NCBI GenBank assembly: GCA_016938735.1 | Contig: JAFGUB010000032.1 | Span: 1-64,000 of the forward strand | DNA length: 64,000 nucleotides | Reading direction: 5' to 3' | From: Campylobacterales bacterium | GTDB taxonomy: Bacteria > Campylobacterota > Campylobacteria > Campylobacterales > Sulfurimonadaceae | Shown here: in pieces, positions 1 through 64,000 of the stretch | Numbering within the stretch: the first letter of the stretch is position 1 | How the letters are laid out: the number at the start of each line of letters is the position of its first letter | Position numbers and translations under genes: made by a program | Notes under the pieces: model-generated | Told to the model about the DNA's origin: nothing | Database searches by the model: none | What the model saw: the letters and a program-made list of their open reading frames with translations, nothing else

Positions 1-2
1 AA

Positions 3-83
3 AAGCTGGAAAAGCTTATGAAGCTGATTCATTCGTTGCGTGATACGCTGAATAAGAGGAGGTTGGGTTTTGTCGTGGAGTGA
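3..83 (+). CDS. C-terminal end of an unidentified protein (partial)
   Basis: An open frame enters from the left edge and ends at TGA 81-83. The visible tail is 26 residues and basic (KLEKLMKLIHSLRDTLNKRR then LGFVVE). The base composition is more balanced than that of the following AT-rich stretch. The other two forward frames close early, so this is the likeliest end of an upstream gene. Too little is visible to name a family; the neighbouring genes suggest a surface-glycan locus. Confidence 0.4.
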   Translation, partial: KLEKLMKLIHSLRDTLNKRRLGFVVE

Positions 84-247
84 GATGATTTTTATATTTT
101 AATAGCTGTTCGAAGCTTTCATTATTGGATCCATTTTCTACTACATAAATAGTACATTCATGAATCCAAATTTAACTCAATAAGGAATTAATTAGAGCAA
201 TAGTTTCAAAATAATTTATATAATTTAAAATTACGAATCCTATCATC
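84..247. other. AT-rich spacer, no gene seen
   Basis: This spacer between the leftmost partial gene and the methyltransferase is strongly AT-rich. I see no convincing reading frame, RNA gene or strong terminator hairpin in it. Confidence 0.5.
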
Positions 248-913
248 TTAAATCTCTTTTCTTGATAAGGTAAAGTATTGCCCTGTTAAAAACTCTTCGA
301 ATTTTCTACATGTGAGCTTATTAAAGACTTTACTTTTTTTTCCAATGATATCAATATTGCTAATATTATTAATCACTGTATACCCATTTTTTTGAAAAAG
401 CTCTTCTATGTTTTTTTTACAAAAAAATCGCAGATGTGTTTCGTCGAGTATTCCATGTGTTGTATATCTGAAATCCCCATCTATACAAATCTTCTTTAAA
501 TTACTCCATGCTCTAAAATTTGGAATACTACTAATGATAATACCACCATTTTTCAGATATTTTTTTAATTTTTTTAAAACTTCTGCGGGATTGATTAAGT
601 GTTCGAGTACATCCGCACAAATAATTATGTCAAATTGTTCTGGTTCAAACTCAAGATTTAAATCTTCAATATTGCCAAAAATAAAAGCATCAAATTGATT
701 GATGTCATCTACTACATTTTGCCTATAGGTTAACTCGATACCATATATGTGATCGGCATAACCATGCTCTTTTGCATAGCGTAAAGTCTCTCCGCTTCCT
801 GCACCCACTTCAAGTATTGATCCATGACGTAAATGATCGGGTATTAATTCGAGCAACTCCCTTCTAATATTCAAAAAATAGCCTTCTTCTTTAGCTTGAT
901 ATTGATTTTGCAC
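248..913 (-). CDS. Class I SAM-dependent methyltransferase
   Basis: A 221-residue protein with a Rossmann methyltransferase core. The SAM-binding glycine-rich motif ILEVGAGSGET lies near residues 34-44 and a motif-IV-like FDIIICADVLEHL near residue 95. Proteins of this Methyltransf_11/23 style often modify sugars or lipids in surface polysaccharide clusters, which fits the flippase, EPS-type regulator and asparagine synthase that follow. The start is GTG at 913, preceded by an AAAGG ribosome site about 10 bases upstream. The gene is far richer in A and T than the genes beyond 1 kb, a pattern common for exchanged glycan genes. The substrate cannot be told from the sequence. Confidence 0.8.
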   Translation of the reverse strand: MQNQYQAKEEGYFLNIRRELLELIPDHLRHGSILEVGAGSGETLRYAKEHGYADHIYGIELTYRQNVVDDINQFDAFIFGNIEDLNLEFEPEQFDIIICADVLEHLINPAEVLKKLKKYLKNGGIIISSIPNFRAWSNLKKICIDGDFRYTTHGILDETHLRFFCKKNIEELFQKNGYTVINNISNIDIIGKKSKVFNKLTCRKFEEFLTGQYFTLSRKEI

Positions 914-1004
914 AACTTTTGCCTTTTGATTAAATTTTTAAATATTTTGTAGTAAATAATAAGAATTTTCTCTTATAAATGGAGTAATAGACGTATTTGA
1001 GATT

Positions 1005-2684
1005 TTACAGAAAAATAGTCCGTTCACACCCCTCGATTGTACTCAACCGATGCGCAATAACAATCAAAGTTTTACCTGCACAAATTTTATAAATCTCCTC
1101 CATAATCCTCGCCTCCGTTTCTCCATCAAGCGCACTCGTCGCTTCATCGAGCACCAAAATCTCAGGATCAGGATAGAGCGCGCGGGCAATGGCGATGCGT
1201 TGACGTTGACCGCCGCTAAGGTTGATGCCTCCTTCGCCCACGCGGGTGTGAATGCCGTCATGGTGACGCTCTAGCACTTCGAGCATTTGCGCCTTGTCCA
1301 AAACACTACGCACCCGTTCTTCGTCTATCATTTCATCAAAAGCCACATTTTGCGCTATGGTTCCTTCAAAAAGGTAGATATTCTGCGGAATGTAGCCGAT
1401 TTTTTGTCTCCATGCGCGGATATTTTCATCACACAGCGCCACGCCGTCAATGAGAATGGAGGCGTTTTGCGGACGATAGAGCCCCATGATCAGATCGGCT
1501 AGGGTCGATTTACCGCTGCCGCTCTCGCCCACCAAGGCGATATGCTCGCCTTTGCGAATGGTAAATGAAACATCCTTGATGACAGGTCTTCCGCTTTGGT
1601 AGGCGAAGCTCACATGCTCGAGGGTGATCGATTCTTTAAAGGCGATCGGCGTTACATGTAAGGGCTCGTTTTCATACATCAAATCGTTGTGAATGATCTC
1701 TAGTGAGCGGTAGTTGAAGAGAATCTGATGGTAGCTGTTGATGATACGGTTGGCCGAGGGCATGAGGCGGTAGAGCCCCAAAATAAACATCGACAGAAAC
1801 GCTAGCGCCGAGCTGATATCCTGCTCGTACTTCCAGACCAGATAGACCACCATAAACGCAATCAGTGAAAAACCCGCCGCTTCAAGCATCAGACGCGGCG
1901 CGTGCGAGAGGGCTTCGTTACTGATATTGGCTTTGGCGTACCCATAGCTCGCCTCTTTGAAGCGCTCCAAAACGGTTTTGTCGTTGCCGCGCAGCTTCAT
2001 CAGCTTGAAGTTGCCCAGCGTTGCGGTGATGACCTCGAAAAAGCGTTTTTGGTGCACCTCCCGACTTGCTCCGGCGTGTTTGAAACGCTTGGAGAGCCCA
2101 AAAACGACGATTCCGGCATTGAGCAAAAGCAGCACTGTCAACAGCAGGGTGATTTTGGCGTTGATATAGAGCATCATGGCGTAGATCAAGATGGCGACGA
2201 ACACTTCGCTGATCATAAAGAGCAGCGCAGAGATCAAAGTAGTGAGGTTGCGCGCCTCTTGTGTAATGGTTTTGGTCAGATCACCGCTGTTTCGGGTGAT
2301 GAATTCGCGATAAGGCAGACCGAGATAGTTTTCAAAAAGTCGATACGCCAGCAGGTGGTAGCGCCCTTGGGCAAAACGGGCAAGCAGATAGAAGTAGATA
2401 AAGTTGATGCCGCTGCGCAACAGATAAAAGAGGATCAGTGCGACCCCAAAACTGATCACGAAATGATTGGGTTGCGTAAAGCCGAGTGCCGTGTAGATGG
2501 TGTGAAAATAGGGATTGGTTTGAATCAGATCGAAATCCCCCGCAACCGCGATAAAGGGCATAATGATAGAGACCCCGATTGTCTCGATAAGCGAGATGAA
2601 AATGGAGAAGAGCAACAAGCCACCCAAAAATTGCCGATCCCGCCGCGAGAGCAGCGCCGCGATGCGCCTTACGAAGGTGCTCAT
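1005..2684 (-). CDS. PglK-like ABC flippase for lipid-linked glycans
   Basis: A 559-residue ABC exporter half-transporter with membrane and ATPase domains fused. About six membrane spans fill residues 20-320, opening with the ETIGVSIIMPFIAV stretch (about 34-47) that resembles the PglK/WlaB flippases of Campylobacter N-glycosylation. The nucleotide-binding domain shows Walker A GESGSGKST (386-394), signature LSGGQ (489-493) and Walker B with DEATSALD (about 513-520). The expected role is ATP-driven flipping of an undecaprenyl-linked oligosaccharide across the inner membrane. Its 3 prime neighbour is the methyltransferase, and its start overlaps the MarR-type regulator by 4 bases, so the two are probably co-transcribed. 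The palindrome TTACATGTAA at 1652 encodes part of it. Confidence 0.85.
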   Translation of the reverse strand: MSTFVRRIAALLSRRDRQFLGGLLLFSIFISLIETIGVSIIMPFIAVAGDFDLIQTNPYFHTIYTALGFTQPNHFVISFGVALILFYLLRSGINFIYFYLLARFAQGRYHLLAYRLFENYLGLPYREFITRNSGDLTKTITQEARNLTTLISALLFMISEVFVAILIYAMMLYINAKITLLLTVLLLLNAGIVVFGLSKRFKHAGASREVHQKRFFEVITATLGNFKLMKLRGNDKTVLERFKEASYGYAKANISNEALSHAPRLMLEAAGFSLIAFMVVYLVWKYEQDISSALAFLSMFILGLYRLMPSANRIINSYHQILFNYRSLEIIHNDLMYENEPLHVTPIAFKESITLEHVSFAYQSGRPVIKDVSFTIRKGEHIALVGESGSGKSTLADLIMGLYRPQNASILIDGVALCDENIRAWRQKIGYIPQNIYLFEGTIAQNVAFDEMIDEERVRSVLDKAQMLEVLERHHDGIHTRVGEGGINLSGGQRQRIAIARALYPDPEILVLDEATSALDGETEARIMEEIYKICAGKTLIVIAHRLSTIEGCERTIFL

Positions 2685-3013
2685 AAGAGACCCTCTTTTT
2701 TGATGCGCTCCTGATCCTCTTGCAAAGAGCGCTGCAGCGCCTCATACTCCGATTTTTTGATTTTGATATACGCTTCGGTCAGCGCGATCTTCTCGCGGAT
2801 GCCTTCACCGGTGAGGAGGTAGCGGTACCCTTTTTTGTTCTCCGATTTCACAAAATTCTCCATCTTCACCAGCCCTTTGGCGATGAGGGCTTTGAGGATG
2901 TAGTTGACCTTGCCGACGCTGTAGCCCACTTCGTCGGCGAGGCTCTGTTGGGAGTGGTGCGCTTCGACGTTTTGGAGTACATGTAAGACATCAAAAGGGT
3001 CGGTGTTTTTCAA
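2681..3013 (-). CDS. MarR-type EPS-associated transcriptional regulator
   Basis: A short winged-helix protein. The helix-turn-helix core reads SLADEVGYSVGKVNYILKAL, then LIAKGLVKMENF, matching the MarR-family regulators found with exopolysaccharide clusters; a charged helical tail follows. I prefer the TTG at 3013 (110 residues): it has AAGGAA about 9 bases upstream and gives an N-terminus like the family (KNTDPFDVLHVLQ). An in-frame ATG at 3079 would add 22 residues and leave only 17 bases to the divergent gene. A TATATC box lies suitably upstream of the TTG. It overlaps the flippase start by 4 bases, so it probably controls or co-varies with the glycan genes. Confidence 0.75.
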   Translation of the reverse strand: MKNTDPFDVLHVLQNVEAHHSQQSLADEVGYSVGKVNYILKALIAKGLVKMENFVKSENKKGYRYLLTGEGIREKIALTEAYIKIKKSEYEALQRSLQEDQERIKKEGLL

Positions 3014-3084
3014 GTGCGCTATTCCTTGTTCATTCAGTGAGTGAATGATATAGCGCAAACGGTAAACGGCCCAAATCATTTGGC

Positions 3085-3090
3085 TACAAT
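3085..3090 (+). promoter_or_regulatory. -10 box (TACAAT) of the small secreted protein gene
   Basis: An extended -10 (TGGC then TACAAT) lies only 6 bases before the ATG at 3097, with no ribosome-binding purine tract between. Transcription would start at or next to the start codon, implying a leaderless or nearly leaderless message. Confidence 0.45.
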
Positions 3091-3096
3091 TGCGTT

Positions 3097-3321
3097 ATGA
3101 AAATACTCTGCTTCCTTTTACCCCTGACCCTTGCGGCCCAGCAAGCGCCGCAGTATCTCTTCGCTTTTGATCCCGATCGCCACAGTGCCTGCGAGCAGGC
3201 CAAAGCACAGCTTAAAGCGCTTGAATATGTCACAGATCAGAGCGGCTGCGCGTGCGAAAAGGTCGATTTTGATGGTTGGCGCTGCGTTATTCGCTATGAG
3301 ACCAACGCCTCCAAACCCTAA
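3097..3321 (+). CDS. Small exported cysteine-containing protein, unknown function
   Basis: A 74-residue protein with a short hydrophobic signal sequence (MKILCFLLPLTLAAQQA) and a mature part with four cysteines (near residues 28, 48, 50 and 60), which suggests periplasmic disulfides. No family was recognised. Its stop TAA (3319-3321) abuts the asparagine synthase ATG at 3322 with no spacer, so the two are probably translationally coupled. It has a -10 box but no ribosome site, see 3085. The signal peptide and tight coupling argue for a real gene; the function is unknown. Confidence 0.6.
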   Translation: MKILCFLLPLTLAAQQAPQYLFAFDPDRHSACEQAKAQLKALEYVTDQSGCACEKVDFDGWRCVIRYETNASKP

Positions 3322-5106
3322 ATGTGCGCCCTTTTTGGCATTATCGGTCGCTATGATCCGGCGCAGGCACGCAGCGCCCTCTCTTTGCTGCACCATCGCG
3401 GGCCGGATGGGTGCGCGATCATTGAGCGTGAGGGGCTATTTTTTGCCCACCATCGACTCGCCATTGCCTACACCTCCGCGCCGCAACCGCATCTTTATGA
3501 CGGGCTATTGATCGCCTTCAACGGCGAAATCTACAACCACCGCGACCTTGGCATAGAGCTAGGTCATGAGGGCGCGAGCGAAATAGCGCTTCTGGCTTTG
3601 GCCTATCGGCGCTGGGGGGATGACTTTGTGGCGCATCTGCGCGGGATGTTTGCCATCGCACTGGTGGACAACGGCGTCTTAAAGCTCTGGCGCGACCGGC
3701 TGGGCAAGAAGCCGCTTTTTTATCTTCAGGGCAAAGACTTTTTCGCTTTCGCTTCCGAGATCAAGGCGCTGCGACCGCTGCTCTTACATGTAAGGATGAA
3801 TGAAGAGGCGCTGCTGGGCTATTTGGGCTATCTCGCCCCCACGCCGCCGCACACTTTTTATGAGGGGATCGGCAAGCTTGAATCGGGTTTTACGGCGCGC
3901 TACGGTGCTGAGGGTTTTACATGTAAGCCCTATTACGACCTCTTACATGTAAAGCCTTGCGCCATCACGGATGAAGCAGAGGCGACGAAGCGGCTGCATG
4001 ATGCTCTGTACACATCACTCGCTTTGCGGCTTGAATCCGCCGCGCCAATGGCCGCGCTGCTCTCTGGGGGCATCGACAGTGCGCTACTCATCGCCATGGC
4101 CAAAGCGCAGGGGCGGGAGCTTGAGGCGTATACGCTGGGATACGAGGGCTTTTCAAGCTACGACGAACGCGCCGCCGCCAAAGAGAGCGCGGCTTTTTTA
4201 GGGGTGCGCCATCATGAGCGCGTGATCACTCAAGAGGAGTTTATGCAGGCGTGCGATGCGGTCTTTGCGGCACTCGATGAGCCGCTCAATGATCCCGCGA
4301 GCGTGCCGCTGTATCTGATGTTTGAGCAGATTGCGCGCGATGGGGTGCGGGTGGTGCACAGCGGGGAGGGGAGCGATGAGCTCTTTTTGGGGTACCGACA
4401 GTACTTTGAGTATCTTGACATTGAAGAGGCCGCCAAGCTGCAGCACAAAAATTGGCTCAAAAAGTACTTTCGCGCCCACTTCTCGATGAACCGCGAGTGG
4501 GAGTGGTATAAGCGGGTTTTTGAAGGTTCTTTGCTCTTTCGCAGCAGCGGCGAGAAGTTTACCGATCTGCAAAAAAATGCCCTTTTGAAGCGTAGCGTGG
4601 CTGATAACGACGGCTTGCGCTATCTCGCACCGTGGCGTGCGCATTTCGAATCTTGCGGGCGCGATGATCCGGCCGATTGGTACACTTATGTTGATCTCAA
4701 ACAGTTTCAAGCCGAGCACTTTTTGGTCAAGCTTGACCGTGTCTCCATGGCCCACTCCATCGAATCGCGCACCCCGTTTTTGGATCATTATCTAGCCGAG
4801 ACGGTGATGGCGTGCGCCCCCGCACTGCGACGCGCCGGGCGTAAGGAGCTGCTCAAAAAGGTTGCCGCCCCTTATCTCAACGAGGCCATTCTTGCACGCA
4901 AGAAAAAGGGATTTTCCAACCCCTATATGGAGTGGTTGATCGCTTCAGGCGAGTTGGAGCGGATCGTGCATGTAAACAAAAAGACGGGACTTTTTCATGA
5001 AGCGGTGCTGCGCGAATACATCGAACGCGCCAAAGCGGGGCGTTTCAAGCAGCATGTGTGGGGACTGTATGTGCTCTCGCGCTGGATGGAGCGGGAGCTA
5101 ATCTAG
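3322..5106 (+). CDS. asnB: Asparagine synthase (glutamine-hydrolysing)
   Basis: A 594-residue AsnB-family enzyme making asparagine from aspartate, glutamine and ATP. Cys2 directly after Met is the class II glutaminase nucleophile (MCALFGIIG), followed by HHRGPDG and the FNGEIYNH substrate pocket (about 66-73). The synthetase half carries the PP-loop SGGIDS at 248-253. Length is typical for the family. Paralogues in glycan clusters can amidate sugars or lipid carriers instead, and the flippase next door makes that possible here. Three palindromes TTACATGTAA (3784, 3917, 3943) lie within it, the densest cluster in the window. Its last 9 bases overlap the convergent GAF gene. Confidence 0.92.
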   Translation: MCALFGIIGRYDPAQARSALSLLHHRGPDGCAIIEREGLFFAHHRLAIAYTSAPQPHLYDGLLIAFNGEIYNHRDLGIELGHEGASEIALLALAYRRWGDDFVAHLRGMFAIALVDNGVLKLWRDRLGKKPLFYLQGKDFFAFASEIKALRPLLLHVRMNEEALLGYLGYLAPTPPHTFYEGIGKLESGFTARYGAEGFTCKPYYDLLHVKPCAITDEAEATKRLHDALYTSLALRLESAAPMAALLSGGIDSALLIAMAKAQGRELEAYTLGYEGFSSYDERAAAKESAAFLGVRHHERVITQEEFMQACDAVFAALDEPLNDPASVPLYLMFEQIARDGVRVVHSGEGSDELFLGYRQYFEYLDIEEAAKLQHKNWLKKYFRAHFSMNREWEWYKRVFEGSLLFRSSGEKFTDLQKNALLKRSVADNDGLRYLAPWRAHFESCGRDDPADWYTYVDLKQFQAEHFLVKLDRVSMAHSIESRTPFLDHYLAETVMACAPALRRAGRKELLKKVAAPYLNEAILARKKKGFSNPYMEWLIASGELERIVHVNKKTGLFHEAVLREYIERAKAGRFKQHVWGLYVLSRWMERELI

Positions 5107-5589
5107 TTTGAGGGCGAGTTCGAGCATTCCGCTGACGTAGTTGGCCAAAAAGGTGAGCAGCTGCTTGTCTTGCTGGGTGAAACCCCCTTCGCCGCGCTTG
5201 TTGAGTAGCTGCATCACGCCGATGACGCTACGGTCGCTGCCGAAGATCGGCATGGTGATGAGGTTTTTGGTCTCAAAACCGCTTTGTTGGTCGATGGCGG
5301 CGAGAAAGTCGGGGTGTTGGTAGGGGTCATTGACCAGTTGGGCTTGCGCACTGCGGTAGGTCAGCCCCGCGATGCCTGAACCTAGACTGATGGCAATGCG
5401 TCCCACGCCGTTACTGACCCGAGTCCAGAGCATTCCGTTGGGTTCGTCGATGATGTAGATGGAGCAGCGCTCCGCGCGCAACAGCATCTTGGCTTCATTG
5501 GCGATGGCAATGAGCATCTCGCTAAGCTCTTTGCTTTGGGAAAGCTGCTTGCCAAAGGCGGCAATTTGCTCAAATGCTTCGGGGCTCAT
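5098..5589 (-). CDS. GAF-domain protein (downstream copy)
   Basis: A 163-residue protein that is essentially a single GAF domain (about residues 20-160), with no attached kinase, cyclase or DNA-binding domain. Landmarks are AERCSIYIID, GSGIAG and GVMQLLNK. It is clearly homologous to the upstream neighbour along its whole length, with shared blocks AERCS, NDPY..PDFL and IGVMQLLNK, indicating tandem duplication. It begins 2 bases after the neighbour's stop. Single GAF proteins commonly bind small ligands or act as input partners for signalling enzymes; no ligand can be inferred. Confidence 0.8.
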   Translation of the reverse strand: MSPEAFEQIAAFGKQLSQSKELSEMLIAIANEAKMLLRAERCSIYIIDEPNGMLWTRVSNGVGRIAISLGSGIAGLTYRSAQAQLVNDPYQHPDFLAAIDQQSGFETKNLITMPIFGSDRSVIGVMQLLNKRGEGGFTQQDKQLLTFLANYVSGMLELALKLD

Positions 5590-5591
5590 CT

Positions 5592-6098
5592 TCAGATGCC
5601 TGCGATACTATCGCCGCCCTCTTGTAAAAAGGTGGAGAGCTCCAGATAGCCGCTGACGTAGTGGGCGAAAAAGACCATCAGCCGGACATCTTTCTCCTCG
5701 AAGCCGTCAGGTTTATTGAGTAGCTGCATCACCCCGATAATACGGTGGGTGGAAGCGAAGATCGGTATCGAAGCGACATTTTGTGTCACGAATCCGGTCT
5801 GCTCGTCCACGCTTTGCAGAAAATCGGGATTGGTGTAGGGGTCGTTCTCGACGATGCTGCGGCCTTCGCGCACGCTCTTACCGGCAAGGCCCTGATCGAT
5901 ACCGATGGAAATGCGTTCTACGCCGTCGGCCATCGTGGTCCAGAGTTTGCGGTTTTTGGTGTCGAAGATATAGAGCGAACAGCGCTCCGCACCTACAAGC
6001 TCTTTGGCATAAGATGAGATGAGCGGCAGCGCCTCTTCAATGGCGCTGTGCTGGAGGAGTTCACGACCGAATGCGGCCAGTTTGAGATGCGGGTTCAT
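5592..6098 (-). CDS. GAF-domain protein (upstream copy)
   Basis: A 168-residue stand-alone GAF domain and paralogue of the gene that follows it. Shared signatures are AERCSLYIFD, GLAGKSVREG, NDPYTNPDFL and IGVMQLLNK. It differs at the C-terminus, which has an acidic/glycine tail (QEGGDSIAGI). Only 12 bases separate it from the DUF465 gene upstream (start 6347, stop 6111), so all three are likely co-transcribed. The partner output protein is not obvious nearby. Confidence 0.8.
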   Translation of the reverse strand: MNPHLKLAAFGRELLQHSAIEEALPLISSYAKELVGAERCSLYIFDTKNRKLWTTMADGVERISIGIDQGLAGKSVREGRSIVENDPYTNPDFLQSVDEQTGFVTQNVASIPIFASTHRIIGVMQLLNKPDGFEEKDVRLMVFFAHYVSGYLELSTFLQEGGDSIAGI

Positions 6099-6110
6099 GG
6101 CAGATCCGTA

Positions 6111-6347
6111 TTAGAGATTGTTGGCTTTTTTGTAAGCGACAATCATGGTGTAAGCTTCGTCTTTGAGGCGCAGCTTCTCTTTTTTGAGCTTTTCGATCTC
6201 CAGCATTGTCAGGGGGATTTTGCCCTGTTCTGCGGCGATGATCTGATCGTCAAGTTCGTTGTGCTTGTCAAAAATTTTTAGAAAGTGGGCGTTGGCTGCC
6301 TCGTTGGCTTTCATATGGGAGATGATATCGCGGTATTCATGAAGCAT
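6111..6347 (-). CDS. DUF465 (YdcH-like) small coiled-coil protein
   Basis: A 78-residue, highly charged, all-helical protein matching the DUF465/YdcH pattern: an N-terminal helix ending near FDKHNELDDQI, then a Lys/Glu-rich second helix with LEIEKLKKEKLRLKDE. Members are small cytosolic proteins of unknown role. It lies upstream of the two GAF genes on the same strand. Confidence 0.8.
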   Translation of the reverse strand: MLHEYRDIISHMKANEAANAHFLKIFDKHNELDDQIIAAEQGKIPLTMLEIEKLKKEKLRLKDEAYTMIVAYKKANNL

Positions 6348-6400
6348 GTAAATCCTTTGTTGGTTGGAGTAGGGAATTATCCTAACACTACTTCGCTTTA

Positions 6401-6961
6401 TTATCGCAAAATCCGCGGCAGGGTGATCCCCTCTTGGCCGTGGTATTTACCGTTTTTATCTTTGTAGCTGGTTTCGCACATCTCATCCCCTTCAAAGAAG
6501 AGCACTTGGGCGATTCCCTCGTTGGCGTAGATTTTGGCCGGCAGCGGCGTGGTGTTGGAGATTTCAATGGTGATGTGGCCTTCAAATTCCGGCTCAAAAG
6601 GGGTGACGTTCACGATGATGCCGCAGCGCGCGTAGGTGCTTTTACCCAAGCAGATCGCCAAAACATTACGGGGGATTTTAAAGTACTCGATGGTCCGTGC
6701 CAGCGCAAAAGAGTTGGGCGGTACGATACAGACCTCACCCCGAAAATCGACCACGTTGGCATCATCGAACTGTTTGGGATCGACGACAGTGGAGTTGAGG
6801 TTGGTGAAAATCTTGAATTCATCGCTAACGCGAATGTCGTAACCGTACGAGCTGAGGCCGTAGCTGACGACGCCCTTGCCCACCTGATCTTCGCAAAAAG
6901 GGACGATCATCGCCTCTTTGAGTGCCTTTGTCCGAATCCAACTGTCTGCTTTGAGCCCCAT
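6401..6961 (-). CDS. dcd: dCTP deaminase
   Basis: A 186-residue enzyme converting dCTP to dUTP in thymidylate supply. Family hallmarks are the N-terminal [13 protein letters not shown], the phosphate-binding block [11 protein letters not shown] (near residue 115) and [18 protein letters not shown], containing the catalytic Glu region. Length is standard for bacterial trimeric Dcd. It is divergent from accB, sharing a 72-base intergenic region with a symmetrical -10-like element. Confidence 0.93.
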
Positions 6962-6988
6962 GACTACCCTTATAGTTCAATAATATTA

Positions 6989-7001
6989 TGCTATTATAGC
7001 A
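6989..7001. promoter_or_regulatory. Symmetrical -10-like element between dcd and accB
   Basis: TGCTAT-T-ATAGCA is a perfect inverted repeat centred between the divergent dcd and accB genes. Read on either strand it contains a -10-like TATTAT/TATAAT core, so it may serve both directions. Confidence 0.4.
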
Positions 7002-7033
7002 CACTTTATTTAAGCTGTTTTTTAGGAGAGGGC

Positions 7034-7486
7034 ATGGATTTTAAACAAATCAAAGAGCTGATGCGCGAGTTTGACAAGAGCGGGCTGTCGGCCATGAAGA
7101 TCAAAAAAGACGATGTGTCGCTGGAGCTGGAGAAGGCGGTATCGGTCGTTGCCGCACCCGTACATGTAACCGCGTCCGCCCCTGTGGCTTCGCCTGTTGC
7201 CGCATCGGCAGCCTCTGCGCAGCCTACGGCTCCCGTAGCGGTGGCGGGCGATATGATCCGCTCTCCGATGGTGGGAACGTTTTATGGCTCACCGTCTCCC
7301 GAGTCGGCTCCGTTTGTCAAGGTGGGTGATCGTGTGAAAAAGGGTCAGGTCGTGGCGATTCTTGAGGCGATGAAGATTATGAACGAACTTGAGGCGGAGT
7401 TTGACTGCAAGGTGCTTGACGTGCTGGTCAAAGACGGTCAGCCCGTTGAGTTTGATATGCCTCTGTTTGTTGTGGAGAAGCTGTAG
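7034..7486 (+). CDS. accB: Biotin carboxyl carrier protein of acetyl-CoA carboxylase
   Basis: A 150-residue biotin carrier. An N-terminal helical region (MDFKQIKELMREF) is followed by an Ala/Pro/Val-rich flexible linker (about 40-75) and a C-terminal biotinyl domain with the biotinylation motif EAMKIM; the target is Lys114. The ATG at 7034 is preceded by AGGAGAGG. The open frame extends upstream across the dcd region but that part is antisense to dcd and is not coding. Two bases separate it from accC, so the two form an operon for the first step of fatty acid synthesis. Confidence 0.93.
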   Translation: MDFKQIKELMREFDKSGLSAMKIKKDDVSLELEKAVSVVAAPVHVTASAPVASPVAASAASAQPTAPVAVAGDMIRSPMVGTFYGSPSPESAPFVKVGDRVKKGQVVAILEAMKIMNELEAEFDCKVLDVLVKDGQPVEFDMPLFVVEKL

Positions 7487-7488
7487 GT

Positions 7489-8832
7489 ATGGCCGAGATC
7501 AAACGTATTCTGGTCGCTAACCGCGGCGAAATCGCCTTGCGTGCGATCCGCACCATCAAGGAGATGGGCAAAGAGGCGGTCGCCGTCTATTCGACCGCCG
7601 ACAAAGAGGCTGCCTATCTGAAGTTTGCCGATGCTGCCATCTGTATCGGCGGTGCTCCGAGCAGCCAGAGCTATCTCAACATTCCCGCCATTATCTCCGC
7701 TGCAGAGATTAGCGGCTGTGATGCGGTATTCCCCGGATACGGCTTTTTGAGCGAAAACCAGCATTTTGTCGAGATCTGTACCCATCACGGGCTTAAATTC
7801 ATCGGCCCGACCCCTGAGGTGATGGTGATGATGTCGGACAAATCCAAGGCCAAAGAGGTGATGGTGGCCGCCGGCGTGCCCGTTATTCCGGGCTCTGAAG
7901 GAGCCATCAAGAGTATTGCCGACGCCAAGGTGCGTGCTCAAGAGGTCGGTTATCCGATCATTCTCAAAGCCGCAGCGGGCGGAGGCGGGCGCGGAATGCG
8001 CGTCGTGGAAGACGAGAGTTACATTGAGAACGCTTTTTTGGCCGCTGAATCTGAAGCCATCACCGCTTTTGGCGACGGTACCATCTATATGGAAAAGTTC
8101 ATCTCCAATCCGCGTCATATCGAAGTGCAGGTGATCGCCGATGCGCACGGTAATGTCCTACATGTAGGCGAGCGCGACTGCTCGATGCAGCGCCGCCACC
8201 AAAAGCTGATCGAAGAATCGCCTGCGGTGGTGCTCACCCCTGAAGTACGTGCACGCCTGCATGACTCCGCGGTGCGCGCCGCGCAGTACATCAAGTATGA
8301 GGGTGCGGGAACGTTTGAGTATCTGCTTGATAGCAACCTCAACTTCTATTTTATGGAGATGAACACCCGCCTTCAGGTAGAGCATACCGTCTCTGAAGAG
8401 GTGAGCGGGCTGGATCTCATCGAGCTGATGATTCGTGTGGCCGAGGGCGAAGCCCTGCCGCCTCAAGAGAGCATTCATCTGGTGGGACACTCTATCGAGT
8501 GCCGCATTACCGCAGAAGATCCGGTGAAATTTCTGCCCTGTCCGGGTAAAATTACCCGTTGGGTTGCTCCCGGTGGACGCGGGGTGCGGCTCGACACCCA
8601 TGCCCACGCCGGATATGTCGTACCGCCTACGTATGATTCGATGATCGGGAAGCTGATTGTCTACGGCAAAGACCGCAACGATGCGATCCGCCGTATGCAC
8701 CGCGCGCTAAGCGAGTTTGAGATCGTTGGGATCAAGACGACCATTCCGTTTCACATTCGCATGATGGAGAACCCCGACTTTATCAACAATACTTTTGACA
8801 CCAAATATCTCGAGCGTCAAAAAGCGTTATAG
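7489..8832 (+). CDS. accC: Biotin carboxylase subunit of acetyl-CoA carboxylase
   Basis: A 447-residue ATP-grasp enzyme that carboxylates the biotin on AccB using bicarbonate and ATP. The N-terminus RILVANRGEIALRAIRTIKE is the classic biotin-carboxylase domain start. The glycine-rich ATP loop AAAGGGGRGMR is near residue 160, and catalytic-region motifs MEMNTRLQVEHTVSE follow near residue 290. Length is normal. It directly follows accB. Confidence 0.95.
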   Translation: MAEIKRILVANRGEIALRAIRTIKEMGKEAVAVYSTADKEAAYLKFADAAICIGGAPSSQSYLNIPAIISAAEISGCDAVFPGYGFLSENQHFVEICTHHGLKFIGPTPEVMVMMSDKSKAKEVMVAAGVPVIPGSEGAIKSIADAKVRAQEVGYPIILKAAAGGGGRGMRVVEDESYIENAFLAAESEAITAFGDGTIYMEKFISNPRHIEVQVIADAHGNVLHVGERDCSMQRRHQKLIEESPAVVLTPEVRARLHDSAVRAAQYIKYEGAGTFEYLLDSNLNFYFMEMNTRLQVEHTVSEEVSGLDLIELMIRVAEGEALPPQESIHLVGHSIECRITAEDPVKFLPCPGKITRWVAPGGRGVRLDTHAHAGYVVPPTYDSMIGKLIVYGKDRNDAIRRMHRALSEFEIVGIKTTIPFHIRMMENPDFINNTFDTKYLERQKAL

Positions 8833-8851
8833 TCAAAAATTGTTTAAGCCT

Positions 8852-8886
8852 TTTTGGTGTAGTATTGATTCAAAACTACACCAAAA
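8852..8886 (+). promoter_or_regulatory. Perfect 11-bp inverted repeat in the chemoreceptor leader
   Basis: TTTTGGTGTAG (8852-8862) and CTACACCAAAA (8876-8886) are exact reverse complements around a 13-base spacer. The second arm ends 15 bases before the chemoreceptor ATG, just ahead of a GAGG ribosome site. No T-tract follows on either strand, so a simple intrinsic terminator is unlikely. It could be an operator or an mRNA 5 prime hairpin affecting stability or translation. Confidence 0.6.
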
Positions 8887-8901
8887 CATCGAGGCGTAAC
8901 C

Positions 8902-11025
8902 ATGCGACTGCAAGACCTTTCCATTCACAAGAAAGTCCACCTTCCGCTCATTGCTTCTATTCTCATCGGACTGGTCATTATCTTGGTCAACTATTTCGGC
9001 GCGATCAAAGAGATCGAACGGCATACCTATGAGCAGAGCGCCAAAGAGCTGAGCGGTTTTTTCGAAGATGCCTATGAAGCCAAAAATGACGTTGGCCTAA
9101 CCAATGCGATCATGATCGCTCAAAATTATTATGTCATTGAGGCGCTCAAACAGCAGAATCGTCAAATGGCGATCGACGCATTGGCAGGCATTTCGGAGGA
9201 GTTCAAACGCTCTACCAAATATCAAAATGTTAAAATCCATCTGCATGACGCTCAGGTACACAGCTTTTTGCGGGCATGGAGTCCCAAAAAATTCGGTGAC
9301 GACCTGAGCGGTTTTCGCCACAGTATCAATGAGCTCAAGCGGAGCCAAAAACCGTTTGTAACGACCGAGGTCGGGGTGGCGGGGCTGGTGCTACGCGGTT
9401 TAGCTCCGGTGATGGAGAATGGGCACTATTTGGGCTCTGTCGAGTTTATACAAGGACTCAATTCCATCGTCGGTGATGCTAAAACAAAGCGCGGATTCGA
9501 TATGGCCGTGCTGCTTAAAAAGAGTGAGAGCGCGGAGGCGAAAGAGCTCGCTAAGGCGCCTGTTTATGGTGATTATCTGCTGGCTATCAATGAAGGGGTG
9601 ATGGATCGTAGTTTTGCTTCAGCATTGCCTGTGATCAAGCCGGAAAAAGGGCCGCAGGTGCTGGGAGGCTACTTTGTGACGACGGTGCCTATTCAAGGAT
9701 TTAACGGTTCAGTTTCAGGCTACGCGGTCATCGGTGAGCCGCTCTCAAAAGTTGCGGCCAGTATCGAACAGGCCAAATCGGCGCTCTTACAGCAGTTGGT
9801 GATTATCGGTGCTATGGATATGCTCATTCTCTTTTTCCTGATTTTCATCATTCAAGTGGCGGTTGCGGGACCGATTGGTCGTATGGCGCGTGTGGCCAAG
9901 TCGCTCTCTGAAGGCGATGCCGATCTGGGCAGTCGTGTCACGATAGAGTCTAAAGATGAAATCGGACAAGCAATGAGCCACTTCAATACCTTTTTGGACA
10001 AAGCTGAAATGATTGCAAAACAGGCACAGCGTCAAGCCGATGAAGCGAAACAGGCACAAAAAGACACCGAAGTAGAGATGCGCCGCAACCGCATGACGCT
10101 AAGCCTTTCAGACGGTATGATCAAGGGGGCGATCGAAAATGCCAACGATCTGCGCGGCAGTCTGAGCGGCAATATTCAGACCGTCAATGAGGTGAATCGG
10201 CTCAATCAGGAGACGGCGAAGGTGATTGATGAGGTCAATGTGCATACGGATGAGATCATCGAGAGCATGAGCAAGATCTCGCAGATGACCGATCAGTCCC
10301 GAAGCAACTCTGAGCAGGTCAACGCCAACGTCGAAGAGATCTACACGGTGATTTCGCTGATTAAGGATGTCTCCGATCAGACCAACCTGCTCGCGCTCAA
10401 CGCCGCTATCGAAGCGGCGCGCGCGGGAGAGCATGGACGCGGCTTTGCCGTCGTTGCCGATGAGGTGCGAAAGCTGGCGGAGCGAACGCAAAAAGCGACC
10501 AGTGAGGTCGAGGCGAACATCAGCGTGCTGAAGCAGAACTCCCTTTCGATGCTCGAAAACAGTGAGCAGGTCGAGAGCTACACCGATGCAAGTGCGCGCA
10601 AGCTGGATGAATTCAAGGCGATCATGGCACGTCTGATCGACAACGCCGAGAGCATCCGCCACGACAACGAACAGATCGCACACGAGCTCTTTGCCAATAT
10701 GGCCAAATTAGACCATATGATCTTCAAAAACAACGCTTATGCCGCTGCTTTTGAGGGGCGTGCCAATACCTCTCTCTCAAGCCATACCGAGTGTAATTTG
10801 GGGCGCTGGTATACTCATGAGGGTAAAGAGACCTTTGGGCTTAAAGAGGCGTATCGTCAACTTGAAGAGCCGCATCGTCTGTTGCATGAGAAGATCAAAA
10901 AAGCGATGGAGCTGGTGGCGCAAGACAGCGTGGCCCATGCCGATACGATTACCGCCCTCTTTGCCGAGGCGGAAGCGCAGAGCCGAAGGGTATTCGCGCA
11001 GCTAGGCGCGATGATTCGGGTTTAG
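8902..11025 (+). CDS. Methyl-accepting chemotaxis protein with C-terminal zinc-binding CZB domain
   Basis: A 707-residue transmembrane chemoreceptor. TM1 spans about 13-34. A large periplasmic sensor follows (35-295), resembling double-Cache domains with [19 protein letters not shown] near 121. TM2 is about 298-323, HAMP about 324-376, and the signalling hairpin tip [20 protein letters not shown] is near 504-523. The C-terminus carries a CZB chemoreceptor zinc-binding domain (about 601-670) with likely ligands His605, Cys631, His658 and His662. CZB domains in related bacteria respond to zinc and to oxidants such as hypochlorous acid, so this protein probably integrates a periplasmic ligand with a cytoplasmic zinc/redox input. 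Its 3 prime end overlaps the convergent chaperone gene by 4 bases. Confidence 0.93.
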
Positions 11026-11849
11026 CGCAGATACTCGATCTGTGCGTTCATGCGCAGCCGTTCGAAGTGCTCGCCGAGCACCAGATTGCGTCGTTCTTGC
11101 ATAATTGCGTTGCTCACTTGTGCGCGCACCTGCTCGAGCGGTAGGGTTTGGGAATCATTTTTGGACGTAACAAAAAAGGTGCTGTAGCCGCCCGTGGGGG
11201 AGGGGATGATCTGGGTGAAGCTCCCCTCTGGGGTGGCAATCAGCAGTTGCGCGAGTTGCGGGTTGAGCTGCGCGCTTGGCAGTTGTGCGTTTTGGGTCTG
11301 GACGTCGCTGAGATTGAGCATGGGATTTTGTGTTTTCGCTTGCAGGCTCTGCGCGGAGGGGGCGCTGTAGATCGTGACGGAGAAGCTTTGAGGGTAGCTG
11401 AATTCGTTGATGTGCTGTAGGTAGTAGGTCTCTTCATCTGAGGCTTCCGGTGGGTTGATGCGTGAATAGGCGATGGCGCTGTAGAGCTTTTGACTCAGCA
11501 GTTTCTCTTCGATGCGCTTTTTGAACTGCTCCGCATCCACGCCGCGCACCCGCAGCATGGCATCGTAGAGTTCCGAGACACTCATGTTGTTTTGTGCGGC
11601 CATTGCTTTAATATCTTCGATCACCTCTTCTTGACGCACGTTGATGTTACGCTCTATAATCTCTAGCTCTTCGAGTTTTTTGCGGATCAGTAGATCGATC
11701 GCCTTGTCACGGGGAAGTTTGGATTGGCGCATCTCCTCTTCGACATCATAAAGCGTGATCGCCTTCTCTTTGACCAATACGGCGATACCGCCGACGGTCT
11801 GTGCCCCAAGCGCCGCTGCCAAAACGGCACTAAGCAGTGCTTTTTTCAT
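11022..11849 (-). CDS. Periplasmic SurA-like chaperone / peptidyl-prolyl isomerase
   Basis: A 275-residue exported protein. A signal peptide ([18 protein letters not shown]) precedes an N-terminal helical chaperone segment with the SurA-type pattern [18 protein letters not shown] and a long helix pair ([21 protein letters not shown]). A C-terminal region (about 155-240) occupies the position of a parvulin domain but keeps few of its conserved residues, so the isomerase activity is uncertain. Similar short SurA-like proteins of Campylobacter and Helicobacter help outer-membrane proteins mature. Confidence 0.8.
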
Positions 11850-11858
11850 CGCCTCTCC

Positions 11859-11918
11859 TTACATGTAAAGGGGGCATTTTACAACAGTTAGGGTAAAATT
11901 CGCCCACTTTACATGTAA
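11859..11918. repeat. Pair of TTACATGTAA palindromes
   Basis: Two exact copies at 11859-11868 and 11909-11918, 50 bases apart, lie in the spacer between the SurA-like gene and the lipoprotein gene. The first is directly upstream of the chaperone start. They belong to the window-wide iterated palindrome. Confidence 0.85.
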
Positions 11919-11954
11919 TGCCATCAAAGTGACATCATTGTTTTTAAGGTTCCA

Positions 11955-12410
11955 TTAAGGAGCCGTTTTGCATAGTGCTTCATCGTCGTTGATATAACAA
12001 CATGAGTTTTCAAATTTTATGCAGGCATAATTATGTGCTGTTTTACTATCGAGTGAAACCGAGAGTTGTGTACCGTTTTCATTAACGCCATAGGCAAAAA
12101 TTTCACCGCCATACGAAATGTCCCCATCGGCCGCAAATGTACCGCCTCCATCAGGTTCAAGCCAGTAGCGGTGTTGATTGCCATTAGAATAATCAATGAC
12201 CCACTCTCCCACAATGGTTTCGCTACCAAGCATTACGTCGTCGCCATAATAACCCCATGTATTCATGGGATTTCCCAGATTACTAATACTGCTGCTGGAG
12301 CTGTTTGAAGAAGAGGAAGACGAGGGCGCGGAGTGATGATCGGAACTGCTGCCGCACCCGACAATCAGAAATGAAGTCATCAGTGAAAAGATAGTTATTA
12401 TACGAAACAT
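11955..12410 (-). CDS. Serine-rich lipoprotein, unknown function
   Basis: A 151-residue predicted lipoprotein. The signal peptide ends in a lipobox (FLIVGC; lipidated Cys near residue 19), followed by a low-complexity serine tract (about 28-42) acting as a spacer, then a compact acidic, aromatic-rich domain with a few cysteines. The domain has no family I recognise. It starts 10 bases after the stop of the upstream subtilase on the same strand, so it is probably co-expressed. It may be an anchor, substrate or inhibitor of that protease, which is inference from position only. Composition is AT-rich like the protease. Confidence 0.7.
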   Translation of the reverse strand: MFRIITIFSLMTSFLIVGCGSSSDHHSAPSSSSSSNSSSSSISNLGNPMNTWGYYGDDVMLGSETIVGEWVIDYSNGNQHRYWLEPDGGGTFAADGDISYGGEIFAYGVNENGTQLSVSLDSKTAHNYACIKFENSCCYINDDEALCKTAP

Positions 12411-12420
12411 GTTTTTGCTC

Positions 12421-14334
12421 CTAATAGGCTGTTACTGCGACGCCCATATTGAGCTCCGCATTGTGATCTGGACTGAAGGTGTTGTATCGGCATATATTTA
12501 ATGTGTAGGTGCTGTTGGTATTGTTAGGGTTAAATTCTGCAACGGCCCAGTTGTCTTCTTGCCAATTGTTGGCGTTGGGATATTCCGTAGAGCCATCGAA
12601 TGATGTAGTGACAATGTTGCCATTGGCATCAGTTACATAAAAAAACAACACTGTACCGTGTGCATTGTTATTCAGGACATAATCTTCATTAATTTCCCAA
12701 GTGAAGGCAACTCTTGCATGGGCATAATAGCTTGGGGCAGTGAATGTCCAGCCTGTGTAGCAACTGCTGGTGCCACTCCATGAAAATGGCCCATTGCCGT
12801 TAGGGTCGTACCAGTATGCCGCGAAGCGGTCATTGTAAATTGGACGTTGTACATTGATGCCACCTGCACCCACGGCGCTGTCTTCTGTAGTTTCGGCATC
12901 ATCAACATCGCCTATGACGTCTGTTGCACTGGCCAGCATCATGGCTTTTAAAACCGGTACGTTGCCTTGCAAGAAAGGATTTTCCGCCAAAATATCTGCC
13001 GCAATTGCTGCCGCATGAGGTGCGGCGAAGCTTGTACCCGTCCGATTGGTGACTTGCCTACCATTAAAGGCATAGCTAATATTAGTTCCAGGAGCTACCA
13101 GTTCAGGTTTTTCATTACCTAGTGTCGGGTTTTCATAATTTGACAAACCGCTACCGCCATCTGTTACATGTATATTATCTGTACCATCATCGTAATTACC
13201 AACTGAAATGATGTTGTAAGCTTTTGCAGGAGATTCCACAACAGTCGGATCACCATCATTATGATTACCTGTTGAAATAAAAACCGGTATATTGACGTCA
13301 CGTACATGCTCGTCAAAGATAGCATCCTCTGTAGTATACACATTACTATTGGCGCTATTTCTATTAAGGCTATAGGTTTCAACACGAATGCGCGGCCCAA
13401 TACTATTGCTTATTTCATTCGTAGTTGGAAGCGCGTTTTCATAAACATAGTTAGCATTTTTGCAATATTTGAATGCGTCCGGCGCTACACTAGCGATAAT
13501 CCCTCCTACTAAAAATGTATGATTATTGTTTGACGCATCTCCGGTAGTTCCATCAAATTCATGATATAGACCTTCAACATCTTCGGGATCATTACACTGT
13601 GCGTCTGAGAAATAGATGCCGATTCCGCCGCCGCGCTGATTATTACGTTGGGGTGTCCAGTCCAAAACTACAGGATCAACACGTGTAGCAATCATGGCTG
13701 AATCGATACTATAGGAGTGCTCGGCATCCAAACCGATAGACTTAATGGAATCAGCGTATTTGATAAGAAATTTTTTCAACTCTTTTTTACTCATCTCTGT
13801 AACGAAATAACTACTCTCACCTTTGCTATTATCCAGTGATGAGGCCATTTTGTTCTCTTTGAGGTAGGCGTGGATGCTCTTGGCAACCTCTTTTCGTGCG
13901 GAACTTTGTTTTTTTAAATAGGCATCTGTGGCGTGATCTTTTTGTTCGATGTGCGCTTTTAACTCTTTTTCAAAAAGCTCTTTACCGTTGATGTGATATT
14001 GCGCATCGCCATCTTCGTTTTTGGAGTATATTCCCGTAGACATCTGAAGTTCATTATATAAAATTTTGTATTCGTCAAAATTCCTGAGCGCCACCAGTAG
14101 TTTAACGGTATCGTCATCTTTTTTTGAGAGTAAAATTTTCTTCATCTCGTTATCAACTTTTCTGGCCTCTTTTTCACTCAGCTTCATGGCTGCTTTAAAC
14201 TCTTTGAAAAGCTTTTCATGCGTTTCTTTGTCGGCTTTGACACTTGTACTGTCAACTTCAGGCAGCACCCCCCCACTTAATAGCGTATTGCTTAACGCAA
14301 CGAGTGCAACGGCCAGCGATATTTTTACTTTCAT
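12421..14334 (-). CDS. Secreted subtilisin-like (S8) serine protease
   Basis: A 637-residue exported protease. It has a signal peptide (about 1-21) and a long Lys/Glu-rich helical propeptide (about 22-210). The catalytic domain has Asp244 (IYFSDAQ), His272 (NNHTFLVGG), oxyanion Asn357 (STGNHNDG) and nucleophile Ser435 (GTSFAAPH). The Asp and His motifs diverge from the usual DTG and HGTHVAG wording, but all four key residues line up. A C-terminal jelly-roll-like region (about 505-637) resembles pre-peptidase or binding domains. It is more AT-rich than flanking genes and sits between pairs of TTACATGTAA copies; horizontal acquisition is possible. The lipoprotein gene follows in the same operon. 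Confidence 0.85.
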   Translation of the reverse strand: MKVKISLAVALVALSNTLLSGGVLPEVDSTSVKADKETHEKLFKEFKAAMKLSEKEARKVDNEMKKILLSKKDDDTVKLLVALRNFDEYKILYNELQMSTGIYSKNEDGDAQYHINGKELFEKELKAHIEQKDHATDAYLKKQSSARKEVAKSIHAYLKENKMASSLDNSKGESSYFVTEMSKKELKKFLIKYADSIKSIGLDAEHSYSIDSAMIATRVDPVVLDWTPQRNNQRGGGIGIYFSDAQCNDPEDVEGLYHEFDGTTGDASNNNHTFLVGGIIASVAPDAFKYCKNANYVYENALPTTNEISNSIGPRIRVETYSLNRNSANSNVYTTEDAIFDEHVRDVNIPVFISTGNHNDGDPTVVESPAKAYNIISVGNYDDGTDNIHVTDGGSGLSNYENPTLGNEKPELVAPGTNISYAFNGRQVTNRTGTSFAAPHAAAIAADILAENPFLQGNVPVLKAMMLASATDVIGDVDDAETTEDSAVGAGGINVQRPIYNDRFAAYWYDPNGNGPFSWSGTSSCYTGWTFTAPSYYAHARVAFTWEINEDYVLNNNAHGTVLFFYVTDANGNIVTTSFDGSTEYPNANNWQEDNWAVAEFNPNNTNSTYTLNICRYNTFSPDHNAELNMGVAVTAY

Positions 14335-14480
14335 TTACGATCCTTCATTCAATATACAACAATCAAGTCTCACATTTAGCAAGATGTATTGTTTGAAAAA
14401 TATTTAAGCACATAAGCTATTAATATATAGTTAAAATCACTTAAATTTTATAAAATTATTAATTGTTGTATATTTCCGGT

Positions 14481-14526
14481 TTACATGTAAGATAGGGTAA
14501 AATGCCGCAATTCTCTTTACATGTAA
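14481..14526. repeat. Pair of TTACATGTAA palindromes at the gltX promoter
   Basis: Exact copies at 14481-14490 and 14517-14526 flank the gltX -10 box. The second runs into the purine-rich ribosome site (TTACATGTAAGGA) upstream of the ATG. Confidence 0.85.
14498..14503 (+). promoter_or_regulatory. -10 box (TAAAAT) of gltX
   Basis: GGG followed by TAAAAT and GC matches the A/T-rich -10 pattern seen before many genes in this window, 32 bases before the gltX ATG. Confidence 0.5.
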
Positions 14527-14535
14527 GGAATCAAC

Positions 14536-15924
14536 ATGATTGTAACGCGTTTTGCACCTTCTCCGACGGGTTATCTGCATATCGGGGGGTTGCGCACCGC
14601 GCTCTTTAGTTACCTTTGGGCCAAACGCAACGGGGGGACTTTTTTGCTGCGCATCGAAGATACCGATATGGCGCGCAACAACGAAGAGGCGGCACTGGCG
14701 ATCGTCGAAGCCTTTAAGTGGGTCGGACTGGCGCATGATGGGGAGATCACCTATCAGTCACGCCGTATGGATATTTATAAAGAGTACATCGAAAAACTGC
14801 TGCACAGCGGCAAGGCGTACCGCTGTTATATGTCTAAAGAGGAGCTTGACGCCCTGCGCGAGGAGCAGAGCGCGCGCAAGGAGCGGCCGCGTTATGACGG
14901 GCGTTACCGCGATTTTACCGGCACGCCGCCCGAAGGGGTCGCTCCGGTGATCCGCATCAAAGCGCCCCAAAGCGGCGTGCTGAGCGTACATGACGGGGTG
15001 AAGGGGCGCATCGATTTTCGGGTGGAGGATATCCTTGATGACTTTATCATCGCGCGCAGCGACGGCACGCCGACGTACAACTTCGTCGTGGCGGTGGATG
15101 ATGCGCTCATGGGGGTCACGACGGTCATTCGCGGCGATGATCACCTCTCCAACACGCCCAAGCAGATGGTGGTGTATGAGGCGCTGGGCTTTAAGATTCC
15201 GGAGTTTTACCATGTGCCGATGATTCACAACGCCGAGGGCAAAAAGCTCTCCAAGCGCGACGGCGCGACCGATGTGATGATGTATCGGGAGATGGGCTAT
15301 TTGCCCGAGGCGCTGCTCAATTTTCTGGTGCGTCTGGGGTGGAGCCATGGGGATCAGGAGCTCTTTAGTATGAAAGAGATGCTTGCACTCTTCAACCCCG
15401 CCGACATCAACAAATCGGCTTCGATCTATAACACCGAAAAGCTCGATTGGCTCAATGGCCACTACATCAAAAACTGCTCCAACGACCGTTTGGCACAGTT
15501 GCTTGAGGGCTTTGAGCTCTTTTTGAGTTCGCATGACAAGCGCGAAATTCTGCTTGATGCGGTCAAAGAGCGCAGCAAAACCCTTGCCGATATGGCGGCG
15601 CAGATTCGGGAGATTCTCCAAGCCCCCGAGGTTTACGACGAAAAAGCGGTCGCCAAAGCCTTCAAAAGCGAAGCGACCGAGGTGCTTGAGGTGTTTGCGA
15701 TGCGCCTCTGTGATGCGCGTGAGTTGCACTTGCCTTCGGATTATCATCAGGTGATGGAGGCGCTGGTTGGGGAGATGGGCATCGGGTTTGGCAAGCTGGG
15801 GCAACCCTTGCGTTTGGCGCTTTTAGGCAAACTCGGCGGACCGGGGCTTGATAGCGTGATGGCGATCATCGGTGCGGACGAGACACGCCGTCGCATCGAG
15901 AAGGCGATTGCACAGATCGTTTAA
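14536..15924 (+). CDS. gltX: Glutamyl-tRNA synthetase
   Basis: A 462-residue class I aminoacyl-tRNA synthetase. The N-terminus RFAPSPTGYLHIGGLRTAL contains the HIGH-type ATP motif, and KLSKRDG near residue 236 is the KMSKS-type loop. A catalytic Rossmann domain is followed by a helical anticodon-binding region. Many Campylobacterota carry two GltX paralogues, one charging tRNA-Glu and tRNA-Gln discriminately; which one this is cannot be decided here. The start ATG follows AAGGAATCAAC. Confidence 0.94.
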   Translation: MIVTRFAPSPTGYLHIGGLRTALFSYLWAKRNGGTFLLRIEDTDMARNNEEAALAIVEAFKWVGLAHDGEITYQSRRMDIYKEYIEKLLHSGKAYRCYMSKEELDALREEQSARKERPRYDGRYRDFTGTPPEGVAPVIRIKAPQSGVLSVHDGVKGRIDFRVEDILDDFIIARSDGTPTYNFVVAVDDALMGVTTVIRGDDHLSNTPKQMVVYEALGFKIPEFYHVPMIHNAEGKKLSKRDGATDVMMYREMGYLPEALLNFLVRLGWSHGDQELFSMKEMLALFNPADINKSASIYNTEKLDWLNGHYIKNCSNDRLAQLLEGFELFLSSHDKREILLDAVKERSKTLADMAAQIREILQAPEVYDEKAVAKAFKSEATEVLEVFAMRLCDARELHLPSDYHQVMEALVGEMGIGFGKLGQPLRLALLGKLGGPGLDSVMAIIGADETRRRIEKAIAQIV

Positions 15925-15927
15925 GCC

Positions 15928-15937
15928 TTACATGTAA
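15928..15937. repeat. TTACATGTAA palindrome between gltX and gdh
   Basis: An exact copy in the 16-base gap between the convergent gltX and glutamate dehydrogenase stop codons. Confidence 0.85.
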
Positions 15938-15940
15938 AGG

Positions 15941-18900
15941 TTAGATGGCAGCGGCAAGCAGCTCATTGACGGTGACGGCGATGCGTTTGATATCGCTTGA
16001 TTCCTGGGCTAAAAAACATTCCAGGGTGGCTTGGATGGCTCCAAAGTGTTCAGGATTATTAGCGATATAGCTTTCGAATGCCTCCGGCGCACTTTCGCCG
16101 ATGCGCTGAAAGGCGAGTAGCTTTTTGGTATAGTTGCTCACGATCAGCTCAATGAAGCCGATGAGTTGGCGTTTGAGTGCGCGCTCGTCATCGCTGAGTA
16201 TCTCCGCGCGCTCAAGAGCACCCAGCAGACGTACGATCTCGAAGCGATCGACGGTCTTGAAAAAGAGTGCGCCCACGTTTGGATAGCTGTGGTGGGTCTG
16301 CTCTTTGATCATGATCGTGGCAATCGCAAAACGCAGATACTCCAGATGCCCAAAAAAGTCGTTGAAACGCTCATTCCCTTCGATCAGGCTTTTGGCGTTT
16401 TTGGGGTTAATGCCGTGGAGCAGCTCAAAGAGCGGGGTCTTATAATCGAGTATGTGCGCCGCATCGATTTGAGAGTCATCAAGATAGCGTACCATCCAGC
16501 GCGTCGAGAAGTTGAGCACATGTTCGATTTCGCCCAGTAGCCGATACTGAGTAGCCGTATCCATCAGGTAGTCATTACGGTAGAGTTCGAAGCGGATGTT
16601 GTTGGCGTCAAAGAGGCGGTTGCAGATCAGATAGGATTTGATCTTGCGCAAAAAGCGTGCTTCACCCAGTTTGGCATAATCGCCGATGAAGCTGCTGCCT
16701 TGGTAGTTGATGAGGGTATTGGCGATGACGGTTGCGGTGATTTCGCGGCGCAGCGGGTGTTGTTTGATTTCATGATCATAAACGCTGACGATCGATTTGG
16801 GGAAATATTTGAAGAGATAATCGGTGGCAAAGGCCTCGTCGATGAGCGGTGTACGCAGCAGCAAACTTTTTAAAAAGAGCTTGGCGTAGCTGAGCAGCGA
16901 GCCTAGAACAGGTCGTACGATTCCCCCCTCTTGGCTCAGTATTTCACGCATGTTTTCATTCTTGGGGATGTAAAACTCTTTGCGCTTAAAGAGACCCAGA
17001 TGCTGCTCAAGGATCTCTATGGTGCTGATGAAGTAGTCGGGATAGAGGCGGCTTCGCCGCTCGTCGCGCGAGAGCGCCAGGGATTGGGCGTAGTTGCTCC
17101 ACAGCACCGAATTGAGCACCTGATCACTCAATGAGAGCAGCAGCGTGCGGCACTCTTGAGCGTCAAGCAGCCCCTTGGAGCGGATGATCGAAAGGAGGAT
17201 TTTGAGGTTCACCTCATGATCTGAGGTGTTGACGCCCGCAGCGTTGTCAATGCCGTCAAGGTTGATTTTGCCTCCCATAAGGGCATATTCGATCCGCGCT
17301 TTTTGGGTAAAGCCCAGATTGCCCCCTTCACAGACGCAGCGCGCGCGCAGCTCGCTCGCGTCGATGCGTACCGCCTCATTTTGCTTGTCGCCAAGATCAA
17401 GATTGCTCTCTTCGCTGCTTTTGACATAGGTGCCCACGCCGCCGTTAAAAAGGAGATCCGACTCCAAGGTGAGCAGCGCGCGCGCCAGCTCCTCGCCGGA
17501 CATCGCTTTGCGCGCGGTTTTGAGGAGTTTTTTGATTTGAGGTGAGAGCTCGATCGACTTTTGAGCGCGTAAAAAGACGCCGCCGCCCTCGGAGATGCAC
17601 TGCGGATTGTAGGAGTTCCAGCCTCCCGCTTTGGCTGCAAAGAGGCGTTTGCGCTCTTCATAGGCTACATGTAAGTCGGGATCGGGATCGATAAAGACCT
17701 CAGCAGTAGAGATAGCCCCGATAAGCTTTAAGTAAGGCGATTCGAGCATGCCGTTGCCAAAGACGTCGCCGTTCATTGACCCGATCCCCACAACCGTGAT
17801 CGGGCTCTTGGTAAAGTCGATCCCTTGTTCGATAAAGAAGCGTTTGGTAGAGACCAAAGCGCCCTTGGCGGTAATGCCCAGCTCTTTGTGCCCGTATCCG
17901 TTGCTCCCCCCGCTGGCAAAGGCGTCGCCCAGCCAGTAGCCGCGCTCTAGGGCAACGGCGTTGGCGGTGTCGCTCATGGCGGCCGTGCCTTTGTCGGCGG
18001 CGACGACAAAATAGGTATCCTCTTCATCATAGGCAACGATGCGCTCGTCACGCTCCAAGCGCCCCTCTTTGAGGTTGTCGACCAGATCGAGCAGATTGTG
18101 GATGAAGGCGCGGTAGACCCGCTCAAACTCCGCTTTGTCGATTGCTTCACGCGGTTTGCGGATCACAAAGCCCCCCTTGGCACCGTCAGGGACGATGATG
18201 GCGTTTTTGCCTTGTTGGGTGATCATCAGCGACTTGATCTCCTGGCGGTAATCTTCATGCCGTTCGCTCCAGCGCAGACCGCCTCGGCTGATGCGGCTCA
18301 TGCGCAGATGCAGACCGCTAAAGCTGTTGTCAAAAACAAAGGTTTCAAGATTGGGCTGTACCCCTTTGAGGTTTTCGGCGAATTTTTGGGTATTGATTTT
18401 ACATGCGATCGTTTCGCGCTCCATAAAATAGTTGGTGCGCAGCATCTGCCCCAGCAGCGCATAGGCCAGCTTAAGGATCTTGTCGTCGGTGATGCTGGGC
18501 ACCTCTTTGATCTGTTCATCGAGTCGTTTTTCGATCTTTTTGAGCGCCTCTTCACGGCGTTTGAAGGCTGGATCGAACTTGGCCGTAAAGTACTCCAGCA
18601 GGCTTTTGACGATCGCATGGTGCGTCGTGAAGGTCTGGATAAAAGCTTCGTGGTTGATGTTGACCGCCGCTTGATTGAGGTACTCGATCAGCGCGCGCAT
18701 CAGTTGTACCTGACGGGGCGTGAAGTTCTCACGGTAGATGAGCGCAAAGAGTTTGCAGCGTTTGAAGTGGGGCGTGCCCAGCGCTTCGGTGACAATGGCC
18801 GCGATGTTGCTTTGTGCTTTGGCGAATTGGTCGGGATCGTCGATTTGCAGGCCAAAGCGGTAGAGGTGATAACGGCGCTCTTCATGCTCGAAGCCGTCGC

Positions 18901-19090
18901 TGGTCTCGTCGATGATATCAAAACCGAAATCGTCAAGCAGCGGCATCATCTGAGAGAGGGTGCGCGGCTTTTCGCTGGCGATGCTAAGGGTGCTGCGCTG
19001 CGCGTCGATGAGGGTGATGATTCCGCTGCGCGCTAAAAGAGCGCGTTCTGTTTGGCTCAGCGGGATCGATAGGGGGTCGGTGTGGGGCAT
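15941..19090 (-). CDS. Large NAD-dependent glutamate dehydrogenase
   Basis: A 1049-residue protein of the large NAD-GDH class, deaminating glutamate to 2-oxoglutarate and ammonia. The catalytic core shows SRISRGGLRWSERHEDYR, then the substrate-lysine region GKNAIIVPDGAKGGFV and the block GTAAMSDTANAVA, and the NAD-domain segment TVVGIGSMNGDVFGNGML. A long C-terminal helical region follows. At about 1050 residues it fits the roughly 115-kDa class, shorter than the 180-kDa enzymes (about 1600). It is divergent from nothing: it is transcribed toward gltX, with mqnA-like further upstream on the same strand 47 bases away. Its role would be amino-acid catabolism and nitrogen balance. Confidence 0.9.
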   Translation of the reverse strand: MPHTDPLSIPLSQTERALLARSGIITLIDAQRSTLSIASEKPRTLSQMMPLLDDFGFDIIDETSDGFEHEERRYHLYRFGLQIDDPDQFAKAQSNIAAIVTEALGTPHFKRCKLFALIYRENFTPRQVQLMRALIEYLNQAAVNINHEAFIQTFTTHHAIVKSLLEYFTAKFDPAFKRREEALKKIEKRLDEQIKEVPSITDDKILKLAYALLGQMLRTNYFMERETIACKINTQKFAENLKGVQPNLETFVFDNSFSGLHLRMSRISRGGLRWSERHEDYRQEIKSLMITQQGKNAIIVPDGAKGGFVIRKPREAIDKAEFERVYRAFIHNLLDLVDNLKEGRLERDERIVAYDEEDTYFVVAADKGTAAMSDTANAVALERGYWLGDAFASGGSNGYGHKELGITAKGALVSTKRFFIEQGIDFTKSPITVVGIGSMNGDVFGNGMLESPYLKLIGAISTAEVFIDPDPDLHVAYEERKRLFAAKAGGWNSYNPQCISEGGGVFLRAQKSIELSPQIKKLLKTARKAMSGEELARALLTLESDLLFNGGVGTYVKSSEESNLDLGDKQNEAVRIDASELRARCVCEGGNLGFTQKARIEYALMGGKINLDGIDNAAGVNTSDHEVNLKILLSIIRSKGLLDAQECRTLLLSLSDQVLNSVLWSNYAQSLALSRDERRSRLYPDYFISTIEILEQHLGLFKRKEFYIPKNENMREILSQEGGIVRPVLGSLLSYAKLFLKSLLLRTPLIDEAFATDYLFKYFPKSIVSVYDHEIKQHPLRREITATVIANTLINYQGSSFIGDYAKLGEARFLRKIKSYLICNRLFDANNIRFELYRNDYLMDTATQYRLLGEIEHVLNFSTRWMVRYLDDSQIDAAHILDYKTPLFELLHGINPKNAKSLIEGNERFNDFFGHLEYLRFAIATIMIKEQTHHSYPNVGALFFKTVDRFEIVRLLGALERAEILSDDERALKRQLIGFIELIVSNYTKKLLAFQRIGESAPEAFESYIANNPEHFGAIQATLECFLAQESSDIKRIAVTVNELLAAAI

Positions 19091-19100
19091 AGTAGACTCC

Positions 19101-19147
19101 TTACATGTAGGTCGTCTTAATTGTAGCTAAGCTCTCTTTACATGTAA
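19101..19147. repeat. TTACATGTAA and a variant between gdh and mqnA
   Basis: A one-mismatch variant TTACATGTAG at 19101-19110 and an exact copy at 19138-19147. On the minus strand the exact copy encodes the last codons of the mqnA-like gene, with its TAA acting as the stop codon. Confidence 0.8.
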
Positions 19148-19803
19148 CGATGACGATTGATGCGGTAGAGCCGCCAAAAGCGGTGCAGTCCGCTGAGTGT
19201 TTTGGGCTCAAGAGTGTAGCTGATGCGTTCGAGGTAGCTGATGATGTCCGATGTACTGAGCGCTTTTTCGGCGGCAACCTGCTTTAAAATATAGTAGGGG
19301 ATGCGCGGTTTGCGGCGCATCATCTCCCGCTCGATGGACTCAAGTACGCGTGCATGGCGGTGGTAGCAGAGCAGGCCGAAGACAAAAGGGAGCCTTTCGC
19401 GCGCGACCCAGCGCTGCGCGAGATCGACCCCTTCGCCGCCTTGAATGCGGTAGCGCAGCGCAGCGTCGCCGATGAGGATGCGTCCTTGGACGCCCAGCAG
19501 TCTGGCCAGCATGTTGGAGGTGGCCGAAGCGGCGTCGGGAACAAATCCGCTATGGGGTAGTGCCAGAACGCTTTGGACCTCCGCTTTGGCGACGATGCCC
19601 AGCTTGACATGTTTGAACCGCCGCCCTTCGATGCTGGAGATAAAGGCCGCATCGATTCGTCTGGCACGGAAGTCGCGGTTGATTTTTGAGGGGACGCCGC
19701 GTTTGGCGCGCAGACTTAGCGCCTGGTTCGCTCCGCGTAATCGGCGCTTGAGCAGAAGGTGTACCGGCAGCAGATTAAGGTAGTCGATTTTGCCAAAAAC
19801 CAT
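19138..19803 (-). CDS. mqnA: MqnA-like chorismate dehydratase (futalosine menaquinone pathway)
   Basis: A 221-residue protein of the MqnA/MqnD periplasmic-binding-fold enzyme family. Landmarks are the N-terminal GKIDYLNLLPVH, the segment GVPSKINRDFRARRIDAAFIS and GDAALRY near residue 123. MqnA dehydrates chorismate to 3-enolpyruvyl-benzoate at the start of the futalosine route, which Campylobacterota use for menaquinone. It is shorter than many MqnA proteins, and MqnD or a divergent paralogue is possible. The stop codon lies within the palindrome TTACATGTAA (ending Tyr-Met-stop). A minus-strand TATAAT lies at 19832-19837. Confidence 0.7.
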   Translation of the reverse strand: MVFGKIDYLNLLPVHLLLKRRLRGANQALSLRAKRGVPSKINRDFRARRIDAAFISSIEGRRFKHVKLGIVAKAEVQSVLALPHSGFVPDAASATSNMLARLLGVQGRILIGDAALRYRIQGGEGVDLAQRWVARERLPFVFGLLCYHRHARVLESIEREMMRRKPRIPYYILKQVAAEKALSTSDIISYLERISYTLEPKTLSGLHRFWRLYRINRHRYM

Positions 19804-19831
19804 GCGTGCGGCTCCTTGTTTTAGGAGGGGG

Positions 19832-19852
19832 ATTATAGCACTTTGGTATAAT
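19832..19852. promoter_or_regulatory. Divergent -10 boxes for mqnA and moaD
   Basis: ATTATA at 19832-19837 is TATAAT on the minus strand, upstream of mqnA. TATAAT at 19847-19852 faces right, about 29 bases before the moaD ATG. The two promoters are almost back to back. Confidence 0.55.
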
Positions 19853-19880
19853 CTAGCACTTTAATAATCAAGGAGCCTCC

Positions 19881-20102
19881 ATGGTGAGTGTTGAATTTTT
19901 GGGGCCGATCGGTAAGTCACCGCTACAGCTTCAGGTGCAGAGCCTGCGCGAACTCTCGGCGCTTTTGGCGCAAGATCCTGAGCTGAGCGCATGGCTGCAA
20001 AGCTGCGCCGTAGCGGTCAATGACGTGTTGGTCTCATCGCTTGATACGCCGCTGCGCAGTGGCGATAGGGTTGCCTTGTTGCCGCCGGTATGCGGAGGAT
20101 GA
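19881..20102 (+). CDS. moaD: Molybdopterin synthase small subunit MoaD
   Basis: A 73-residue ubiquitin-like sulfur carrier ending in the required Gly-Gly (PPVCGG). As a thiocarboxylate it donates sulfur to precursor Z together with MoaE to form molybdopterin. The start ATG is preceded by AAGGAG. It heads the moaD-moaE-moeA operon. Confidence 0.9.
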   Translation: MVSVEFLGPIGKSPLQLQVQSLRELSALLAQDPELSAWLQSCAVAVNDVLVSSLDTPLRSGDRVALLPPVCGG

Positions 20103-20104
20103 GT

Positions 20105-20551
20105 ATGCTGGAGCTGCATCAGGGACCGCTGGAGGTCAGCGCTATTTTGAGTCGCTGGTACGAAAGTCAAAAGAGCTTCAACTACGGTGCCTACATCCCG
20201 TTCGTGGGGACCGTACGTGAAGAGGGGGGGATCGAGGCGCTGAGTTTTGACATCTACGAGCCGATTTTGCAGCGCTGGTTTGAAGCGTGGCAAGCGCGCG
20301 CCGCGCAGCAGGGAGCGATCGTGATGATGGCGCACAGCATCGGCGACGTTCCGGTACACGGCTCTTCGTACATCTCCGCCGTCTTTTCGCCGCAACGCAA
20401 GGTCGCGCTTTCGCTGATCGCATCGTTTGTGGAGGACTTCAAAGCGCAGGCGCCGATTTGGAAATATGACGTTATTGGCGGTCAACGTGTGTACGCCCGC
20501 GCGCGCTCGACGCCGATTGTAGGCAGCGGATTGCTTGGAGGCGGCGCGTGA
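20105..20551 (+). CDS. moaE: Molybdopterin synthase catalytic subunit MoaE
   Basis: A 148-residue MoaE. Typical blocks are YGAYIPFVGTVREEGG, LSFDIYEP, MMAHSIGDVPVHGSSYI and the lysine-containing C-terminal part APIWKYD. The likeliest start is ATG 20105, 6 bases after GGAGG; in-frame ATGs at 20090 and 20099 sit in or on the ribosome site. It lies 2 bases after the moaD stop and overlaps the GTG start of moeA by 4 bases, so it works with MoaD as a complex. Confidence 0.9.
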   Translation: MLELHQGPLEVSAILSRWYESQKSFNYGAYIPFVGTVREEGGIEALSFDIYEPILQRWFEAWQARAAQQGAIVMMAHSIGDVPVHGSSYISAVFSPQRKVALSLIASFVEDFKAQAPIWKYDVIGGQRVYARARSTPIVGSGLLGGGA

Positions 20552-21753
20552 TCGGCTTTGAAGCATCCATGCGGCTGCTGGAGCTGCTCAGCGTCCCCGC
20601 TCCCTCAACGCAGAAGCTCTTTTTGTCCGAAGCACTGGGGCGCATTTTAGCCCATGACGTGGTGGCGCAAGAGGATGACCCCAAGGTGCCGACCGCAGCA
20701 ATGGATGGGTACGCGATTGTATCTGAAGATCAGGAGTGGGGCGAAATAGAGATTTCCGGCGTTAACCCCGCTGGTAGTGATGAGGTTCTGGAGGTGCGTT
20801 CGGGCTGTTGCATCAAGACCTTTACCGGAGCCAAAATGCCCCAAGGTGCCGATACGCTCATCCCCATCGAGCATGTCGAAGTGATCGAAGGAAAGATCCG
20901 TATCCATAAGCCGGTGCCCAAAGGCTTTAGTGTCCGTCCCGTAGGAGAGAGCTATGTCAGGGGCGAGGTGCTCATTGCGGCGGGAGAGCGCATCGGTTTT
21001 GCGCAGATCGGCGTGCTGGCGGCTTTGGGTTATGTGATGGTGCAGGTGCAGCGTAAAGTACGCATCGCGGTGCTCTCCACGGGCAGTGAAATTGTCGATG
21101 TCGGCGTGGCGCTGCGTCATGACGCGCAGATTCGCAGCACCAACCACATTACCATCGAAGCGATTGCGCGCAGCGCGGGTGCCGAGGTGATCCAGATGGG
21201 GGTTGTGGGGGATCGGTTTGATGAGATCATGGAGGTGCTGCAAGAGGCGATGACGCAAGCCGATATCGTGGTAAGTACCGGCGGGGTGAGTGTAGGGGAT
21301 TATGATTTTGTCAAAGAGATCGTCCCCAAGCTCGGCGCGGAGGTGATCTTTCAAGGGGTGCGCATCAAACCCGGGCAGCATCTGATGTTGGCGCAAAAAG
21401 GGGAGCGTTTTATCCTTGCTTTGCCGGGTTTTGCTTACTCATCGAGCGTCACCTTTATCCTTTATGGGCTTGGGTTGATGCGCCGCTTTGAAGGGCGCGA
21501 AGCGCATCCAGCGCTGATCGAAGCGACGTTGCGGTGCGATTTTAAGAAGCGTGGCGGCAAGAGCGACTTTACGGCTTGTAACTTGAGCTTTGAGGAGGGG
21601 CGCTATTGGGTTGATTTTGAGGGCAAGAAGAGCGGTTCTTCGGCAATTTTGACCAATCTTCTGGGGCAAAGTGCGCTTATGCTTAGCGGGGAGGAGGATA
21701 CGCATTTGGCTGCGGGAACCTCCGTGCATGTACTGAAATGGGATCACTTTTGA
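20548..21753 (+). CDS. moeA: Molybdopterin molybdenumtransferase MoeA
   Basis: A 401-residue enzyme inserting molybdate into adenylylated molybdopterin. Landmarks are PTAAMDGYAI near residue 50, FTGAKMPQGADT near 92, the MoCF-like domain with STGSEIVDVG, and the binding loop VVSTGGVSVGDYDFVKE. The GTG start at 20548 overlaps the moaE stop (GTGA). The genome evidently makes molybdenum cofactor; the user enzymes are not in this window. Confidence 0.92.
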   Translation: MIGFEASMRLLELLSVPAPSTQKLFLSEALGRILAHDVVAQEDDPKVPTAAMDGYAIVSEDQEWGEIEISGVNPAGSDEVLEVRSGCCIKTFTGAKMPQGADTLIPIEHVEVIEGKIRIHKPVPKGFSVRPVGESYVRGEVLIAAGERIGFAQIGVLAALGYVMVQVQRKVRIAVLSTGSEIVDVGVALRHDAQIRSTNHITIEAIARSAGAEVIQMGVVGDRFDEIMEVLQEAMTQADIVVSTGGVSVGDYDFVKEIVPKLGAEVIFQGVRIKPGQHLMLAQKGERFILALPGFAYSSSVTFILYGLGLMRRFEGREAHPALIEATLRCDFKKRGGKSDFTACNLSFEEGRYWVDFEGKKSGSSAILTNLLGQSALMLSGEEDTHLAAGTSVHVLKWDHF

Positions 21754-21759
21754 TACAAT
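21754..21759 (+). promoter_or_regulatory. -10 box (TGA-TACAAT) of the CheY-like gene
   Basis: An extended -10 begins just after the moeA stop, 27 bases before the ATG at 21787. Confidence 0.5.
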
Positions 21760-21786
21760 GACCCAAATAGATCACGAGGGTACACG

Positions 21787-22197
21787 ATGTTACATGTAAT
21801 GATTGTGGATGACAGTGTGACGGTGAGACGGATGATGAAAAATGTGCTCACGCGTCTGATCAGATCGGAGATGGTTTTTATCGAGGCGGGAACGGGGATT
21901 GAGGCATTGGCGGAATTGAGTAGCCATCCTGAAATCAAGCTGGTGATGCTGGATGTGAATATGCCGGAGATGAACGGAGACATTTTTTTGGAGAAGATGC
22001 GCGCCAACAGCGACTACAACCACATACGGGTCGTGATGGCGACTACGGAAGCGGAGAAGCGCACGGTGATGCGGATTATGAAGCTAGGCGCCAACGGCTA
22101 TATCATCAAGCCCTTCACGCCTCAGGCGATGCGCAAATCGCTTGAGCCGATTCTGGCGCGCATGGGGATTCCTATGGTTGAAGAGAAATCACTTTAA
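21787..22197 (+). CDS. CheY-like single-domain response regulator
   Basis: A 136-residue stand-alone receiver domain. The acidic pocket is IVDDS near residue 6-9, the phospho-acceptor Asp lies in LDVNMPEMNG (about residue 58), the switch Thr in MATTEAEK, and Lys in IIKPFTP. No output domain is attached, so it likely acts on the flagellar motor or a partner protein. The palindrome TTACATGTAA at 21790 forms codons 2-4 (Leu-His-Val) directly after the start ATG. The 3 prime end overlaps the convergent MFS gene by 4 bases. Confidence 0.88.
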   Translation: MLHVMIVDDSVTVRRMMKNVLTRLIRSEMVFIEAGTGIEALAELSSHPEIKLVMLDVNMPEMNGDIFLEKMRANSDYNHIRVVMATTEAEKRTVMRIMKLGANGYIIKPFTPQAMRKSLEPILARMGIPMVEEKSL

Positions 22198-23513
22198 ATT
22201 TTGCTTAAGGAGGCTTTGAGCGCCTCCTCCTCAATTTGCTCTTTGGCGAATTTTATGACTACTTTTTCTTCGGTTTCGTTGATATACCACTCCGCTATGT
22301 GCGCATGTTCCAGCGCCTCAAGCTTGGCCATATCGACGCTAGAGCGCTCTAGGTACAGATGTGCGTAACGGATCGGATTGCTCATGCGCAGGGTCCACAA
22401 AAGCCATGCGATACCTAGTATGATCATACTAGCGGCGATCCCCTCTTTGTGGCTCTGCTCCAGCATCAAACCGGCAAAGGTGCCGCCGATAAAGGTAGCA
22501 AAATAGGCAGCTGAGTTGGCGATGCCCAGAGCGGCACCTTTTTGATGCACTTTCGCAAATTTCGAGATCAGCGACTGCACCAGCGGCTCCATCATGTTAA
22601 AGCCGACAAAAAAGGCGACCACGCCGATACCAAACATCCACCCTGTAGTGCTCCAGCCCATCAGCGCAAAGGCGATGATGAAGAGCACGATCGAGGCCAG
22701 AAAGATCGCTTTGGGTTTATTACGTTTTTCGCCAAAGACCACGGAGGGGCCCATGGCCAGCAGCCCCATCACCATTGCCGGCACATAAACCTGCCACAGC
22801 TCGCTTTTGCTCCAGCTAAAAGGCTCGGCGGTGAGGATCAGCGGAATCAGGACAAATGCAACCGTCATCATCCCTTTTTGCAGGGCGTTGGTGATGATAA
22901 GCGTCAAAAGATTGGGATCTTTGAAAATATCGGCGGTGCGCGCCGTCTCATGGTAGGTGTGGGTGATACGCGGCGGCGTAGGGACTTTGGTAAAGAGCAA
23001 AATCATGGCCGCCACTGCCAGAGCGGCGGTGATCCAAAAGAGCATCGGCGTCCCCCATGCCGCGCTGATAATCGGGCCTGCGCCCATAGCCAGTGCAAAG
23101 GATAGGGCAATAGTGCCGCCCATAATCGCCATTGCTTTGCCGCGCACCTCTTCGCTGACAAGATCGCTGATCATGGCGGTAATAACCGAACCGATGGCAC
23201 CGGCTCCTTGCAAAAAACGTCCAAGCATGAGTAGATAGATGTTGTCGCTAAGCGCACAAATGACGGAGCCTAGCAAAAAGATCAGCAATCCGATCAGCAA
23301 CGTGACTTTGCGCCCGATGCGGTCGCTCATGGTGCCAAAGGGGAGCTGAAAGAGCGCCTGTGTGAGGGCATATCCGCCGACGATGATGCCCACCAGCAGC
23401 GGAGTGGCCCTCTCAAGCGAGATCGCATAGACCGAGAGAACGGGCAGAACCAGAAAAAGCCCCAGAAAACGCAGTGCCAAAATGGCAGAGAGGGGCATGA
23501 CTTTTTTCAACAT
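22194..23513 (-). CDS. Major facilitator superfamily transporter
   Basis: A 439-residue MFS carrier with about 12 membrane spans. The loop 2-3 signature is FGTMSDRIGRKVTLLIG. The region resembles drug/proton antiporters of the YajR/EmrD type, and a C-terminal cytoplasmic extension (about 60 residues; HAHIAEWYINETEEKVVIKFAKEQ) resembles the small ferredoxin-like domain of YajR. The start is ATG 23513, with AAGG 8 bases upstream; the open frame extends further but without a better ribosome site. The substrate is unknown. Confidence 0.8.
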   Translation of the reverse strand: MLKKVMPLSAILALRFLGLFLVLPVLSVYAISLERATPLLVGIIVGGYALTQALFQLPFGTMSDRIGRKVTLLIGLLIFLLGSVICALSDNIYLLMLGRFLQGAGAIGSVITAMISDLVSEEVRGKAMAIMGGTIALSFALAMGAGPIISAAWGTPMLFWITAALAVAAMILLFTKVPTPPRITHTYHETARTADIFKDPNLLTLIITNALQKGMMTVAFVLIPLILTAEPFSWSKSELWQVYVPAMVMGLLAMGPSVVFGEKRNKPKAIFLASIVLFIIAFALMGWSTTGWMFGIGVVAFFVGFNMMEPLVQSLISKFAKVHQKGAALGIANSAAYFATFIGGTFAGLMLEQSHKEGIAASMIILGIAWLLWTLRMSNPIRYAHLYLERSSVDMAKLEALEHAHIAEWYINETEEKVVIKFAKEQIEEEALKASLSKI

Positions 23514-23533
23514 GATTAGCGCCTTGTTTAGGT

Positions 23534-23550
23534 TAAAATGCGCCATTATA
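23534..23550. promoter_or_regulatory. Divergent -10 boxes for rdgB and the MFS gene
   Basis: TAAAAT at 23534-23539 faces right toward rdgB. ATTATA at 23545-23550 is TATAAT on the minus strand, 31 bases upstream of the MFS start. Confidence 0.5.
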
Positions 23551-23585
23551 GTACATGTAAGGTCCTCAAAAAGGGTTACATGTAA
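23551..23585. repeat. TTACATGTAA and a variant upstream of rdgB
   Basis: A variant GTACATGTAA (23551-23560) and an exact copy (23576-23585) are 25 bases apart in the MFS/rdgB divergent spacer. Confidence 0.8.
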
Positions 23586-23612
23586 AAGCAAAGTCTCAGC
23601 CAAGGAAGATCG

Positions 23613-24203
23613 ATGAAGCTGGTGTTGGCCACCTCCAATAAGGGAAAAGTACGTGAAATCAAGGCGATGTGTAGGGCTTATGAAGTCGTGCCTTATAGTG
23701 AGCTGATCGAGCCGTTTGAGATCATAGAGGATGGTACGACGTTTAAAGCCAATGCGCTGATCAAAGCGCAAGCCGTCTACCGTGCCTTAAACGATCTCGA
23801 CGCTTTGGTGATCGCCGATGACAGCGGCATCAGTGTGGATGCGCTTGGCGGAGCGCCGGGGATCTACTCGGCGCGTTACGGAGGCGTTGGCGCGAGCGAC
23901 CGTGACAATCTGCTTAAAGTGGTGGCGGAGCTTCAAGCGCGTGGTCTGCGTAGCTCAAAGGCGCACTACACGGCGGCGATTGCGATTATGGGTGCGATGG
24001 GGAGTTTTTGTGTACACGGATGGATGCACGGAGAGGTGATCGATACGCCAAGGGGCGAGGGCGGATTTGGGTATGATCCGATTTTTATCCCGCAGGGATA
24101 TAAACAGACGCTAGGCGAACTTGATGAGGAGATCAAAAAAACGATCTCTCACCGTGCTCAGGCGCTTGAGCTGGCGCGGCTGATCCTACGCACGCTGGCG
24201 TAG
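23613..24203 (+). CDS. rdgB: XTP/dITP diphosphatase (RdgB/HAM1)
   Basis: A 196-residue non-canonical purine NTP pyrophosphatase that removes ITP, dITP and XTP before they enter nucleic acids. Signatures are the N-terminal [15 protein letters not shown], the acidic site [26 protein letters not shown] and the C-terminal [13 protein letters not shown] and SHRAQAL. Length is typical. Its last 18 bases overlap the convergent DUF3817 gene. Confidence 0.94.
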
Positions 24204-24491
24204 CGTAGCGATTTCGGTGCGTAGACTTGCGTCGGTAAAGAAGGTGCCAAAGGGCAAAAACGAGGCGATAAAGATGCGTAGTGCCTCTTTGCGGCTGAGG
24301 CGCTCTTCAAGCAGATTAGAGGCGATAAGGCCGATAAGCGCCATAAAGAGCAGCCCGTGACCCATCCCGACAACTTTGACGTAGATCGGTTCACCGCCGA
24401 TGTATTTCAGCGGCATGGCGACAAAGAGCAACAAGACCCATGACACCCCCTCAAGCAGTGCGACGTAGCGTAGAAGCAGCATATTTTTCAT
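24186..24491 (-). CDS. DUF3817 small integral membrane protein
   Basis: A 101-residue protein with three predicted membrane spans. The DUF3817 pattern is seen in the N-terminal [21 protein letters not shown] and in [16 protein letters not shown] 24491 has AAGGAA 8 bases upstream. It lies 26 bases after uppP in the same direction, with an ATACATGTAA variant in the gap. The function is not known. Confidence 0.8.
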
Positions 24492-24517
24492 TGATTTATT
24501 CCTTATACATGTAAGTG

Positions 24518-25294
24518 TTACAGCTCGACACCAAAAAGTCCGAACAGCAGCCCCGAAGCGACCAGATAGATCCCAAAAGGGGTGAAATTGTAGCGTGCGA
24601 CGATGGCAAGAAAACTTTTGACCGCAATATAACCTACAATAAAAGAAACGATAAAGCCAACCAATAATAGTTCGATCTGTCCGCCGCTTTGGGCAATGAT
24701 GTCGTACTCTTTGAAGAGCATGTAGAGTGAAGCCGCGCCCATGGTCGGGATGGCCAGCAGAAATGAAAAGCTCATCGAGCTTTCGCGCTTCAGTCCCAGC
24801 AGCATGGCACCTAAAATGGTCACGCCTGAGCGCGAAATCCCCGGTACCAAGGAGATGGTTTGACACAGTCCGATGCCCAGCGCCTGTTTGTAGCTGACAT
24901 CGTCTAGGTTGCCGACGTGGTGATCTTTCTCGCGCCAAAGATACTCGATCAGTAAAAAGGCGATCCCCGTAAGCACCATCAGCGCCACGGTCGTATTCAT
25001 GACAAAAAGTGCTTCAATCTGGCGGTGAAATAAGAAGCCGACGATGCCCGTGGGGATAAAGGCAACGATCAGCTTGGCCCAAAGCGTGGCACTCTGGGTC
25101 AGGCGCTCGCGGTAAATCATCATTACCGCGAAAATCGGAGCCATCTGGATGATAATCTCAAAGGCTTTCAAAAACGGGTTTTGCTCCAGCCCCAGCAGTT
25201 GTGCTCCGAGCACTAAATGCGCCGTGGATGAGACCGGAAGGTACTCCGTAACGCCTTCGATAATGCCTAATATAACGGCGTCAAACAGTGTCAT
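24518..25294 (-). CDS. uppP: Undecaprenyl-diphosphatase UppP/BacA
   Basis: A 258-residue multi-span membrane phosphatase recycling undecaprenyl pyrophosphate for peptidoglycan and surface glycans. Conserved motifs are GIIEGVTEYLPVSSTAHL at the N-terminus and LVPGISRSGVTI near residue 155, forming the active site with Glu, His and Arg residues. Length matches BacA proteins. It probably forms a unit with the DUF3817 gene downstream. Confidence 0.94.
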   Translation of the reverse strand: MTLFDAVILGIIEGVTEYLPVSSTAHLVLGAQLLGLEQNPFLKAFEIIIQMAPIFAVMMIYRERLTQSATLWAKLIVAFIPTGIVGFLFHRQIEALFVMNTTVALMVLTGIAFLLIEYLWREKDHHVGNLDDVSYKQALGIGLCQTISLVPGISRSGVTILGAMLLGLKRESSMSFSFLLAIPTMGAASLYMLFKEYDIIAQSGGQIELLLVGFIVSFIVGYIAVKSFLAIVARYNFTPFGIYLVASGLLFGLFGVEL

Positions 25295-25343
25295 GACTCC
25301 CCTTTAAAAAAGCGCATTTTATCATACGGCGTGCTCTAAAACG

Positions 25344-25353
25344 TTACATGTAA
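25344..25353. repeat. TTACATGTAA palindrome upstream of the aminotransferase promoter
   Basis: An exact copy in the divergent uppP/aminotransferase spacer, about 30 bases before a TATAAT box. Confidence 0.85.
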
Positions 25354-25384
25354 GGCTTTAAAGCACGCCTAACACGCCATAAGC

Positions 25385-25390
25385 TATAAT
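25385..25390 (+). promoter_or_regulatory. -10 box (TATAAT) of the aminotransferase-hisZ-purA cluster
   Basis: A consensus TATAAT followed by GC lies 31 bases before the ATG at 25422. Confidence 0.6.
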
Positions 25391-25421
25391 GCACGTTCTG
25401 ATTTTTTTCAAGGAAAACTCC

Positions 25422-26524
25422 ATGCTGCTTTTTACCCCGGGGCCGACGCCGGTACCCGAAAGTGTGCGCAATGCGATGGCCACTCCGACCATTCACCACC
25501 GAACCCCCGAGTTCGAATCCATTTTCAAGCGTGCCCGTGAGGCGCTCTTCAAGCTCTTTGGTACCGATGAGGTGGTGATGCTTGCCGCCACCGGAACCGG
25601 AGCGATGGAGTCGGCGGTGACCAACCTTTGCCATCACACTTTGCTCAATATCAATGCCGGTAAATTCGGCGAGCGCTTTGGCAAAATCGCCAAAGCGCAT
25701 GGCTTGGGCAATGAAGAACTGGTATATGAGTGGGATACGCCCGCATCGGTTGAAGAGGTGCTTCAAAAGCTCAAAAACAACGCGCAGATCGACGCCGTAG
25801 CGATTCAGATCAGCGAGAGCGCGGGCGGTTTGCGCCACCCCGTAGAGGCGATTGCAGCGGCGATCAAGGCGCACAATCCTGAGATCATGGTGATTGCTGA
25901 TGGCATTACCGCCGTGGGGGTTGAGAAGATCGACGTGACACATATCGATGCGCTGATCGCCGGTAGCCAAAAAGCGCTGATGCTGCCGCCCGGACTGGCC
26001 ATCATCGGGCTAAGTAACGCAGCCATCGAGAAGATCGGCAAAGGGCGCGGTTACTACTTCAACCTCGCCACCGAGATCAAAAAGCAGCGCCAAAACACCA
26101 CCGCATGGACGGCGGCAACTACGCTGGTGATCGGGGCCGAAGCGATTTTGGCCGAAATCGAAGCCCAAGGCGGTTTGGACGCGCTCATCGAAAAGACTGC
26201 CCGCCGCGCCCGCGCGACGCAGGCCGCACTTGAGGCAATCGGGCTGCACATCTACCCCAAAAGCCCCGCACGCTCCATGACCACCGTGGATGATGCACAG
26301 GCCAAAGAGATCCGATCCTTGCTCAAAAAAGAGTACCAAATCAACGTCGCCGGCGGTCAGGATCGTTTGGAAGGGAAGATATTCCGCATCAATCAGATGG
26401 GCTTGATCGAGGATTACGAGATCAACTGGGTAGTCAATGCCGTTGAGCTTGCACTGGCCAAACTGGGCCGTAGAGCTTATGACGCCACCGCAACACGCGT
26501 CTTCAATGAGGTTTACTTCTCCCT

Positions 26525-26528
<4 letters not shown>
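25422..26528 (+). CDS. Class V pyridoxal-phosphate aminotransferase
   Basis: A 368-residue PLP enzyme of the serine-pyruvate / alanine-glyoxylate type, the family also labelled soluble hydrogenase small subunit. The N-terminus LLFTPGPTPVPESVR and the substrate region TIHHRTPEF are typical. The cofactor Asp is in VIADGITAVG and the Schiff-base Lys in AGSQKALMLPPG (about residue 188). The start at 25422 has AAGGA 8 bases upstream. Its stop overlaps the hisZ start (ATGA). Physiological substrates cannot be set from sequence; serine or phosphoserine-type metabolism is possible. Confidence 0.85.
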
Positions 26529-28629
<2,101 letters not shown>

Positions 28630-28637
28630 GAGGCGTT

Positions 28638-29063
28638 ATGAAGACGCGCTATACGCCGCTGGTCAAGATCAAAAAAAATCTCTTTGATACCAGCGAGCGG
28701 CGTCTTGCCGAGGCCAATGCACGACATAAAGCGGCTTCTGCCGCACTGGAAGAAGCCTTGCATGAACTCCAGCGCTTCACTCAGATTTCATGCGGTACGA
28801 TGGCGCAAATGCTACAGCAGCGTACCCTGCTGAGTGCCGCGCGTGAACAGATAGAGATGCTGCGTCACGCTGTAGTACGCAGTGAAGTAGAGGTTGCTCA
28901 GGCCAAAGCGGTGCTTCGGCAGCACCTGCAAACCTACGAAAAGTTCAAGTATTTAGAAGCACGAGAGACACAAACGCTGCTTGTCAATGCCAAGCACAAA
29001 GAGCAAAAAGAGCTTGATGCGTATGCGATTGATGCTTACATGTACCGCAAGGAGCAGAGGTGA
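28638..29063 (+). CDS. FliJ-like flagellar export protein
   Basis: A 141-residue, almost wholly helical coiled-coil protein. The N-terminus (YTPLVKIKKNLFDTSERRLAEA) matches FliJ-type export chaperones. In Helicobacter and Campylobacter the gene directly after purA encodes such a FliJ-like protein (HP0256 position), followed by a MotE-like gene, the same order as here. Its expected place is the cytoplasmic side of the flagellar type III export apparatus. It overlaps the next gene by 4 bases. Confidence 0.75.
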   Translation: MKTRYTPLVKIKKNLFDTSERRLAEANARHKAASAALEEALHELQRFTQISCGTMAQMLQQRTLLSAAREQIEMLRHAVVRSEVEVAQAKAVLRQHLQTYEKFKYLEARETQTLLVNAKHKEQKELDAYAIDAYMYRKEQR

Positions 29064-29578
29064 AATGGTTGTTGCTTCTTGGGCTTGTCTTTGGGGCTGT
29101 GCAGGCGATCGAAACCAGCGAAAATCTCTTTGATTGCAGCAAAATTTTCCAAGAACGCAAGGCTGAATTGTTGGTTGAGCTTGAACGTATCGATGAGCAA
29201 CGTCAGGCGCTTGAAGCGCTGAAGATCGCTACGGACGATCTGCTGACGCGTAAAGAGCAGATGGTCTTAGCGCGTGAGGCGAACGTTACCAAAGTGCTTG
29301 AAGAGATCAGCGCCAAGGAGGCCGGCATCAAAGCGATGCTGGAGAAGAATGAAGCACTGCTCTCTGAGATGAAATCCCTCAAAACAGATCAGATCGGAGA
29401 GACGTTTGCTAAGATGAAAGCGGCTTCTGCGGCATCGATTCTCGAACAGATGGAGCCGGATGAAGCGATTAAAATCATGGCAACGCTCAAACCCAAAACC
29501 ATAGGTCAAATTCTTGCAAAGATGGCACCGGAAAAAGCATCGGCGCTTGCCGCAAAACTAGGCTCTTTGCCGAAGTAA
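29060..29578 (+). CDS. MotE-like exported flagellar accessory protein
   Basis: A 172-residue protein with a signal peptide (MKWLLLLGLVFGAVQA), a long charged coiled coil (about 30-115) and a C-terminal MgtE-N-like helical domain with LEQMEPDEAIKIMATLKPK and ILAKMAPEKASALA. This matches the periplasmic MotE-like proteins found next to FliJ and purA in Campylobacterota, linked to stator or motor assembly in relatives. It overlaps the FliJ-like gene by 4 bases, so co-expression is near certain. Confidence 0.78.
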   Translation: MKWLLLLGLVFGAVQAIETSENLFDCSKIFQERKAELLVELERIDEQRQALEALKIATDDLLTRKEQMVLAREANVTKVLEEISAKEAGIKAMLEKNEALLSEMKSLKTDQIGETFAKMKAASAASILEQMEPDEAIKIMATLKPKTIGQILAKMAPEKASALAAKLGSLPK

Positions 29579-29599
29579 AGGCCTACATGTAAAGTATAT

Positions 29600-29622
29600 T
29601 TTTACCTTTAAACGGGTAAAAT
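29600..29622 (+). promoter_or_regulatory. Inverted repeat overlapping the -10 box of the DUF507-carA pair
   Basis: TTTTACC (29600-29606) and GGTAAAA (29615-29621) form an inverted repeat with an 8-base spacer. The right arm overlaps a -10-like TAAAAT (29617-29622), 30 bases before the DUF507 ATG. It may be an operator, or a hairpin ending the upstream transcript. Confidence 0.4.
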
Positions 29623-29652
29623 GCACCAAAATTCAGACCCAGAGCAGAGCCG

Positions 29653-30204
29653 ATGAAAATTACCTTGAACCATGTGCCACACCTCGCCACCAAAGTGGCG
29701 GTCGATCTCAATAAAAGCGGTCTGGTGATGATGACTTCGGGTTTGGAGCGCGTTGCATTAGAGGCTCAGAAGATCATCGAAAAGAGCGTCAAAAAAGAGA
29801 TCGCACTAGAAGCGCGTGTAAACGCAATTGTCTCAGACAACGAAGCGGAGATCGATTTTTATCTGGCCGATGAACGCCAGCTCTTTTTCATGATTAAGAA
29901 AAAATTGGCTGATGAGTATGGTGTCATCCTCTCTTATGAGGATCGTTACTCTGATCTGGCACACCAGATCCTTGATGCACTCTATGAAGAGGATTTGATC
30001 AATTATGATGTGAGTGAAAACCGCATCAAAAATGTGATCTTTGACTCTATGACCGGTTATATTGCCGATAACGCTCAGATTGAGCAAGCCGTAGCGGAAC
30101 GTTTGCGTTCATACAAGCGGCAGTTGATTCCCGGTACGGACGAGTATGAAATTATGCACGAAAAACTCTACAAAGAAGAACTCACGCGAAGGGGAATGGC
30201 GTAA
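29653..30204 (+). CDS. DUF507 family protein
   Basis: A 183-residue acidic, helical protein of the DUF507 family, recognisable by KITLNHVPHLATKVAVDL, the Glu-rich middle and C-terminal VAERLRSYKRQLIPGTDEYEIMHEKLY. The gene stands directly upstream of carA with a one-base overlap, an arrangement shared with Campylobacter relatives. The molecular function is unknown. Confidence 0.82.
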   Translation: MKITLNHVPHLATKVAVDLNKSGLVMMTSGLERVALEAQKIIEKSVKKEIALEARVNAIVSDNEAEIDFYLADERQLFFMIKKKLADEYGVILSYEDRYSDLAHQILDALYEEDLINYDVSENRIKNVIFDSMTGYIADNAQIEQAVAERLRSYKRQLIPGTDEYEIMHEKLYKEELTRRGMA

Positions 30205-31328
30205 TGGCATGGATCTATCTTGAAAACGGTACGTTGCTTGAGGCAAAAAGCTTCGGTGCCGATGTGACGGCGGTGGGCGAGATCGTTTTTAATACCTCGA
30301 TGAGCGGCTATCAGGAGATTATCTCCGACCCTTCTTATGCAGGTCAATTCATCACCTTCACGATGCCGGAAATCGGCAATGTTGGCGTTAATGCTCAGGA
30401 TATGGAGAGTATCGGTGCCTTTGCGAAAGGTATCATCGTGCGTCAGTATCAAAAACGCCCTTCTAGTTTTCGTGCCGAAGCAGCCTTGGATGCTTTTTTA
30501 AAAGAGCACGGCGTAATGGGTCTTTGTGATGTGGATACGCGTTTTTTGACTAAAATGATCCGTAAAGAGGGTTCGATGATGATGATCGCGTCCAGCACGA
30601 TTAGTGATAGAGAGACCCTAAAACGCATGCTCGCCGAAGCGCCGCGCATCGAGCAGATCAACTATATTGAAGAGGTGAGCACCAAAACCCCGTATGTACA
30701 CAGTCACGGCGTTTATGACCCCGTGCACTTTTGCTACAACGAAGCACCGAAACCCGAAGCCAGAATCGTTGCGATTGATTTTGGGATCAAGCATAACATT
30801 CTCAATGAGTTGACCCAAGCCGGTTTACATGTAGAGGTTTTGCCAAATAATTTCAATGCCGATGAATTGATTGAGCGCAAAAAAGCGGGCGAAATCGATG
30901 GCGTATTTCTTTCAAACGGACCAGGAGATCCATTGGTGTTGACCAATGAGCATGCGCAGATTAGAAAACTGATTGCCGCAAAAATGCCGATATTCGGCAT
31001 CTGTTTGGGGCATCAGCTGCTCTCCATCTCTCATGGCTATGATACTTTCAAATTGAAATTCGGGCATCACGGCGGGAATCATCCCGTGAAGAATCTATCT
31101 AGCGGTGTAGTGGAGATAACGGCACAAAACCACAACTACAACGTTCCGGAGTCGATCACTGAGATCGCGGATGTGACCCATGTCAATCTTTTTGATCAAA
31201 CCATCGAAGGATTACGCTATAAAAATAGCCCAATCTTTTCAGTGCAGCATCACCCCGAATCAAGTCCTGGCCCAAAAGAGAGTCACTATATCTTTTCTGA
31301 ATTTCTCTCTCTTCTTACTGCTCACTAG
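30204..31328 (+). CDS. carA: Carbamoyl-phosphate synthase small subunit
   Basis: A 374-residue glutaminase subunit supplying ammonia to CarB for arginine and pyrimidine synthesis. The N-terminal domain starts WIYLENGTLLEAKSFG with MSGYQEIISDPSYAGQ. The class I amidotransferase half has the nucleophile Cys267 in GICLGHQ and the His/Glu pair in QHHPESSPGP near the C-terminus. carB is not in this window, so the two subunits are unlinked or distant. A weak 6-bp hairpin follows. Confidence 0.94.
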   Translation: MAWIYLENGTLLEAKSFGADVTAVGEIVFNTSMSGYQEIISDPSYAGQFITFTMPEIGNVGVNAQDMESIGAFAKGIIVRQYQKRPSSFRAEAALDAFLKEHGVMGLCDVDTRFLTKMIRKEGSMMMIASSTISDRETLKRMLAEAPRIEQINYIEEVSTKTPYVHSHGVYDPVHFCYNEAPKPEARIVAIDFGIKHNILNELTQAGLHVEVLPNNFNADELIERKKAGEIDGVFLSNGPGDPLVLTNEHAQIRKLIAAKMPIFGICLGHQLLSISHGYDTFKLKFGHHGGNHPVKNLSSGVVEITAQNHNYNVPESITEIADVTHVNLFDQTIEGLRYKNSPIFSVQHHPESSPGPKESHYIFSEFLSLLTAH

Positions 31329-31338
31329 CGCTTTTAGC

Positions 31339-31356
31339 GATCACTTTTGGGTGATC
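31339..31356 (+). terminator. Weak hairpin after carA
   Basis: GATCAC (31339-31344), TTTTGG loop, GTGATC (31351-31356) form a perfect 6-bp stem 10 bases after the carA stop. There is no clean T-tract after it, so termination is uncertain. Confidence 0.35.
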
Positions 31357-31429
31357 TACTCAACCTGATGTTTCAAATCTCTACATAAATTTTAAACTTT
31401 GCTTAAAAATAATCGATTAAATCGCCTTT

Positions 31430-31445
31430 GTTAAGAAAACTTAAC
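31430..31445 (+). promoter_or_regulatory. GTTAAG-N4-CTTAAC operator-like palindrome upstream of ccoN
   Basis: A perfect inverted repeat (GTTAAG, AAAA, CTTAAC) ends 30 bases before the candidate -10 box. The geometry of two 5-6 base half-sites with 4 bases between resembles Crp/Fnr-family operators such as TTGAT-N4-ATCAA. Oxidase operons are common targets of such regulators. Confidence 0.5.
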
Positions 31446-31475
31446 AATTTAAGACTTTTTAAAAGCTGGCATTGA

Positions 31476-31481
31476 TACTAT
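31476..31481 (+). promoter_or_regulatory. -10 box (TGA-TACTAT) of the cco operon
   Basis: An extended -10, TGA followed by TACTAT, lies about 60 bases before the ccoN ATG, downstream of the GTTAAG-N4-CTTAAC palindrome. Confidence 0.45.
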
Positions 31482-31541
31482 TGTGGCGTTTATTAGTCTC
31501 GGTAAGAGACTTTGACGCTTTGAATCTAAAGGAGGCTGTAT

Positions 31542-33020
31542 ATGGAGAATCGTCCATTAGAGTATGACTATACGGTAGCGAAATGGTTTATGATCGCAAC
31601 GATAGTCTTGGGTGTGGTCGGTATGCTTGTAGGAGTAATTCTTGCTTGGCAACTGGCGTTTCCGGGAGTAAACTTGATGCTGGGTGAGGGGTTGGCGGAA
31701 TATACCAACTTCAGTCGTCTTCGACCACTGCATACAGACGCAGTGACATATGGATTTACGGTCAGTGGTATTATGGCAACATGGTACTATGTAGGTCAGC
31801 GTGTTTTGAAAGTATCTATGGCTGAGTCGCCATTTTTGATGTTTATTGGCAAGTTGCAGTTTATTTTGTATATCGTTGTGGTCGCTGCTGTAGTGGTTTC
31901 ACTGCTGCTTGGTTTCACACAATCAAAAGAGTATGCTGAGTTCGAGTGGCCAATCGACATTGGTGTTGTTGTGGTGTGGGTACTGTGGGGTGTAAGTATT
32001 TTTGGTTTGAGCGGTATCCGCCGTGAAAAGTCATTGTATATCTCCATTTGGTATTACATCGCGGCATTCCTGGCGGTCGCCATGCTTTACTTGTTCAACA
32101 ATATGTCCGTACCAACGTATTTCGTTGCCGGTGTCGGTTCTGTAATGCACTCAGTTTCAATGTATTCGGGAACCAATGACGCTTTGGTACAGTGGTGGTT
32201 TGGTCACAATGCGGTTGCGTTTGTATTTACAACACCGATCGTTGCGATGATCTACTACTTTTTGCCAAAAGAGTCCGGTCAGGCAGTATATTCTTACAAG
32301 CTTTCATTGCTTTCATTCTGGGGTCTAATGTTTGTCTACCTTTGGGCCGGCGGACACCACCTTGTGTACTCTACTGTTCCGGATTGGATGCAGACTATGG
32401 GTTCTGTTTTCTCTGTTGTCTTGATTCTTCCTTCTTGGGGTTCGGCGATCAACATGCTGCTTACTATGAAAGGTGAGTGGAATCAGGTTGCGAGCAATCC
32501 TTTGATCAAATTCATGGTTCTTGCCTCTACGTTTTATATGTTCTCTACTCTTGAAGGTCCAATTCAAGCGATCAAATCGGTTAATGCTTTGGCGCACTTT
32601 ACAGACTGGATTGTAGGCCACGTACATGACGGTGTTCTTGGATGGGTTGCATTTATGATTTTTGCTGCGCTGTTCCATATGGCCCCACGTGTGTTTAAGC
32701 GTGAAATTTATTCCAAATCGCTGATGAACACTCAGTTCTGGATTCAAACTCTTGGCGTTGTCCTTTACTTCACTTCAATGTGGATCGCAGGTATCACACA
32801 GGGTATGATGTGGCGCGCCCACGATGAATTTGGTAACCTAGCGTACTCATTCATCGACACTGTAACAGTATTGCATCCATACTACACCATTCGTGCAGTT
32901 GGCGGGACACTCTATTTGATTGGTGTGTTCATGTTTGCTTACAATATGTTTATGACGATGACGGCAGCTAAGCGAGTCGAAGAGTCACAAATGCAAAACA
33001 CTTCGCCTATGGGCGCATAA
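31542..33020 (+). CDS. ccoN: Cytochrome cbb3 oxidase subunit I (CcoN)
   Basis: A 492-residue haem-copper oxidase catalytic subunit with about 12 membrane spans. Metal-ligand histidines appear in RPLHTDAV (His64, low-spin haem), WWFGHNAVAF (CuB), GGHHLVYS (CuB pair) and HVHDGVLGW (haem ligands). cbb3 enzymes reduce oxygen with high affinity and pump protons, fitting microaerobic life. A strong AAAGGAGG site precedes the ATG. It heads ccoNOQP. Confidence 0.96.
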   Translation: MENRPLEYDYTVAKWFMIATIVLGVVGMLVGVILAWQLAFPGVNLMLGEGLAEYTNFSRLRPLHTDAVTYGFTVSGIMATWYYVGQRVLKVSMAESPFLMFIGKLQFILYIVVVAAVVVSLLLGFTQSKEYAEFEWPIDIGVVVVWVLWGVSIFGLSGIRREKSLYISIWYYIAAFLAVAMLYLFNNMSVPTYFVAGVGSVMHSVSMYSGTNDALVQWWFGHNAVAFVFTTPIVAMIYYFLPKESGQAVYSYKLSLLSFWGLMFVYLWAGGHHLVYSTVPDWMQTMGSVFSVVLILPSWGSAINMLLTMKGEWNQVASNPLIKFMVLASTFYMFSTLEGPIQAIKSVNALAHFTDWIVGHVHDGVLGWVAFMIFAALFHMAPRVFKREIYSKSLMNTQFWIQTLGVVLYFTSMWIAGITQGMMWRAHDEFGNLAYSFIDTVTVLHPYYTIRAVGGTLYLIGVFMFAYNMFMTMTAAKRVEESQMQNTSPMGA

Positions 33021-33035
33021 AAGGAGGATCATAAT

Positions 33036-33728
33036 ATGTTTCATTGGCTAGAAAAACATCCGTTCTTTTTTGCGGTCGCTGTATTTGTCACCATTGCGTT
33101 TGCAGGTCTTGTAGAGATTCTTCCAAACTTTGCGGAAGCTTCTCGTCCAACCATCGGAACCAAGCCATATTCAACACTTGAATTGGCCGGTCGCCATGTT
33201 TACATCAAAAACAGCTGCAATGCTTGCCATTCTCAGCTTATTCGTCCATTTAAATCTGAAACAGACCGTTATGGCGCCTACAGTCTTAGCGGTGAATATG
33301 CTTATGATCGTCCGTTCCTTTGGGGTTCAAAGCGTACAGGACCGGATCTGATGCGTATCGGAAATGTTCGCACAACCGATTGGCATGAAAATCACATGTG
33401 GGATCCGGCAGGTGTTGTTCCTGGCTCAATCATGCCTGCCTATCGTTGGATGTTTGCTAACGAAGCAGATGTTGATACGGCTTATGCAGAGCAAGTAACG
33501 GTTAATAAAGTCTTTAACGTTCCTTACAACAAACCTATTCCTATGAAAGATGGTTCTACTGAGACTGTACCGATGGCTGCTTCTTTGGATGCCGCAAAAG
33601 CAGAAGCGCTTGCGGATGCTAAAGTCATTGTTGCGGATATGAAGAATCAAGATGTTAAAGATATGGTTGCATCCGGAAAAATTCCAGAGATTGTTGCGCT
33701 TATAGCGTATTTGAACAGTCTAAAATAA
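33036..33728 (+). CDS. ccoO: Cytochrome cbb3 oxidase mono-haem subunit (CcoO)
   Basis: A 230-residue membrane-anchored cytochrome c. The N-terminal span (about 10-28) is followed by the haem motif CNACH at 61-65, and a Met ligand candidate lies in GSIMPAYRWMF. It passes electrons to CcoN. The gene follows ccoN by 15 bases with GGAGG. Confidence 0.94.
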   Translation: MFHWLEKHPFFFAVAVFVTIAFAGLVEILPNFAEASRPTIGTKPYSTLELAGRHVYIKNSCNACHSQLIRPFKSETDRYGAYSLSGEYAYDRPFLWGSKRTGPDLMRIGNVRTTDWHENHMWDPAGVVPGSIMPAYRWMFANEADVDTAYAEQVTVNKVFNVPYNKPIPMKDGSTETVPMAASLDAAKAEALADAKVIVADMKNQDVKDMVASGKIPEIVALIAYLNSLK

Positions 33729-33740
33729 GCGAGGCGATGG

Positions 33741-33956
33741 GTGGATATTGGACAAATTCAGGCGTATGCCTATTTCGGTTTTACCGCTTTCTTGGTAATG
33801 GTGCTTTATGGGTACATTTACCATCTGTACAGCAGTGAAAAAAAAGGGACACGCGACTATGAAAAGTATGCCAATATCGCTCTGGACGATGAATTAACCG
33901 ATAAGCCGGTTGAATCCGTTTCGAAAAAAGACGAGACGAAGAAAGAGGAGGTATAG
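33741..33956 (+). CDS. ccoQ: CcoQ-like small subunit of cbb3 oxidase
   Basis: A 71-residue protein with one membrane span (about 11-30; YFGFTAFLVMVLYGYIYHLY) and a charged C-terminal tail. GTG 33741 is the probable start, with GAGG upstream. The position between ccoO and ccoP and the single-span form are as expected for CcoQ/FixQ, which stabilises the complex. Confidence 0.82.
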   Translation: MDIGQIQAYAYFGFTAFLVMVLYGYIYHLYSSEKKGTRDYEKYANIALDDELTDKPVESVSKKDETKKEEV

Positions 33957-33957
33957 T

Positions 33958-34866
33958 ATGAAGTTATGGATTGGTGGAGCCATATTTGTCGCCATTTTGA
34001 TGGGGATTACATGGATGATGGCCGGTGGTGACATTGGTGCAAACGATACGATGGGTTCTTTGGCGATGCTCGGTGCATTGGCTACTGCCGTCATCGCTAT
34101 CTTTGTATCAATCAAGTATGTACGTCAGATTCAGGAAGAGAAAGCCGGTGGTGAATTGGCTGATGAGAATTGGGACGGAATCGGTGAGTATAAAAATGAG
34201 CTTCCTATGGGATGGGCAGTGCTTTTCTTAGCAACTACCGTATGGGCGGTCTGGTATTACCTTGTCGGTTATCCTTTGAATGCCTATTCTCAAATCGGTG
34301 AATACAATGAAGAGGTAGCGATTCACGATGCCTCTTTTGCAGACAAGCATGCTAATTTAGATGCTCAGACATTAGTAAAGATGGGTGAATCTGTCTTTAT
34401 CGTTCAGTGCTCACAGTGTCACGGTCTTGCCGCTGACGGTATCGATGGAAAAGCCGCTAACCTGAACAAGCGCATTGAAGAGAAGTCTGTGCGTCACGCT
34501 ATCGTTAACGGTGCAAACAATCTTGGCTACGCTGCTCCAATGCCTGATCGTAATGGCCTGTTCAACATGAACACGGGTGCGTTGATTACTGATGCGGAGA
34601 TTGCCACTGTTTCAAAATACGTTGCTAACGGCATGAAAGGTGCTGGTGAAGATGTGTTCCAAGGTACCTGTGCCGCATGTCACGGTAGTGATGGAAAAGG
34701 GATGGAATTTGTAGCGCCAAGCATTGCTGATTTTAATCCTGAGCTTGTTGCTACCGTCTTGAAGCATGGTAAAAAAGGTGTCATTGGAGCAATGCCTGCG
34801 TTCGATCTTCTTAATGAGCAACAAATCAAAGCTGTTGGTGCATACGTTACCAGCTTGAGCAAGTAA
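33958..34866 (+). CDS. ccoP: Cytochrome cbb3 oxidase di-haem subunit (CcoP)
   Basis: A 302-residue di-haem cytochrome c. Two N-terminal spans (about 3-22 and 33-52) and another near 85-104 are followed by haem motifs CSQCH (151-155) and CAACH (238-242), with Met ligand candidates in YAAPMPDRNG and IGAMPAFD. ATG 33958 starts the span MKLWIGGAIF, with AGGAGG upstream; an earlier in-frame ATG at 33910 lies within ccoQ and is less likely. It receives electrons from bc1 or soluble cytochromes. Confidence 0.94.
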   Translation: MKLWIGGAIFVAILMGITWMMAGGDIGANDTMGSLAMLGALATAVIAIFVSIKYVRQIQEEKAGGELADENWDGIGEYKNELPMGWAVLFLATTVWAVWYYLVGYPLNAYSQIGEYNEEVAIHDASFADKHANLDAQTLVKMGESVFIVQCSQCHGLAADGIDGKAANLNKRIEEKSVRHAIVNGANNLGYAAPMPDRNGLFNMNTGALITDAEIATVSKYVANGMKGAGEDVFQGTCAACHGSDGKGMEFVAPSIADFNPELVATVLKHGKKGVIGAMPAFDLLNEQQIKAVGAYVTSLSK

Positions 34867-34878
34867 TAGGAGAGAAGT

Positions 34879-35085
34879 ATGGAAAACCGCAGTGTATTCG
34901 CATTTGATGGAATTACGGGAATGCTTATCGCAACAGCTTTGTTGCTAGGCATATTGGCTTTTTTGACAGTTTGGGGCTTGGGTGTTCAGCAGGCAAATTC
35001 TGAAACGTTTTATGTTATCGAGAATCCCAAAGATATTAAGATGATCAGCACCGAAAACGCGAATCATTACAAAGTCGTAAAATAA
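34879..35085 (+). CDS. DUF4006 small membrane protein of the cco operon
   Basis: A 68-residue protein with one membrane span (about 13-34; GMLIATALLLGILAFLTVWGL). It follows ccoP by 12 bases with AGGAGAG and matches the small DUF4006 proteins found after ccoP in Campylobacterota. It is probably an assembly or accessory subunit. Confidence 0.75.
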   Translation: MENRSVFAFDGITGMLIATALLLGILAFLTVWGLGVQQANSETFYVIENPKDIKMISTENANHYKVVK

Positions 35086-35094
35086 GGATGCATC

Positions 35095-35196
35095 ATGAAG
35101 TTTGATATGAATTTCGTCATCACGTTCGCACTGGTTGTCAGTGCGGTCGTGACACTTTGGTCGGTCTTTACGCCTAACCACCTATTTATCGGTTAA
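35095..35196 (+). CDS. 33-residue membrane microprotein in the cco operon
   Basis: A very short frame, ATG 35095 to TAA 35194-35196. It encodes MKFDMNFVITFALVVSAVVT followed by LWSVFTPNHLFIG, a single membrane span with a short polar end. AAGGA lies 8 bases upstream of the ATG. It starts 9 bases after the DUF4006 stop and ends 9 bases before the next start, so it fills the operon gap neatly. Such tiny subunits are known in haem-copper oxidases (for example CcoH/CcoM-type single-span proteins), but no homology can be claimed. Confidence 0.6.
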   Translation: MKFDMNFVITFALVVSAVVTLWSVFTPNHLFIG

Positions 35197-35205
35197 GGTG
35201 CTTCA

Positions 35206-35820
35206 TTGAAGATCACACGAGGGCTGGCGGCCCTCATCCTTCTTTACTCTTCTATTTTATATGCTGGTTTTATACATCGTGATGAAGTAATTTTTATCGA
35301 TTCTGTCACCCAAGAAGTAGACAAAATCGGTAAGGAGCTACAAGAGAAAACCGGTATCGGGCTCTATGTCGTTGTACTTAAAGAGTTGCCTGAAAAAATG
35401 AGTATCGTCGATTATGAAAAAGTGGTGATGCAGGAGCTCCCGCAACCTGCTGTTGTACTGATGCTTTCTGAGCTAGACAAGCAGATTGATATATTGGCAA
35501 GACCGGTGGAGTTATACGAGACATTCGATAAAAAGCAGATCCTGAGCCCTTTTCCAAGTAGCGGAACGATACTGCCTATTTTGACGATGAAATCTAAAAA
35601 AGCGACAACGTCAGAAAAATTTGCCGCGGCAGTTCAAAATGGATATACCGATATCGCCGAACAGATCGCTGATGCCAAAAATGTTACCCTCGAGAGCATT
35701 CCTGGCAATAGCAATAAAGAGGTCTTTAATGTGCTGCGTATTTTGTTTTACGGGTTTATCCTTTATGCTCTTTTCCTCTTTATTCGGGGACAATATGCTA
35801 AACGAAAGAGACAACAATGA
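35206..35820 (+). CDS. TPM-domain-like membrane protein of the cco operon
   Basis: A 204-residue protein with an N-terminal signal or anchor (GLAALILLYSSILYAGFI), a periplasmic alpha/beta domain (about 30-160; TGIGLYVVVLKELP, then PAVVLMLSELDKQIDIL) resembling TPM (TLP18.3/Psb32) domains, and a C-terminal span (about 176-193). The start codon is TTG 35206 after AAGGTG. It overlaps the FixH gene by 4 bases, so it is co-expressed with the oxidase. TPM proteins are linked to assembly or repair of membrane complexes; the role here is inferred. Confidence 0.6.
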   Translation: MKITRGLAALILLYSSILYAGFIHRDEVIFIDSVTQEVDKIGKELQEKTGIGLYVVVLKELPEKMSIVDYEKVVMQELPQPAVVLMLSELDKQIDILARPVELYETFDKKQILSPFPSSGTILPILTMKSKKATTSEKFAAAVQNGYTDIAEQIADAKNVTLESIPGNSNKEVFNVLRILFYGFILYALFLFIRGQYAKRKRQQ

Positions 35821-36323
35821 AAAACGATAAAGCGATGCGTTGGCCCTATGGGATTGCACTCTCATTTGTTCTGATCATCGGACTTATTTATGGGACTATA
35901 GTGGTCTCTTTGGATTATCCGGTTGAACAGAGTGATGACAATTTACAAAATTACCATGTGTATGACAAGTATGCTAATGGATTTATTCAAAAACAGATTG
36001 AATTTGATCGTCTGTACCAATTTAGTTATATCGCGGATCCTATCACGCCCGAGCGAAGCGTACTGAAGTACAAACTCACCGACAAAGAAGGTGTGCCACT
36101 GAATAATGCAACCATCAAAGCGATGGTCACCCGTCCCGACACGCACCAATTTGACATTGAGGTAACAGAATTTACGGTCGAAGACGGTATTTATACTTCG
36201 GCTCCGATAGCGCTCCCTAAAGAGGGACGTTGGAATATCATAGCTCATGTTGTCGTTAATGAGCATGAGCGCTACCTAAATCTTAAAGCCGACACGCGCT
36301 ATCCACAGACTGACGAATATTAA
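35817..36323 (+). CDS. FixH-like protein
   Basis: A 168-residue protein with one N-terminal span (about 10-32) and a beta-sandwich periplasmic domain that matches FixH (KANLNL-type end, here HERYLNLKADTRYP; PLPKEGRWNI-like here ALPKEGRWNIIA). FixH is tied to copper delivery and assembly of cbb3 oxidase. It closes the cco-associated cluster. The addB start follows after 2 bases. Confidence 0.78.
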   Translation: MKNDKAMRWPYGIALSFVLIIGLIYGTIVVSLDYPVEQSDDNLQNYHVYDKYANGFIQKQIEFDRLYQFSYIADPITPERSVLKYKLTDKEGVPLNNATIKAMVTRPDTHQFDIEVTEFTVEDGIYTSAPIALPKEGRWNIIAHVVVNEHERYLNLKADTRYPQTDEY

Positions 36324-36325
36324 CG

Positions 36326-38683
36326 ATGACGCAGCCTAGCAAGACGCTTCACGTTTTGCCCACGGCGCGTGCAATACGTGAGCATCTAAACCAACAAAAA
36401 CAGCAGAACGGCTTTGGGGTTCGCTACATCACAATGGGAGAATTCCTTAGCCGCCTTGTGTTGATTGAGGATGCTCGTAGGGTAGATGCTGATGTACGTA
36501 ATTTGATGCTTTTGGAAGCTTCACGTTTTGAGCGCTTTGATCTTCTGCACATTGAGCGCACATTTTTTGCTTTCGTTCAAAACAGCCATTACATTTTTCG
36601 TTTTCTTGAAGAGCTTAGCGGCGAATGTGTATCGATTGAGGCGTTGCAACGCTCTGACACCTATGGAGATTATGAGGAACACCTGCGCGTATTGCAGGAG
36701 TTGCGCGCACGTTTTGCAGCCATCACACAGCGTGAGGGTGTGGTGGACGCGATTTTCTTGCGCGAGCGCTACCGCTTACATGTAGCCTATATCACCTCTT
36801 TTTCGCAGATACAAATTTCATCCGTAGGTTATCTAACGGCGTTTGAAATGGAATTGTTAGCGCAGGCATCGCGTTATTGCACCATTACGATCGACTTCGA
36901 ATCGACACCCTACAACCAGAAAATGCGCGCAAGGCTTAGCCATCTAGGCCTCTCAGGGGATGGCGATGGGCGTTTTTTGATTGACGTAGGCGCCAAGAAA
37001 GTTACCGTTCTGGAACCTCGGGAGATAGCTGGTCAAAGGATAGAAGCAGTAGGATTGACGCAACGAATGGTGCAAGTTGCGTTTATCAAAGAGCGCGTGA
37101 ACGCGATGGTACGTAGCGGTATTAAGCCTGAAGCGATTGCGGTGGTCCTGCCGGATGAGCATTTCGCGGAAATTTTCCGTACTTTTGATAGCGAACGAAA
37201 CTTTAACTTTGCTATGGGGCTTTCACTGCGTCGTAGTCGATTTTATCTTCGCTTGAGCGCCTTTGCTGCCTATATGGATGATGGTACGGTTCAAAATTTC
37301 CGACGGTGTCATCGACTTGGCGTAGCAACATTTGCGCTTTTTACATCCGCTTATGCAGGAACGTTTGATATGGCCGTTTTTCGTCGCATCATCGAAGAGC
37401 AGCTCAGTGAAGAGCAGGATGCGGCGGTCGTCAAGAGGGTCCAAGAGGAGCTGTTTCATTTTGAACGCTTGGGGGCGGTACTGGAGACTTTGCGCTTTAG
37501 ACAGGCTTTTCATCTGTTTATGCAGCGCTTGGATGCGGTACATCTGGATGATGTCGGTGGCGGAAAGGTGACGGTGATGGGGCTGCTTGAGACGCGAGGT
37601 GTACGCTTTGAGGGAGTGGTGATTGTCGATTTTAATGAAGGCTTTGTCCCTAAAATCAGTGAAAAAGATCTCTTTTTAAACAGTCAGATCAGAGAACGAA
37701 GTGCCCTACCCACAAGCGCGCAGAGGCAGGATTTGCAAAAGCACTACTACTATCAATTGATACATTCAGCACGCAGCGTAGCGATCAGCTACGTTCATCA
37801 TCAAGAGAGCGTTCCGTCACGTTTTTTGACCCAAATGCACATAGCAAGTCGTATGAGCGACCATGAAGCCGAGTATGCCCGCATAATGTTTGAGCCGTAC
37901 AGGCAAGAGGAGCGTCTCGATGCACCACTCACCGCACCGTGCGACTTTCGCAGGTTCAAGCTCTCTGCAACGATGCTACAGAGTTACCTTACATGTAAGC
38001 GGCAATTCTACTATCGTTACATGCAAAAGCTTCAGCCGCATCGAATCGAGCGAGACCTTCCCGAAGAGTGGGAGATCGGAAACCATTTGCATGAGGCGCT
38101 CCGTCACGTCTATGCCGAACATGATGGTTATGCATCGACACAGGAGCTTGAAGCAGCGGTTGAGACAGCATTCGGCGGCGTAAAGCAACGCAACCCTTTA
38201 GTGCTGTATCAGTTGCGGCTGTGGCGTGAAAAACTGCGCCCCTTTTATGCAAACGAAGTAGACCGTTATGCGTCTGGCATAAGGGTGCGATACTGCGAGT
38301 GTGCGCTAGAGTGCGTACAAGGCGATCTTACGCTGCAAGGACGCATTGACCGCATTGATGCTACCGATGAAGGGCTAGAGGTATTGGACTATAAGAGTGG
38401 TGCGTATCGGGTGGATTCTGCCAAGCAGGTAGAGGAGAGCACCAACTTTCAGCTGGAGTTTTATTATTTGCTGGCTTCGACGCTGGGCAGGGTTAAGGGG
38501 TGCGGCTATTACGACCTGAATAGTGGCCGGATCGAGCCCGAGGCGCAGCTTGACGCCAAGCTGGAGCGGCTGGAACGACATTTTCAGGCATTGCCGCGCG
38601 GCGAGATGGTGGATTTTGAGCGTACCGAGGTGCTGGATGCCTGTCGTGTCTGCGACTACAACCTCCTGTGCGGGAGATGGTAG
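36326..38683 (+). CDS. addB: AddB-like nuclease/helicase-fold subunit
   Basis: A 785-residue protein of the AddB type. An N-terminal inactivated helicase-like region starts with a single-strand-binding fold (SKTLHVLPTARAIREH) and no clear Walker A. The C-terminal PD-(D/E)XK nuclease domain has SATMLQSYLTCKRQFYYRYM and the catalytic segment GLEVLDYKSG. A C-terminal cysteine set (CRVCDYNLLCGRW, plus the earlier LTCKRQF Cys) fits the iron-sulfur staple of AddB. AddAB processes double-strand breaks for RecA. The stop (TAG) is followed immediately by the addA ATG. Confidence 0.85.
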   Translation: MTQPSKTLHVLPTARAIREHLNQQKQQNGFGVRYITMGEFLSRLVLIEDARRVDADVRNLMLLEASRFERFDLLHIERTFFAFVQNSHYIFRFLEELSGECVSIEALQRSDTYGDYEEHLRVLQELRARFAAITQREGVVDAIFLRERYRLHVAYITSFSQIQISSVGYLTAFEMELLAQASRYCTITIDFESTPYNQKMRARLSHLGLSGDGDGRFLIDVGAKKVTVLEPREIAGQRIEAVGLTQRMVQVAFIKERVNAMVRSGIKPEAIAVVLPDEHFAEIFRTFDSERNFNFAMGLSLRRSRFYLRLSAFAAYMDDGTVQNFRRCHRLGVATFALFTSAYAGTFDMAVFRRIIEEQLSEEQDAAVVKRVQEELFHFERLGAVLETLRFRQAFHLFMQRLDAVHLDDVGGGKVTVMGLLETRGVRFEGVVIVDFNEGFVPKISEKDLFLNSQIRERSALPTSAQRQDLQKHYYYQLIHSARSVAISYVHHQESVPSRFLTQMHIASRMSDHEAEYARIMFEPYRQEERLDAPLTAPCDFRRFKLSATMLQSYLTCKRQFYYRYMQKLQPHRIERDLPEEWEIGNHLHEALRHVYAEHDGYASTQELEAAVETAFGGVKQRNPLVLYQLRLWREKLRPFYANEVDRYASGIRVRYCECALECVQGDLTLQGRIDRIDATDEGLEVLDYKSGAYRVDSAKQVEESTNFQLEFYYLLASTLGRVKGCGYYDLNSGRIEPEAQLDAKLERLERHFQALPRGEMVDFERTEVLDACRVCDYNLLCGRW

Positions 38684-41398
38684 ATGGCGTTTGAACCCAA
38701 GCTGGCTTATGAAGCTAGCGCCGGAAGCGGTAAAACCTTCAATTTGGTGGTGCGCTATTTGAGCCTGCTTTTTATGGGTGTGGCACCTGAGCGGATTTTG
38801 GCGCTAACATTTACTAACAAAGCGGCAAATGAGATGCAAGAGCGCATCGTGGTGACGCTGAGGGATCTGCAGACGCGCGGCGAGCTTGCAGTGATCGCGC
38901 AGATCACGGGTGAAGATGAAGCGGCGTTGCTCTCACGTAGAGGCGACGTCTATGCCCTGTTTTTGCGTAGCGAAAGCAAAATTATGACAATCGACCGTTT
39001 CTTCTCAAAAATCTTGCGCAAATTTTCGCTTCATGCAGGGTTGATGCCGACCTTCTCTATCTTTGCGTCGCAACATGAGATCAAGCTGATGATCCGTTTT
39101 TTAAATGAGACGAGTGTGCAAAACGCGCAACGTGCCTTGATCGATCTGTCGCTTATCAGCGCAAAGCGGCTCAGTGATCTTTTTGGCTTACTAGAGATGC
39201 TCTATCAGAAGATGCCGGAGCTTTCAAACGTGCGTTTTGAAGCCCCTAAAAATTTTGATTTTGAAGCGCTTCGTGAGGCGTTGATGCAGGAGCTGCGCGG
39301 CTATTTTGACCTACAAAGCCTCTCCGCGTCAGGGATCAAAGCCTTACATGTAACGTCGATGGAGGCGCTAAGCGATGCGACTTGGATGCACAAAACGTCG
39401 CTATCGGAGTACGCCTATTTCAAAAAGCAGTACGAACCGGCGATGGATGGGGTGCTGGAGCGGCTCAAAAAGCTGACGGCAGACGCTATGCGCTCTAAAG
39501 AAGCCGCCTTTTTCCAAGAGCTTTTAACGCTGCTGCGTATTTATGACAAAGCACGTCGCGATCTGGCGCGTAACGAAGGCGAGCTTAGTTTTGACGATAT
39601 CACCGCCTTTGTCTATACGCTGTTGAAGACGCGCATCGACAGTGAGTTTCTCTATTTTAGGCTTGACAGCAAGATTGAGCATCTGCTGCTTGATGAGTTC
39701 CAGGACACTTCGGTGATCCAGTTTGATATTTTACGCCCCATCATCGATGAGATCTGTTCGGGGTCGGGTCTCATTGAGAACGGAAGCTTCTTTTTTGTCG
39801 GAGATGTCAAACAGTCGATCTACCGCTTCAGAGGCGGGGTGAGCGCGCTGTTTCATGCGGTGGCCAAGCATTACGATGTGACGCTCAAGCCGTTGCTGAC
39901 CAACTATCGTTCGCTCGAAGCGATTGTTACGTTTGTCAACGAACTTTTTATGGGACGTATTGCGGGCTATCTCCCTCAAGGAATCAAACCGGGCGGTGAG
40001 GGCGGGTATGTCGAGGTAATCGTTGACGATGCACTGATCGAGCGCTGCGTTGCGGAGGTGAAGAGGCTTCTGGCTGCGGGAGCAGATCCGGATGGTATCG
40101 CCGTATTGTGCGCAACGAACGGCGACGGCAGTGCTGTCGAAATGGGGCTCAAAGCTGATGGGATCGAGGTCGTCACGGAGACCACTTCGAAGCTGATTCA
40201 TCAGCGCAGCGTACGCGCATTGATCGAGTATTTGAAGTTTTGCTACTTTGGCGAGACTATCTATAAAAAGAACTTTTTTGCGCTTGCGGGGATCGAAGAG
40301 TGCGCTTTGGAGCGCCCCGATATGAGCCGATATGAGATGCTGCGCGATATCAAAAGTGTGATGGAGCGCTTTAAGCTCTTCGGCGGCGATATGAATTTGC
40401 TGCGCTTTCTTGAGCTGTTGGCGCAGTTTGAGGATATCGAATCGTTGGTGTTTGAATATGAGCGCATCGATGCAAGCGCCGTGCGCAGCGAGCTGCACGG
40501 AGTGAAGGTCATGACGGTGCACAAGTCCAAGGGGCTAGAGTTTGAGCATGTGATCGTGCTCGATCGTTTGGGTAAAAAACAGAGCGACACCGCACCGATT
40601 GTCTTTGAATATGAGGGAATCCACTTGCTGCACCTCTATTTGCGTCAGAAAAACCGCGCACACTTTGATCCGCGCTACGCTCACGCACTCAAGCGCAACG
40701 AAGCCGCGTCGCGTGAGGATGCGCTTAATGCCTTGTATGTCGCCTTGACCAGAGCGGAGAAGAATCTTTTTGTGATTGCCAAAAGTAAAGACTCGACGTT
40801 TGAAATGCTTGAGTTGCAAAGCCAAAAGCGCGGTACACTCGAGATCAAAGCCGCATCGCCGCAAGAACAAACCGCCCCTAAGCCGTTGGATTATGTAGCT
40901 CTGGTCTATGGACGACAGGAAGAGCGTTCGGTTGGTGCGCAGGAGGAAGAGGGCGATCCGATCGCCGTAACCTTTGGTTTGGCGCTACACTATACGCTTG
41001 AGATGATGCGCGATTTTACGCTCGAAGCGCTCTATGAGGCGATGTGCTCCACTTATACCGCATACGGCAGTGTACTGGATGAAGCGGCACTTGAATCGGT
41101 TGCCGCGCGTATTAAACGCGCACTTGAGACTCAGGCGTTTATGGAGCTGACGCAAGGGACGTACTATAAAGAACAGCCCTTTACGTACGAGGGAGAGCTC
41201 CGCTACATAGACCTGCTGGTGCGTCAAGCGTCACGCTGGGTCATCGTCGATTATAAAAGTTCGACCAAAGAGCAGGCATTACATGTAAAGCAGGTCTCCT
41301 TTTATCAACGAGCGCTGCGTGCGCTTACCGGCGAAGAGGTTGCGGCTCATCTATGCTACATGCTTGAGGATCAAACGATGGTGGTAGAGATCACGTAA
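38684..41398 (+). CDS. addA: AddA-like (RecB-like) helicase-nuclease
   Basis: A 904-residue UvrD-family helicase with C-terminal nuclease. Walker A is AYEASAGSGKTF (about 8-19), then LALTFTNKAANEM, Walker B LLLDEFQDTS near 330, GDVKQSIYRFRGG (motif III-like) near 375, and VMTVHKSKGLEFEHV (motif V). The nuclease motif VDYKSS lies near residue 865. It partners the adjacent AddB, in the style of the Helicobacter RecB-like/AddAB enzymes. Two exact palindromes (39344, 41279) are within the gene and encode Ala-Leu-His-Val. Confidence 0.9.
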   Translation: MAFEPKLAYEASAGSGKTFNLVVRYLSLLFMGVAPERILALTFTNKAANEMQERIVVTLRDLQTRGELAVIAQITGEDEAALLSRRGDVYALFLRSESKIMTIDRFFSKILRKFSLHAGLMPTFSIFASQHEIKLMIRFLNETSVQNAQRALIDLSLISAKRLSDLFGLLEMLYQKMPELSNVRFEAPKNFDFEALREALMQELRGYFDLQSLSASGIKALHVTSMEALSDATWMHKTSLSEYAYFKKQYEPAMDGVLERLKKLTADAMRSKEAAFFQELLTLLRIYDKARRDLARNEGELSFDDITAFVYTLLKTRIDSEFLYFRLDSKIEHLLLDEFQDTSVIQFDILRPIIDEICSGSGLIENGSFFFVGDVKQSIYRFRGGVSALFHAVAKHYDVTLKPLLTNYRSLEAIVTFVNELFMGRIAGYLPQGIKPGGEGGYVEVIVDDALIERCVAEVKRLLAAGADPDGIAVLCATNGDGSAVEMGLKADGIEVVTETTSKLIHQRSVRALIEYLKFCYFGETIYKKNFFALAGIEECALERPDMSRYEMLRDIKSVMERFKLFGGDMNLLRFLELLAQFEDIESLVFEYERIDASAVRSELHGVKVMTVHKSKGLEFEHVIVLDRLGKKQSDTAPIVFEYEGIHLLHLYLRQKNRAHFDPRYAHALKRNEAASREDALNALYVALTRAEKNLFVIAKSKDSTFEMLELQSQKRGTLEIKAASPQEQTAPKPLDYVALVYGRQEERSVGAQEEEGDPIAVTFGLALHYTLEMMRDFTLEALYEAMCSTYTAYGSVLDEAALESVAARIKRALETQAFMELTQGTYYKEQPFTYEGELRYIDLLVRQASRWVIVDYKSSTKEQALHVKQVSFYQRALRALTGEEVAAHLCYMLEDQTMVVEIT

Positions 41399-41422
41399 GA
41401 ATGGGTAGAAAATCTTATACAG

Positions 41423-41437
41423 TACTTAAATTAAGTA
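41423..41437 (+). promoter_or_regulatory. 15-bp palindrome upstream of rplM
   Basis: TACTTAA-A-TTAAGTA is a perfect odd palindrome 20 bases before the rplM -10 box, around the -35 region. It could be an operator or simply an A/T-rich upstream element. Confidence 0.4.
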
Positions 41438-41457
41438 AAATATAAGCAGCATACGGC

Positions 41458-41463
41458 TACAAT
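41458..41463 (+). promoter_or_regulatory. -10 box (TACAAT) of rplM-rpsI
   Basis: GGC followed by TACAAT lies 38 bases before the rplM ATG. Confidence 0.55.
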
Positions 41464-41501
41464 CCCAGACTTTAAATGCGAGACTCAAAAGGAATAAGGC
41501 A

Positions 41502-41927
41502 ATGAAATTTACAAAAATTGCAAGCCCGGAGCAGATTGAGCGCAATTGGGTTCTGATCGATGCAGAAGGCAAAGTCTTCGGTCGTATCGTGACAGAAATT
41601 GCAGCGACGCTTCGCGGAAAAAACAAACCCTACTTCACCCCGAATATCGACTGCGGAGACTTCGTCGTTGTCGTCAATGCCTCCAAGGCGATTTTCAAGG
41701 GTCAGGGTAAGGTAGCGGAAAAGACCTACCACAAACACACGGGTTACTTCGGTAACGTCAAAAGCGAAAAGATGACCGATCTTTTGAGCAACAACCCGGA
41801 AAAACTCTTTAAGCTCGCTACACGCGGTATGCTGCCAAAGACAAAACTCGGTGCCGCAATGCTTAAAAAACTCAAAGTCTATGCCGGTGCCGAGCATCCG
41901 CACACGGCTCAAGTGAATAAAGGATAA
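41502..41927 (+). CDS. rplM: 50S ribosomal protein L13
   Basis: A 141-residue L13. Typical stretches are [44 protein letters not shown] and AEHPHTAQ near the end. It binds 23S rRNA early in large-subunit assembly. It is paired with rpsI as in most bacteria. Confidence 0.97.
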
Positions 41928-41932
41928 ATCTG

Positions 41933-42322
41933 ATGGCACAAACCTACGCAACAGGAAAACGCAAAAGCTCCATCGCCAAAGTATGGCTGACGCCGGGCAG
42001 CGGCAAAATCACCGTTAACGGTCTCTCGCTTGATGCATGGCTCGGCGGACTCGAAGCGAAAAAACTTCGCGTCAAACAGCCTTTGGCACTGACCAAACAA
42101 GAAGGTTCCGTGGATGTGACGGCGACGACGATGGGTGGAGGCTTCGGTGGTCAAGCCGACGCACTGCGCCATGGTCTCTCTCGCGCACTCGTTCGCTACG
42201 ACGCGGCCTTCCGCGCCATTTTGAAACCTGCCGGTATGATGACACGCGACTCTCGTACAGTCGAGCGTAAAAAGCCGGGTAAACGCAAAGCGCGCCGTTC
42301 ACCGCAGTTCTCTAAACGTTAA
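41933..42322 (+). CDS. rpsI: 30S ribosomal protein S9
   Basis: A 129-residue S9 with N-terminal [15 protein letters not shown], central [20 protein letters not shown] and the basic C-terminal tail [18 protein letters not shown] that reaches the decoding-site tRNA. It follows rplM by 5 bases, and a clear terminator follows. Confidence 0.97.
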
Positions 42323-42328
42323 TCGTTT

Positions 42329-42351
42329 ACGTCTCCTTGCGGAGGTGTTTT
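42329..42351 (+). terminator. Intrinsic terminator after rplM-rpsI
   Basis: ACGTCTCC (42329-42336) pairs with GGAGGTGT (42341-42348) through a TTGC loop, 8 base pairs with two G-U pairs, followed by a T-run and then TTTT again at 42356. It lies 6 bases after the rpsI stop. Confidence 0.75.
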
Positions 42352-42383
42352 GCTCTTTTCAAAATCGTTTGAAAGGTTCTTTC

Positions 42384-43088
42384 ATGTTCAAATCCCTCAT
42401 TTTTTTATCGTTGTCGACTTGGCTTTTGGCGGGTGTGCATCCGCATTGGGATTATGATACGCACGGCCCTAAGCAGTGGGGCGAATTTTCCCAAACCTGC
42501 GAAAAAGGGAAGCTCCAAAGCCCGATCAATATTGAATCCAACGTCACGGTATCGCTTGAAGATGCGCATATTTTGGTGATTGATGAAAACCGCAGCTCCA
42601 GCGCTAAAGTGCTTGATAACGGCCACTCTATCGAGGTCGATCCCAAAGATGGCGGAGATATCATCATTGGCGGCAAAAAGTTTCATCTGGTACAGTTTCA
42701 CTTTCATAGCGTAAGCGAAAATACACTTGACGGCAAACATTATCCGCTAGAGTTGCATGCGGTACATAAAGACTAAGACGGGCATCTCGCCGTCCTTGGT
42801 GTTCTTTTTGATATTGGGGCACACAATGAAGCCCTTGATCAGGTCCTCAACAGTGTCGGGAAGGCGATTGATGTCAATATGATGACGCTTTTGCCACACA
42901 ATACCAATGGCTATTACCACTGGTTTGGCTCGTTGACAACGCCGCCGTGTACCGAAGATGTAGAGTGGTATCTGTTTAAAGAGGTTCCAACCCTCTCGCA
43001 GCAGCAGCTCAAGCGTTTCCAAAAGTACTATAACCACAACTATCGCCCCGTCCAGCCTCTTTATGATCGAAAAGTAGAGGCGCACTAA
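42384..43088 (+). pseudogene. Alpha-carbonic anhydrase interrupted by an in-frame TAA
   Basis: The frame encodes a periplasmic alpha-carbonic anhydrase of 234 residues if one stop is ignored. A signal peptide (about 1-16) is followed by HWDY, QSPINIES, zinc-ligand His106 and His108 (FHFHS) and His125 (LELHAVHK). TAA at 42774-42776 is codon 131, exactly where relatives read Asp/Glu-Asp-Gly. The same frame then continues without any gap: [29 protein letters not shown] and a normal end at 43086-43088. GAA to TAA is a one-base change. The upstream fragment alone would lack much of the core fold. It is a recent nonsense mutation, a sequencing error, or read-through; the first two are likelier. Confidence 0.8.
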
Positions 43089-43115
43089 GCTATCATTGCA
43101 CCAAAAAGGATGCCG

Positions 43116-44621
43116 ATGCGCATAATCTTTTTGGTGCTGCTTTTGGGGCAGATGCTTGGTGCATCGACCCTTCATCTGGCTATCTCTTCGAACCCCTCAC
43201 GCCTCAATCCGCTGCTCGCCACCGATTCGGCAAGCTCCTCTATCAGTGATTTTATTTTCAATGCTTTGGTGAAATACAGCCCGACCGGTGATGCGATTAT
43301 CGGGGACTTGGCGGAGCGTTTCTATTTTGAAAACAACACGACGCTGATCTTTGAGTTACGCAAAGGGGTGAAGTGGCATGACGGAGCCCCTTTTGAAGCC
43401 CGCGACGTCGTCTTTACCTACGAGCTGATCCATGCGCCGCAGACGGCTACGCCCTACACCTCTACGTTTCGGATGGTTGAGAAGGTAGAGGCGCTTGATG
43501 CGCATACCGTGCGTGTCATCTACAAAGCCCCCTATTTTAAAGCGTTAGAGACGTGGATGATGGGAATTGTCCCCTACCATCTGCTCAAAGACGAAGCCAA
43601 TATTATGAGCGCGGCGTTCAATACGGCGCCGATCGGTACGGGGCCGTACCGTCTCAGTAGGCTAGAGCACTCCAAGAGCATCGAGCTTGAAGCGTTTGGG
43701 GACTATTTTGAGGGTAAACCGAAGATTGAGCGCATCTCATTTCATGTCATTGCCGATCCTATGACCCGTTTTTTAAAGCTCAAAGCGGGTGAGCTGGACA
43801 TCGGCGCACTTGAAGCGATGCAGTTTGAACGTCAATTAGATAGATCGTTTTCCGAGCGCTTTGAGACCATAGAGCAGATTGCGCACACCTATGATTATCT
43901 AGGGTTTAATCTGCGTCTGGATAAGTTTAAAGATCCGCGCGTGCGTCGCGCACTTTCGCTGGCGATTAACAGAAAGTCCCTGGCAGATATCCTCTTTATG
44001 AAACATGCGCGTGTCTGTACGGGCCCCTTTTTGCCCGGCGGTATCGGTTTTGACAGTAGCGTTGAAGCGCCGCAGCGTGATCTTGTCGCCGCTAAAGCGT
44101 TGCTTAAAGAGGCGGGCTATGATGAGCGCCATCCGCTTCGATTTGAAATTGCCACCTCCAGCGGCAGTGCGATTCGCCCTTACGCCGCGCAGATTATTCA
44201 GCAACAACTTGCCGCGATAGGGGTGGAGGTAGAGCTGCGCATTATGGAGTGGCAGGCCTTTTTGAATATGGTGGTTTTTCCGCGCCAATTTGAGGCGGTG
44301 TTGCTCGGGTGGTCTTTGTCGCTCTCTCCTGACCCCTATCTTTTGTGGCACTCCGACAACGACAAGCCGGGTGCATTTAATTTTATCGGCTATCACAACC
44401 ATAAGGTCGATCAACTAATCGAGACGGTACAAAGTGAGGTCGATCGTGAGCGGATTTCAACGCTCCTGCAGCAGATATTTTACGAAATTGTTCAAGACAA
44501 TCCTTATCTGTTTTTGTACATACCCAACAGTCTAACGGCGATTGACCGCCATATCGGCCCTATCCGTCCCACCGTAAACGGTATATGGCACAATCAAATC
44601 GAATGGGAGAAGAGCGAGTGA
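43116..44621 (+). CDS. Peptide/nickel-type ABC transporter substrate-binding protein
   Basis: A protein of about 501 residues of SBP family 5. A signal peptide (MRIIFLVLLLGQMLGAST) is followed by the typical NPSRLNPLLATDSAS, FELRKGVKWHDGAPFEARDVVFTYEL-like region (seen as GVKWHDGAPF and DVVFTYEL) and GTGPYRL, plus YLGFNLR and DPRVRRALSLAINR. ATG 43116 has AAGG 6 bases upstream and is preferred over ATG 43110. It binds peptides or similar ligands in the periplasm; the permease and ATPase genes are not adjacent. Its stop overlaps the GTG of the HAD phosphatase. Confidence 0.87.
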   Translation: MRIIFLVLLLGQMLGASTLHLAISSNPSRLNPLLATDSASSSISDFIFNALVKYSPTGDAIIGDLAERFYFENNTTLIFELRKGVKWHDGAPFEARDVVFTYELIHAPQTATPYTSTFRMVEKVEALDAHTVRVIYKAPYFKALETWMMGIVPYHLLKDEANIMSAAFNTAPIGTGPYRLSRLEHSKSIELEAFGDYFEGKPKIERISFHVIADPMTRFLKLKAGELDIGALEAMQFERQLDRSFSERFETIEQIAHTYDYLGFNLRLDKFKDPRVRRALSLAINRKSLADILFMKHARVCTGPFLPGGIGFDSSVEAPQRDLVAAKALLKEAGYDERHPLRFEIATSSGSAIRPYAAQIIQQQLAAIGVEVELRIMEWQAFLNMVVFPRQFEAVLLGWSLSLSPDPYLLWHSDNDKPGAFNFIGYHNHKVDQLIETVQSEVDRERISTLLQQIFYEIVQDNPYLFLYIPNSLTAIDRHIGPIRPTVNGIWHNQIEWEKSE

Positions 44622-45271
44622 CGATACTTTTTGATTTGGACGGAACGTTGATCGATTCAACGGATGCGATCCTAGAGAGCTTTGCGCAGAGTTATCATGT
44701 GTGGAGCCGTCCTTGTCCGCCGCCTGAGCAGATCAAAGCGCTGATCGGCTATCCGCTGGATATTATGTTTGCGCGGCTGGGCATTGAAGAGGCGATGGTC
44801 TGGCCGTTTGTGGAGCAGTACAAAGCGCATTACCGAGAAATATCGCGTGAGAAAACGGTGATGTTGCCACGCGCGATCGAAGCAGTCGAGCGGGCGGCCG
44901 AGCACGCCCAGTTAGGAATTGTGACCACCAAAACGGCGCGTTATTCACGTGAGTTGCTGGAACACTTTGGGCTGATGCACCATTTCAAGATCTTGATTGG
45001 GCGAGAAGATGTAGAACACCCCAAGCCTCATCCAGAGCCCGTGCTTAAAGCGATGGCACATATCCTTACATGTAAGCCTGAGCGAACATGGCTCATAGGG
45101 GATACCAGACTCGATCTTGAAGCGGCCCAACGTGCAGGTATTAAAGGGGTGGCGGTGCTCAGCGGTTATGATAATTACGACCAATTGTTATCATTCACTA
45201 ATATTATCAAAACTGATGCGCTCGAAGCGGTCGATTATATCATTGGACGTGGCTCAAATCGGGACATGTAG
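44618..45271 (+). CDS. HAD-family phosphatase (phosphoglycolate-phosphatase-like)
   Basis: A 217-residue HAD hydrolase. The nucleophile motif FDLDGTLIDS (Asp6 and Asp8) is at the N-terminus, motif II is in GIVTTKT, and motifs III/IV are in KPHPEPVLKA and WLIGDTRLDLEAA. A helical cap follows motif I. GTG 44618 overlaps the upstream stop (GTGA) and has GGAG upstream. Gph or PpaX-like housekeeping of 2-phosphoglycolate or pyrophosphate is plausible, but HAD substrates cannot be fixed from sequence. Confidence 0.82.
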   Translation: MTILFDLDGTLIDSTDAILESFAQSYHVWSRPCPPPEQIKALIGYPLDIMFARLGIEEAMVWPFVEQYKAHYREISREKTVMLPRAIEAVERAAEHAQLGIVTTKTARYSRELLEHFGLMHHFKILIGREDVEHPKPHPEPVLKAMAHILTCKPERTWLIGDTRLDLEAAQRAGIKGVAVLSGYDNYDQLLSFTNIIKTDALEAVDYIIGRGSNRDM

Positions 45272-45325
45272 AGGTGTAATCAGATGGATAAAAATATAGA
45301 AAGCTCCCTTTAAGAGCAACTTCTT

Positions 45326-45331
45326 TACAAT
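45326..45331 (+). promoter_or_regulatory. -10 box (TACAAT) of the por operon
   Basis: TACAAT followed by GC lies about 55 bases before the porC ATG in the 114-base gap after the HAD gene. Confidence 0.5.
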
Positions 45332-45385
45332 GCTTGGACATGACGAATACTCCATGTAAACTTTATTTTTGGAAGAGGAGAACCC

Positions 45386-45943
45386 ATGCTTGAAATCAGA
45401 TGGCACAGCCGCGCCGGACAGGGTGCGGTGACAGGTGCAAAAGGTTTGGCAGATGTTGTATCTACAACAGGGAAAGAGGTTCAGGCGTTCGCGTTTTATG
45501 GCTCTGCCAAGCGCGGTGCAGCCATGACTGCCTACAACCGTGTCGATGACAAACCGATTTTAAATCATGAAAAATATATGAATCCCGATTATGTTTTGGT
45601 GATCGATCCGGCCCTAGTGTATACGACCGACGTAACGATGAACGACAAGCCTGAAACCGTCTATATTATCACGACGCATATGAGTACTGATGAGCTGGTT
45701 GCGTCACAGCCCAAACTGGCAGGAAAAAATGTGCATACGGTTGATTGCATCAAGATTGCCCAAGAAACGATAGGCAAGGCGATTCCCAATACCCCTATGC
45801 TCGGAGCCCTAATGAAGGTTTCCGGTATGTACGAAATGGACTTTTTTAAAGAGAGCATGGTGCGCGTACTGAAGAAACTGCCAAAGAAAATCATAGATGC
45901 CAACATGGAAGCCATCCAGCGCGCCTATGATGAAGTAAAATAA
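45386..45943 (+). CDS. porC: Pyruvate:acceptor oxidoreductase gamma subunit
   Basis: A 185-residue gamma domain of 2-oxoacid:ferredoxin/flavodoxin oxidoreductase. The N-terminus EIRWHSRAGQGAVTGAKGLADVV and GSAKRGAAMTAYNRV are characteristic. The four-subunit enzyme interconverts pyruvate plus CoA and acetyl-CoA plus CO2 with a low-potential electron carrier; in this lineage it can run either for energy or for carbon fixation via the reverse TCA cycle. It is first of porCDAB. Confidence 0.92.
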   Translation: MLEIRWHSRAGQGAVTGAKGLADVVSTTGKEVQAFAFYGSAKRGAAMTAYNRVDDKPILNHEKYMNPDYVLVIDPALVYTTDVTMNDKPETVYIITTHMSTDELVASQPKLAGKNVHTVDCIKIAQETIGKAIPNTPMLGALMKVSGMYEMDFFKESMVRVLKKLPKKIIDANMEAIQRAYDEVK

Positions 45944-45953
45944 GGAGAGACTG

Positions 45954-46349
45954 ATGCAAAAAAGTGGATGGAGCGAATTTGAAATCGGTGCCATGTTGCG
46001 TTCCTTTGAGGGAGCGACGAACAACATAGCGATCACCCATCAGGAAGATCGACCCTACTCGAAGTCCAATTCGTTTACGGCATCGGTCGCAGATTGGCGT
46101 ATCGTCAAGCCGGTATTCAATAAGGAATATTGTATAGACTGTCAGTTTTGCTGGATTTATTGTCCCGATATCTCGATCATTTCACGAGATAAAAAGATGA
46201 TCGGTATCGATATGGATCACTGTAAGGGCTGCGGCATTTGTGTCGAGGTCTGCCCGACCAATCCAAAATCTCTGCTGATGTTTCCCGAACAGCAAGATGA
46301 AGAGGCGGCACTCTCAGAGTGGCCCGCAAAAGAGAAAAAGGAGAACTAA
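45954..46349 (+). CDS. porD: Pyruvate:acceptor oxidoreductase delta (ferredoxin-like) subunit
   Basis: A 131-residue subunit carrying two [4Fe-4S] cluster motifs: CIDCQFCWIYCPD (about residues 60-72) and CKGCGICVEVCPTNP (about 84-98). It wires electrons out of the complex. The TAA stop overlaps the porA ATG by one base (TAATG). Confidence 0.93.
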   Translation: MQKSGWSEFEIGAMLRSFEGATNNIAITHQEDRPYSKSNSFTASVADWRIVKPVFNKEYCIDCQFCWIYCPDISIISRDKKMIGIDMDHCKGCGICVEVCPTNPKSLLMFPEQQDEEAALSEWPAKEKKEN

Positions 46350-47569
46350 TGGCTGATACTATGGAATTGCGCGACATTGAGGTATGGGACGGCAATATGG
46401 CCGCCGCGCAGGCGCTTCGACAAGTACAGGTGGATGTTGTCGCGGCCTACCCGATCACTCCTTCTACGCCGGTTGTTGAGAATTACGCCAACTTTTTGGC
46501 CAACGGGTATATCGACGGTGAATTCGTCATGGTTGAATCCGAACATGCGGCCATGTCAGGCTGCATCGGCGCTTCAGCTGCCGGAGGTCGTGTGGCAACC
46601 GCGACATCGGCTCAAGGGTACGCACTGATGGTTGAGACGCTCTATCAGGCATCGGGAATGCGTTTGCCGATCATTCTTAATGTCATCAACCGTGCCCTCG
46701 CTTCTCCACTCAACGTTAACGGCGACCACTCCGATATGTATCTTGGACGCGATAGCGGCTGGATTCAGTTTGACGCGTACAACCCGCAGCAAGCGTATGA
46801 TCTCAACTTTGTCGCCTTCAAGGTGGCGGAAGATCATGACGTGCGCTTGCCTGTCATGGTGCATCAAGACGGGTTTATGACCTCACACACCGCGCAAGGG
46901 GTCAAAACCCTGAGCGATGAGGTCGCGTTCAACTTTGTCGGCGAGTTCCAGCCGATGAACGATATGCTCGATCTTGATCATCCGGTGACGCACGGCGTAC
47001 AGACCGAAGAGGATTGGCACTTTGAACATAAAGCGCGCCAGCACAACGATCTGATGACCAAAGTGTTCCCCAAAATTCAAGCTGCTTTTGATGCGTATGA
47101 AGCGCTGACGGGACGTAAATACAATATCGTCGAATGCTACGATATGGATGATGCGGAAGTGGCGGTTGTTTGTATGGGAACTTCTGTTGAAACAGCGGTT
47201 GAAGTGGCCAAAGAGCAGCGTGCTAAGGGGATCAAAGCCGGTGTAGTCGGCATTCGCGTGATTCGTCCGTGGCCGTTTGAGCAGATCGCACAAGCATTCC
47301 AAGGGTGCAAAGCCATTGCTGCGCTGGATCGCTCTTCTCCCAACGGTGCGCCGGGTATGCTCTATAATGAGCTTGCCGGTACACTGTACAACGCTGCGAC
47401 AAGAGCTGTACTGACCGGTTATGTCTACGGACTCGGAGGCCGCGACCTCACCAAGTCGCTGCTTAACCAGATTTATGCCGATCTCGTTGCCAATGCGGCG
47501 GCGGGCAAGCCTACTACGGCACTGCAGCAGCTTATCGGCGTGCGCGGGCCTAAACTCGAGTTTCTATAA
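46349..47569 (+). CDS. porA: Pyruvate:acceptor oxidoreductase alpha subunit
   Basis: A 406-residue alpha subunit. Signatures are VWDGNMAAAQALRQVQVDVV, AAYPITPSTPVVE, VESEHAAMSGCIGASAAGGR and the C-terminal transketolase-like domain with VVCMGTSVETAVEVAKEQRA and ALDRSSPNGAPG. ATG 46349 immediately overlaps the porD stop. With the beta subunit it forms the TPP active site. Confidence 0.95.
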   Translation: MADTMELRDIEVWDGNMAAAQALRQVQVDVVAAYPITPSTPVVENYANFLANGYIDGEFVMVESEHAAMSGCIGASAAGGRVATATSAQGYALMVETLYQASGMRLPIILNVINRALASPLNVNGDHSDMYLGRDSGWIQFDAYNPQQAYDLNFVAFKVAEDHDVRLPVMVHQDGFMTSHTAQGVKTLSDEVAFNFVGEFQPMNDMLDLDHPVTHGVQTEEDWHFEHKARQHNDLMTKVFPKIQAAFDAYEALTGRKYNIVECYDMDDAEVAVVCMGTSVETAVEVAKEQRAKGIKAGVVGIRVIRPWPFEQIAQAFQGCKAIAALDRSSPNGAPGMLYNELAGTLYNAATRAVLTGYVYGLGGRDLTKSLLNQIYADLVANAAAGKPTTALQQLIGVRGPKLEFL

Positions 47570-47580
47570 GGAGAGCCGCG

Positions 47581-48534
47581 ATGAGCGAAATGAAAAACAT
47601 TAAAAACCTCAAAGAGTTTTCGACATCGGCAGACCGATTTGAAGGAGCCAATCTCCTTTGTCCCGGGTGCGCCCACTCGATTATTGTACGCGAAGTACTC
47701 AATGCGACCAACGACGATCTGATTCTTTCTGCGGCAACGGGCTGTCTTGAAGTATGTACCGCCGTCTATCCCTACACCTCTTGGGATGCCTCGTGGATTC
47801 ATATTGGCTTTGAAAACGCCTCTACGGCGATTGCCGGTGCTGAAGCGATGCACAAAGCGCTCAAACGCAAAGGTCGTTTGAAGCAGGAGCGTGATCCGAA
47901 ATTCGTTGCCTTCGGCGGTGACGGTGCGACCTATGACATCGGTTTTCAGTGGCTTTCGGGCTGTTTTGAACGGGGTCATAACATGATGTATGTCTGTCTT
48001 GACAATGAAGTCTACGCCAATACCGGCGGTCAGCGCTCCTCTTCAACCCCTATCGGTGCTTCGGCGACCACCTCTCCGGCCGGTCGCGTCAGCTATGGCG
48101 AGAAGATGAACAAAAAAGATATGCTGGCCATTATGGCAGCCCACGGCGCTCCTTATGTGGCACAAGTGGCGCCTAACAAGTGGAAAGATATGATCAAAAA
48201 GATCCAAACCGGATTTGCCGCTAACGGCCCTGTCTATATCAACGCGATGTCGGCGTGTACAACTGAGTGGAAGTTCCTGCCAGAAGATACCATCGCCATC
48301 TCCGATATGGCGACCGATTCGTTGGTGTTTCCGCTCTATGAGATCATCGACGGTACGAAGCTCAATATTACCTATCGACCCAAAACCGTGGTTCCCGTCG
48401 AGGAGTATCTGGCGGCTCAGGGGCGCTTTAAACACCTCTTCAAAGATGAGTACAAGTACCTTATCAAAGAGTGGCAAGAGCGTGTCGATGCTAAATGGGA
48501 TTACCTGCAGCGCCGCGAAGAAGCTTCCGTTTAA
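47581..48534 (+). CDS. porB: Pyruvate:acceptor oxidoreductase beta (TPP) subunit
   Basis: A 317-residue beta subunit. The N-terminal LLCPGCAHSIIVREVL and ATGCLEVC supply cluster cysteines. The TPP/magnesium motif is GGDGATYDIGFQWLSG ending in CLDNEVYANTGGQRS. It completes the oxidoreductase. A GC-rich hairpin follows the stop. Confidence 0.95.
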   Translation: MSEMKNIKNLKEFSTSADRFEGANLLCPGCAHSIIVREVLNATNDDLILSAATGCLEVCTAVYPYTSWDASWIHIGFENASTAIAGAEAMHKALKRKGRLKQERDPKFVAFGGDGATYDIGFQWLSGCFERGHNMMYVCLDNEVYANTGGQRSSSTPIGASATTSPAGRVSYGEKMNKKDMLAIMAAHGAPYVAQVAPNKWKDMIKKIQTGFAANGPVYINAMSACTTEWKFLPEDTIAISDMATDSLVFPLYEIIDGTKLNITYRPKTVVPVEEYLAAQGRFKHLFKDEYKYLIKEWQERVDAKWDYLQRREEASV

Positions 48535-48538
48535 TGCT

Positions 48539-48565
48539 TTACATGTAAGACCTTCGGGTCTTGCA
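48539..48565 (+). terminator. Hairpin after porB, overlapping a TTACATGTAA palindrome
   Basis: TGTAAGACC (48544-48552) pairs with GGTCTTGCA (48557-48565) around a stable TTCG tetraloop: 9 pairs with one G-U. The left arm is shared with the exact palindrome at 48539-48548. A pyrimidine-rich, T-containing tract follows (48566-48590), so it probably ends por transcription. Confidence 0.65.
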
Positions 48566-48618
48566 CCCTCTCTCTTTTTCCCCTCTTTTTATCTTATTTA
48601 TCGTGGCAAGGAACTTAC

Positions 48619-50169
48619 ATGTACGTTATGAGCATTGATGCAGGTACAGGCAGCATTCGTGCGGTTGTTTTTGATCTTGGCGGACGACAGCTCGGTATCG
48701 CTCAACAAGAGTGGCACCATTTCAGCGAACCTGGGGTGGCGCACTCCATGAGCTTTGATTGCAAAGCAAACTGGCAGATCGCATTAGCGTGTATCGTGCA
48801 TGCAATCGCGGATGCACGGATCGATGCCAAACAGATCAAGGCGATCAGTGCTACGAGTATGCGCGAGGGAATCGTGGTTTATGACCGCGAAGGAGAGGAG
48901 CTCTTTGCACTGGCGAACGTCGATGCCAGAGCGGGGGCGGAAGTGGCGTGGATCAAGCAAGAGTATCCCGAGTTAGAGCGGCACTTTTATGAGCGTAGCG
49001 GGCAGACATTGGCACTAGGGGCGCTGCCGCGGCTGCTGTGGCTGAAGCGTCATCGCCCCAAGCTCTACGAAAAGGCCGCATGGGTGCACATGATCAGTGA
49101 CTGGGTACTCTATAAACTCAGCGGCGTCTTCACATCCGAACCCTCCAATGCCGGAACGAGCGGCATCTTTTCGCTCAAGGAGCGTCGATGGGATGCCGCG
49201 ATGGCGTCGCGGCTTGGGCTGAAAGACGATATCTTTCCCGAGGTGGTAGAGAGCGGCAGCGTTATCGGCACCTTGCGTCCGGATGTGGCGGATGTGACGG
49301 GTTTGGATCCGCAAACCAAAATCGTCGCAGGCGGCGGGGATGTGCAGCTGGGCAGCGCGGGGCTTGGCGTGGTGCGCCAGGGTGAGTGCGCCGTACTGGG
49401 CGGCAGCTTTTGGCAGCAGATTGTCAACATTGAGGGTGCCACGGTTGATCCGACCATGAATCTTCGCATCAATCCGCATGTGATTAAGGGCCTCTCTCAG
49501 GCTGAGGGGATCACCTTTTTTTCTGGGATCGTGATGCGCTGGTTTAGAGACACCTTTTGTCAGGAAGAGCGACGCGAAGCCGAGCGTCTAGGCGTGGATG
49601 TCTACAGCTATCTTGAGTCGCTCGCCGCTGCGGTGCCGGTTGGGTCGTATGGGATCGTGCCGATTTTTTCCGATACCATGAAGTATGGCCGCTGGTATCA
49701 CGCCGCCCCTTCATTTTTAAACCTTTCGCTGGAGACGACGAGCAAAGCGGCGATGTTTCGCGCACTTCAGGAGAATGGCGCGATGGTGTCGATGTTCAAT
49801 CTCGAAGCGGTCTTTGCCCTCACGCAGACGCAGCCTCAAACCATCACCTTTGCGGGCGGTGGGGCCAAAGGAGCACTTTGGGCGCAAATACTTAGCGACG
49901 TCACCGGACGAGAGGTGCGCATACCCCGCGTCATCGAGGCGACGGCGCTTGGCGGTGCAATGGCAGCTGCGGTGGGGCTTGGGGTGTTTGCCGATCTGGT
50001 TGAGGCGTCGCAAGCACTGGTGGCGTGGGAGCGCACTTATAGCCCTGATGGGCAAAACCACCGGCTCTATCAAGAGGTGGCACAGCGGTGGCGTAGGCTT
50101 TATGATGCCCAGCTCGCATTGGTTGATCAAGGCTTGGTGGACTCTATGTGGAGGGCACCTGGAGTATAG
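48619..50169 (+). CDS. lsrK: Autoinducer-2 kinase (LsrK-like, FGGY family)
   Basis: A 516-residue FGGY carbohydrate kinase that aligns along its whole length with enteric LsrK as I recall that sequence. Shared blocks include IDAGTGSIRAVVFDL, SMREGIVVYD, NVDARA, SGQTLALGALPRLLWL, MISDWVLYKLSG, GGGDVQLG, GLGVVR, AVLGGSFWQQIVN, NPHVIKG, MRWFRDTFC, PIFSDTMK, WYHAAPSFLNLS, TFAGGGAKG and a closing VDQGLVDSMWRAPGV. LsrK phosphorylates AI-2 (DPD), trapping it in the cell. ATG 48619 is embedded in TTACATGTAC and has AAGGA 6 bases upstream. luxS, an LsrG-like gene and an aldolase lie within 3.6 kb. Confidence 0.92.
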   Translation: MYVMSIDAGTGSIRAVVFDLGGRQLGIAQQEWHHFSEPGVAHSMSFDCKANWQIALACIVHAIADARIDAKQIKAISATSMREGIVVYDREGEELFALANVDARAGAEVAWIKQEYPELERHFYERSGQTLALGALPRLLWLKRHRPKLYEKAAWVHMISDWVLYKLSGVFTSEPSNAGTSGIFSLKERRWDAAMASRLGLKDDIFPEVVESGSVIGTLRPDVADVTGLDPQTKIVAGGGDVQLGSAGLGVVRQGECAVLGGSFWQQIVNIEGATVDPTMNLRINPHVIKGLSQAEGITFFSGIVMRWFRDTFCQEERREAERLGVDVYSYLESLAAAVPVGSYGIVPIFSDTMKYGRWYHAAPSFLNLSLETTSKAAMFRALQENGAMVSMFNLEAVFALTQTQPQTITFAGGGAKGALWAQILSDVTGREVRIPRVIEATALGGAMAAAVGLGVFADLVEASQALVAWERTYSPDGQNHRLYQEVAQRWRRLYDAQLALVDQGLVDSMWRAPGV

Positions 50170-50217
50170 TTGGGAATGGTTATTGCTTGAATCGGTGAGT
50201 ATCACAAAAGGAAACCC

Positions 50218-50547
50218 ATGAAAAGCAAAACGGGTGCCATTGACACCCTCTTCGCGTTTGAACCTTTGCGTCGGCGCCAAATTGCAGCGTTACAGCAAGA
50301 GTTCTACAGGCAAAAATACAAGCAAAAACGTCCTTTGGCGCCTTTAGTAGAGGCAGAAGTGCTTATTCCGGTGATGCAACCGATTGAAGAAAATGATGAG
50401 GGTTATATTGCCGGATTGGTACGCACCCACAAAGAGATCGACAAACGACGTCAAACCAAAGGCCCGCTCCCCTCAGCAGATGAAAAAGTGATACGTGAAA
50501 TGATGGAAAACGCCGCAGCGCTTGGCTGCGCACGTAAAAAGCCTTAA
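50218..50547 (+). CDS. Small basic protein downstream of lsrK, unknown function
   Basis: A 109-residue, Lys/Arg-rich, mostly helical protein (KSKTGAIDTLFAFEPLRRRQ at the start). No family was recognised. AAAGGAAACCC precedes the ATG. It follows lsrK by 48 bases and converges on the LsrG-like gene with a 4-base overlap. It may be co-transcribed with lsrK. Confidence 0.6.
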   Translation: MKSKTGAIDTLFAFEPLRRRQIAALQQEFYRQKYKQKRPLAPLVEAEVLIPVMQPIEENDEGYIAGLVRTHKEIDKRRQTKGPLPSADEKVIREMMENAAALGCARKKP

Positions 50548-50840
50548 AACGGTTCCCCGAGAATAAGCAGGTTTTCCGTAAATTTCTCGGCGGTATGCGG
50601 TTCGTAGTGTGATTTGTAATGGAGGTAGTGCTTGGAGTGCTTATGGCCCTCAAGTGCCGCCTCATCCTCCCATGCCTCAATCACGATAAATCTTTTCGGA
50701 TCGCTCTCGATCTGATAGATATTGTATTTCAGACACCCCTTTTCCGCGCGCGAAGGCTGCACCATCGCTTCAAGCAGGGCCTTAAGCGGCGCTATGTGCC
50801 CCTCTTTGGCGACAAATGTAACTTTTTTAGTGATATTCAT
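50544..50840 (-). CDS. LsrG-like antibiotic-biosynthesis-monooxygenase-fold protein
   Basis: A 98-residue ferredoxin-like ABM-domain protein: VTFVAKEGHIAPLKALLEAM, then EKGCLKYNIYQ, FIVIEAWEDEAALEGHKHSKHY. Enteric LsrG, which isomerises phospho-AI-2, is a protein of this fold and size. The sequence match is at the family level only, so the LsrG assignment rests on the adjoining lsrK and luxS. ATG 50840 follows GGAGG by 6 bases. It starts 10 bases after the aldolase stop, forming a two-gene operon. Another ABM function is possible. Confidence 0.7.
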   Translation of the reverse strand: MNITKKVTFVAKEGHIAPLKALLEAMVQPSRAEKGCLKYNIYQIESDPKRFIVIEAWEDEAALEGHKHSKHYLHYKSHYEPHTAEKFTENLLILGEPF

Positions 50841-50850
50841 AACGTTCCTC

Positions 50851-52020
50851 CTATTTTTTAAGTTTAGCCTGTTCGAGTTCCCAATACTCCATCGCAAAGA
50901 GCTGCGGCGGCCTTAGGCTCGTAAAGCCGCCGAGCGCTTCTGCGCGGAGCATCGAGAGGGCGGTGTGTTCTATGATATCGGCAATCACGGCGCTCTCTTT
51001 GGCGTCTTTGCCAAACACGACAGCGCCGAATCCTTTAATGAGCGCGTAGCGTGGCGCAGGGTCTAAGCGGTGGTGGTGCGTTTGGGCATGTAGGTCGAAA
51101 TAGTGCTGATAGGCGCTGACAAAGTGGTAAATACCCTCTTCGATGGAGTGTTCAATCAAAGCCGGAAAAGGTTTAATGCGGATGACGTGCTCAGGCGTGA
51201 GGCCGCCGCTATGCACGATGCGCTCAAGCGTAGGATGGTTTGAGAGCGTACAGAGGGCGGGACTTGAGAGCGGCACGGCCTCAACCGCGCAGCCGCGCAA
51301 CTGCGAGACCTTGAAGCGGAGTGCTTCGAGCCATGCGGGATCGAGCGTTTTGGGCTTACATGTAAGCTCAAGCGGGGCGTGTGTTTGAAGGTACGTTTCG
51401 GCTTTGGTGACGATATCGATCATTTTGCCATAGGCTGCCTGCGCGTCGTCATCGAAAGTAAAGACACCGTGGTGCATCAAAATGATCCCATCTAAGGTGC
51501 TCCAATCGATCCCCTGTGTCCGATCAAAGACGTGTTTGGCCAGATCAAAGCCCGGCATCACATAATCAATGATGAGCATCCGCGCACCGTAGAGTGTGCG
51601 CAGGCGCTCTTTACCGTTGTGCGTATTGGAGATCGTCACCACCGCGTCGGCATGGGTGTGATCAACGAAGTCAAAAGGGATGATCGCGTGCAAAATGGCT
51701 TCGATCGAAGGGTTGGGTGCCTGTGCGTCGCGCATCGCTTCACGCTGCAGACGCACCATCTCACTGTCGCTGAGGGTGTGAAACGAGGCCATGTGGATCA
51801 AGGAGTCCAGATGCACGGGGGCAAAACCGCCTTTTTCGATAGTGTCTAGGTTCCAGCCGCTCCCTTTGACATAGAGGGTGTCGCCGATCTTGACCGAGGT
51901 GTTGCCGCCGCCGTGGAGTACCAGATCGCTCTCGCTGCCCAGCAGTCTGGAGGTGTAGACGCGCAGTTCAAGCGGATCCCTGAGCGTCGCGGCGTATGCG
52001 GGATCGAAACGGTTGTGCAT
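50851..52020 (-). CDS. Class II aldolase (RhaD/fuculose-phosphate-aldolase-like domain)
   Basis: A 389-residue class II aldolase/adducin-fold protein. The phosphate loop region is LHGGGNTSVK (about 35-44), the catalytic Glu is in PSIEAILH (Glu107), and zinc ligands are His121, His123 (DHTHAD) and His183 or His184 (MHHGVFTF). An extra C-terminal region (about 220-389) continues without a dehydrogenase domain, unlike the large bifunctional RhaD-type proteins. ATG 52020 has AAGG 6 bases upstream; TTG 52038 is less likely. With lsrK and an LsrG-like protein beside it, it could cleave phosphorylated AI-2 products in place of LsrF. A separate sugar-phosphate role is the alternative. Confidence 0.8.
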   Translation of the reverse strand: MHNRFDPAYAATLRDPLELRVYTSRLLGSESDLVLHGGGNTSVKIGDTLYVKGSGWNLDTIEKGGFAPVHLDSLIHMASFHTLSDSEMVRLQREAMRDAQAPNPSIEAILHAIIPFDFVDHTHADAVVTISNTHNGKERLRTLYGARMLIIDYVMPGFDLAKHVFDRTQGIDWSTLDGIILMHHGVFTFDDDAQAAYGKMIDIVTKAETYLQTHAPLELTCKPKTLDPAWLEALRFKVSQLRGCAVEAVPLSSPALCTLSNHPTLERIVHSGGLTPEHVIRIKPFPALIEHSIEEGIYHFVSAYQHYFDLHAQTHHHRLDPAPRYALIKGFGAVVFGKDAKESAVIADIIEHTALSMLRAEALGGFTSLRPPQLFAMEYWELEQAKLKK

Positions 52021-52119
52021 CAGAAGCCTTAAATACAAAACAGTGCAAGGATTGTAACATCGTGATCCTTATCCACGGAAGTCGAAGGCAATCTTTATGC
52101 CCTTCTTAAGAGCGGAGGT

Positions 52120-52173
52120 TTACATGTAGAGGGTTTGGCGGTTTGTGCTACCATTACGTCATTTTACATGTAA
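52120..52173. repeat. TTACATGTAG variant and TTACATGTAA upstream of luxS
   Basis: A variant at 52120-52129 and an exact copy at 52164-52173 bracket the luxS -10 box. The exact copy merges with the ribosome site (TTACATGTAAGGA), as at gltX. Confidence 0.85.
52149..52154 (+). promoter_or_regulatory. -10 box (TACCAT) of luxS
   Basis: TGTGC followed by TACCAT is an extended-type -10, 28 bases before the luxS ATG. Confidence 0.4.
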
Positions 52174-52182
52174 GGATTTACT

Positions 52183-52698
52183 ATGCCGTTATTAGACAGT
52201 TTTACCGTCGATCACACCCGCATGTCCGCCCCCGCCGTACGCAAGGCCAAAACCATGACCACCCCATCGGGTGACACCATCACCGTTTTTGATCTGCGCT
52301 TTTACAAGCCCAATGAAGAGAAGATGACAGGCAAAGGTATCCATACGCTTGAACACCTCTTTGCCGGATTTATCCGCAACCATCTCAACAGTGATACGGT
52401 AGAGATCATCGACGTCTCACCCATGGGGTGCCGTACCGGTTTTTACATGAGCCTCATCGGCGCTCCGGATGAAGCGCAGGTGGCGCAGGCGTGGAGTCAA
52501 GCGATGGAGGACATCTTGGCGGTCGAGAAGAAAAAAGATATTCCTGAGCTCAATATCTACCAGTGCGGTACTTATAAAATGCATTCGCTCAAAGACGCCA
52601 AGCAGATCGCCCGCGACATGCTCAAGCAGCCCATCGGCGTGATGGACAACGAAGCCCTCAAGCTCGATGAGGAGCTGCTCGAAGGAGTCTGCGGATGA
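52183..52698 (+). CDS. luxS: S-ribosylhomocysteine lyase (AI-2 synthase)
   Basis: A 171-residue LuxS. The metal site is His54 and His58 in HTLEH plus Cys128 in [10 protein letters not shown]; Glu57 is the catalytic base and Cys83 (MGCRTG) the second catalytic residue. The enzyme splits S-ribosylhomocysteine into homocysteine and DPD, the AI-2 precursor, in the activated methyl cycle. The promoter and palindromes lie immediately upstream, and the stop overlaps the next gene by 4 bases. Confidence 0.96.
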
Positions 52699-52997
52699 GG
52701 TTGCTGCTGCCGATGGACGGCGACGACGCGGAGGAGTCGCGACTGGTGGCGCTCGCCGATGTACAGCGCTGGGCAGTGCTGGAGATCGAAGAGGGGCAGG
52801 TGCGCGAGAGCCTGTTTGTAGAAGATCGAAGCGCGATCGAAGAGGGGGCCGATGCGGTGGTGGTCTGCAGCGACAACGAATACGTATGGCCCTTTTTGGA
52901 TGAGCAGATGATGGTGCTCGTCGCCCATACCCAGCGCAGTATCGATGATATCGTCGAGGCTTATCTGTTTCGAGAGCTGCACGAATTGGCCTACTGA
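52695..52997 (+). CDS. Acidic protein, possible NifX/NifB-type (dinitrogenase cofactor-like) fold
   Basis: A 100-residue acidic protein. The alternation [24 protein letters not shown].. then a segment [17 protein letters not shown] weakly recalls the small NifX/NafY/FdhD-associated fold, but no diagnostic motif is seen. It overlaps luxS by 4 bases and the next gene by 1 base. It is probably co-translated with LuxS. Confidence 0.5.
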
Positions 52998-53476
52998 TGG
53001 AGGCATTGCTTACCCTCTTTAACCCGCTGCCCGGTAACCGCTATCTGCTCACCACCACCCACACTGACGCTTTGGTGACGCTGCTGGCACAAAAGCTGGC
53101 TGCAGCGGGCGGTGCATTACATGTAATCACTTATCCGGGTGAACATCTTCCTATAACCGATGCGCATTTACAACAAAGCGCTATCGGCGATTTTGCCACG
53201 CTCTTTCGCGCCCTGCCGCGTGAACACGATTTTGTGATCTTGCAAGAGCTCTACAGCCGCCATGCCTACAGCGAGCGGTTGCTACGCCACTGCTACACCA
53301 CGCTGGCCAATACCGCTTACGTGCTGATTATCGAACCCAAAGGGCGCTGCGACCCTCAAGCGCTCTGCGAGACGCTGGAGCGGCTGGAGTTTCGCGTCCC
53401 CAATGTGATTGATGTGCTTGAGGGTTTTGACGTGGTGATGGCCAAGAAGATGCATATGTGGGGCAACGGGCTTTAG
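52997..53476 (+). CDS. Hypothetical protein, Rossmann-like pattern
   Basis: A 159-residue protein with alternating beta and alpha segments (RYLLTTTHTDALVTLLAQKLAAA at the start; LHVITYPG; DFVILQELYSRHAYS; AYVLIIEPKG). The strand order resembles a methyltransferase- or P-loop-like Rossmann fold, but no SAM or nucleotide motif is present. Third gene of the luxS unit (1-base overlap). It converges with DUF3137 over 4 bases. Function unknown. A TTACATGTAA copy at 53117 encodes Leu-His-Val. Confidence 0.6.
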   Translation: MEALLTLFNPLPGNRYLLTTTHTDALVTLLAQKLAAAGGALHVITYPGEHLPITDAHLQQSAIGDFATLFRALPREHDFVILQELYSRHAYSERLLRHCYTTLANTAYVLIIEPKGRCDPQALCETLERLEFRVPNVIDVLEGFDVVMAKKMHMWGNGL

Positions 53477-54384
53477 AGTCGGTGGTGATGGTGAATCGCT
53501 TCTATTGCTTCTAGGGTGTAGCCCAGCGCATTGAGGCTTGGTTCTAAACCTTCAAAGTTCCAACCATTAGAGCGCAAAAATGAGGGCTCCATGATGGCGA
53601 TGTATATTTTGTCTTTGACAAATGAGATGACGGGGTATAGGCCGTATTTGGCGATCAGCTGGGTGAGTTTCTCCATGACGGTAAAGGTCAAAAGGTAGTT
53701 TGCTTCGATGGGGTCACTGCTGTAAACGAGGTACTGTTTTTCAAATCCGCTGCTGTCAAGACGGATCTTGCGAAGTTCTCCGCGAAGGGAAGAGAGCTGG
53801 AGTCCGCCGCCGACAAAGCCTAAATGCTTTTCCATGACGTCAAAGAGGATAATGGTGGTGCCTTTGATACTGCGGCGGGCCTCCGTCACGGCAAAAAGAC
53901 CCTGAAACGGAGTGGAATCATCATCATCATTTTTTTTCGCGGTCAGCTCAACATGTGAAAGTGTAACCGGTATCGAGTCGTTTTGATAAGAGATAAGGTT
54001 GCTGCTTCGCATGGTGTTGTAGAGCTTATCGGGAATGATACGCGAATCTTTGATTTGGGTTTCGCGGATGCCGCGATTGGGGATGTGTCGCATGGTTGGG
54101 TCGATGGCATTGAGCATAGGGTTGATGACCAGTCTTTGATATTTTTGCTCGATCTTTGGTAAAACATAAGTGACATACCACCAAAACAAGGCAACAAAAG
54201 TAGTGAATGCAATACCAAAGATTACATGTAAATGAAAGTCCAGCAGTATCCAAGAGAGCAATGAAAATCCGCCGAAGATCGGTAAGAACATTTTGGCGCT
54301 GTGAAGCATCGTCTCACTGGGAAGATCCGGCAAAATCTCCTGATCGAAGAACTGTTTTAGTTCATGCTTTGATTTCATTGTCAC
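53473..54384 (-). CDS. DUF3137 membrane protein
   Basis: A 303-residue protein of the DUF3137 type: two adjacent N-terminal membrane spans (about 32-50 and 52-72), then a cytoplasmic domain with FQGLFAVTEARRSIKGTTII-like stretch (seen as FQGLFAV and TTIILFDVMEKHLG). The start is either GTG 54384 or ATG 54378; neither has a strong ribosome site. The function is unknown. Palindrome at 54222 codes Leu-His-Val. Confidence 0.72.
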   Translation of the reverse strand: MTMKSKHELKQFFDQEILPDLPSETMLHSAKMFLPIFGGFSLLSWILLDFHLHVIFGIAFTTFVALFWWYVTYVLPKIEQKYQRLVINPMLNAIDPTMRHIPNRGIRETQIKDSRIIPDKLYNTMRSSNLISYQNDSIPVTLSHVELTAKKNDDDDSTPFQGLFAVTEARRSIKGTTIILFDVMEKHLGFVGGGLQLSSLRGELRKIRLDSSGFEKQYLVYSSDPIEANYLLTFTVMEKLTQLIAKYGLYPVISFVKDKIYIAIMEPSFLRSNGWNFEGLEPSLNALGYTLEAIEAIHHHHRL

Positions 54385-54469
54385 CCATTATTTGAATTTA
54401 TTCATCTGATTATAACAATAAATAAGACACGCACTGCGGTTGTTTTTGTTATATCTTTAAGGAGGTTGC

Positions 54470-55246
54470 ATGATCACACCGACACAAAGCGCCGACGGTA
54501 GTTTTACGGCCTACAGTCAAAGCTACGGTGAGCATTACCACTCGACCAAAGACGGTGCGCTGCAAGAGTCGCTGTGCAAACATGTACTGCCGGCACTGGA
54601 GCATGTCGCAGGGCGCGGCGGGGTGATCCGAATTTTGGATATCTGTTTTGGGCTGGGGTTTAATACTTTAGCCACGATCATGGCCTCAAGGCAGAGAGGC
54701 ATGACGCAAAAGCTGCACATCGTCTCGCCCGAACTCGATGAGGCGTTGGTGCGCTCCTTGGCGGCGTTTCCCTATCCTGAAGCGTTTGATCCCTTTATCG
54801 GGGTGATTCAATCGATCGCGCGGAGCGGATTTTATGAAGATGAGCATGTGCGTGTCGAGGTAGTCTTTGGCGATGCGCGCGCTTTTTTGGCTACATGTAA
54901 TGAGCCGTTTGATATCGTCTACCAAGACGCCTTCAGTCCTGCGGCCAACCCCGCTTTGTGGAGTGTGGAGTACTTTGCGCAGATTGCGCGCCTGCTCAAA
55001 CCCGACGGGCTTTTGACGACCTACTCCACGGCGCTCAAAACCCGTCTGGCGCTTTACGAAAACGGTTTTCGCATCTATCTCAATGCGGGTGAAGGGTACC
55101 GCAACGCGACGCTGGCTTCGCGGCAGGTTTTGCCTTATCCTGAAGTCGATATGCGGCATAAAATCGCGTGCAATCCCGGTGTTTCACCCATCAACGATGT
55201 TTCTTTAAAGAGACAAAAGATACAATACTCATCTATCCATCACTAA
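54470..55246 (+). CDS. mnmD: tRNA 5-methylaminomethyl-2-thiouridine methyltransferase (MnmD/MnmC N-domain-like)
   Basis: A 258-residue SAM methyltransferase of the DUF752/MnmD type. Landmarks are SQSYGEHYHSTKDGALQES at the start, the SAM loop ILDICFGLGFNTL (about 54-66) and DIVYQDAFSPAANPALW (about 149-165). It methylates the wobble uridine of tRNAs after MnmEG, the second half of the MnmEG pathway encoded at the end of this window. It lacks the FAD oxidase domain of MnmC. An AAGGAGG site lies 7 bases before the ATG. Confidence 0.85.
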   Translation: MITPTQSADGSFTAYSQSYGEHYHSTKDGALQESLCKHVLPALEHVAGRGGVIRILDICFGLGFNTLATIMASRQRGMTQKLHIVSPELDEALVRSLAAFPYPEAFDPFIGVIQSIARSGFYEDEHVRVEVVFGDARAFLATCNEPFDIVYQDAFSPAANPALWSVEYFAQIARLLKPDGLLTTYSTALKTRLALYENGFRIYLNAGEGYRNATLASRQVLPYPEVDMRHKIACNPGVSPINDVSLKRQKIQYSSIHH

Positions 55247-55279
55247 AGATAACACTTATCAAATAAAAGAGTACATGTA

Positions 55280-56944
55280 ATGTTGAGACGCTGCAGAATA
55301 GTGTTGCCTGTGTTAATGTTGTTGTCTACATCGAGTCTGCTCTTTTGGTCGCAATCGGCCCCTCACTCTTTTGAAGCATTGTTGCATGCGATGACCCTTG
55401 GAGCAGCGCTGCTGTGGAGCGGAGGGTATGCATGGACGGTTCGCAGCAGGCATCATGAGAAGCTGAGCCGTATCGCTATGGAAGATCCGCTGACGGCCAT
55501 GCTCAACCGCCGTGCACTTGAATTACATGTAGATAAACTCATTGCACGCTCAAAACGGGTTGAGAAGCATTTTGCTGTGATTTTTTTGGATATTGATGAA
55601 TTTAAGCGTATCAATGACAGTTACGGACATCGTATCGGTGACGCTGTGCTGGTGGAGTGTGCATCGCGGTTTAGGCAGGTGGTACGTGACAACGATGTGA
55701 TTGCAAGGATGGGCGGGGATGAGTTTATCTTTGTGCTTGACGATATTGAGGAGATCCATGCCGTTTCAACCGCCGCGCAACGGATCTTAGAAGCGCTTGA
55801 GCGCCCCGTAGAGGCGAAAGGTGAATCGATTAATATCCATCTGAGCCTCGGCATCAGTCTTTTCCCTGAAAACGGTAGCAGCCGTGAGGAGCTCTTTCAT
55901 GCGGCAGATACGGCGATGTACTATATTAAAGAACATGGCAAAAACGGTTACAGCTACTTCAATGACGCGATGAATCGCGAAAACGAGTGCAATCTCGATA
56001 TGGATCGATCGTTAAGAGAGGCACTCAAAACTGGAGCGTTTGAGCTGTATTATCAACCCAAGCAGACCTTTGATCGTGGCGGTGTACATGAAGTTGAGGC
56101 GTTGATTCGGTGGAACCGCCCTGGATACGGAGTGGTATTGCCTTCGGAGTTTATCGCGCATGCCGAGCGTAGCGGGCTGATCCATGAGTTGGGCGCGTGG
56201 GTGATCGAGTCTGCATGTCGGCAGATTCGTCTGTTTGCTGACGCCGGCGTCTCTACGGTGATCAGCATCAATATTTCGGCGTCTCAGTTGAGCCATCGAA
56301 ATTTGCAAGAGGATATTGAACGTGCCGTGCAGAAGTTTGGTATTCGGCCGCAGATGCTTGAGCTGGAAATTACCGAAGCCGCTTTGGTGAAGCTGACACC
56401 CTCCCTGACGCAGCGTCTGCATGGGCTTAAAGCGATTGGTGTTCGGTTGGCTGTTGATGGCTTTGGCAGTGCCTATTCATCAATGGGGTATATGACCCGT
56501 TTGCCGCTGGACCGCATCAAGATCGACCGCGCACTGATCAATGATATTTTGATCAATCCAAAAAACCGTGAACTGGTCTCTGCGATGATTGCTTTGGGTC
56601 ATGCTCTCAATATGAGCGTTGTCGCTGAAGGAATAGAAGCATCCGGTCTGTTTGAAGAGAGCAAGCGGCTACAGGCAGATTTGGTGCAAGGCTATTTCGT
56701 TTCGAAGCCTAAAAGGGCTGATGCGCTGATGGCTGAATTTCTCGAAGAGCGTGCGCCCTGTGCATGCTCAGTAAAGGGCGCTGATATGCTCGATCTGTGC
56801 CCAGCTCACCCCGTGAGAGCGGCTCAGCAGGTGTTCAAGGTAGCGGGCGAACATATCGGTTTCAAGGTTGACGCGCGTGCCGCTGCGGTAGGTGTGAAAG
56901 AGGGTTTCGCGCATGGTGATGGGAATCACGGTGAGGCGAAATGA
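55280..56944 (+). CDS. GGDEF-EAL protein with altered EAL metal motif
   Basis: A 554-residue membrane-anchored cyclic-di-GMP protein. Two short spans (about 8-25, 35-52) precede a GGDEF domain with intact GGDEF at 145-149 and an intact inhibitory site (Arg136, Asp139). The EAL domain has Glu273-Ala-Leu, but the normal DDFG metal motif reads Asp393-Gly394-Phe-Gly, so the second metal-binding Asp is lost. The protein may therefore make c-di-GMP and no longer degrade it. Its last 59 codons (from about residue 497) lie antisense to ribE, a run-on tail with no domain content. Confidence 0.85.
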   Translation: MLRRCRIVLPVLMLLSTSSLLFWSQSAPHSFEALLHAMTLGAALLWSGGYAWTVRSRHHEKLSRIAMEDPLTAMLNRRALELHVDKLIARSKRVEKHFAVIFLDIDEFKRINDSYGHRIGDAVLVECASRFRQVVRDNDVIARMGGDEFIFVLDDIEEIHAVSTAAQRILEALERPVEAKGESINIHLSLGISLFPENGSSREELFHAADTAMYYIKEHGKNGYSYFNDAMNRENECNLDMDRSLREALKTGAFELYYQPKQTFDRGGVHEVEALIRWNRPGYGVVLPSEFIAHAERSGLIHELGAWVIESACRQIRLFADAGVSTVISINISASQLSHRNLQEDIERAVQKFGIRPQMLELEITEAALVKLTPSLTQRLHGLKAIGVRLAVDGFGSAYSSMGYMTRLPLDRIKIDRALINDILINPKNRELVSAMIALGHALNMSVVAEGIEASGLFEESKRLQADLVQGYFVSKPKRADALMAEFLEERAPCACSVKGADMLDLCPAHPVRAAQQVFKVAGEHIGFKVDARAAAVGVKEGFAHGDGNHGEAK

Positions 56945-57376
56945 GTGCTCAAAAACCTCATTGACCGTCAGGCTCACCCCATCGACGGTGATGGAGCCTT
57001 TAGGGACGATGTAGCGCATCGGTTCGGGTGCTGCGGCGATGATGAGGTCATGGCTGTTGCCGTTGGAGGTGATACGCTCAACGGTGCCGATCGCGTCGAT
57101 GTGCCCTTGGACGATATGCCCTTCGAAGCGATCCCCCATCATCATGGCAGGCTCAATGTGGACGCGCGCTTTGAAGCGCTCCAGGGCTATGTGACTTTGG
57201 GTTTCGGGTGAGAGTTCGACGCAAAAACCATCCTTAAGCAGCTTGGTAACGCTCAGACAGACCCCGTTGATGGCGATGGAGTCGCCAAGTTTGGGACGAT
57301 ACGCACAGCGCAGGGTGAGGGTGTCGGCGTGCAGAGCGACCACATCGGCCAGCTCGCGGATCAGTCCCGTAAACAT
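56768..57376 (-). CDS. ribE: Riboflavin synthase alpha chain
   Basis: A 202-residue enzyme with the duplicated barrel repeat. Each half shows LGDSIAINGVCLSVTK and PKGSITVDGVSLTVNE, and a central GHIVQGHIDAIG. It dismutates two 6,7-dimethyl-8-ribityllumazine molecules to riboflavin. The ATG at 57376 is at the end of the protein motif MFTGLIRE, which is standard. It overlaps the GGDEF-EAL gene by 177 bases, tail to tail. Confidence 0.94.
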   Translation of the reverse strand: MFTGLIRELADVVALHADTLTLRCAYRPKLGDSIAINGVCLSVTKLLKDGFCVELSPETQSHIALERFKARVHIEPAMMMGDRFEGHIVQGHIDAIGTVERITSNGNSHDLIIAAAPEPMRYIVPKGSITVDGVSLTVNEVFEHSFRLTVIPITMRETLFHTYRSGTRVNLETDMFARYLEHLLSRSHGVSWAQIEHISALY

Positions 57377-57397
57377 CGGTATCCTTGAACAGGTGAA

Positions 57398-58084
57398 TTA
57401 AAAGACAATTTTACCCTCTTCTTGCAGGCTTTGGATGATCGCTCTGGCTTTCTCATGACCGCCGTAGGCCGCTTTGCGGCAGTGTTCCAGCGCCTTTTCG
57501 TGATCCTCTGCCACGCCTAGACCCTGATCGAACATCAACCCCAGATTGAAATGGCCCTGCGGCAGCTCCATCGCGCTCGCGCGGCTGAAGCAGACAAACG
57601 CGCGTCGGTAGTCCTGCGCGACGCCGTGACCCTCTTTGTAGAGGATGCCGAGGTTGTTAAAGGCTTCGGCGTGACCGCGTTTGGCGGCCTCTTCGTACCA
57701 AAAGGCCGCTTCGCTGAAGTTTTGCAGGCATCCCAGACCGCGTTCAAAGGTGAGGGCCGCTTCAAACATCGCCTGAGGAACCTCCGCAACGGCGGCTTGG
57801 AGCAGCAGCTCGTGGGCTTTGAACTGATCAAACGGGGCTCCGCCGATGCCGTCGGCATAAAAGAGTGCGAGGTTGTAAAGCGCGAGCGGATAGGAGGCAT
57901 TGGCAGCTTCTGTGTAGAGATCAAAGGCGCGGCTGAGATTAGGGCTGCAGGCGATACCGTTTTGAACCATATAGGCCAGCGCCGTCATCGCTTCAGCGTC
58001 ACCGTTTTGGGCGAGTTGCGTATAGAGTTCAAAGGCGCTTTGCGTGTCGCCTTGCGCATAGAGGTCGTGGGCGTGTTGAATCAT
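57398..58084 (-). CDS. Sel1-repeat protein
   Basis: A 228-residue protein made of about six Sel1-like repeats, each around 36 residues with the G-x-G and A-x-x-x-L/Y pattern (examples: YKEGHGVAQDYRRAFVCF, FDQGLGVAEDHEKALEHC). Such solenoids mediate protein contacts, and related cysteine-rich forms occur in Helicobacter. No clear signal peptide is visible, so it is likely cytosolic. Confidence 0.85.
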   Translation of the reverse strand: MIQHAHDLYAQGDTQSAFELYTQLAQNGDAEAMTALAYMVQNGIACSPNLSRAFDLYTEAANASYPLALYNLALFYADGIGGAPFDQFKAHELLLQAAVAEVPQAMFEAALTFERGLGCLQNFSEAAFWYEEAAKRGHAEAFNNLGILYKEGHGVAQDYRRAFVCFSRASAMELPQGHFNLGLMFDQGLGVAEDHEKALEHCRKAAYGGHEKARAIIQSLQEEGKIVF

Positions 58085-58118
58085 GGGCGCATTGTAGTGC
58101 AGCGCTTCTTAGCACTCA

Positions 58119-60059
58119 CTAAGAGCGCCGCGCCGCCTCATCGGCCAAAGTTTGCGCCAGCGGTCCTTGGATGATCTCGATGCCGCGTGATTGGAGCGCT
58201 TCAAGCTGCTGCGGGGTCTGAACGCCGGCGGCGATGAGGGTGATGCTCATCGTATCGGTCATGAGCCGCAGCGCTTGTAGGCTCTCATCGCTCAGATCGA
58301 GCCAGAAGGCGGCTTCGGCTTTGAGAAACTGGGGCCGGATGGTCTGCAGGTAGCCGTAGTCGCTGGATTGGCCTAAAAACTGATTGATCCCCATGCGGCA
58401 GCCGAAGTGCTCAAAGAGGGCGTCAAAACGGGTGACAAGGTCGAGATGCTTGTGCGCCATCGTGTCGGAGACCTCAAAGGCGAGGCGGTGTTTGAGCCTG
58501 TGGGCGTGTTCGCCCAGCAGACGCTCCAGCGCGGCGTAGGCTACGTTCGAGCGCAAGAATTCGCCGGAGAGCCGTACCGAATATTCACCCGCGCTGCCCT
58601 CATCAATGCGGCGCAGCAGTTGTTCCAGCGCCGTGACGTAGAGTTCGTCAAGCAGCCCCAGCGCCGTTGCTTCGGCCGCAAAAGCGCCGTAGGGGTAGGA
58701 GGCGCCTTGCGCGTCGTGCAGTGAAAAGGTGACGACCCGCTGGATGACGGCAGCGCTTTGGGCGGTCACGACGGGCCAGAAGTCAAGCGCAATACGCCGC
58801 TGTGTGAGCGAGGTTTCGATGATGCCGCGCCACTGCTCTTTGCCCATCGCCACGCGGTCGTCTTTGGATTCGAAGAGGTAGGTGTTGCCGTCCTCTCTGG
58901 CTTTGGCGTGGGTGAGAGCGTAGTCGGCTTTGGTCATCAAGGTGCCCGCATCCTGTCCACAGAGGTAGCGGTAGAGGCCGATGCTGATGGCGCAGTCGCC
59001 CGGTTCGAGCTGATACTCCTCTTTGAGCAGCGCAAGCAGGTCGTCGAGCTGTCGGGCGATTTGGGTCGCCTCATCGGCGGTGCAGCCCGGAAGCATGATC
59101 GCAAATTCGGTGCCGTTGATGCGTGCGACGATATGCTCGTCAAACCGAGCGCTTTGATGCTCCAGCAGGGTGCCGAGGCGTCTGAAAAATTCATCGCCCC
59201 TTTGGCGGCCCAGACGCTGATTGACGTTTTGCGCCCCTTCAAAGGCCATCAGCAGCATCATGCCATCCCCGCGTTCGTTGGCCATATCGAGCAGTTCGGG
59301 GAGTTTGAGCATCAGATAGCGACGGTTGAAGAGGCGGGTGACGGGGTCGTTGTAGAGGAGTTCGCGGTTACGCGCCATCGCTTCGTTGCCCTTCTCGAAG
59401 ATCTCTTTGACTTTGAGTACCATCGCGTTCATGCCGCGCACCACATCTCTAAACTCGGTGGTAAAGGGGAGGCGGTCTTGCAGCACGAAGCGGTTTTGCA
59501 AAATCGATTCGGCCTGATTTTGCACCCGCCCGAGCGGCCTAAGCACGGTGTGCAGTAGGGCGTTGAGGATCAGCAGACTAATCAGGGCGATGACGCTAAA
59601 GCTGAGCAGCAGATCGCGGGCGGTATCAAAAAGCTGCACGTAGGCGTGGGCCGGATCGCTTTGTACATGTAAGAGGGCGATGGGGTTCCAGCCGGCGGAG
59701 ACCTGCGCCGAAGCCGTGGGAACGGTGATCGGCACCCACGTCACAAACCATTCGGGCACGTCCGGTTTGGCGCGCTCCTTGATACGCTCATACAGCGACG
59801 TCCCGCTGAGATCGTGCAGGGCGATGCGGATATAGTGGCCGCTGTCAAAGTTGGCGTTGATCATCGTCTCCATCGTCCCCGCATCGCCCTGCGCCGTGCC
59901 GAGGGTGAGGCTCAGGGAGCCGGCGGTGTTTTGGGCATCTTCATAGAGCTGTTCGTGCAGCGCGCGGCTTGCGTTTTGAAAACTCAGCGCCATGATGGCG
60001 GCGAGGATCAGCAGCAAAGCGGTGGAGATCAGCAGGGTGATCTGTTTAAAGAGGGTCAT
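58119..60059 (-). CDS. lapD: LapD-like c-di-GMP effector
   Basis: A 646-residue inner-membrane receptor. TM1 (about 8-28), a periplasmic LapD/MoxY-N type domain (about 30-150), TM2 (about 155-175), and a HAMP region precede a degenerate GGDEF (reads NGTEF) and a degenerate EAL with no canonical EAL motif (region VVTFSLHD). Such a receptor binds c-di-GMP without catalysis and sequesters LapG. The start ATG 60059 has AAGGA 8 bases upstream and overlaps the lapG stop (ATGA). It shares an operon with lapG. Confidence 0.85.
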   Translation of the reverse strand: MTLFKQITLLISTALLLILAAIMALSFQNASRALHEQLYEDAQNTAGSLSLTLGTAQGDAGTMETMINANFDSGHYIRIALHDLSGTSLYERIKERAKPDVPEWFVTWVPITVPTASAQVSAGWNPIALLHVQSDPAHAYVQLFDTARDLLLSFSVIALISLLILNALLHTVLRPLGRVQNQAESILQNRFVLQDRLPFTTEFRDVVRGMNAMVLKVKEIFEKGNEAMARNRELLYNDPVTRLFNRRYLMLKLPELLDMANERGDGMMLLMAFEGAQNVNQRLGRQRGDEFFRRLGTLLEHQSARFDEHIVARINGTEFAIMLPGCTADEATQIARQLDDLLALLKEEYQLEPGDCAISIGLYRYLCGQDAGTLMTKADYALTHAKAREDGNTYLFESKDDRVAMGKEQWRGIIETSLTQRRIALDFWPVVTAQSAAVIQRVVTFSLHDAQGASYPYGAFAAEATALGLLDELYVTALEQLLRRIDEGSAGEYSVRLSGEFLRSNVAYAALERLLGEHAHRLKHRLAFEVSDTMAHKHLDLVTRFDALFEHFGCRMGINQFLGQSSDYGYLQTIRPQFLKAEAAFWLDLSDESLQALRLMTDTMSITLIAAGVQTPQQLEALQSRGIEIIQGPLAQTLADEAARRS

Positions 60060-60691
60060 AAGAGATTCCTTTTGATGTTTTCGATGAGCAGATCCCACTG
60101 TTTGTGGGTTTTGTCGCTGCGTTCGATCGCTTTGCCCTGCTCGCCTTTGCGGCTGGCGAGAAAGAGGGCGTCGCCGTTGAAGTTGTAGACGGGTATCAAA
60201 TCTTTACGTTGATCGGCGCTCAGAATACGTGGCTCGTAGTTGTCCAAAACCAGCGGAACGGCTTTGGGGGTCGGAAAATAGGTGAGCACCATGTGCGCTT
60301 CACGGTATTTGAGGGATTTGACGTAAGAGAAGTAGAGTTTGTCGCTGGGGATACCGAGGTGGCGCAGCGCGAAGTATTTGGCGATAACGTAGTCTTCACA
60401 GTCTCCGCGGTTGCGCCCCAAAAACTCCAGCGGCGTGGCCCAGTAGTCGTGCATACCGAAATTTTGCATATCCGAGGTGTACAAGACACGGTTGTAAAAG
60501 TCGTTGACACCCTGGAGTTTTTCAAGGTCGCTTTTAGCCTCTAGCGCTTGGAGCGCCGTATTGAGCGTGAAAAAACGCTCTTTGGCGGCAACGCCGTACT
60601 TCTTCTCGATGGCCGTGATGATGGCGTCGGCGATGTAGGGGGCGGCAGCGAGCAGACCCAGCAGAAGTGCCAGAAGCAGCAGCCGCGCCAT
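60056..60691 (-). CDS. lapG: LapG-like periplasmic cysteine protease
   Basis: A 211-residue transglutaminase-like protease. A signal sequence (MARLLLLALLLGLLAAAPYI) precedes the triad: Cys98 in NRGDCEDYVI, His133 in REAHMVLTY and Asp150 in LVLDNYEP. LapG cleaves a large surface adhesin unless held by c-di-GMP-bound LapD. It overlaps lapD by 4 bases and follows the small 65-residue gene by 5 bases. The adhesin target is not in this window. Confidence 0.9.
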   Translation of the reverse strand: MARLLLLALLLGLLAAAPYIADAIITAIEKKYGVAAKERFFTLNTALQALEAKSDLEKLQGVNDFYNRVLYTSDMQNFGMHDYWATPLEFLGRNRGDCEDYVIAKYFALRHLGIPSDKLYFSYVKSLKYREAHMVLTYFPTPKAVPLVLDNYEPRILSADQRKDLIPVYNFNGDALFLASRKGEQGKAIERSDKTHKQWDLLIENIKRNLL

Positions 60692-60696
60692 CAGCC

Positions 60697-60894
60697 TTAG
60701 CGCCGCACTTTACGGTTGCCGCGGTTTTGCTGCTTGAGACGGGTGATGACGTCTTTGAGCTGATCTTTCTCATCAAGCAGCTCGTCGCGTATCTTGTGTT
60801 CGTCACTTCCGTCGATTTGCGGGTCATACTCGACGGTTTCGGCTTGGTACTTTCCCAAGAGTTTTTCAATCTCCTCTTTGCTCATTGGGGGCAT
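60697..60894 (-). CDS. Small charged protein upstream of lapG
   Basis: A 65-residue, highly charged helical protein (SKEEIEKLLGKYQAETVEYD and DEKDQLKDVITRLKQQ). No family was recognised. A GGAGATCC ribosome site lies upstream, and it sits 5 bases before lapG, so it heads the lapG-lapD unit. A possible coiled-coil partner. Confidence 0.6.
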   Translation of the reverse strand: MPPMSKEEIEKLLGKYQAETVEYDPQIDGSDEHKIRDELLDEKDQLKDVITRLKQQNRGNRKVRR

Positions 60895-60906
60895 CGGATC
60901 TCCTTG

Positions 60907-60916
60907 TTACATGTAA
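60907..60916. repeat. TTACATGTAA palindrome between the exosortase and lap genes
   Basis: An exact copy in the 42-base gap separating the exosortase-associated gene from the small gene before lapG. Confidence 0.85.
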
Positions 60917-60936
60917 AGCGTAGAGGATTATTGTAG

Positions 60937-61566
60937 CTAAAAAGAGGGCAGATTTTGGGTTTTGGGCGCGCTGTTATGCAGTTGCCACCAGACCAAAACG
61001 GCGATCAAAAAGGGCTCGAACCGCGCGGCGTAAGAGTTGAGCAGCATCCCAAGATTCTCGAGCAGCTCGATGGGCAGAAAAAAGCGGCTGAAGTAAAAGT
61101 GCAGCATGGGATTGCTGGTTGTGGTACCGGCAAAGAGCGAAGCGGCGATCACGCTTAGTGTGAGCAGATGCAGTGCGAGCAGTGCCCCCAGACCGATGAG
61201 GCTGGCGCGCAGGGCGGTCTTGCGAAGGGTGGCAAAGGTGACGATCAGGGCGCACAGCAGGGCGAGGGTCATTGGGACATTGAAGGTGACCGATTCCACA
61301 TCGAGGCTCAGATCGATCTCGAAAGGGGTCATCATCCCTTTGGGCCCCATCATCGCGATGGTGTTGGAAAGGGTGAAGGTCATCTCCCGATTTTTCATCG
61401 CAGCGTGGGTTACATGTAAGTCGTATTTCCACGCGGCGGCGCGAAAGGCGCTCTCGGTGATGAGGCGGTTGTAGCCCTCTTTGACCAGCAGCCACGAAGG
61501 CAGAATCAGGGCGTAGGCGAGGATAAAGACCCCGAAGAGTCTAAGTGTGCTTTTGAGTTCTGGCAT
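60937..61566 (-). CDS. Exosortase-H-associated-type membrane protein
   Basis: A 209-residue membrane protein with about four spans (LRLFGVFILAYALILPSWLLV near the N-terminus, then clusters near 90-110, 115-140 and 185-200) and a periplasmic stretch after span 1. It overlaps the exosortase gene by 26 bases. Exosortase H genes are commonly paired with a small associated membrane protein in this position, which is the basis for the call. I chose ATG 61566; the ribosome site is weak. One palindrome (61410) encodes Leu-His-Val. Confidence 0.65.
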   Translation of the reverse strand: MPELKSTLRLFGVFILAYALILPSWLLVKEGYNRLITESAFRAAAWKYDLHVTHAAMKNREMTFTLSNTIAMMGPKGMMTPFEIDLSLDVESVTFNVPMTLALLCALIVTFATLRKTALRASLIGLGALLALHLLTLSVIAASLFAGTTTSNPMLHFYFSRFFLPIELLENLGMLLNSYAARFEPFLIAVLVWWQLHNSAPKTQNLPSF

Positions 61567-62041
61567 GGCGGGAGACGTTTTGCAGATAGACCAAAAAGAC
61601 CACAAAGGCGATGGCGATCATGATGCTTTGGGTGATGTACTCGTGCATAATGGGAAAAACACTGGGGTGAAACTCCAGCACCCACGCCAGCAGCGCGATA
61701 CGCAGCAGGTTAAAGAACTGCAAAAAGAGCGATCCGATCACGATGCCTGATAGCCGTGCCTTCCATGAAGCAGGATAGGCGAGTACGGCGGCGGCGTAGA
61801 GCAAAATCGCCTCCAAGCCGTTGCAGCCAAATTTGACCTCCATGATCGCTTTGGGGAGGTGCAAAAAAGCCCCCTCCGCGCGCACGTCGATACCGATCAG
61901 CTCGATGAGGTGACGGCTAAGCTCAACCACGGCGGCGGTGTAATACGCATCTAGGCGTAGCAGATCGTGCAGCGGTTTGTAGTCGATGAGCACGAAGGCG
62001 ATGACCATATAGAGGATGTAAAGAAGGACAAAACGTTTCAT
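61541..62041 (-). CDS. xrtH: Exosortase H-like membrane transpeptidase
   Basis: A 166-residue multi-span protein with the exosortase triad: Cys73 in KFGCNGLEAILL, Arg114 in NLLRIALLAW, and His133 in IMHEYITQS. Exosortases process C-terminal sorting tags of exported proteins. The short length and the Cys-Asn-Gly-Leu-Glu-Ala wording fit the XrtH (IPTLxxWG-type) subfamily. ATG 62041 is preferred; a GTG at 62065 is the alternative. It is divergent from mnmG. Confidence 0.78.
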   Translation of the reverse strand: MKRFVLLYILYMVIAFVLIDYKPLHDLLRLDAYYTAAVVELSRHLIELIGIDVRAEGAFLHLPKAIMEVKFGCNGLEAILLYAAAVLAYPASWKARLSGIVIGSLFLQFFNLLRIALLAWVLEFHPSVFPIMHEYITQSIMIAIAFVVFLVYLQNVSRHARTQKHT

Positions 62042-62075
62042 GGCTGCGAGTATAGCCAAGCCCACGTTACAACGC

Positions 62076-62081
62076 TATAAT
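62076..62081 (+). promoter_or_regulatory. -10 box (TATAAT) of mnmG
   Basis: Consensus TATAAT lies 7 bases before ATG 62089, so the transcript would start at or within a base of the start codon. No ribosome-binding tract fits between. Confidence 0.5.
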
Positions 62082-62088
62082 GCGCTTT

Positions 62089-63969
62089 ATGAAAAGAGAA
62101 GATTATGACATTATTGTCGTCGGCGGCGGGCATGCGGGGATTGAAGCCGCGCTTGCCGGGGCGCGTATGGGGTTTAGAACCCTTTTGATTTCGATGCTGG
62201 TGGAGCAGACGGGGGCGGCGAGTTGTAATCCTGCTATCGGCGGTCTGGCCAAAGGACATCTGGTGCGTGAACTCGACGCGCTCGGCGGCGAGATGGGGCT
62301 GCTCACCGATGCGGCGGGGATACAGTTTCGTATCCTCAATGAGGCCAAAGGGCCTGCCGTACGCGGCTCACGGGCGCAGATCGATATGGATCGCTACCGT
62401 GTCTTGGCGCGTAATACGCTCTTACATGTAAGCAACTTGGAGATGCTCCAAGAGACGGTTGAGGCGCTGATCCTTGAAGGGGGCGCAGCGGTGGGCGTGC
62501 GTACGGCGCTGCTCAACGAGTACCGCGCCAAGCGCGTGATTTTGACTACCGGAACCTTTTTACGTGGGGTGGTACATGTAGGCGAAGTGACGCAGGAGGC
62601 GGGGCGTTTTGGGGAGTTTGCGGCCAAAAACCTCTCCCAAAGCCTCATCGATGCGGGTTTACATGTAGGACGGCTCAAAACCGGCACCTGCCCGCGCGTG
62701 GATAGCTCCAGCATCGACTTTTCGGTGATGGAGGTACAAGGCGGCGACGCGATTCCCAGCCCTTTTAGCTTCCGCACCGACCGCGAACGCTTTGCGCGTG
62801 AAAAACAGCAGATCCCCTGCTACATCACCTACACCAATGATGAAACCCACCGCATTATCGAGGGCAATTTTTATCGTGCGCCGCTCTTTACGGGGCAGAT
62901 CGAGGGGATCGGGCCGCGCTACTGCCCCAGTATCGAAGATAAGATTAACCGCTTCCGCGACAAAGAGCGCCACCACCTCTTTATCGAGCCGCAGACCTTT
63001 GAAAATACCGAGTGTTATATCAACGGCATGTCCACCTCGCTGCCGCCCGATGTGCAGCGTTCGATGATCCGCTCCGTGCGGGGAATGGAGAACGCCCGCA
63101 TCGTGCGCTACGGCTACGCTATCGAGTACGATTATGTCGATCCCACTGAGTTGCGCCATACCCTAGAAACCAAAAAGGTCGCCAACCTCTATCTGGCGGG
63201 GCAGATCAACGGCACTACGGGGTATGAAGAGGCGGCCGCGCAGGGGTTGATGGCCGGCATCAACGCGGCCCTTTCGCTGCAAGGCAAAGAACCGCTGATT
63301 TTGCGCCGCGATGAGGCCTATATCGGGGTGCTGATTGATGATCTGGTGACCAAAGGGACCAAAGAGCCCTACCGTATGTTCACTTCACGCGCCGAGTATC
63401 GTCTGCTGCTGCGTGAAGAGAGCGCCGATCTGCGTCTGAGCCATTATGGTTATGAGCTGGGACTCATCGATGCGGAGCAGATGGAGCGCGTCGAGGCCAA
63501 ACGCGCCGCGATTGCGCACGGTGTGGCACTCAGCCGAGAGAGCCTCTTTACCCCCGGCAAGGCCTTTTTGGACTTTTTAGAATCCATCGGCGAAGAGAAG
63601 ATCAATGATGTGCAAAGCGCCGAGCAGATCATGTCGCGCAAAAGCTTCACCATCGAGAAGCTGCCGCTGCTACTGCCCGATCTGGCGGTCTATGATGCTT
63701 ACATTCAAGATCAGATCCTCACCGAAGCCAAATATGCCCGCTATGTCGAGAAGCAGCACGAAGAGATTGAGAAGATGAAAAATCTCTTACATGTAAGCAT
63801 TCCCCAAGGCTTTGATTTTGCCTCCATTTCGGGACTCTCCAAAGAGATCGTGGAGAAGCTGCAGCGCTTCAATCCGCCTACCTTGCAAGCGGCGTCTCAA
63901 ATAAGCGGCATTACGCCCGCCGCCATCAGCATTTTGCACATCTACATTAAAATGGGAGCACGCGGATGA
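62089..63969 (+). CDS. mnmG: tRNA uridine 5-carboxymethylaminomethyl modification enzyme MnmG (GidA)
   Basis: A 626-residue FAD enzyme partnering MnmE. The dinucleotide motif [15 protein letters not shown] is at residues 6-20, followed by [15 protein letters not shown] and [13 protein letters not shown]; the C-terminal [13 protein letters not shown] region is typical. ATG 62089 gives the standard N-terminus; an in-frame ATG at 62080 lies within the -10 box. Three exact or near copies of TTACATGTAA are present (62422, 62659, 63787). MnmD, which acts later in the pathway, is also in this window. Confidence 0.96.
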
Positions 63970-64000
63970 GACTTTTTTACTATGCCCACACAGGACATCG
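63966..64000 (+). CDS. Start of a downstream gene (partial)
   Basis: ATG 63966 overlaps the mnmG stop (ATGA) and the frame runs open to the window edge, reading [11 protein letters not shown]. Too short to name. Confidence 0.5.

Follow-up and report, generated by a model that had tools for sequence, protein, structure and literature searches.

The class II aldolase encoded at 50851-52020 of the window (the whole 64,000-nucleotide stretch of DNA analyzed) is proposed to be the terminal C-C-cleaving enzyme of a salvage pathway for the universal bacterial signal autoinducer 2 (AI-2; DPD) that uses LsrK but not LsrF. We put the probability of this reading at roughly 0.7; the substrate, the role of the ABM-fold partner protein, and the product are all inferred. 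In the enteric route, as cited in PMC7828210, LsrK converts DPD to P-DPD, LsrG converts P-DPD to P-HPD, and LsrF yields DHAP and acetyl-CoA. What becomes of AI-2 in bacteria that lack LsrF? The same source states that its fate is undetermined. The initial annotation had raised the aldolase as a possible substitute for LsrF, and the genomic co-occurrence test described below supports this idea, while the enzyme activity itself remains an inference. No earlier link between LsrK and a class II aldolase was found in the open literature searched, a search outside which most subscription papers fall. The proposal names a concrete enzyme, its partners, and a likely substrate for AI-2 disposal in LuxS bacteria that have no LsrB importer. 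If it is true, LsrK and luxS can work together as a unit for metabolic salvage, and the task of a CoA-dependent thiolase can fall to a class II aldolase.

The aldolase gene and its surroundings

The features of the locus are as follows, with the parts of the aldolase given after its gene.

48619..50169, plus strand: lsrK, autoinducer-2 kinase (NF008187, 799 bits against a cut-off of 528; 52% identity to E. coli LsrK)
50218..50547, plus strand: 109-aa ORF between lsrK and the ABM gene (no Pfam or NCBIfam match; a relative only in locus L001)
50544..50840, minus strand: ABM-fold protein, 98 aa, proposed P-DPD isomerase (Pfam ABM, 64 bits; travels with the aldolase and lsrK)
50851..52020, minus strand: class II aldolase, 389 aa, tandem aldolase fold without an SDR domain, proposed LsrF substitute (ORF, Pfam, NCBIfam, and structure)
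51364..51990, minus strand: predicted N-terminal catalytic class II aldolase domain, residues ~11-219 (structural alignment with VIA-align)
51700..51702, minus strand: Glu107 codon, putative catalytic acid/base by analogy to FucA Glu73 and DrdA Glu76 (invariant in 49 sequences)
51652..51660, minus strand: His121 and His123 codons, putative metal ligands (invariant in 49 sequences)
51469..51471, minus strand: His184 codon, putative third metal ligand (invariant in 49 sequences)
50854..51357, minus strand: predicted C-terminal degenerate aldolase-fold domain, residues 222-389 (AlphaFold2 model, structure matches, and full-length profile match to fusion families)
52183..52698, plus strand: luxS, S-ribosylhomocysteine lyase, the DPD source (Pfam LuxS, 196 bits; NF002602, 306 bits against a cut-off of 197)

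The aldolase ORF starts with an ATG at 52020 and its stop codon ends at 50851; on the plus strand, stops interrupt this interval. Pfam Aldolase_II (PF00596) matches residues 21-211 with 78 bits. Four residues, Glu107, His121, His123, and His184, are unchanged across 49 relatives and correspond to the catalytic Glu and the three His ligands of class II aldolases. The retention of Glu107, His121, and His123 had been noted from the outset and holds throughout this set. The third ligand had been written as His183/184, of which only His184 is invariant, position 183 being mostly Asn in the relatives. On the basis of its predicted fold and these metal and Glu residues, the protein is assigned to the class II (metal-dependent) aldolases; aldol cleavage activity is inferred.

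The rest of the protein had been described as a C-terminal extension of about 170 residues that sets it apart from the large dehydrogenase-fused enzymes. The extension does exist (residues ~220-389), but it is not a difference from the fusions, which carry it too. The AlphaFold2 model of the whole aldolase is confident (pLDDT 93.5). In VIA-align comparisons, its N-terminal domain (model residues 11-219) reaches a Z score of 31 against the solved structure 3m4r and of ~18 against FucA and DrdA, with Z to class II aldolases spanning 17-31 in the structural comparison. When the last 168 residues were modeled alone, a check that the initial annotation had suggested, they again gave a confident fold (pLDDT 88.8), for which the best matches, with Z 9-11, come from class II aldolases and from chains resembling adducin. 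Because of these matches, and because the fusions have the same domain, the modeled C-terminal part is most plausibly a second aldolase domain, degenerate in character, that stand-alone and fused enzymes have in common. A novel C-terminal domain is thus ruled out. The internal duplication is visible only by structure, profile-profile comparison of the two halves being weak (hhalign E 0.06). By inference only, the second domain may help to complete an intersubunit active site. Over its entire length (residues 1-389) the stand-alone protein matches profile positions 1-400 of the bifunctional aldolase/SDR model NF006196 (430 bits); it therefore amounts to the whole aldolase half of the fusion family, lacking only the SDR. 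The absence of a dehydrogenase domain, also part of the original description, is borne out by this alignment, the 389-aa protein stopping after the aldolase half.

The gene for the ABM-fold protein lies 10 bp downstream of the aldolase gene on the same strand, consistent with the single operon that had been supposed for the aldolase and an LsrG-like gene. This pair is flanked by lsrK, which runs convergent to it, and by luxS, which is divergent from the aldolase. Its score over the curated equivalog cut-off marks the window kinase as a genuine LsrK. The resemblance of the ABM protein to LsrG is confined to fold and position, and its isomerase role is inferred: it scores 33 bits against the LsrG model NF007791, under the cut-off of 135, and has 28% identity to E. 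coli LsrG, with which it shares the ABM fold family. The 109-aa ORF overlaps the end of the ABM gene by 4 bp and is probably outside the pathway core. Directly downstream of luxS are two further plus-strand ORFs, at 52695-52997 (100 aa) and 52997-53476 (159 aa), neither of which has a convincing Pfam or NCBIfam match. Both are kept beside luxS in about 30 Campylobacterota loci, and the 100-aa ORF also adjoins luxS where luxS is away from lsrK (L137 and L138).

Distribution of the aldolase and LsrK

The genomes sampled were 249 from Campylobacterota and 63 from the Hydrogenovibrio family. The whole gammaproteobacterial class, when sampled for LsrK, gave a single genome, and the narrower family was taken instead; enteric and clostridial genomes are outside the sample. 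In Campylobacterota, with LsrK counted as present over its curated cut-off and the aldolase at >360 bits, LsrK is found in 26 of 249 genomes. The aldolase is found in the identical 26 and in none of the remaining 223. The chance of identical sets is ~10^-35 if the genomes are assumed to be independent. Inside five genera (g2, g10, g33, g44, and g50) some members carry the two genes together and others lack both, so the pattern is not one inherited event. In the Hydrogenovibrio family, LsrK is present in 6 of 63 genomes, and the aldolase gene adjoins lsrK in all 6. One extra genome there, G470, has the aldolase, on a contig that ends inside the aldolase gene. Every sampled LsrK genome thus carries the aldolase in stand-alone or fused form.

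Do these genomes have LsrF as well? In the Campylobacterota genomes, the matches to E. coli LsrF were all partial and never exceeded 35 bits, with no LsrF ortholog in the window's genome, and there was no LsrF match in the six LsrK genomes of the Hydrogenovibrio family or in G470. Co-occurrence with lsrK in genomes lacking lsrF was the test that the initial annotation had itself set for its idea, and the idea passes it in Campylobacterota (26/26 versus 0/223) and in a second phylum (6/6). LsrB is likewise absent from 27 LsrK-positive genomes, apart from one partial match of 19 bits. LuxS is present in all 26 Campylobacterota genomes with LsrK, but this says little alone because LuxS is common in the phylum (208/249). 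It was also present in 13 of 13 further genomes tested and in 0 of 12 genomes that have a fused aldolase without LsrK. The six LsrK genomes of the Hydrogenovibrio family likewise all encode LuxS. Overall, the evidence linking the aldolase to the LsrK pathway is strong, and in the sampled genomes with LsrK and without LsrF the aldolase is so far the leading candidate for the missing AI-2 breakdown enzyme, an activity that is inferred.

The local arrangement of the genes was compared across the 80 closest loci in named genomes, 59 stand-alone and 21 SDR fused. At least one of lsrK, the ABM gene, and luxS lies near 51 of the 59 stand-alone aldolases and near none of the 21 fused ones. Taken separately, within the DNA fetched, lsrK neighbors 37 of the 59, the ABM gene 44, and luxS 36. 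For six stand-alone loci without lsrK nearby, a true LsrK is encoded elsewhere in the genome. Several gene orders occur (luxS-aldolase-ABM-lsrK, ABM-aldolase-lsrK, and aldolase-lsrK), which speaks against a gene block that has simply been conserved. In a quick tree, the stand-alone and fused forms are split by one branch with a weak support of only 63. In the LsrK genomes G200, G210, and G234, no ABM gene was detected in the vicinity of lsrK or of the aldolase gene.

Two other gene products were observed at such loci. A 125-aa Cupin_2 protein travels with lsrK (for example, L132:4074-4451 and L152:9829-10206). It lies beside lsrK in several Campylobacterota, and in Hydrogenovibrio the order is cupin-aldolase-lsrK, with the cupin in the place of the ABM gene; further Cupin_2 loci are L082, L083, L005, L136, L008, L011, L104, and L111. 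This protein is a candidate isomerase that replaces or helps the ABM protein. A gene for a HAD-family (SerB-like) phosphatase is located directly upstream of aldolase-lsrK in L049 (201-821) and L131 (1524-2117), loci of the Sulfurovum type in which no ABM gene was detected.

Substrate, mechanism, and competing explanations

What would the aldolase cleave? A retro-aldol reaction on phospho-AI-2 or its isomer had been thought conceivable. A plain retro-aldol cleavage of P-DPD does not fit because its C2-C3 is a 1,2-diketone, a judgment made from the structure and not from any measurement. The sensible substrate, by inference, is the isomer P-HPD (via the hydrated ketone) or a reduced form of P-HPD. 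With its phosphate placed first, P-HPD is CH2OP-CO-CHOH-CO-CH3, or 4-dehydro-5-deoxypentulose-1-phosphate. It is therefore the 4-keto analogue of 5-deoxyribulose-1-phosphate, the substrate of the class II aldolases of the DHAP shunt, which convert CH2OP-CO-CHOH-CHOH-CH3 to DHAP and acetaldehyde (PMC6079011). In the mechanism described for DrdA, Glu76 acts as the acid/base and the DHAP enediolate is held on the metal (PMC6079011).

The postulated pathway would run as follows. (i) LuxS would make DPD from S-ribosylhomocysteine. (ii) LsrK would phosphorylate DPD to P-DPD. (iii) The ABM-fold partner, in its inferred role, would isomerize P-DPD to P-HPD (3-hydroxy-2,4-pentanedione-5-phosphate). (iv) The aldolase would cut P-HPD, the inferred substrate, between the hydroxymethine carbon and the acetyl group, with the metal bound by His121, His123, and His184 holding the DHAP enediolate and Glu107 serving as the acid/base. 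Cleavage of the hydrated 4-ketone (a hydrolytic retro-aldol or retro-Claisen reaction) would give DHAP and a two-carbon product without any need for CoA. That product would probably be acetate, given that a hydrated ketone would leave in place of an aldehyde. No precedent was found for a class II aldolase that cleaves a beta-diketone. Since there is no LsrB, the DPD consumed is more likely the cell's own LuxS by-product than an imported signal, though another importer is not excluded.

The inferred salvage function must be weighed against other uses of the same fold. An identity as a rhamnulose- or fuculose-1-phosphate aldolase of sugar catabolism has little more behind it than the family names of the relatives (TIGR02632, which the protein matches at 185 bits, far under the cut-off of 568). 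It falls under every curated rhamnulose and fuculose cut-off, no sugar isomerase or sugar transporter is among the neighbors, and the adjoining kinase scores 799 bits as LsrK and only 74 as a rhamnulokinase. On cut-offs and neighbors this identity, very improbable as it stands, is rejected. A reductive route is another alternative. The beta-ketone of P-HPD would first be reduced to 5-deoxypentulose-1-phosphate by a dehydrogenase encoded elsewhere (the SDR in the fusions), after which an ordinary retro-aldol cleavage, the usual reaction of the family, would give DHAP and acetaldehyde. In Campylobacterota, moreover, the aldolase-SDR fusion is confined to LsrK genomes and takes the place of the stand-alone form there. 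We nevertheless regard this route as unlikely, given that no SDR gene is linked to the stand-alone aldolase in the window or at most loci and that fused forms exist in genomes without LsrK or LuxS.

Equally doubtful is the possibility that the aldolase acts on 5-deoxyribulose-1-phosphate or 5-methylthioribulose-1-phosphate in the DHAP shunt and that it is linked to lsrK only indirectly. Outside the LsrK set, its nearest relatives are fusions, and 13 of 25 fused loci have an MtnA-family neighbor. In the Campylobacterota loci L106 (136-4396), L110, and L114 the order is mtnK-mtnA-aldolase/SDR, and in L106, which was checked, MtnK scores 488 bits (cut-off 275) and MtnA 417 bits (cut-off 279). The combination mtnK-mtnA-aldolase corresponds to the DHAP-shunt genes (PMC6079011, PMC10986504), and the aldolase of these three operons is a two-domain, dehydrogenase-fused enzyme, unlike DrdA/Ald2. 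Active-site residues are identical in stand-alone and fused enzymes. Only three columns separate the two forms, none of them known to be catalytic, and no substrate switch can be read from the sequence. The shared active site would fit a common recognition of the DHAP half, with the leaving group left open. MtnA is over its cut-off in 11 Campylobacterota genomes. Five of these have LsrK with the fused aldolase only, and these are all of the fused-only LsrK genomes; 2 have the stand-alone form (G199 and G221); and 4 have no aldolase, which counts against the shunt reading. Against it too, MtnA is absent from 19 of the 21 LsrK genomes with the stand-alone form, including the window's genome (G000), and the stand-alone gene is linked instead to lsrK, the ABM gene, and luxS. 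LsrK, in turn, is absent from all 20 fused-aldolase genomes outside Campylobacterota, as is LuxS from all 12 of those 20 that were tested. Because of this distribution of MtnA, LsrK, and LuxS, we associate the stand-alone form with LsrK and the fused form with the DHAP shunt. If the salvage reading is right, the fused enzyme must do the job in the five LsrK genomes that have no other aldolase. Several points count against salvage. No activity is known for the aldolase or its fused relatives, the ABM protein falls short of the LsrG cut-off and is missing or replaced by a cupin at some loci, and the proposed cleavage lacks a known precedent. Activity on 5-deoxyribulose-1-phosphate cannot be excluded because the same active site occurs in the fused forms, which sit with mtnA (and with mtnK in Campylobacterota).

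Relation to known systems

The closest solved structure is the Thermoplasma acidophilum protein 3m4r (40% identity over 203 residues, Z 31), whose function is unknown and of which the N-terminal class II aldolase domain alone was solved. LsrF, the 3-hydroxy-2,4-pentanedione-5-phosphate thiolase of the enteric lsr operon, would occupy the same place as the window protein in the proposed pathway, after LsrK and an LsrG-type step, with DHAP as one product, and it too is of aldolase fold by descent. However, LsrF is described as a CoA-using, class I-like TIM barrel that has a Schiff-base lysine (PMC2728841, PMC7828210), whereas the window protein is a predicted metal-dependent class II aldolase with a different fold and no sequence relation to LsrF. 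The locus also differs from the Lsr quorum-sensing system in having no lsrB and no known lsr regulation.

With the aldolase/SDR fusions (PRK08324 groups, NF006196; RhaD-ADH, TIGR02632), the protein shares full-length homology over the aldolase half, including the degenerate domain, and the same active-site residues. It differs from them in having no SDR domain and in being tied to lsrK and luxS rather than to mtnK and mtnA. DrdA/Ald2, the 5-deoxyribulose-1-phosphate aldolase, has the same class II fold (Z ~18 to 6btg) and arrangement of metal and Glu residues. DrdA is nevertheless a single domain of ~210 aa with 21% identity to the window protein in the structural alignment, and the genomic partnership of DrdA/Ald2 with MtnA (and MtnK or MtnP) is not met by the window aldolase, there being no MtnA in its genome. 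One broader speculation, which we hold only tentatively and at somewhat less than even odds, is that LuxS bacteria without LsrB and LsrF possess a transport-free “DPD shunt” made up of LsrK, an ABM or cupin isomerase, and the tandem class II aldolase. It would convert DPD to DHAP and acetate by hydrolytic retro-aldol cleavage, and LsrK would serve in it as a housekeeping kinase of carbon salvage and not of signaling. Such a pathway would parallel the DHAP shunt for 5-deoxyribose.
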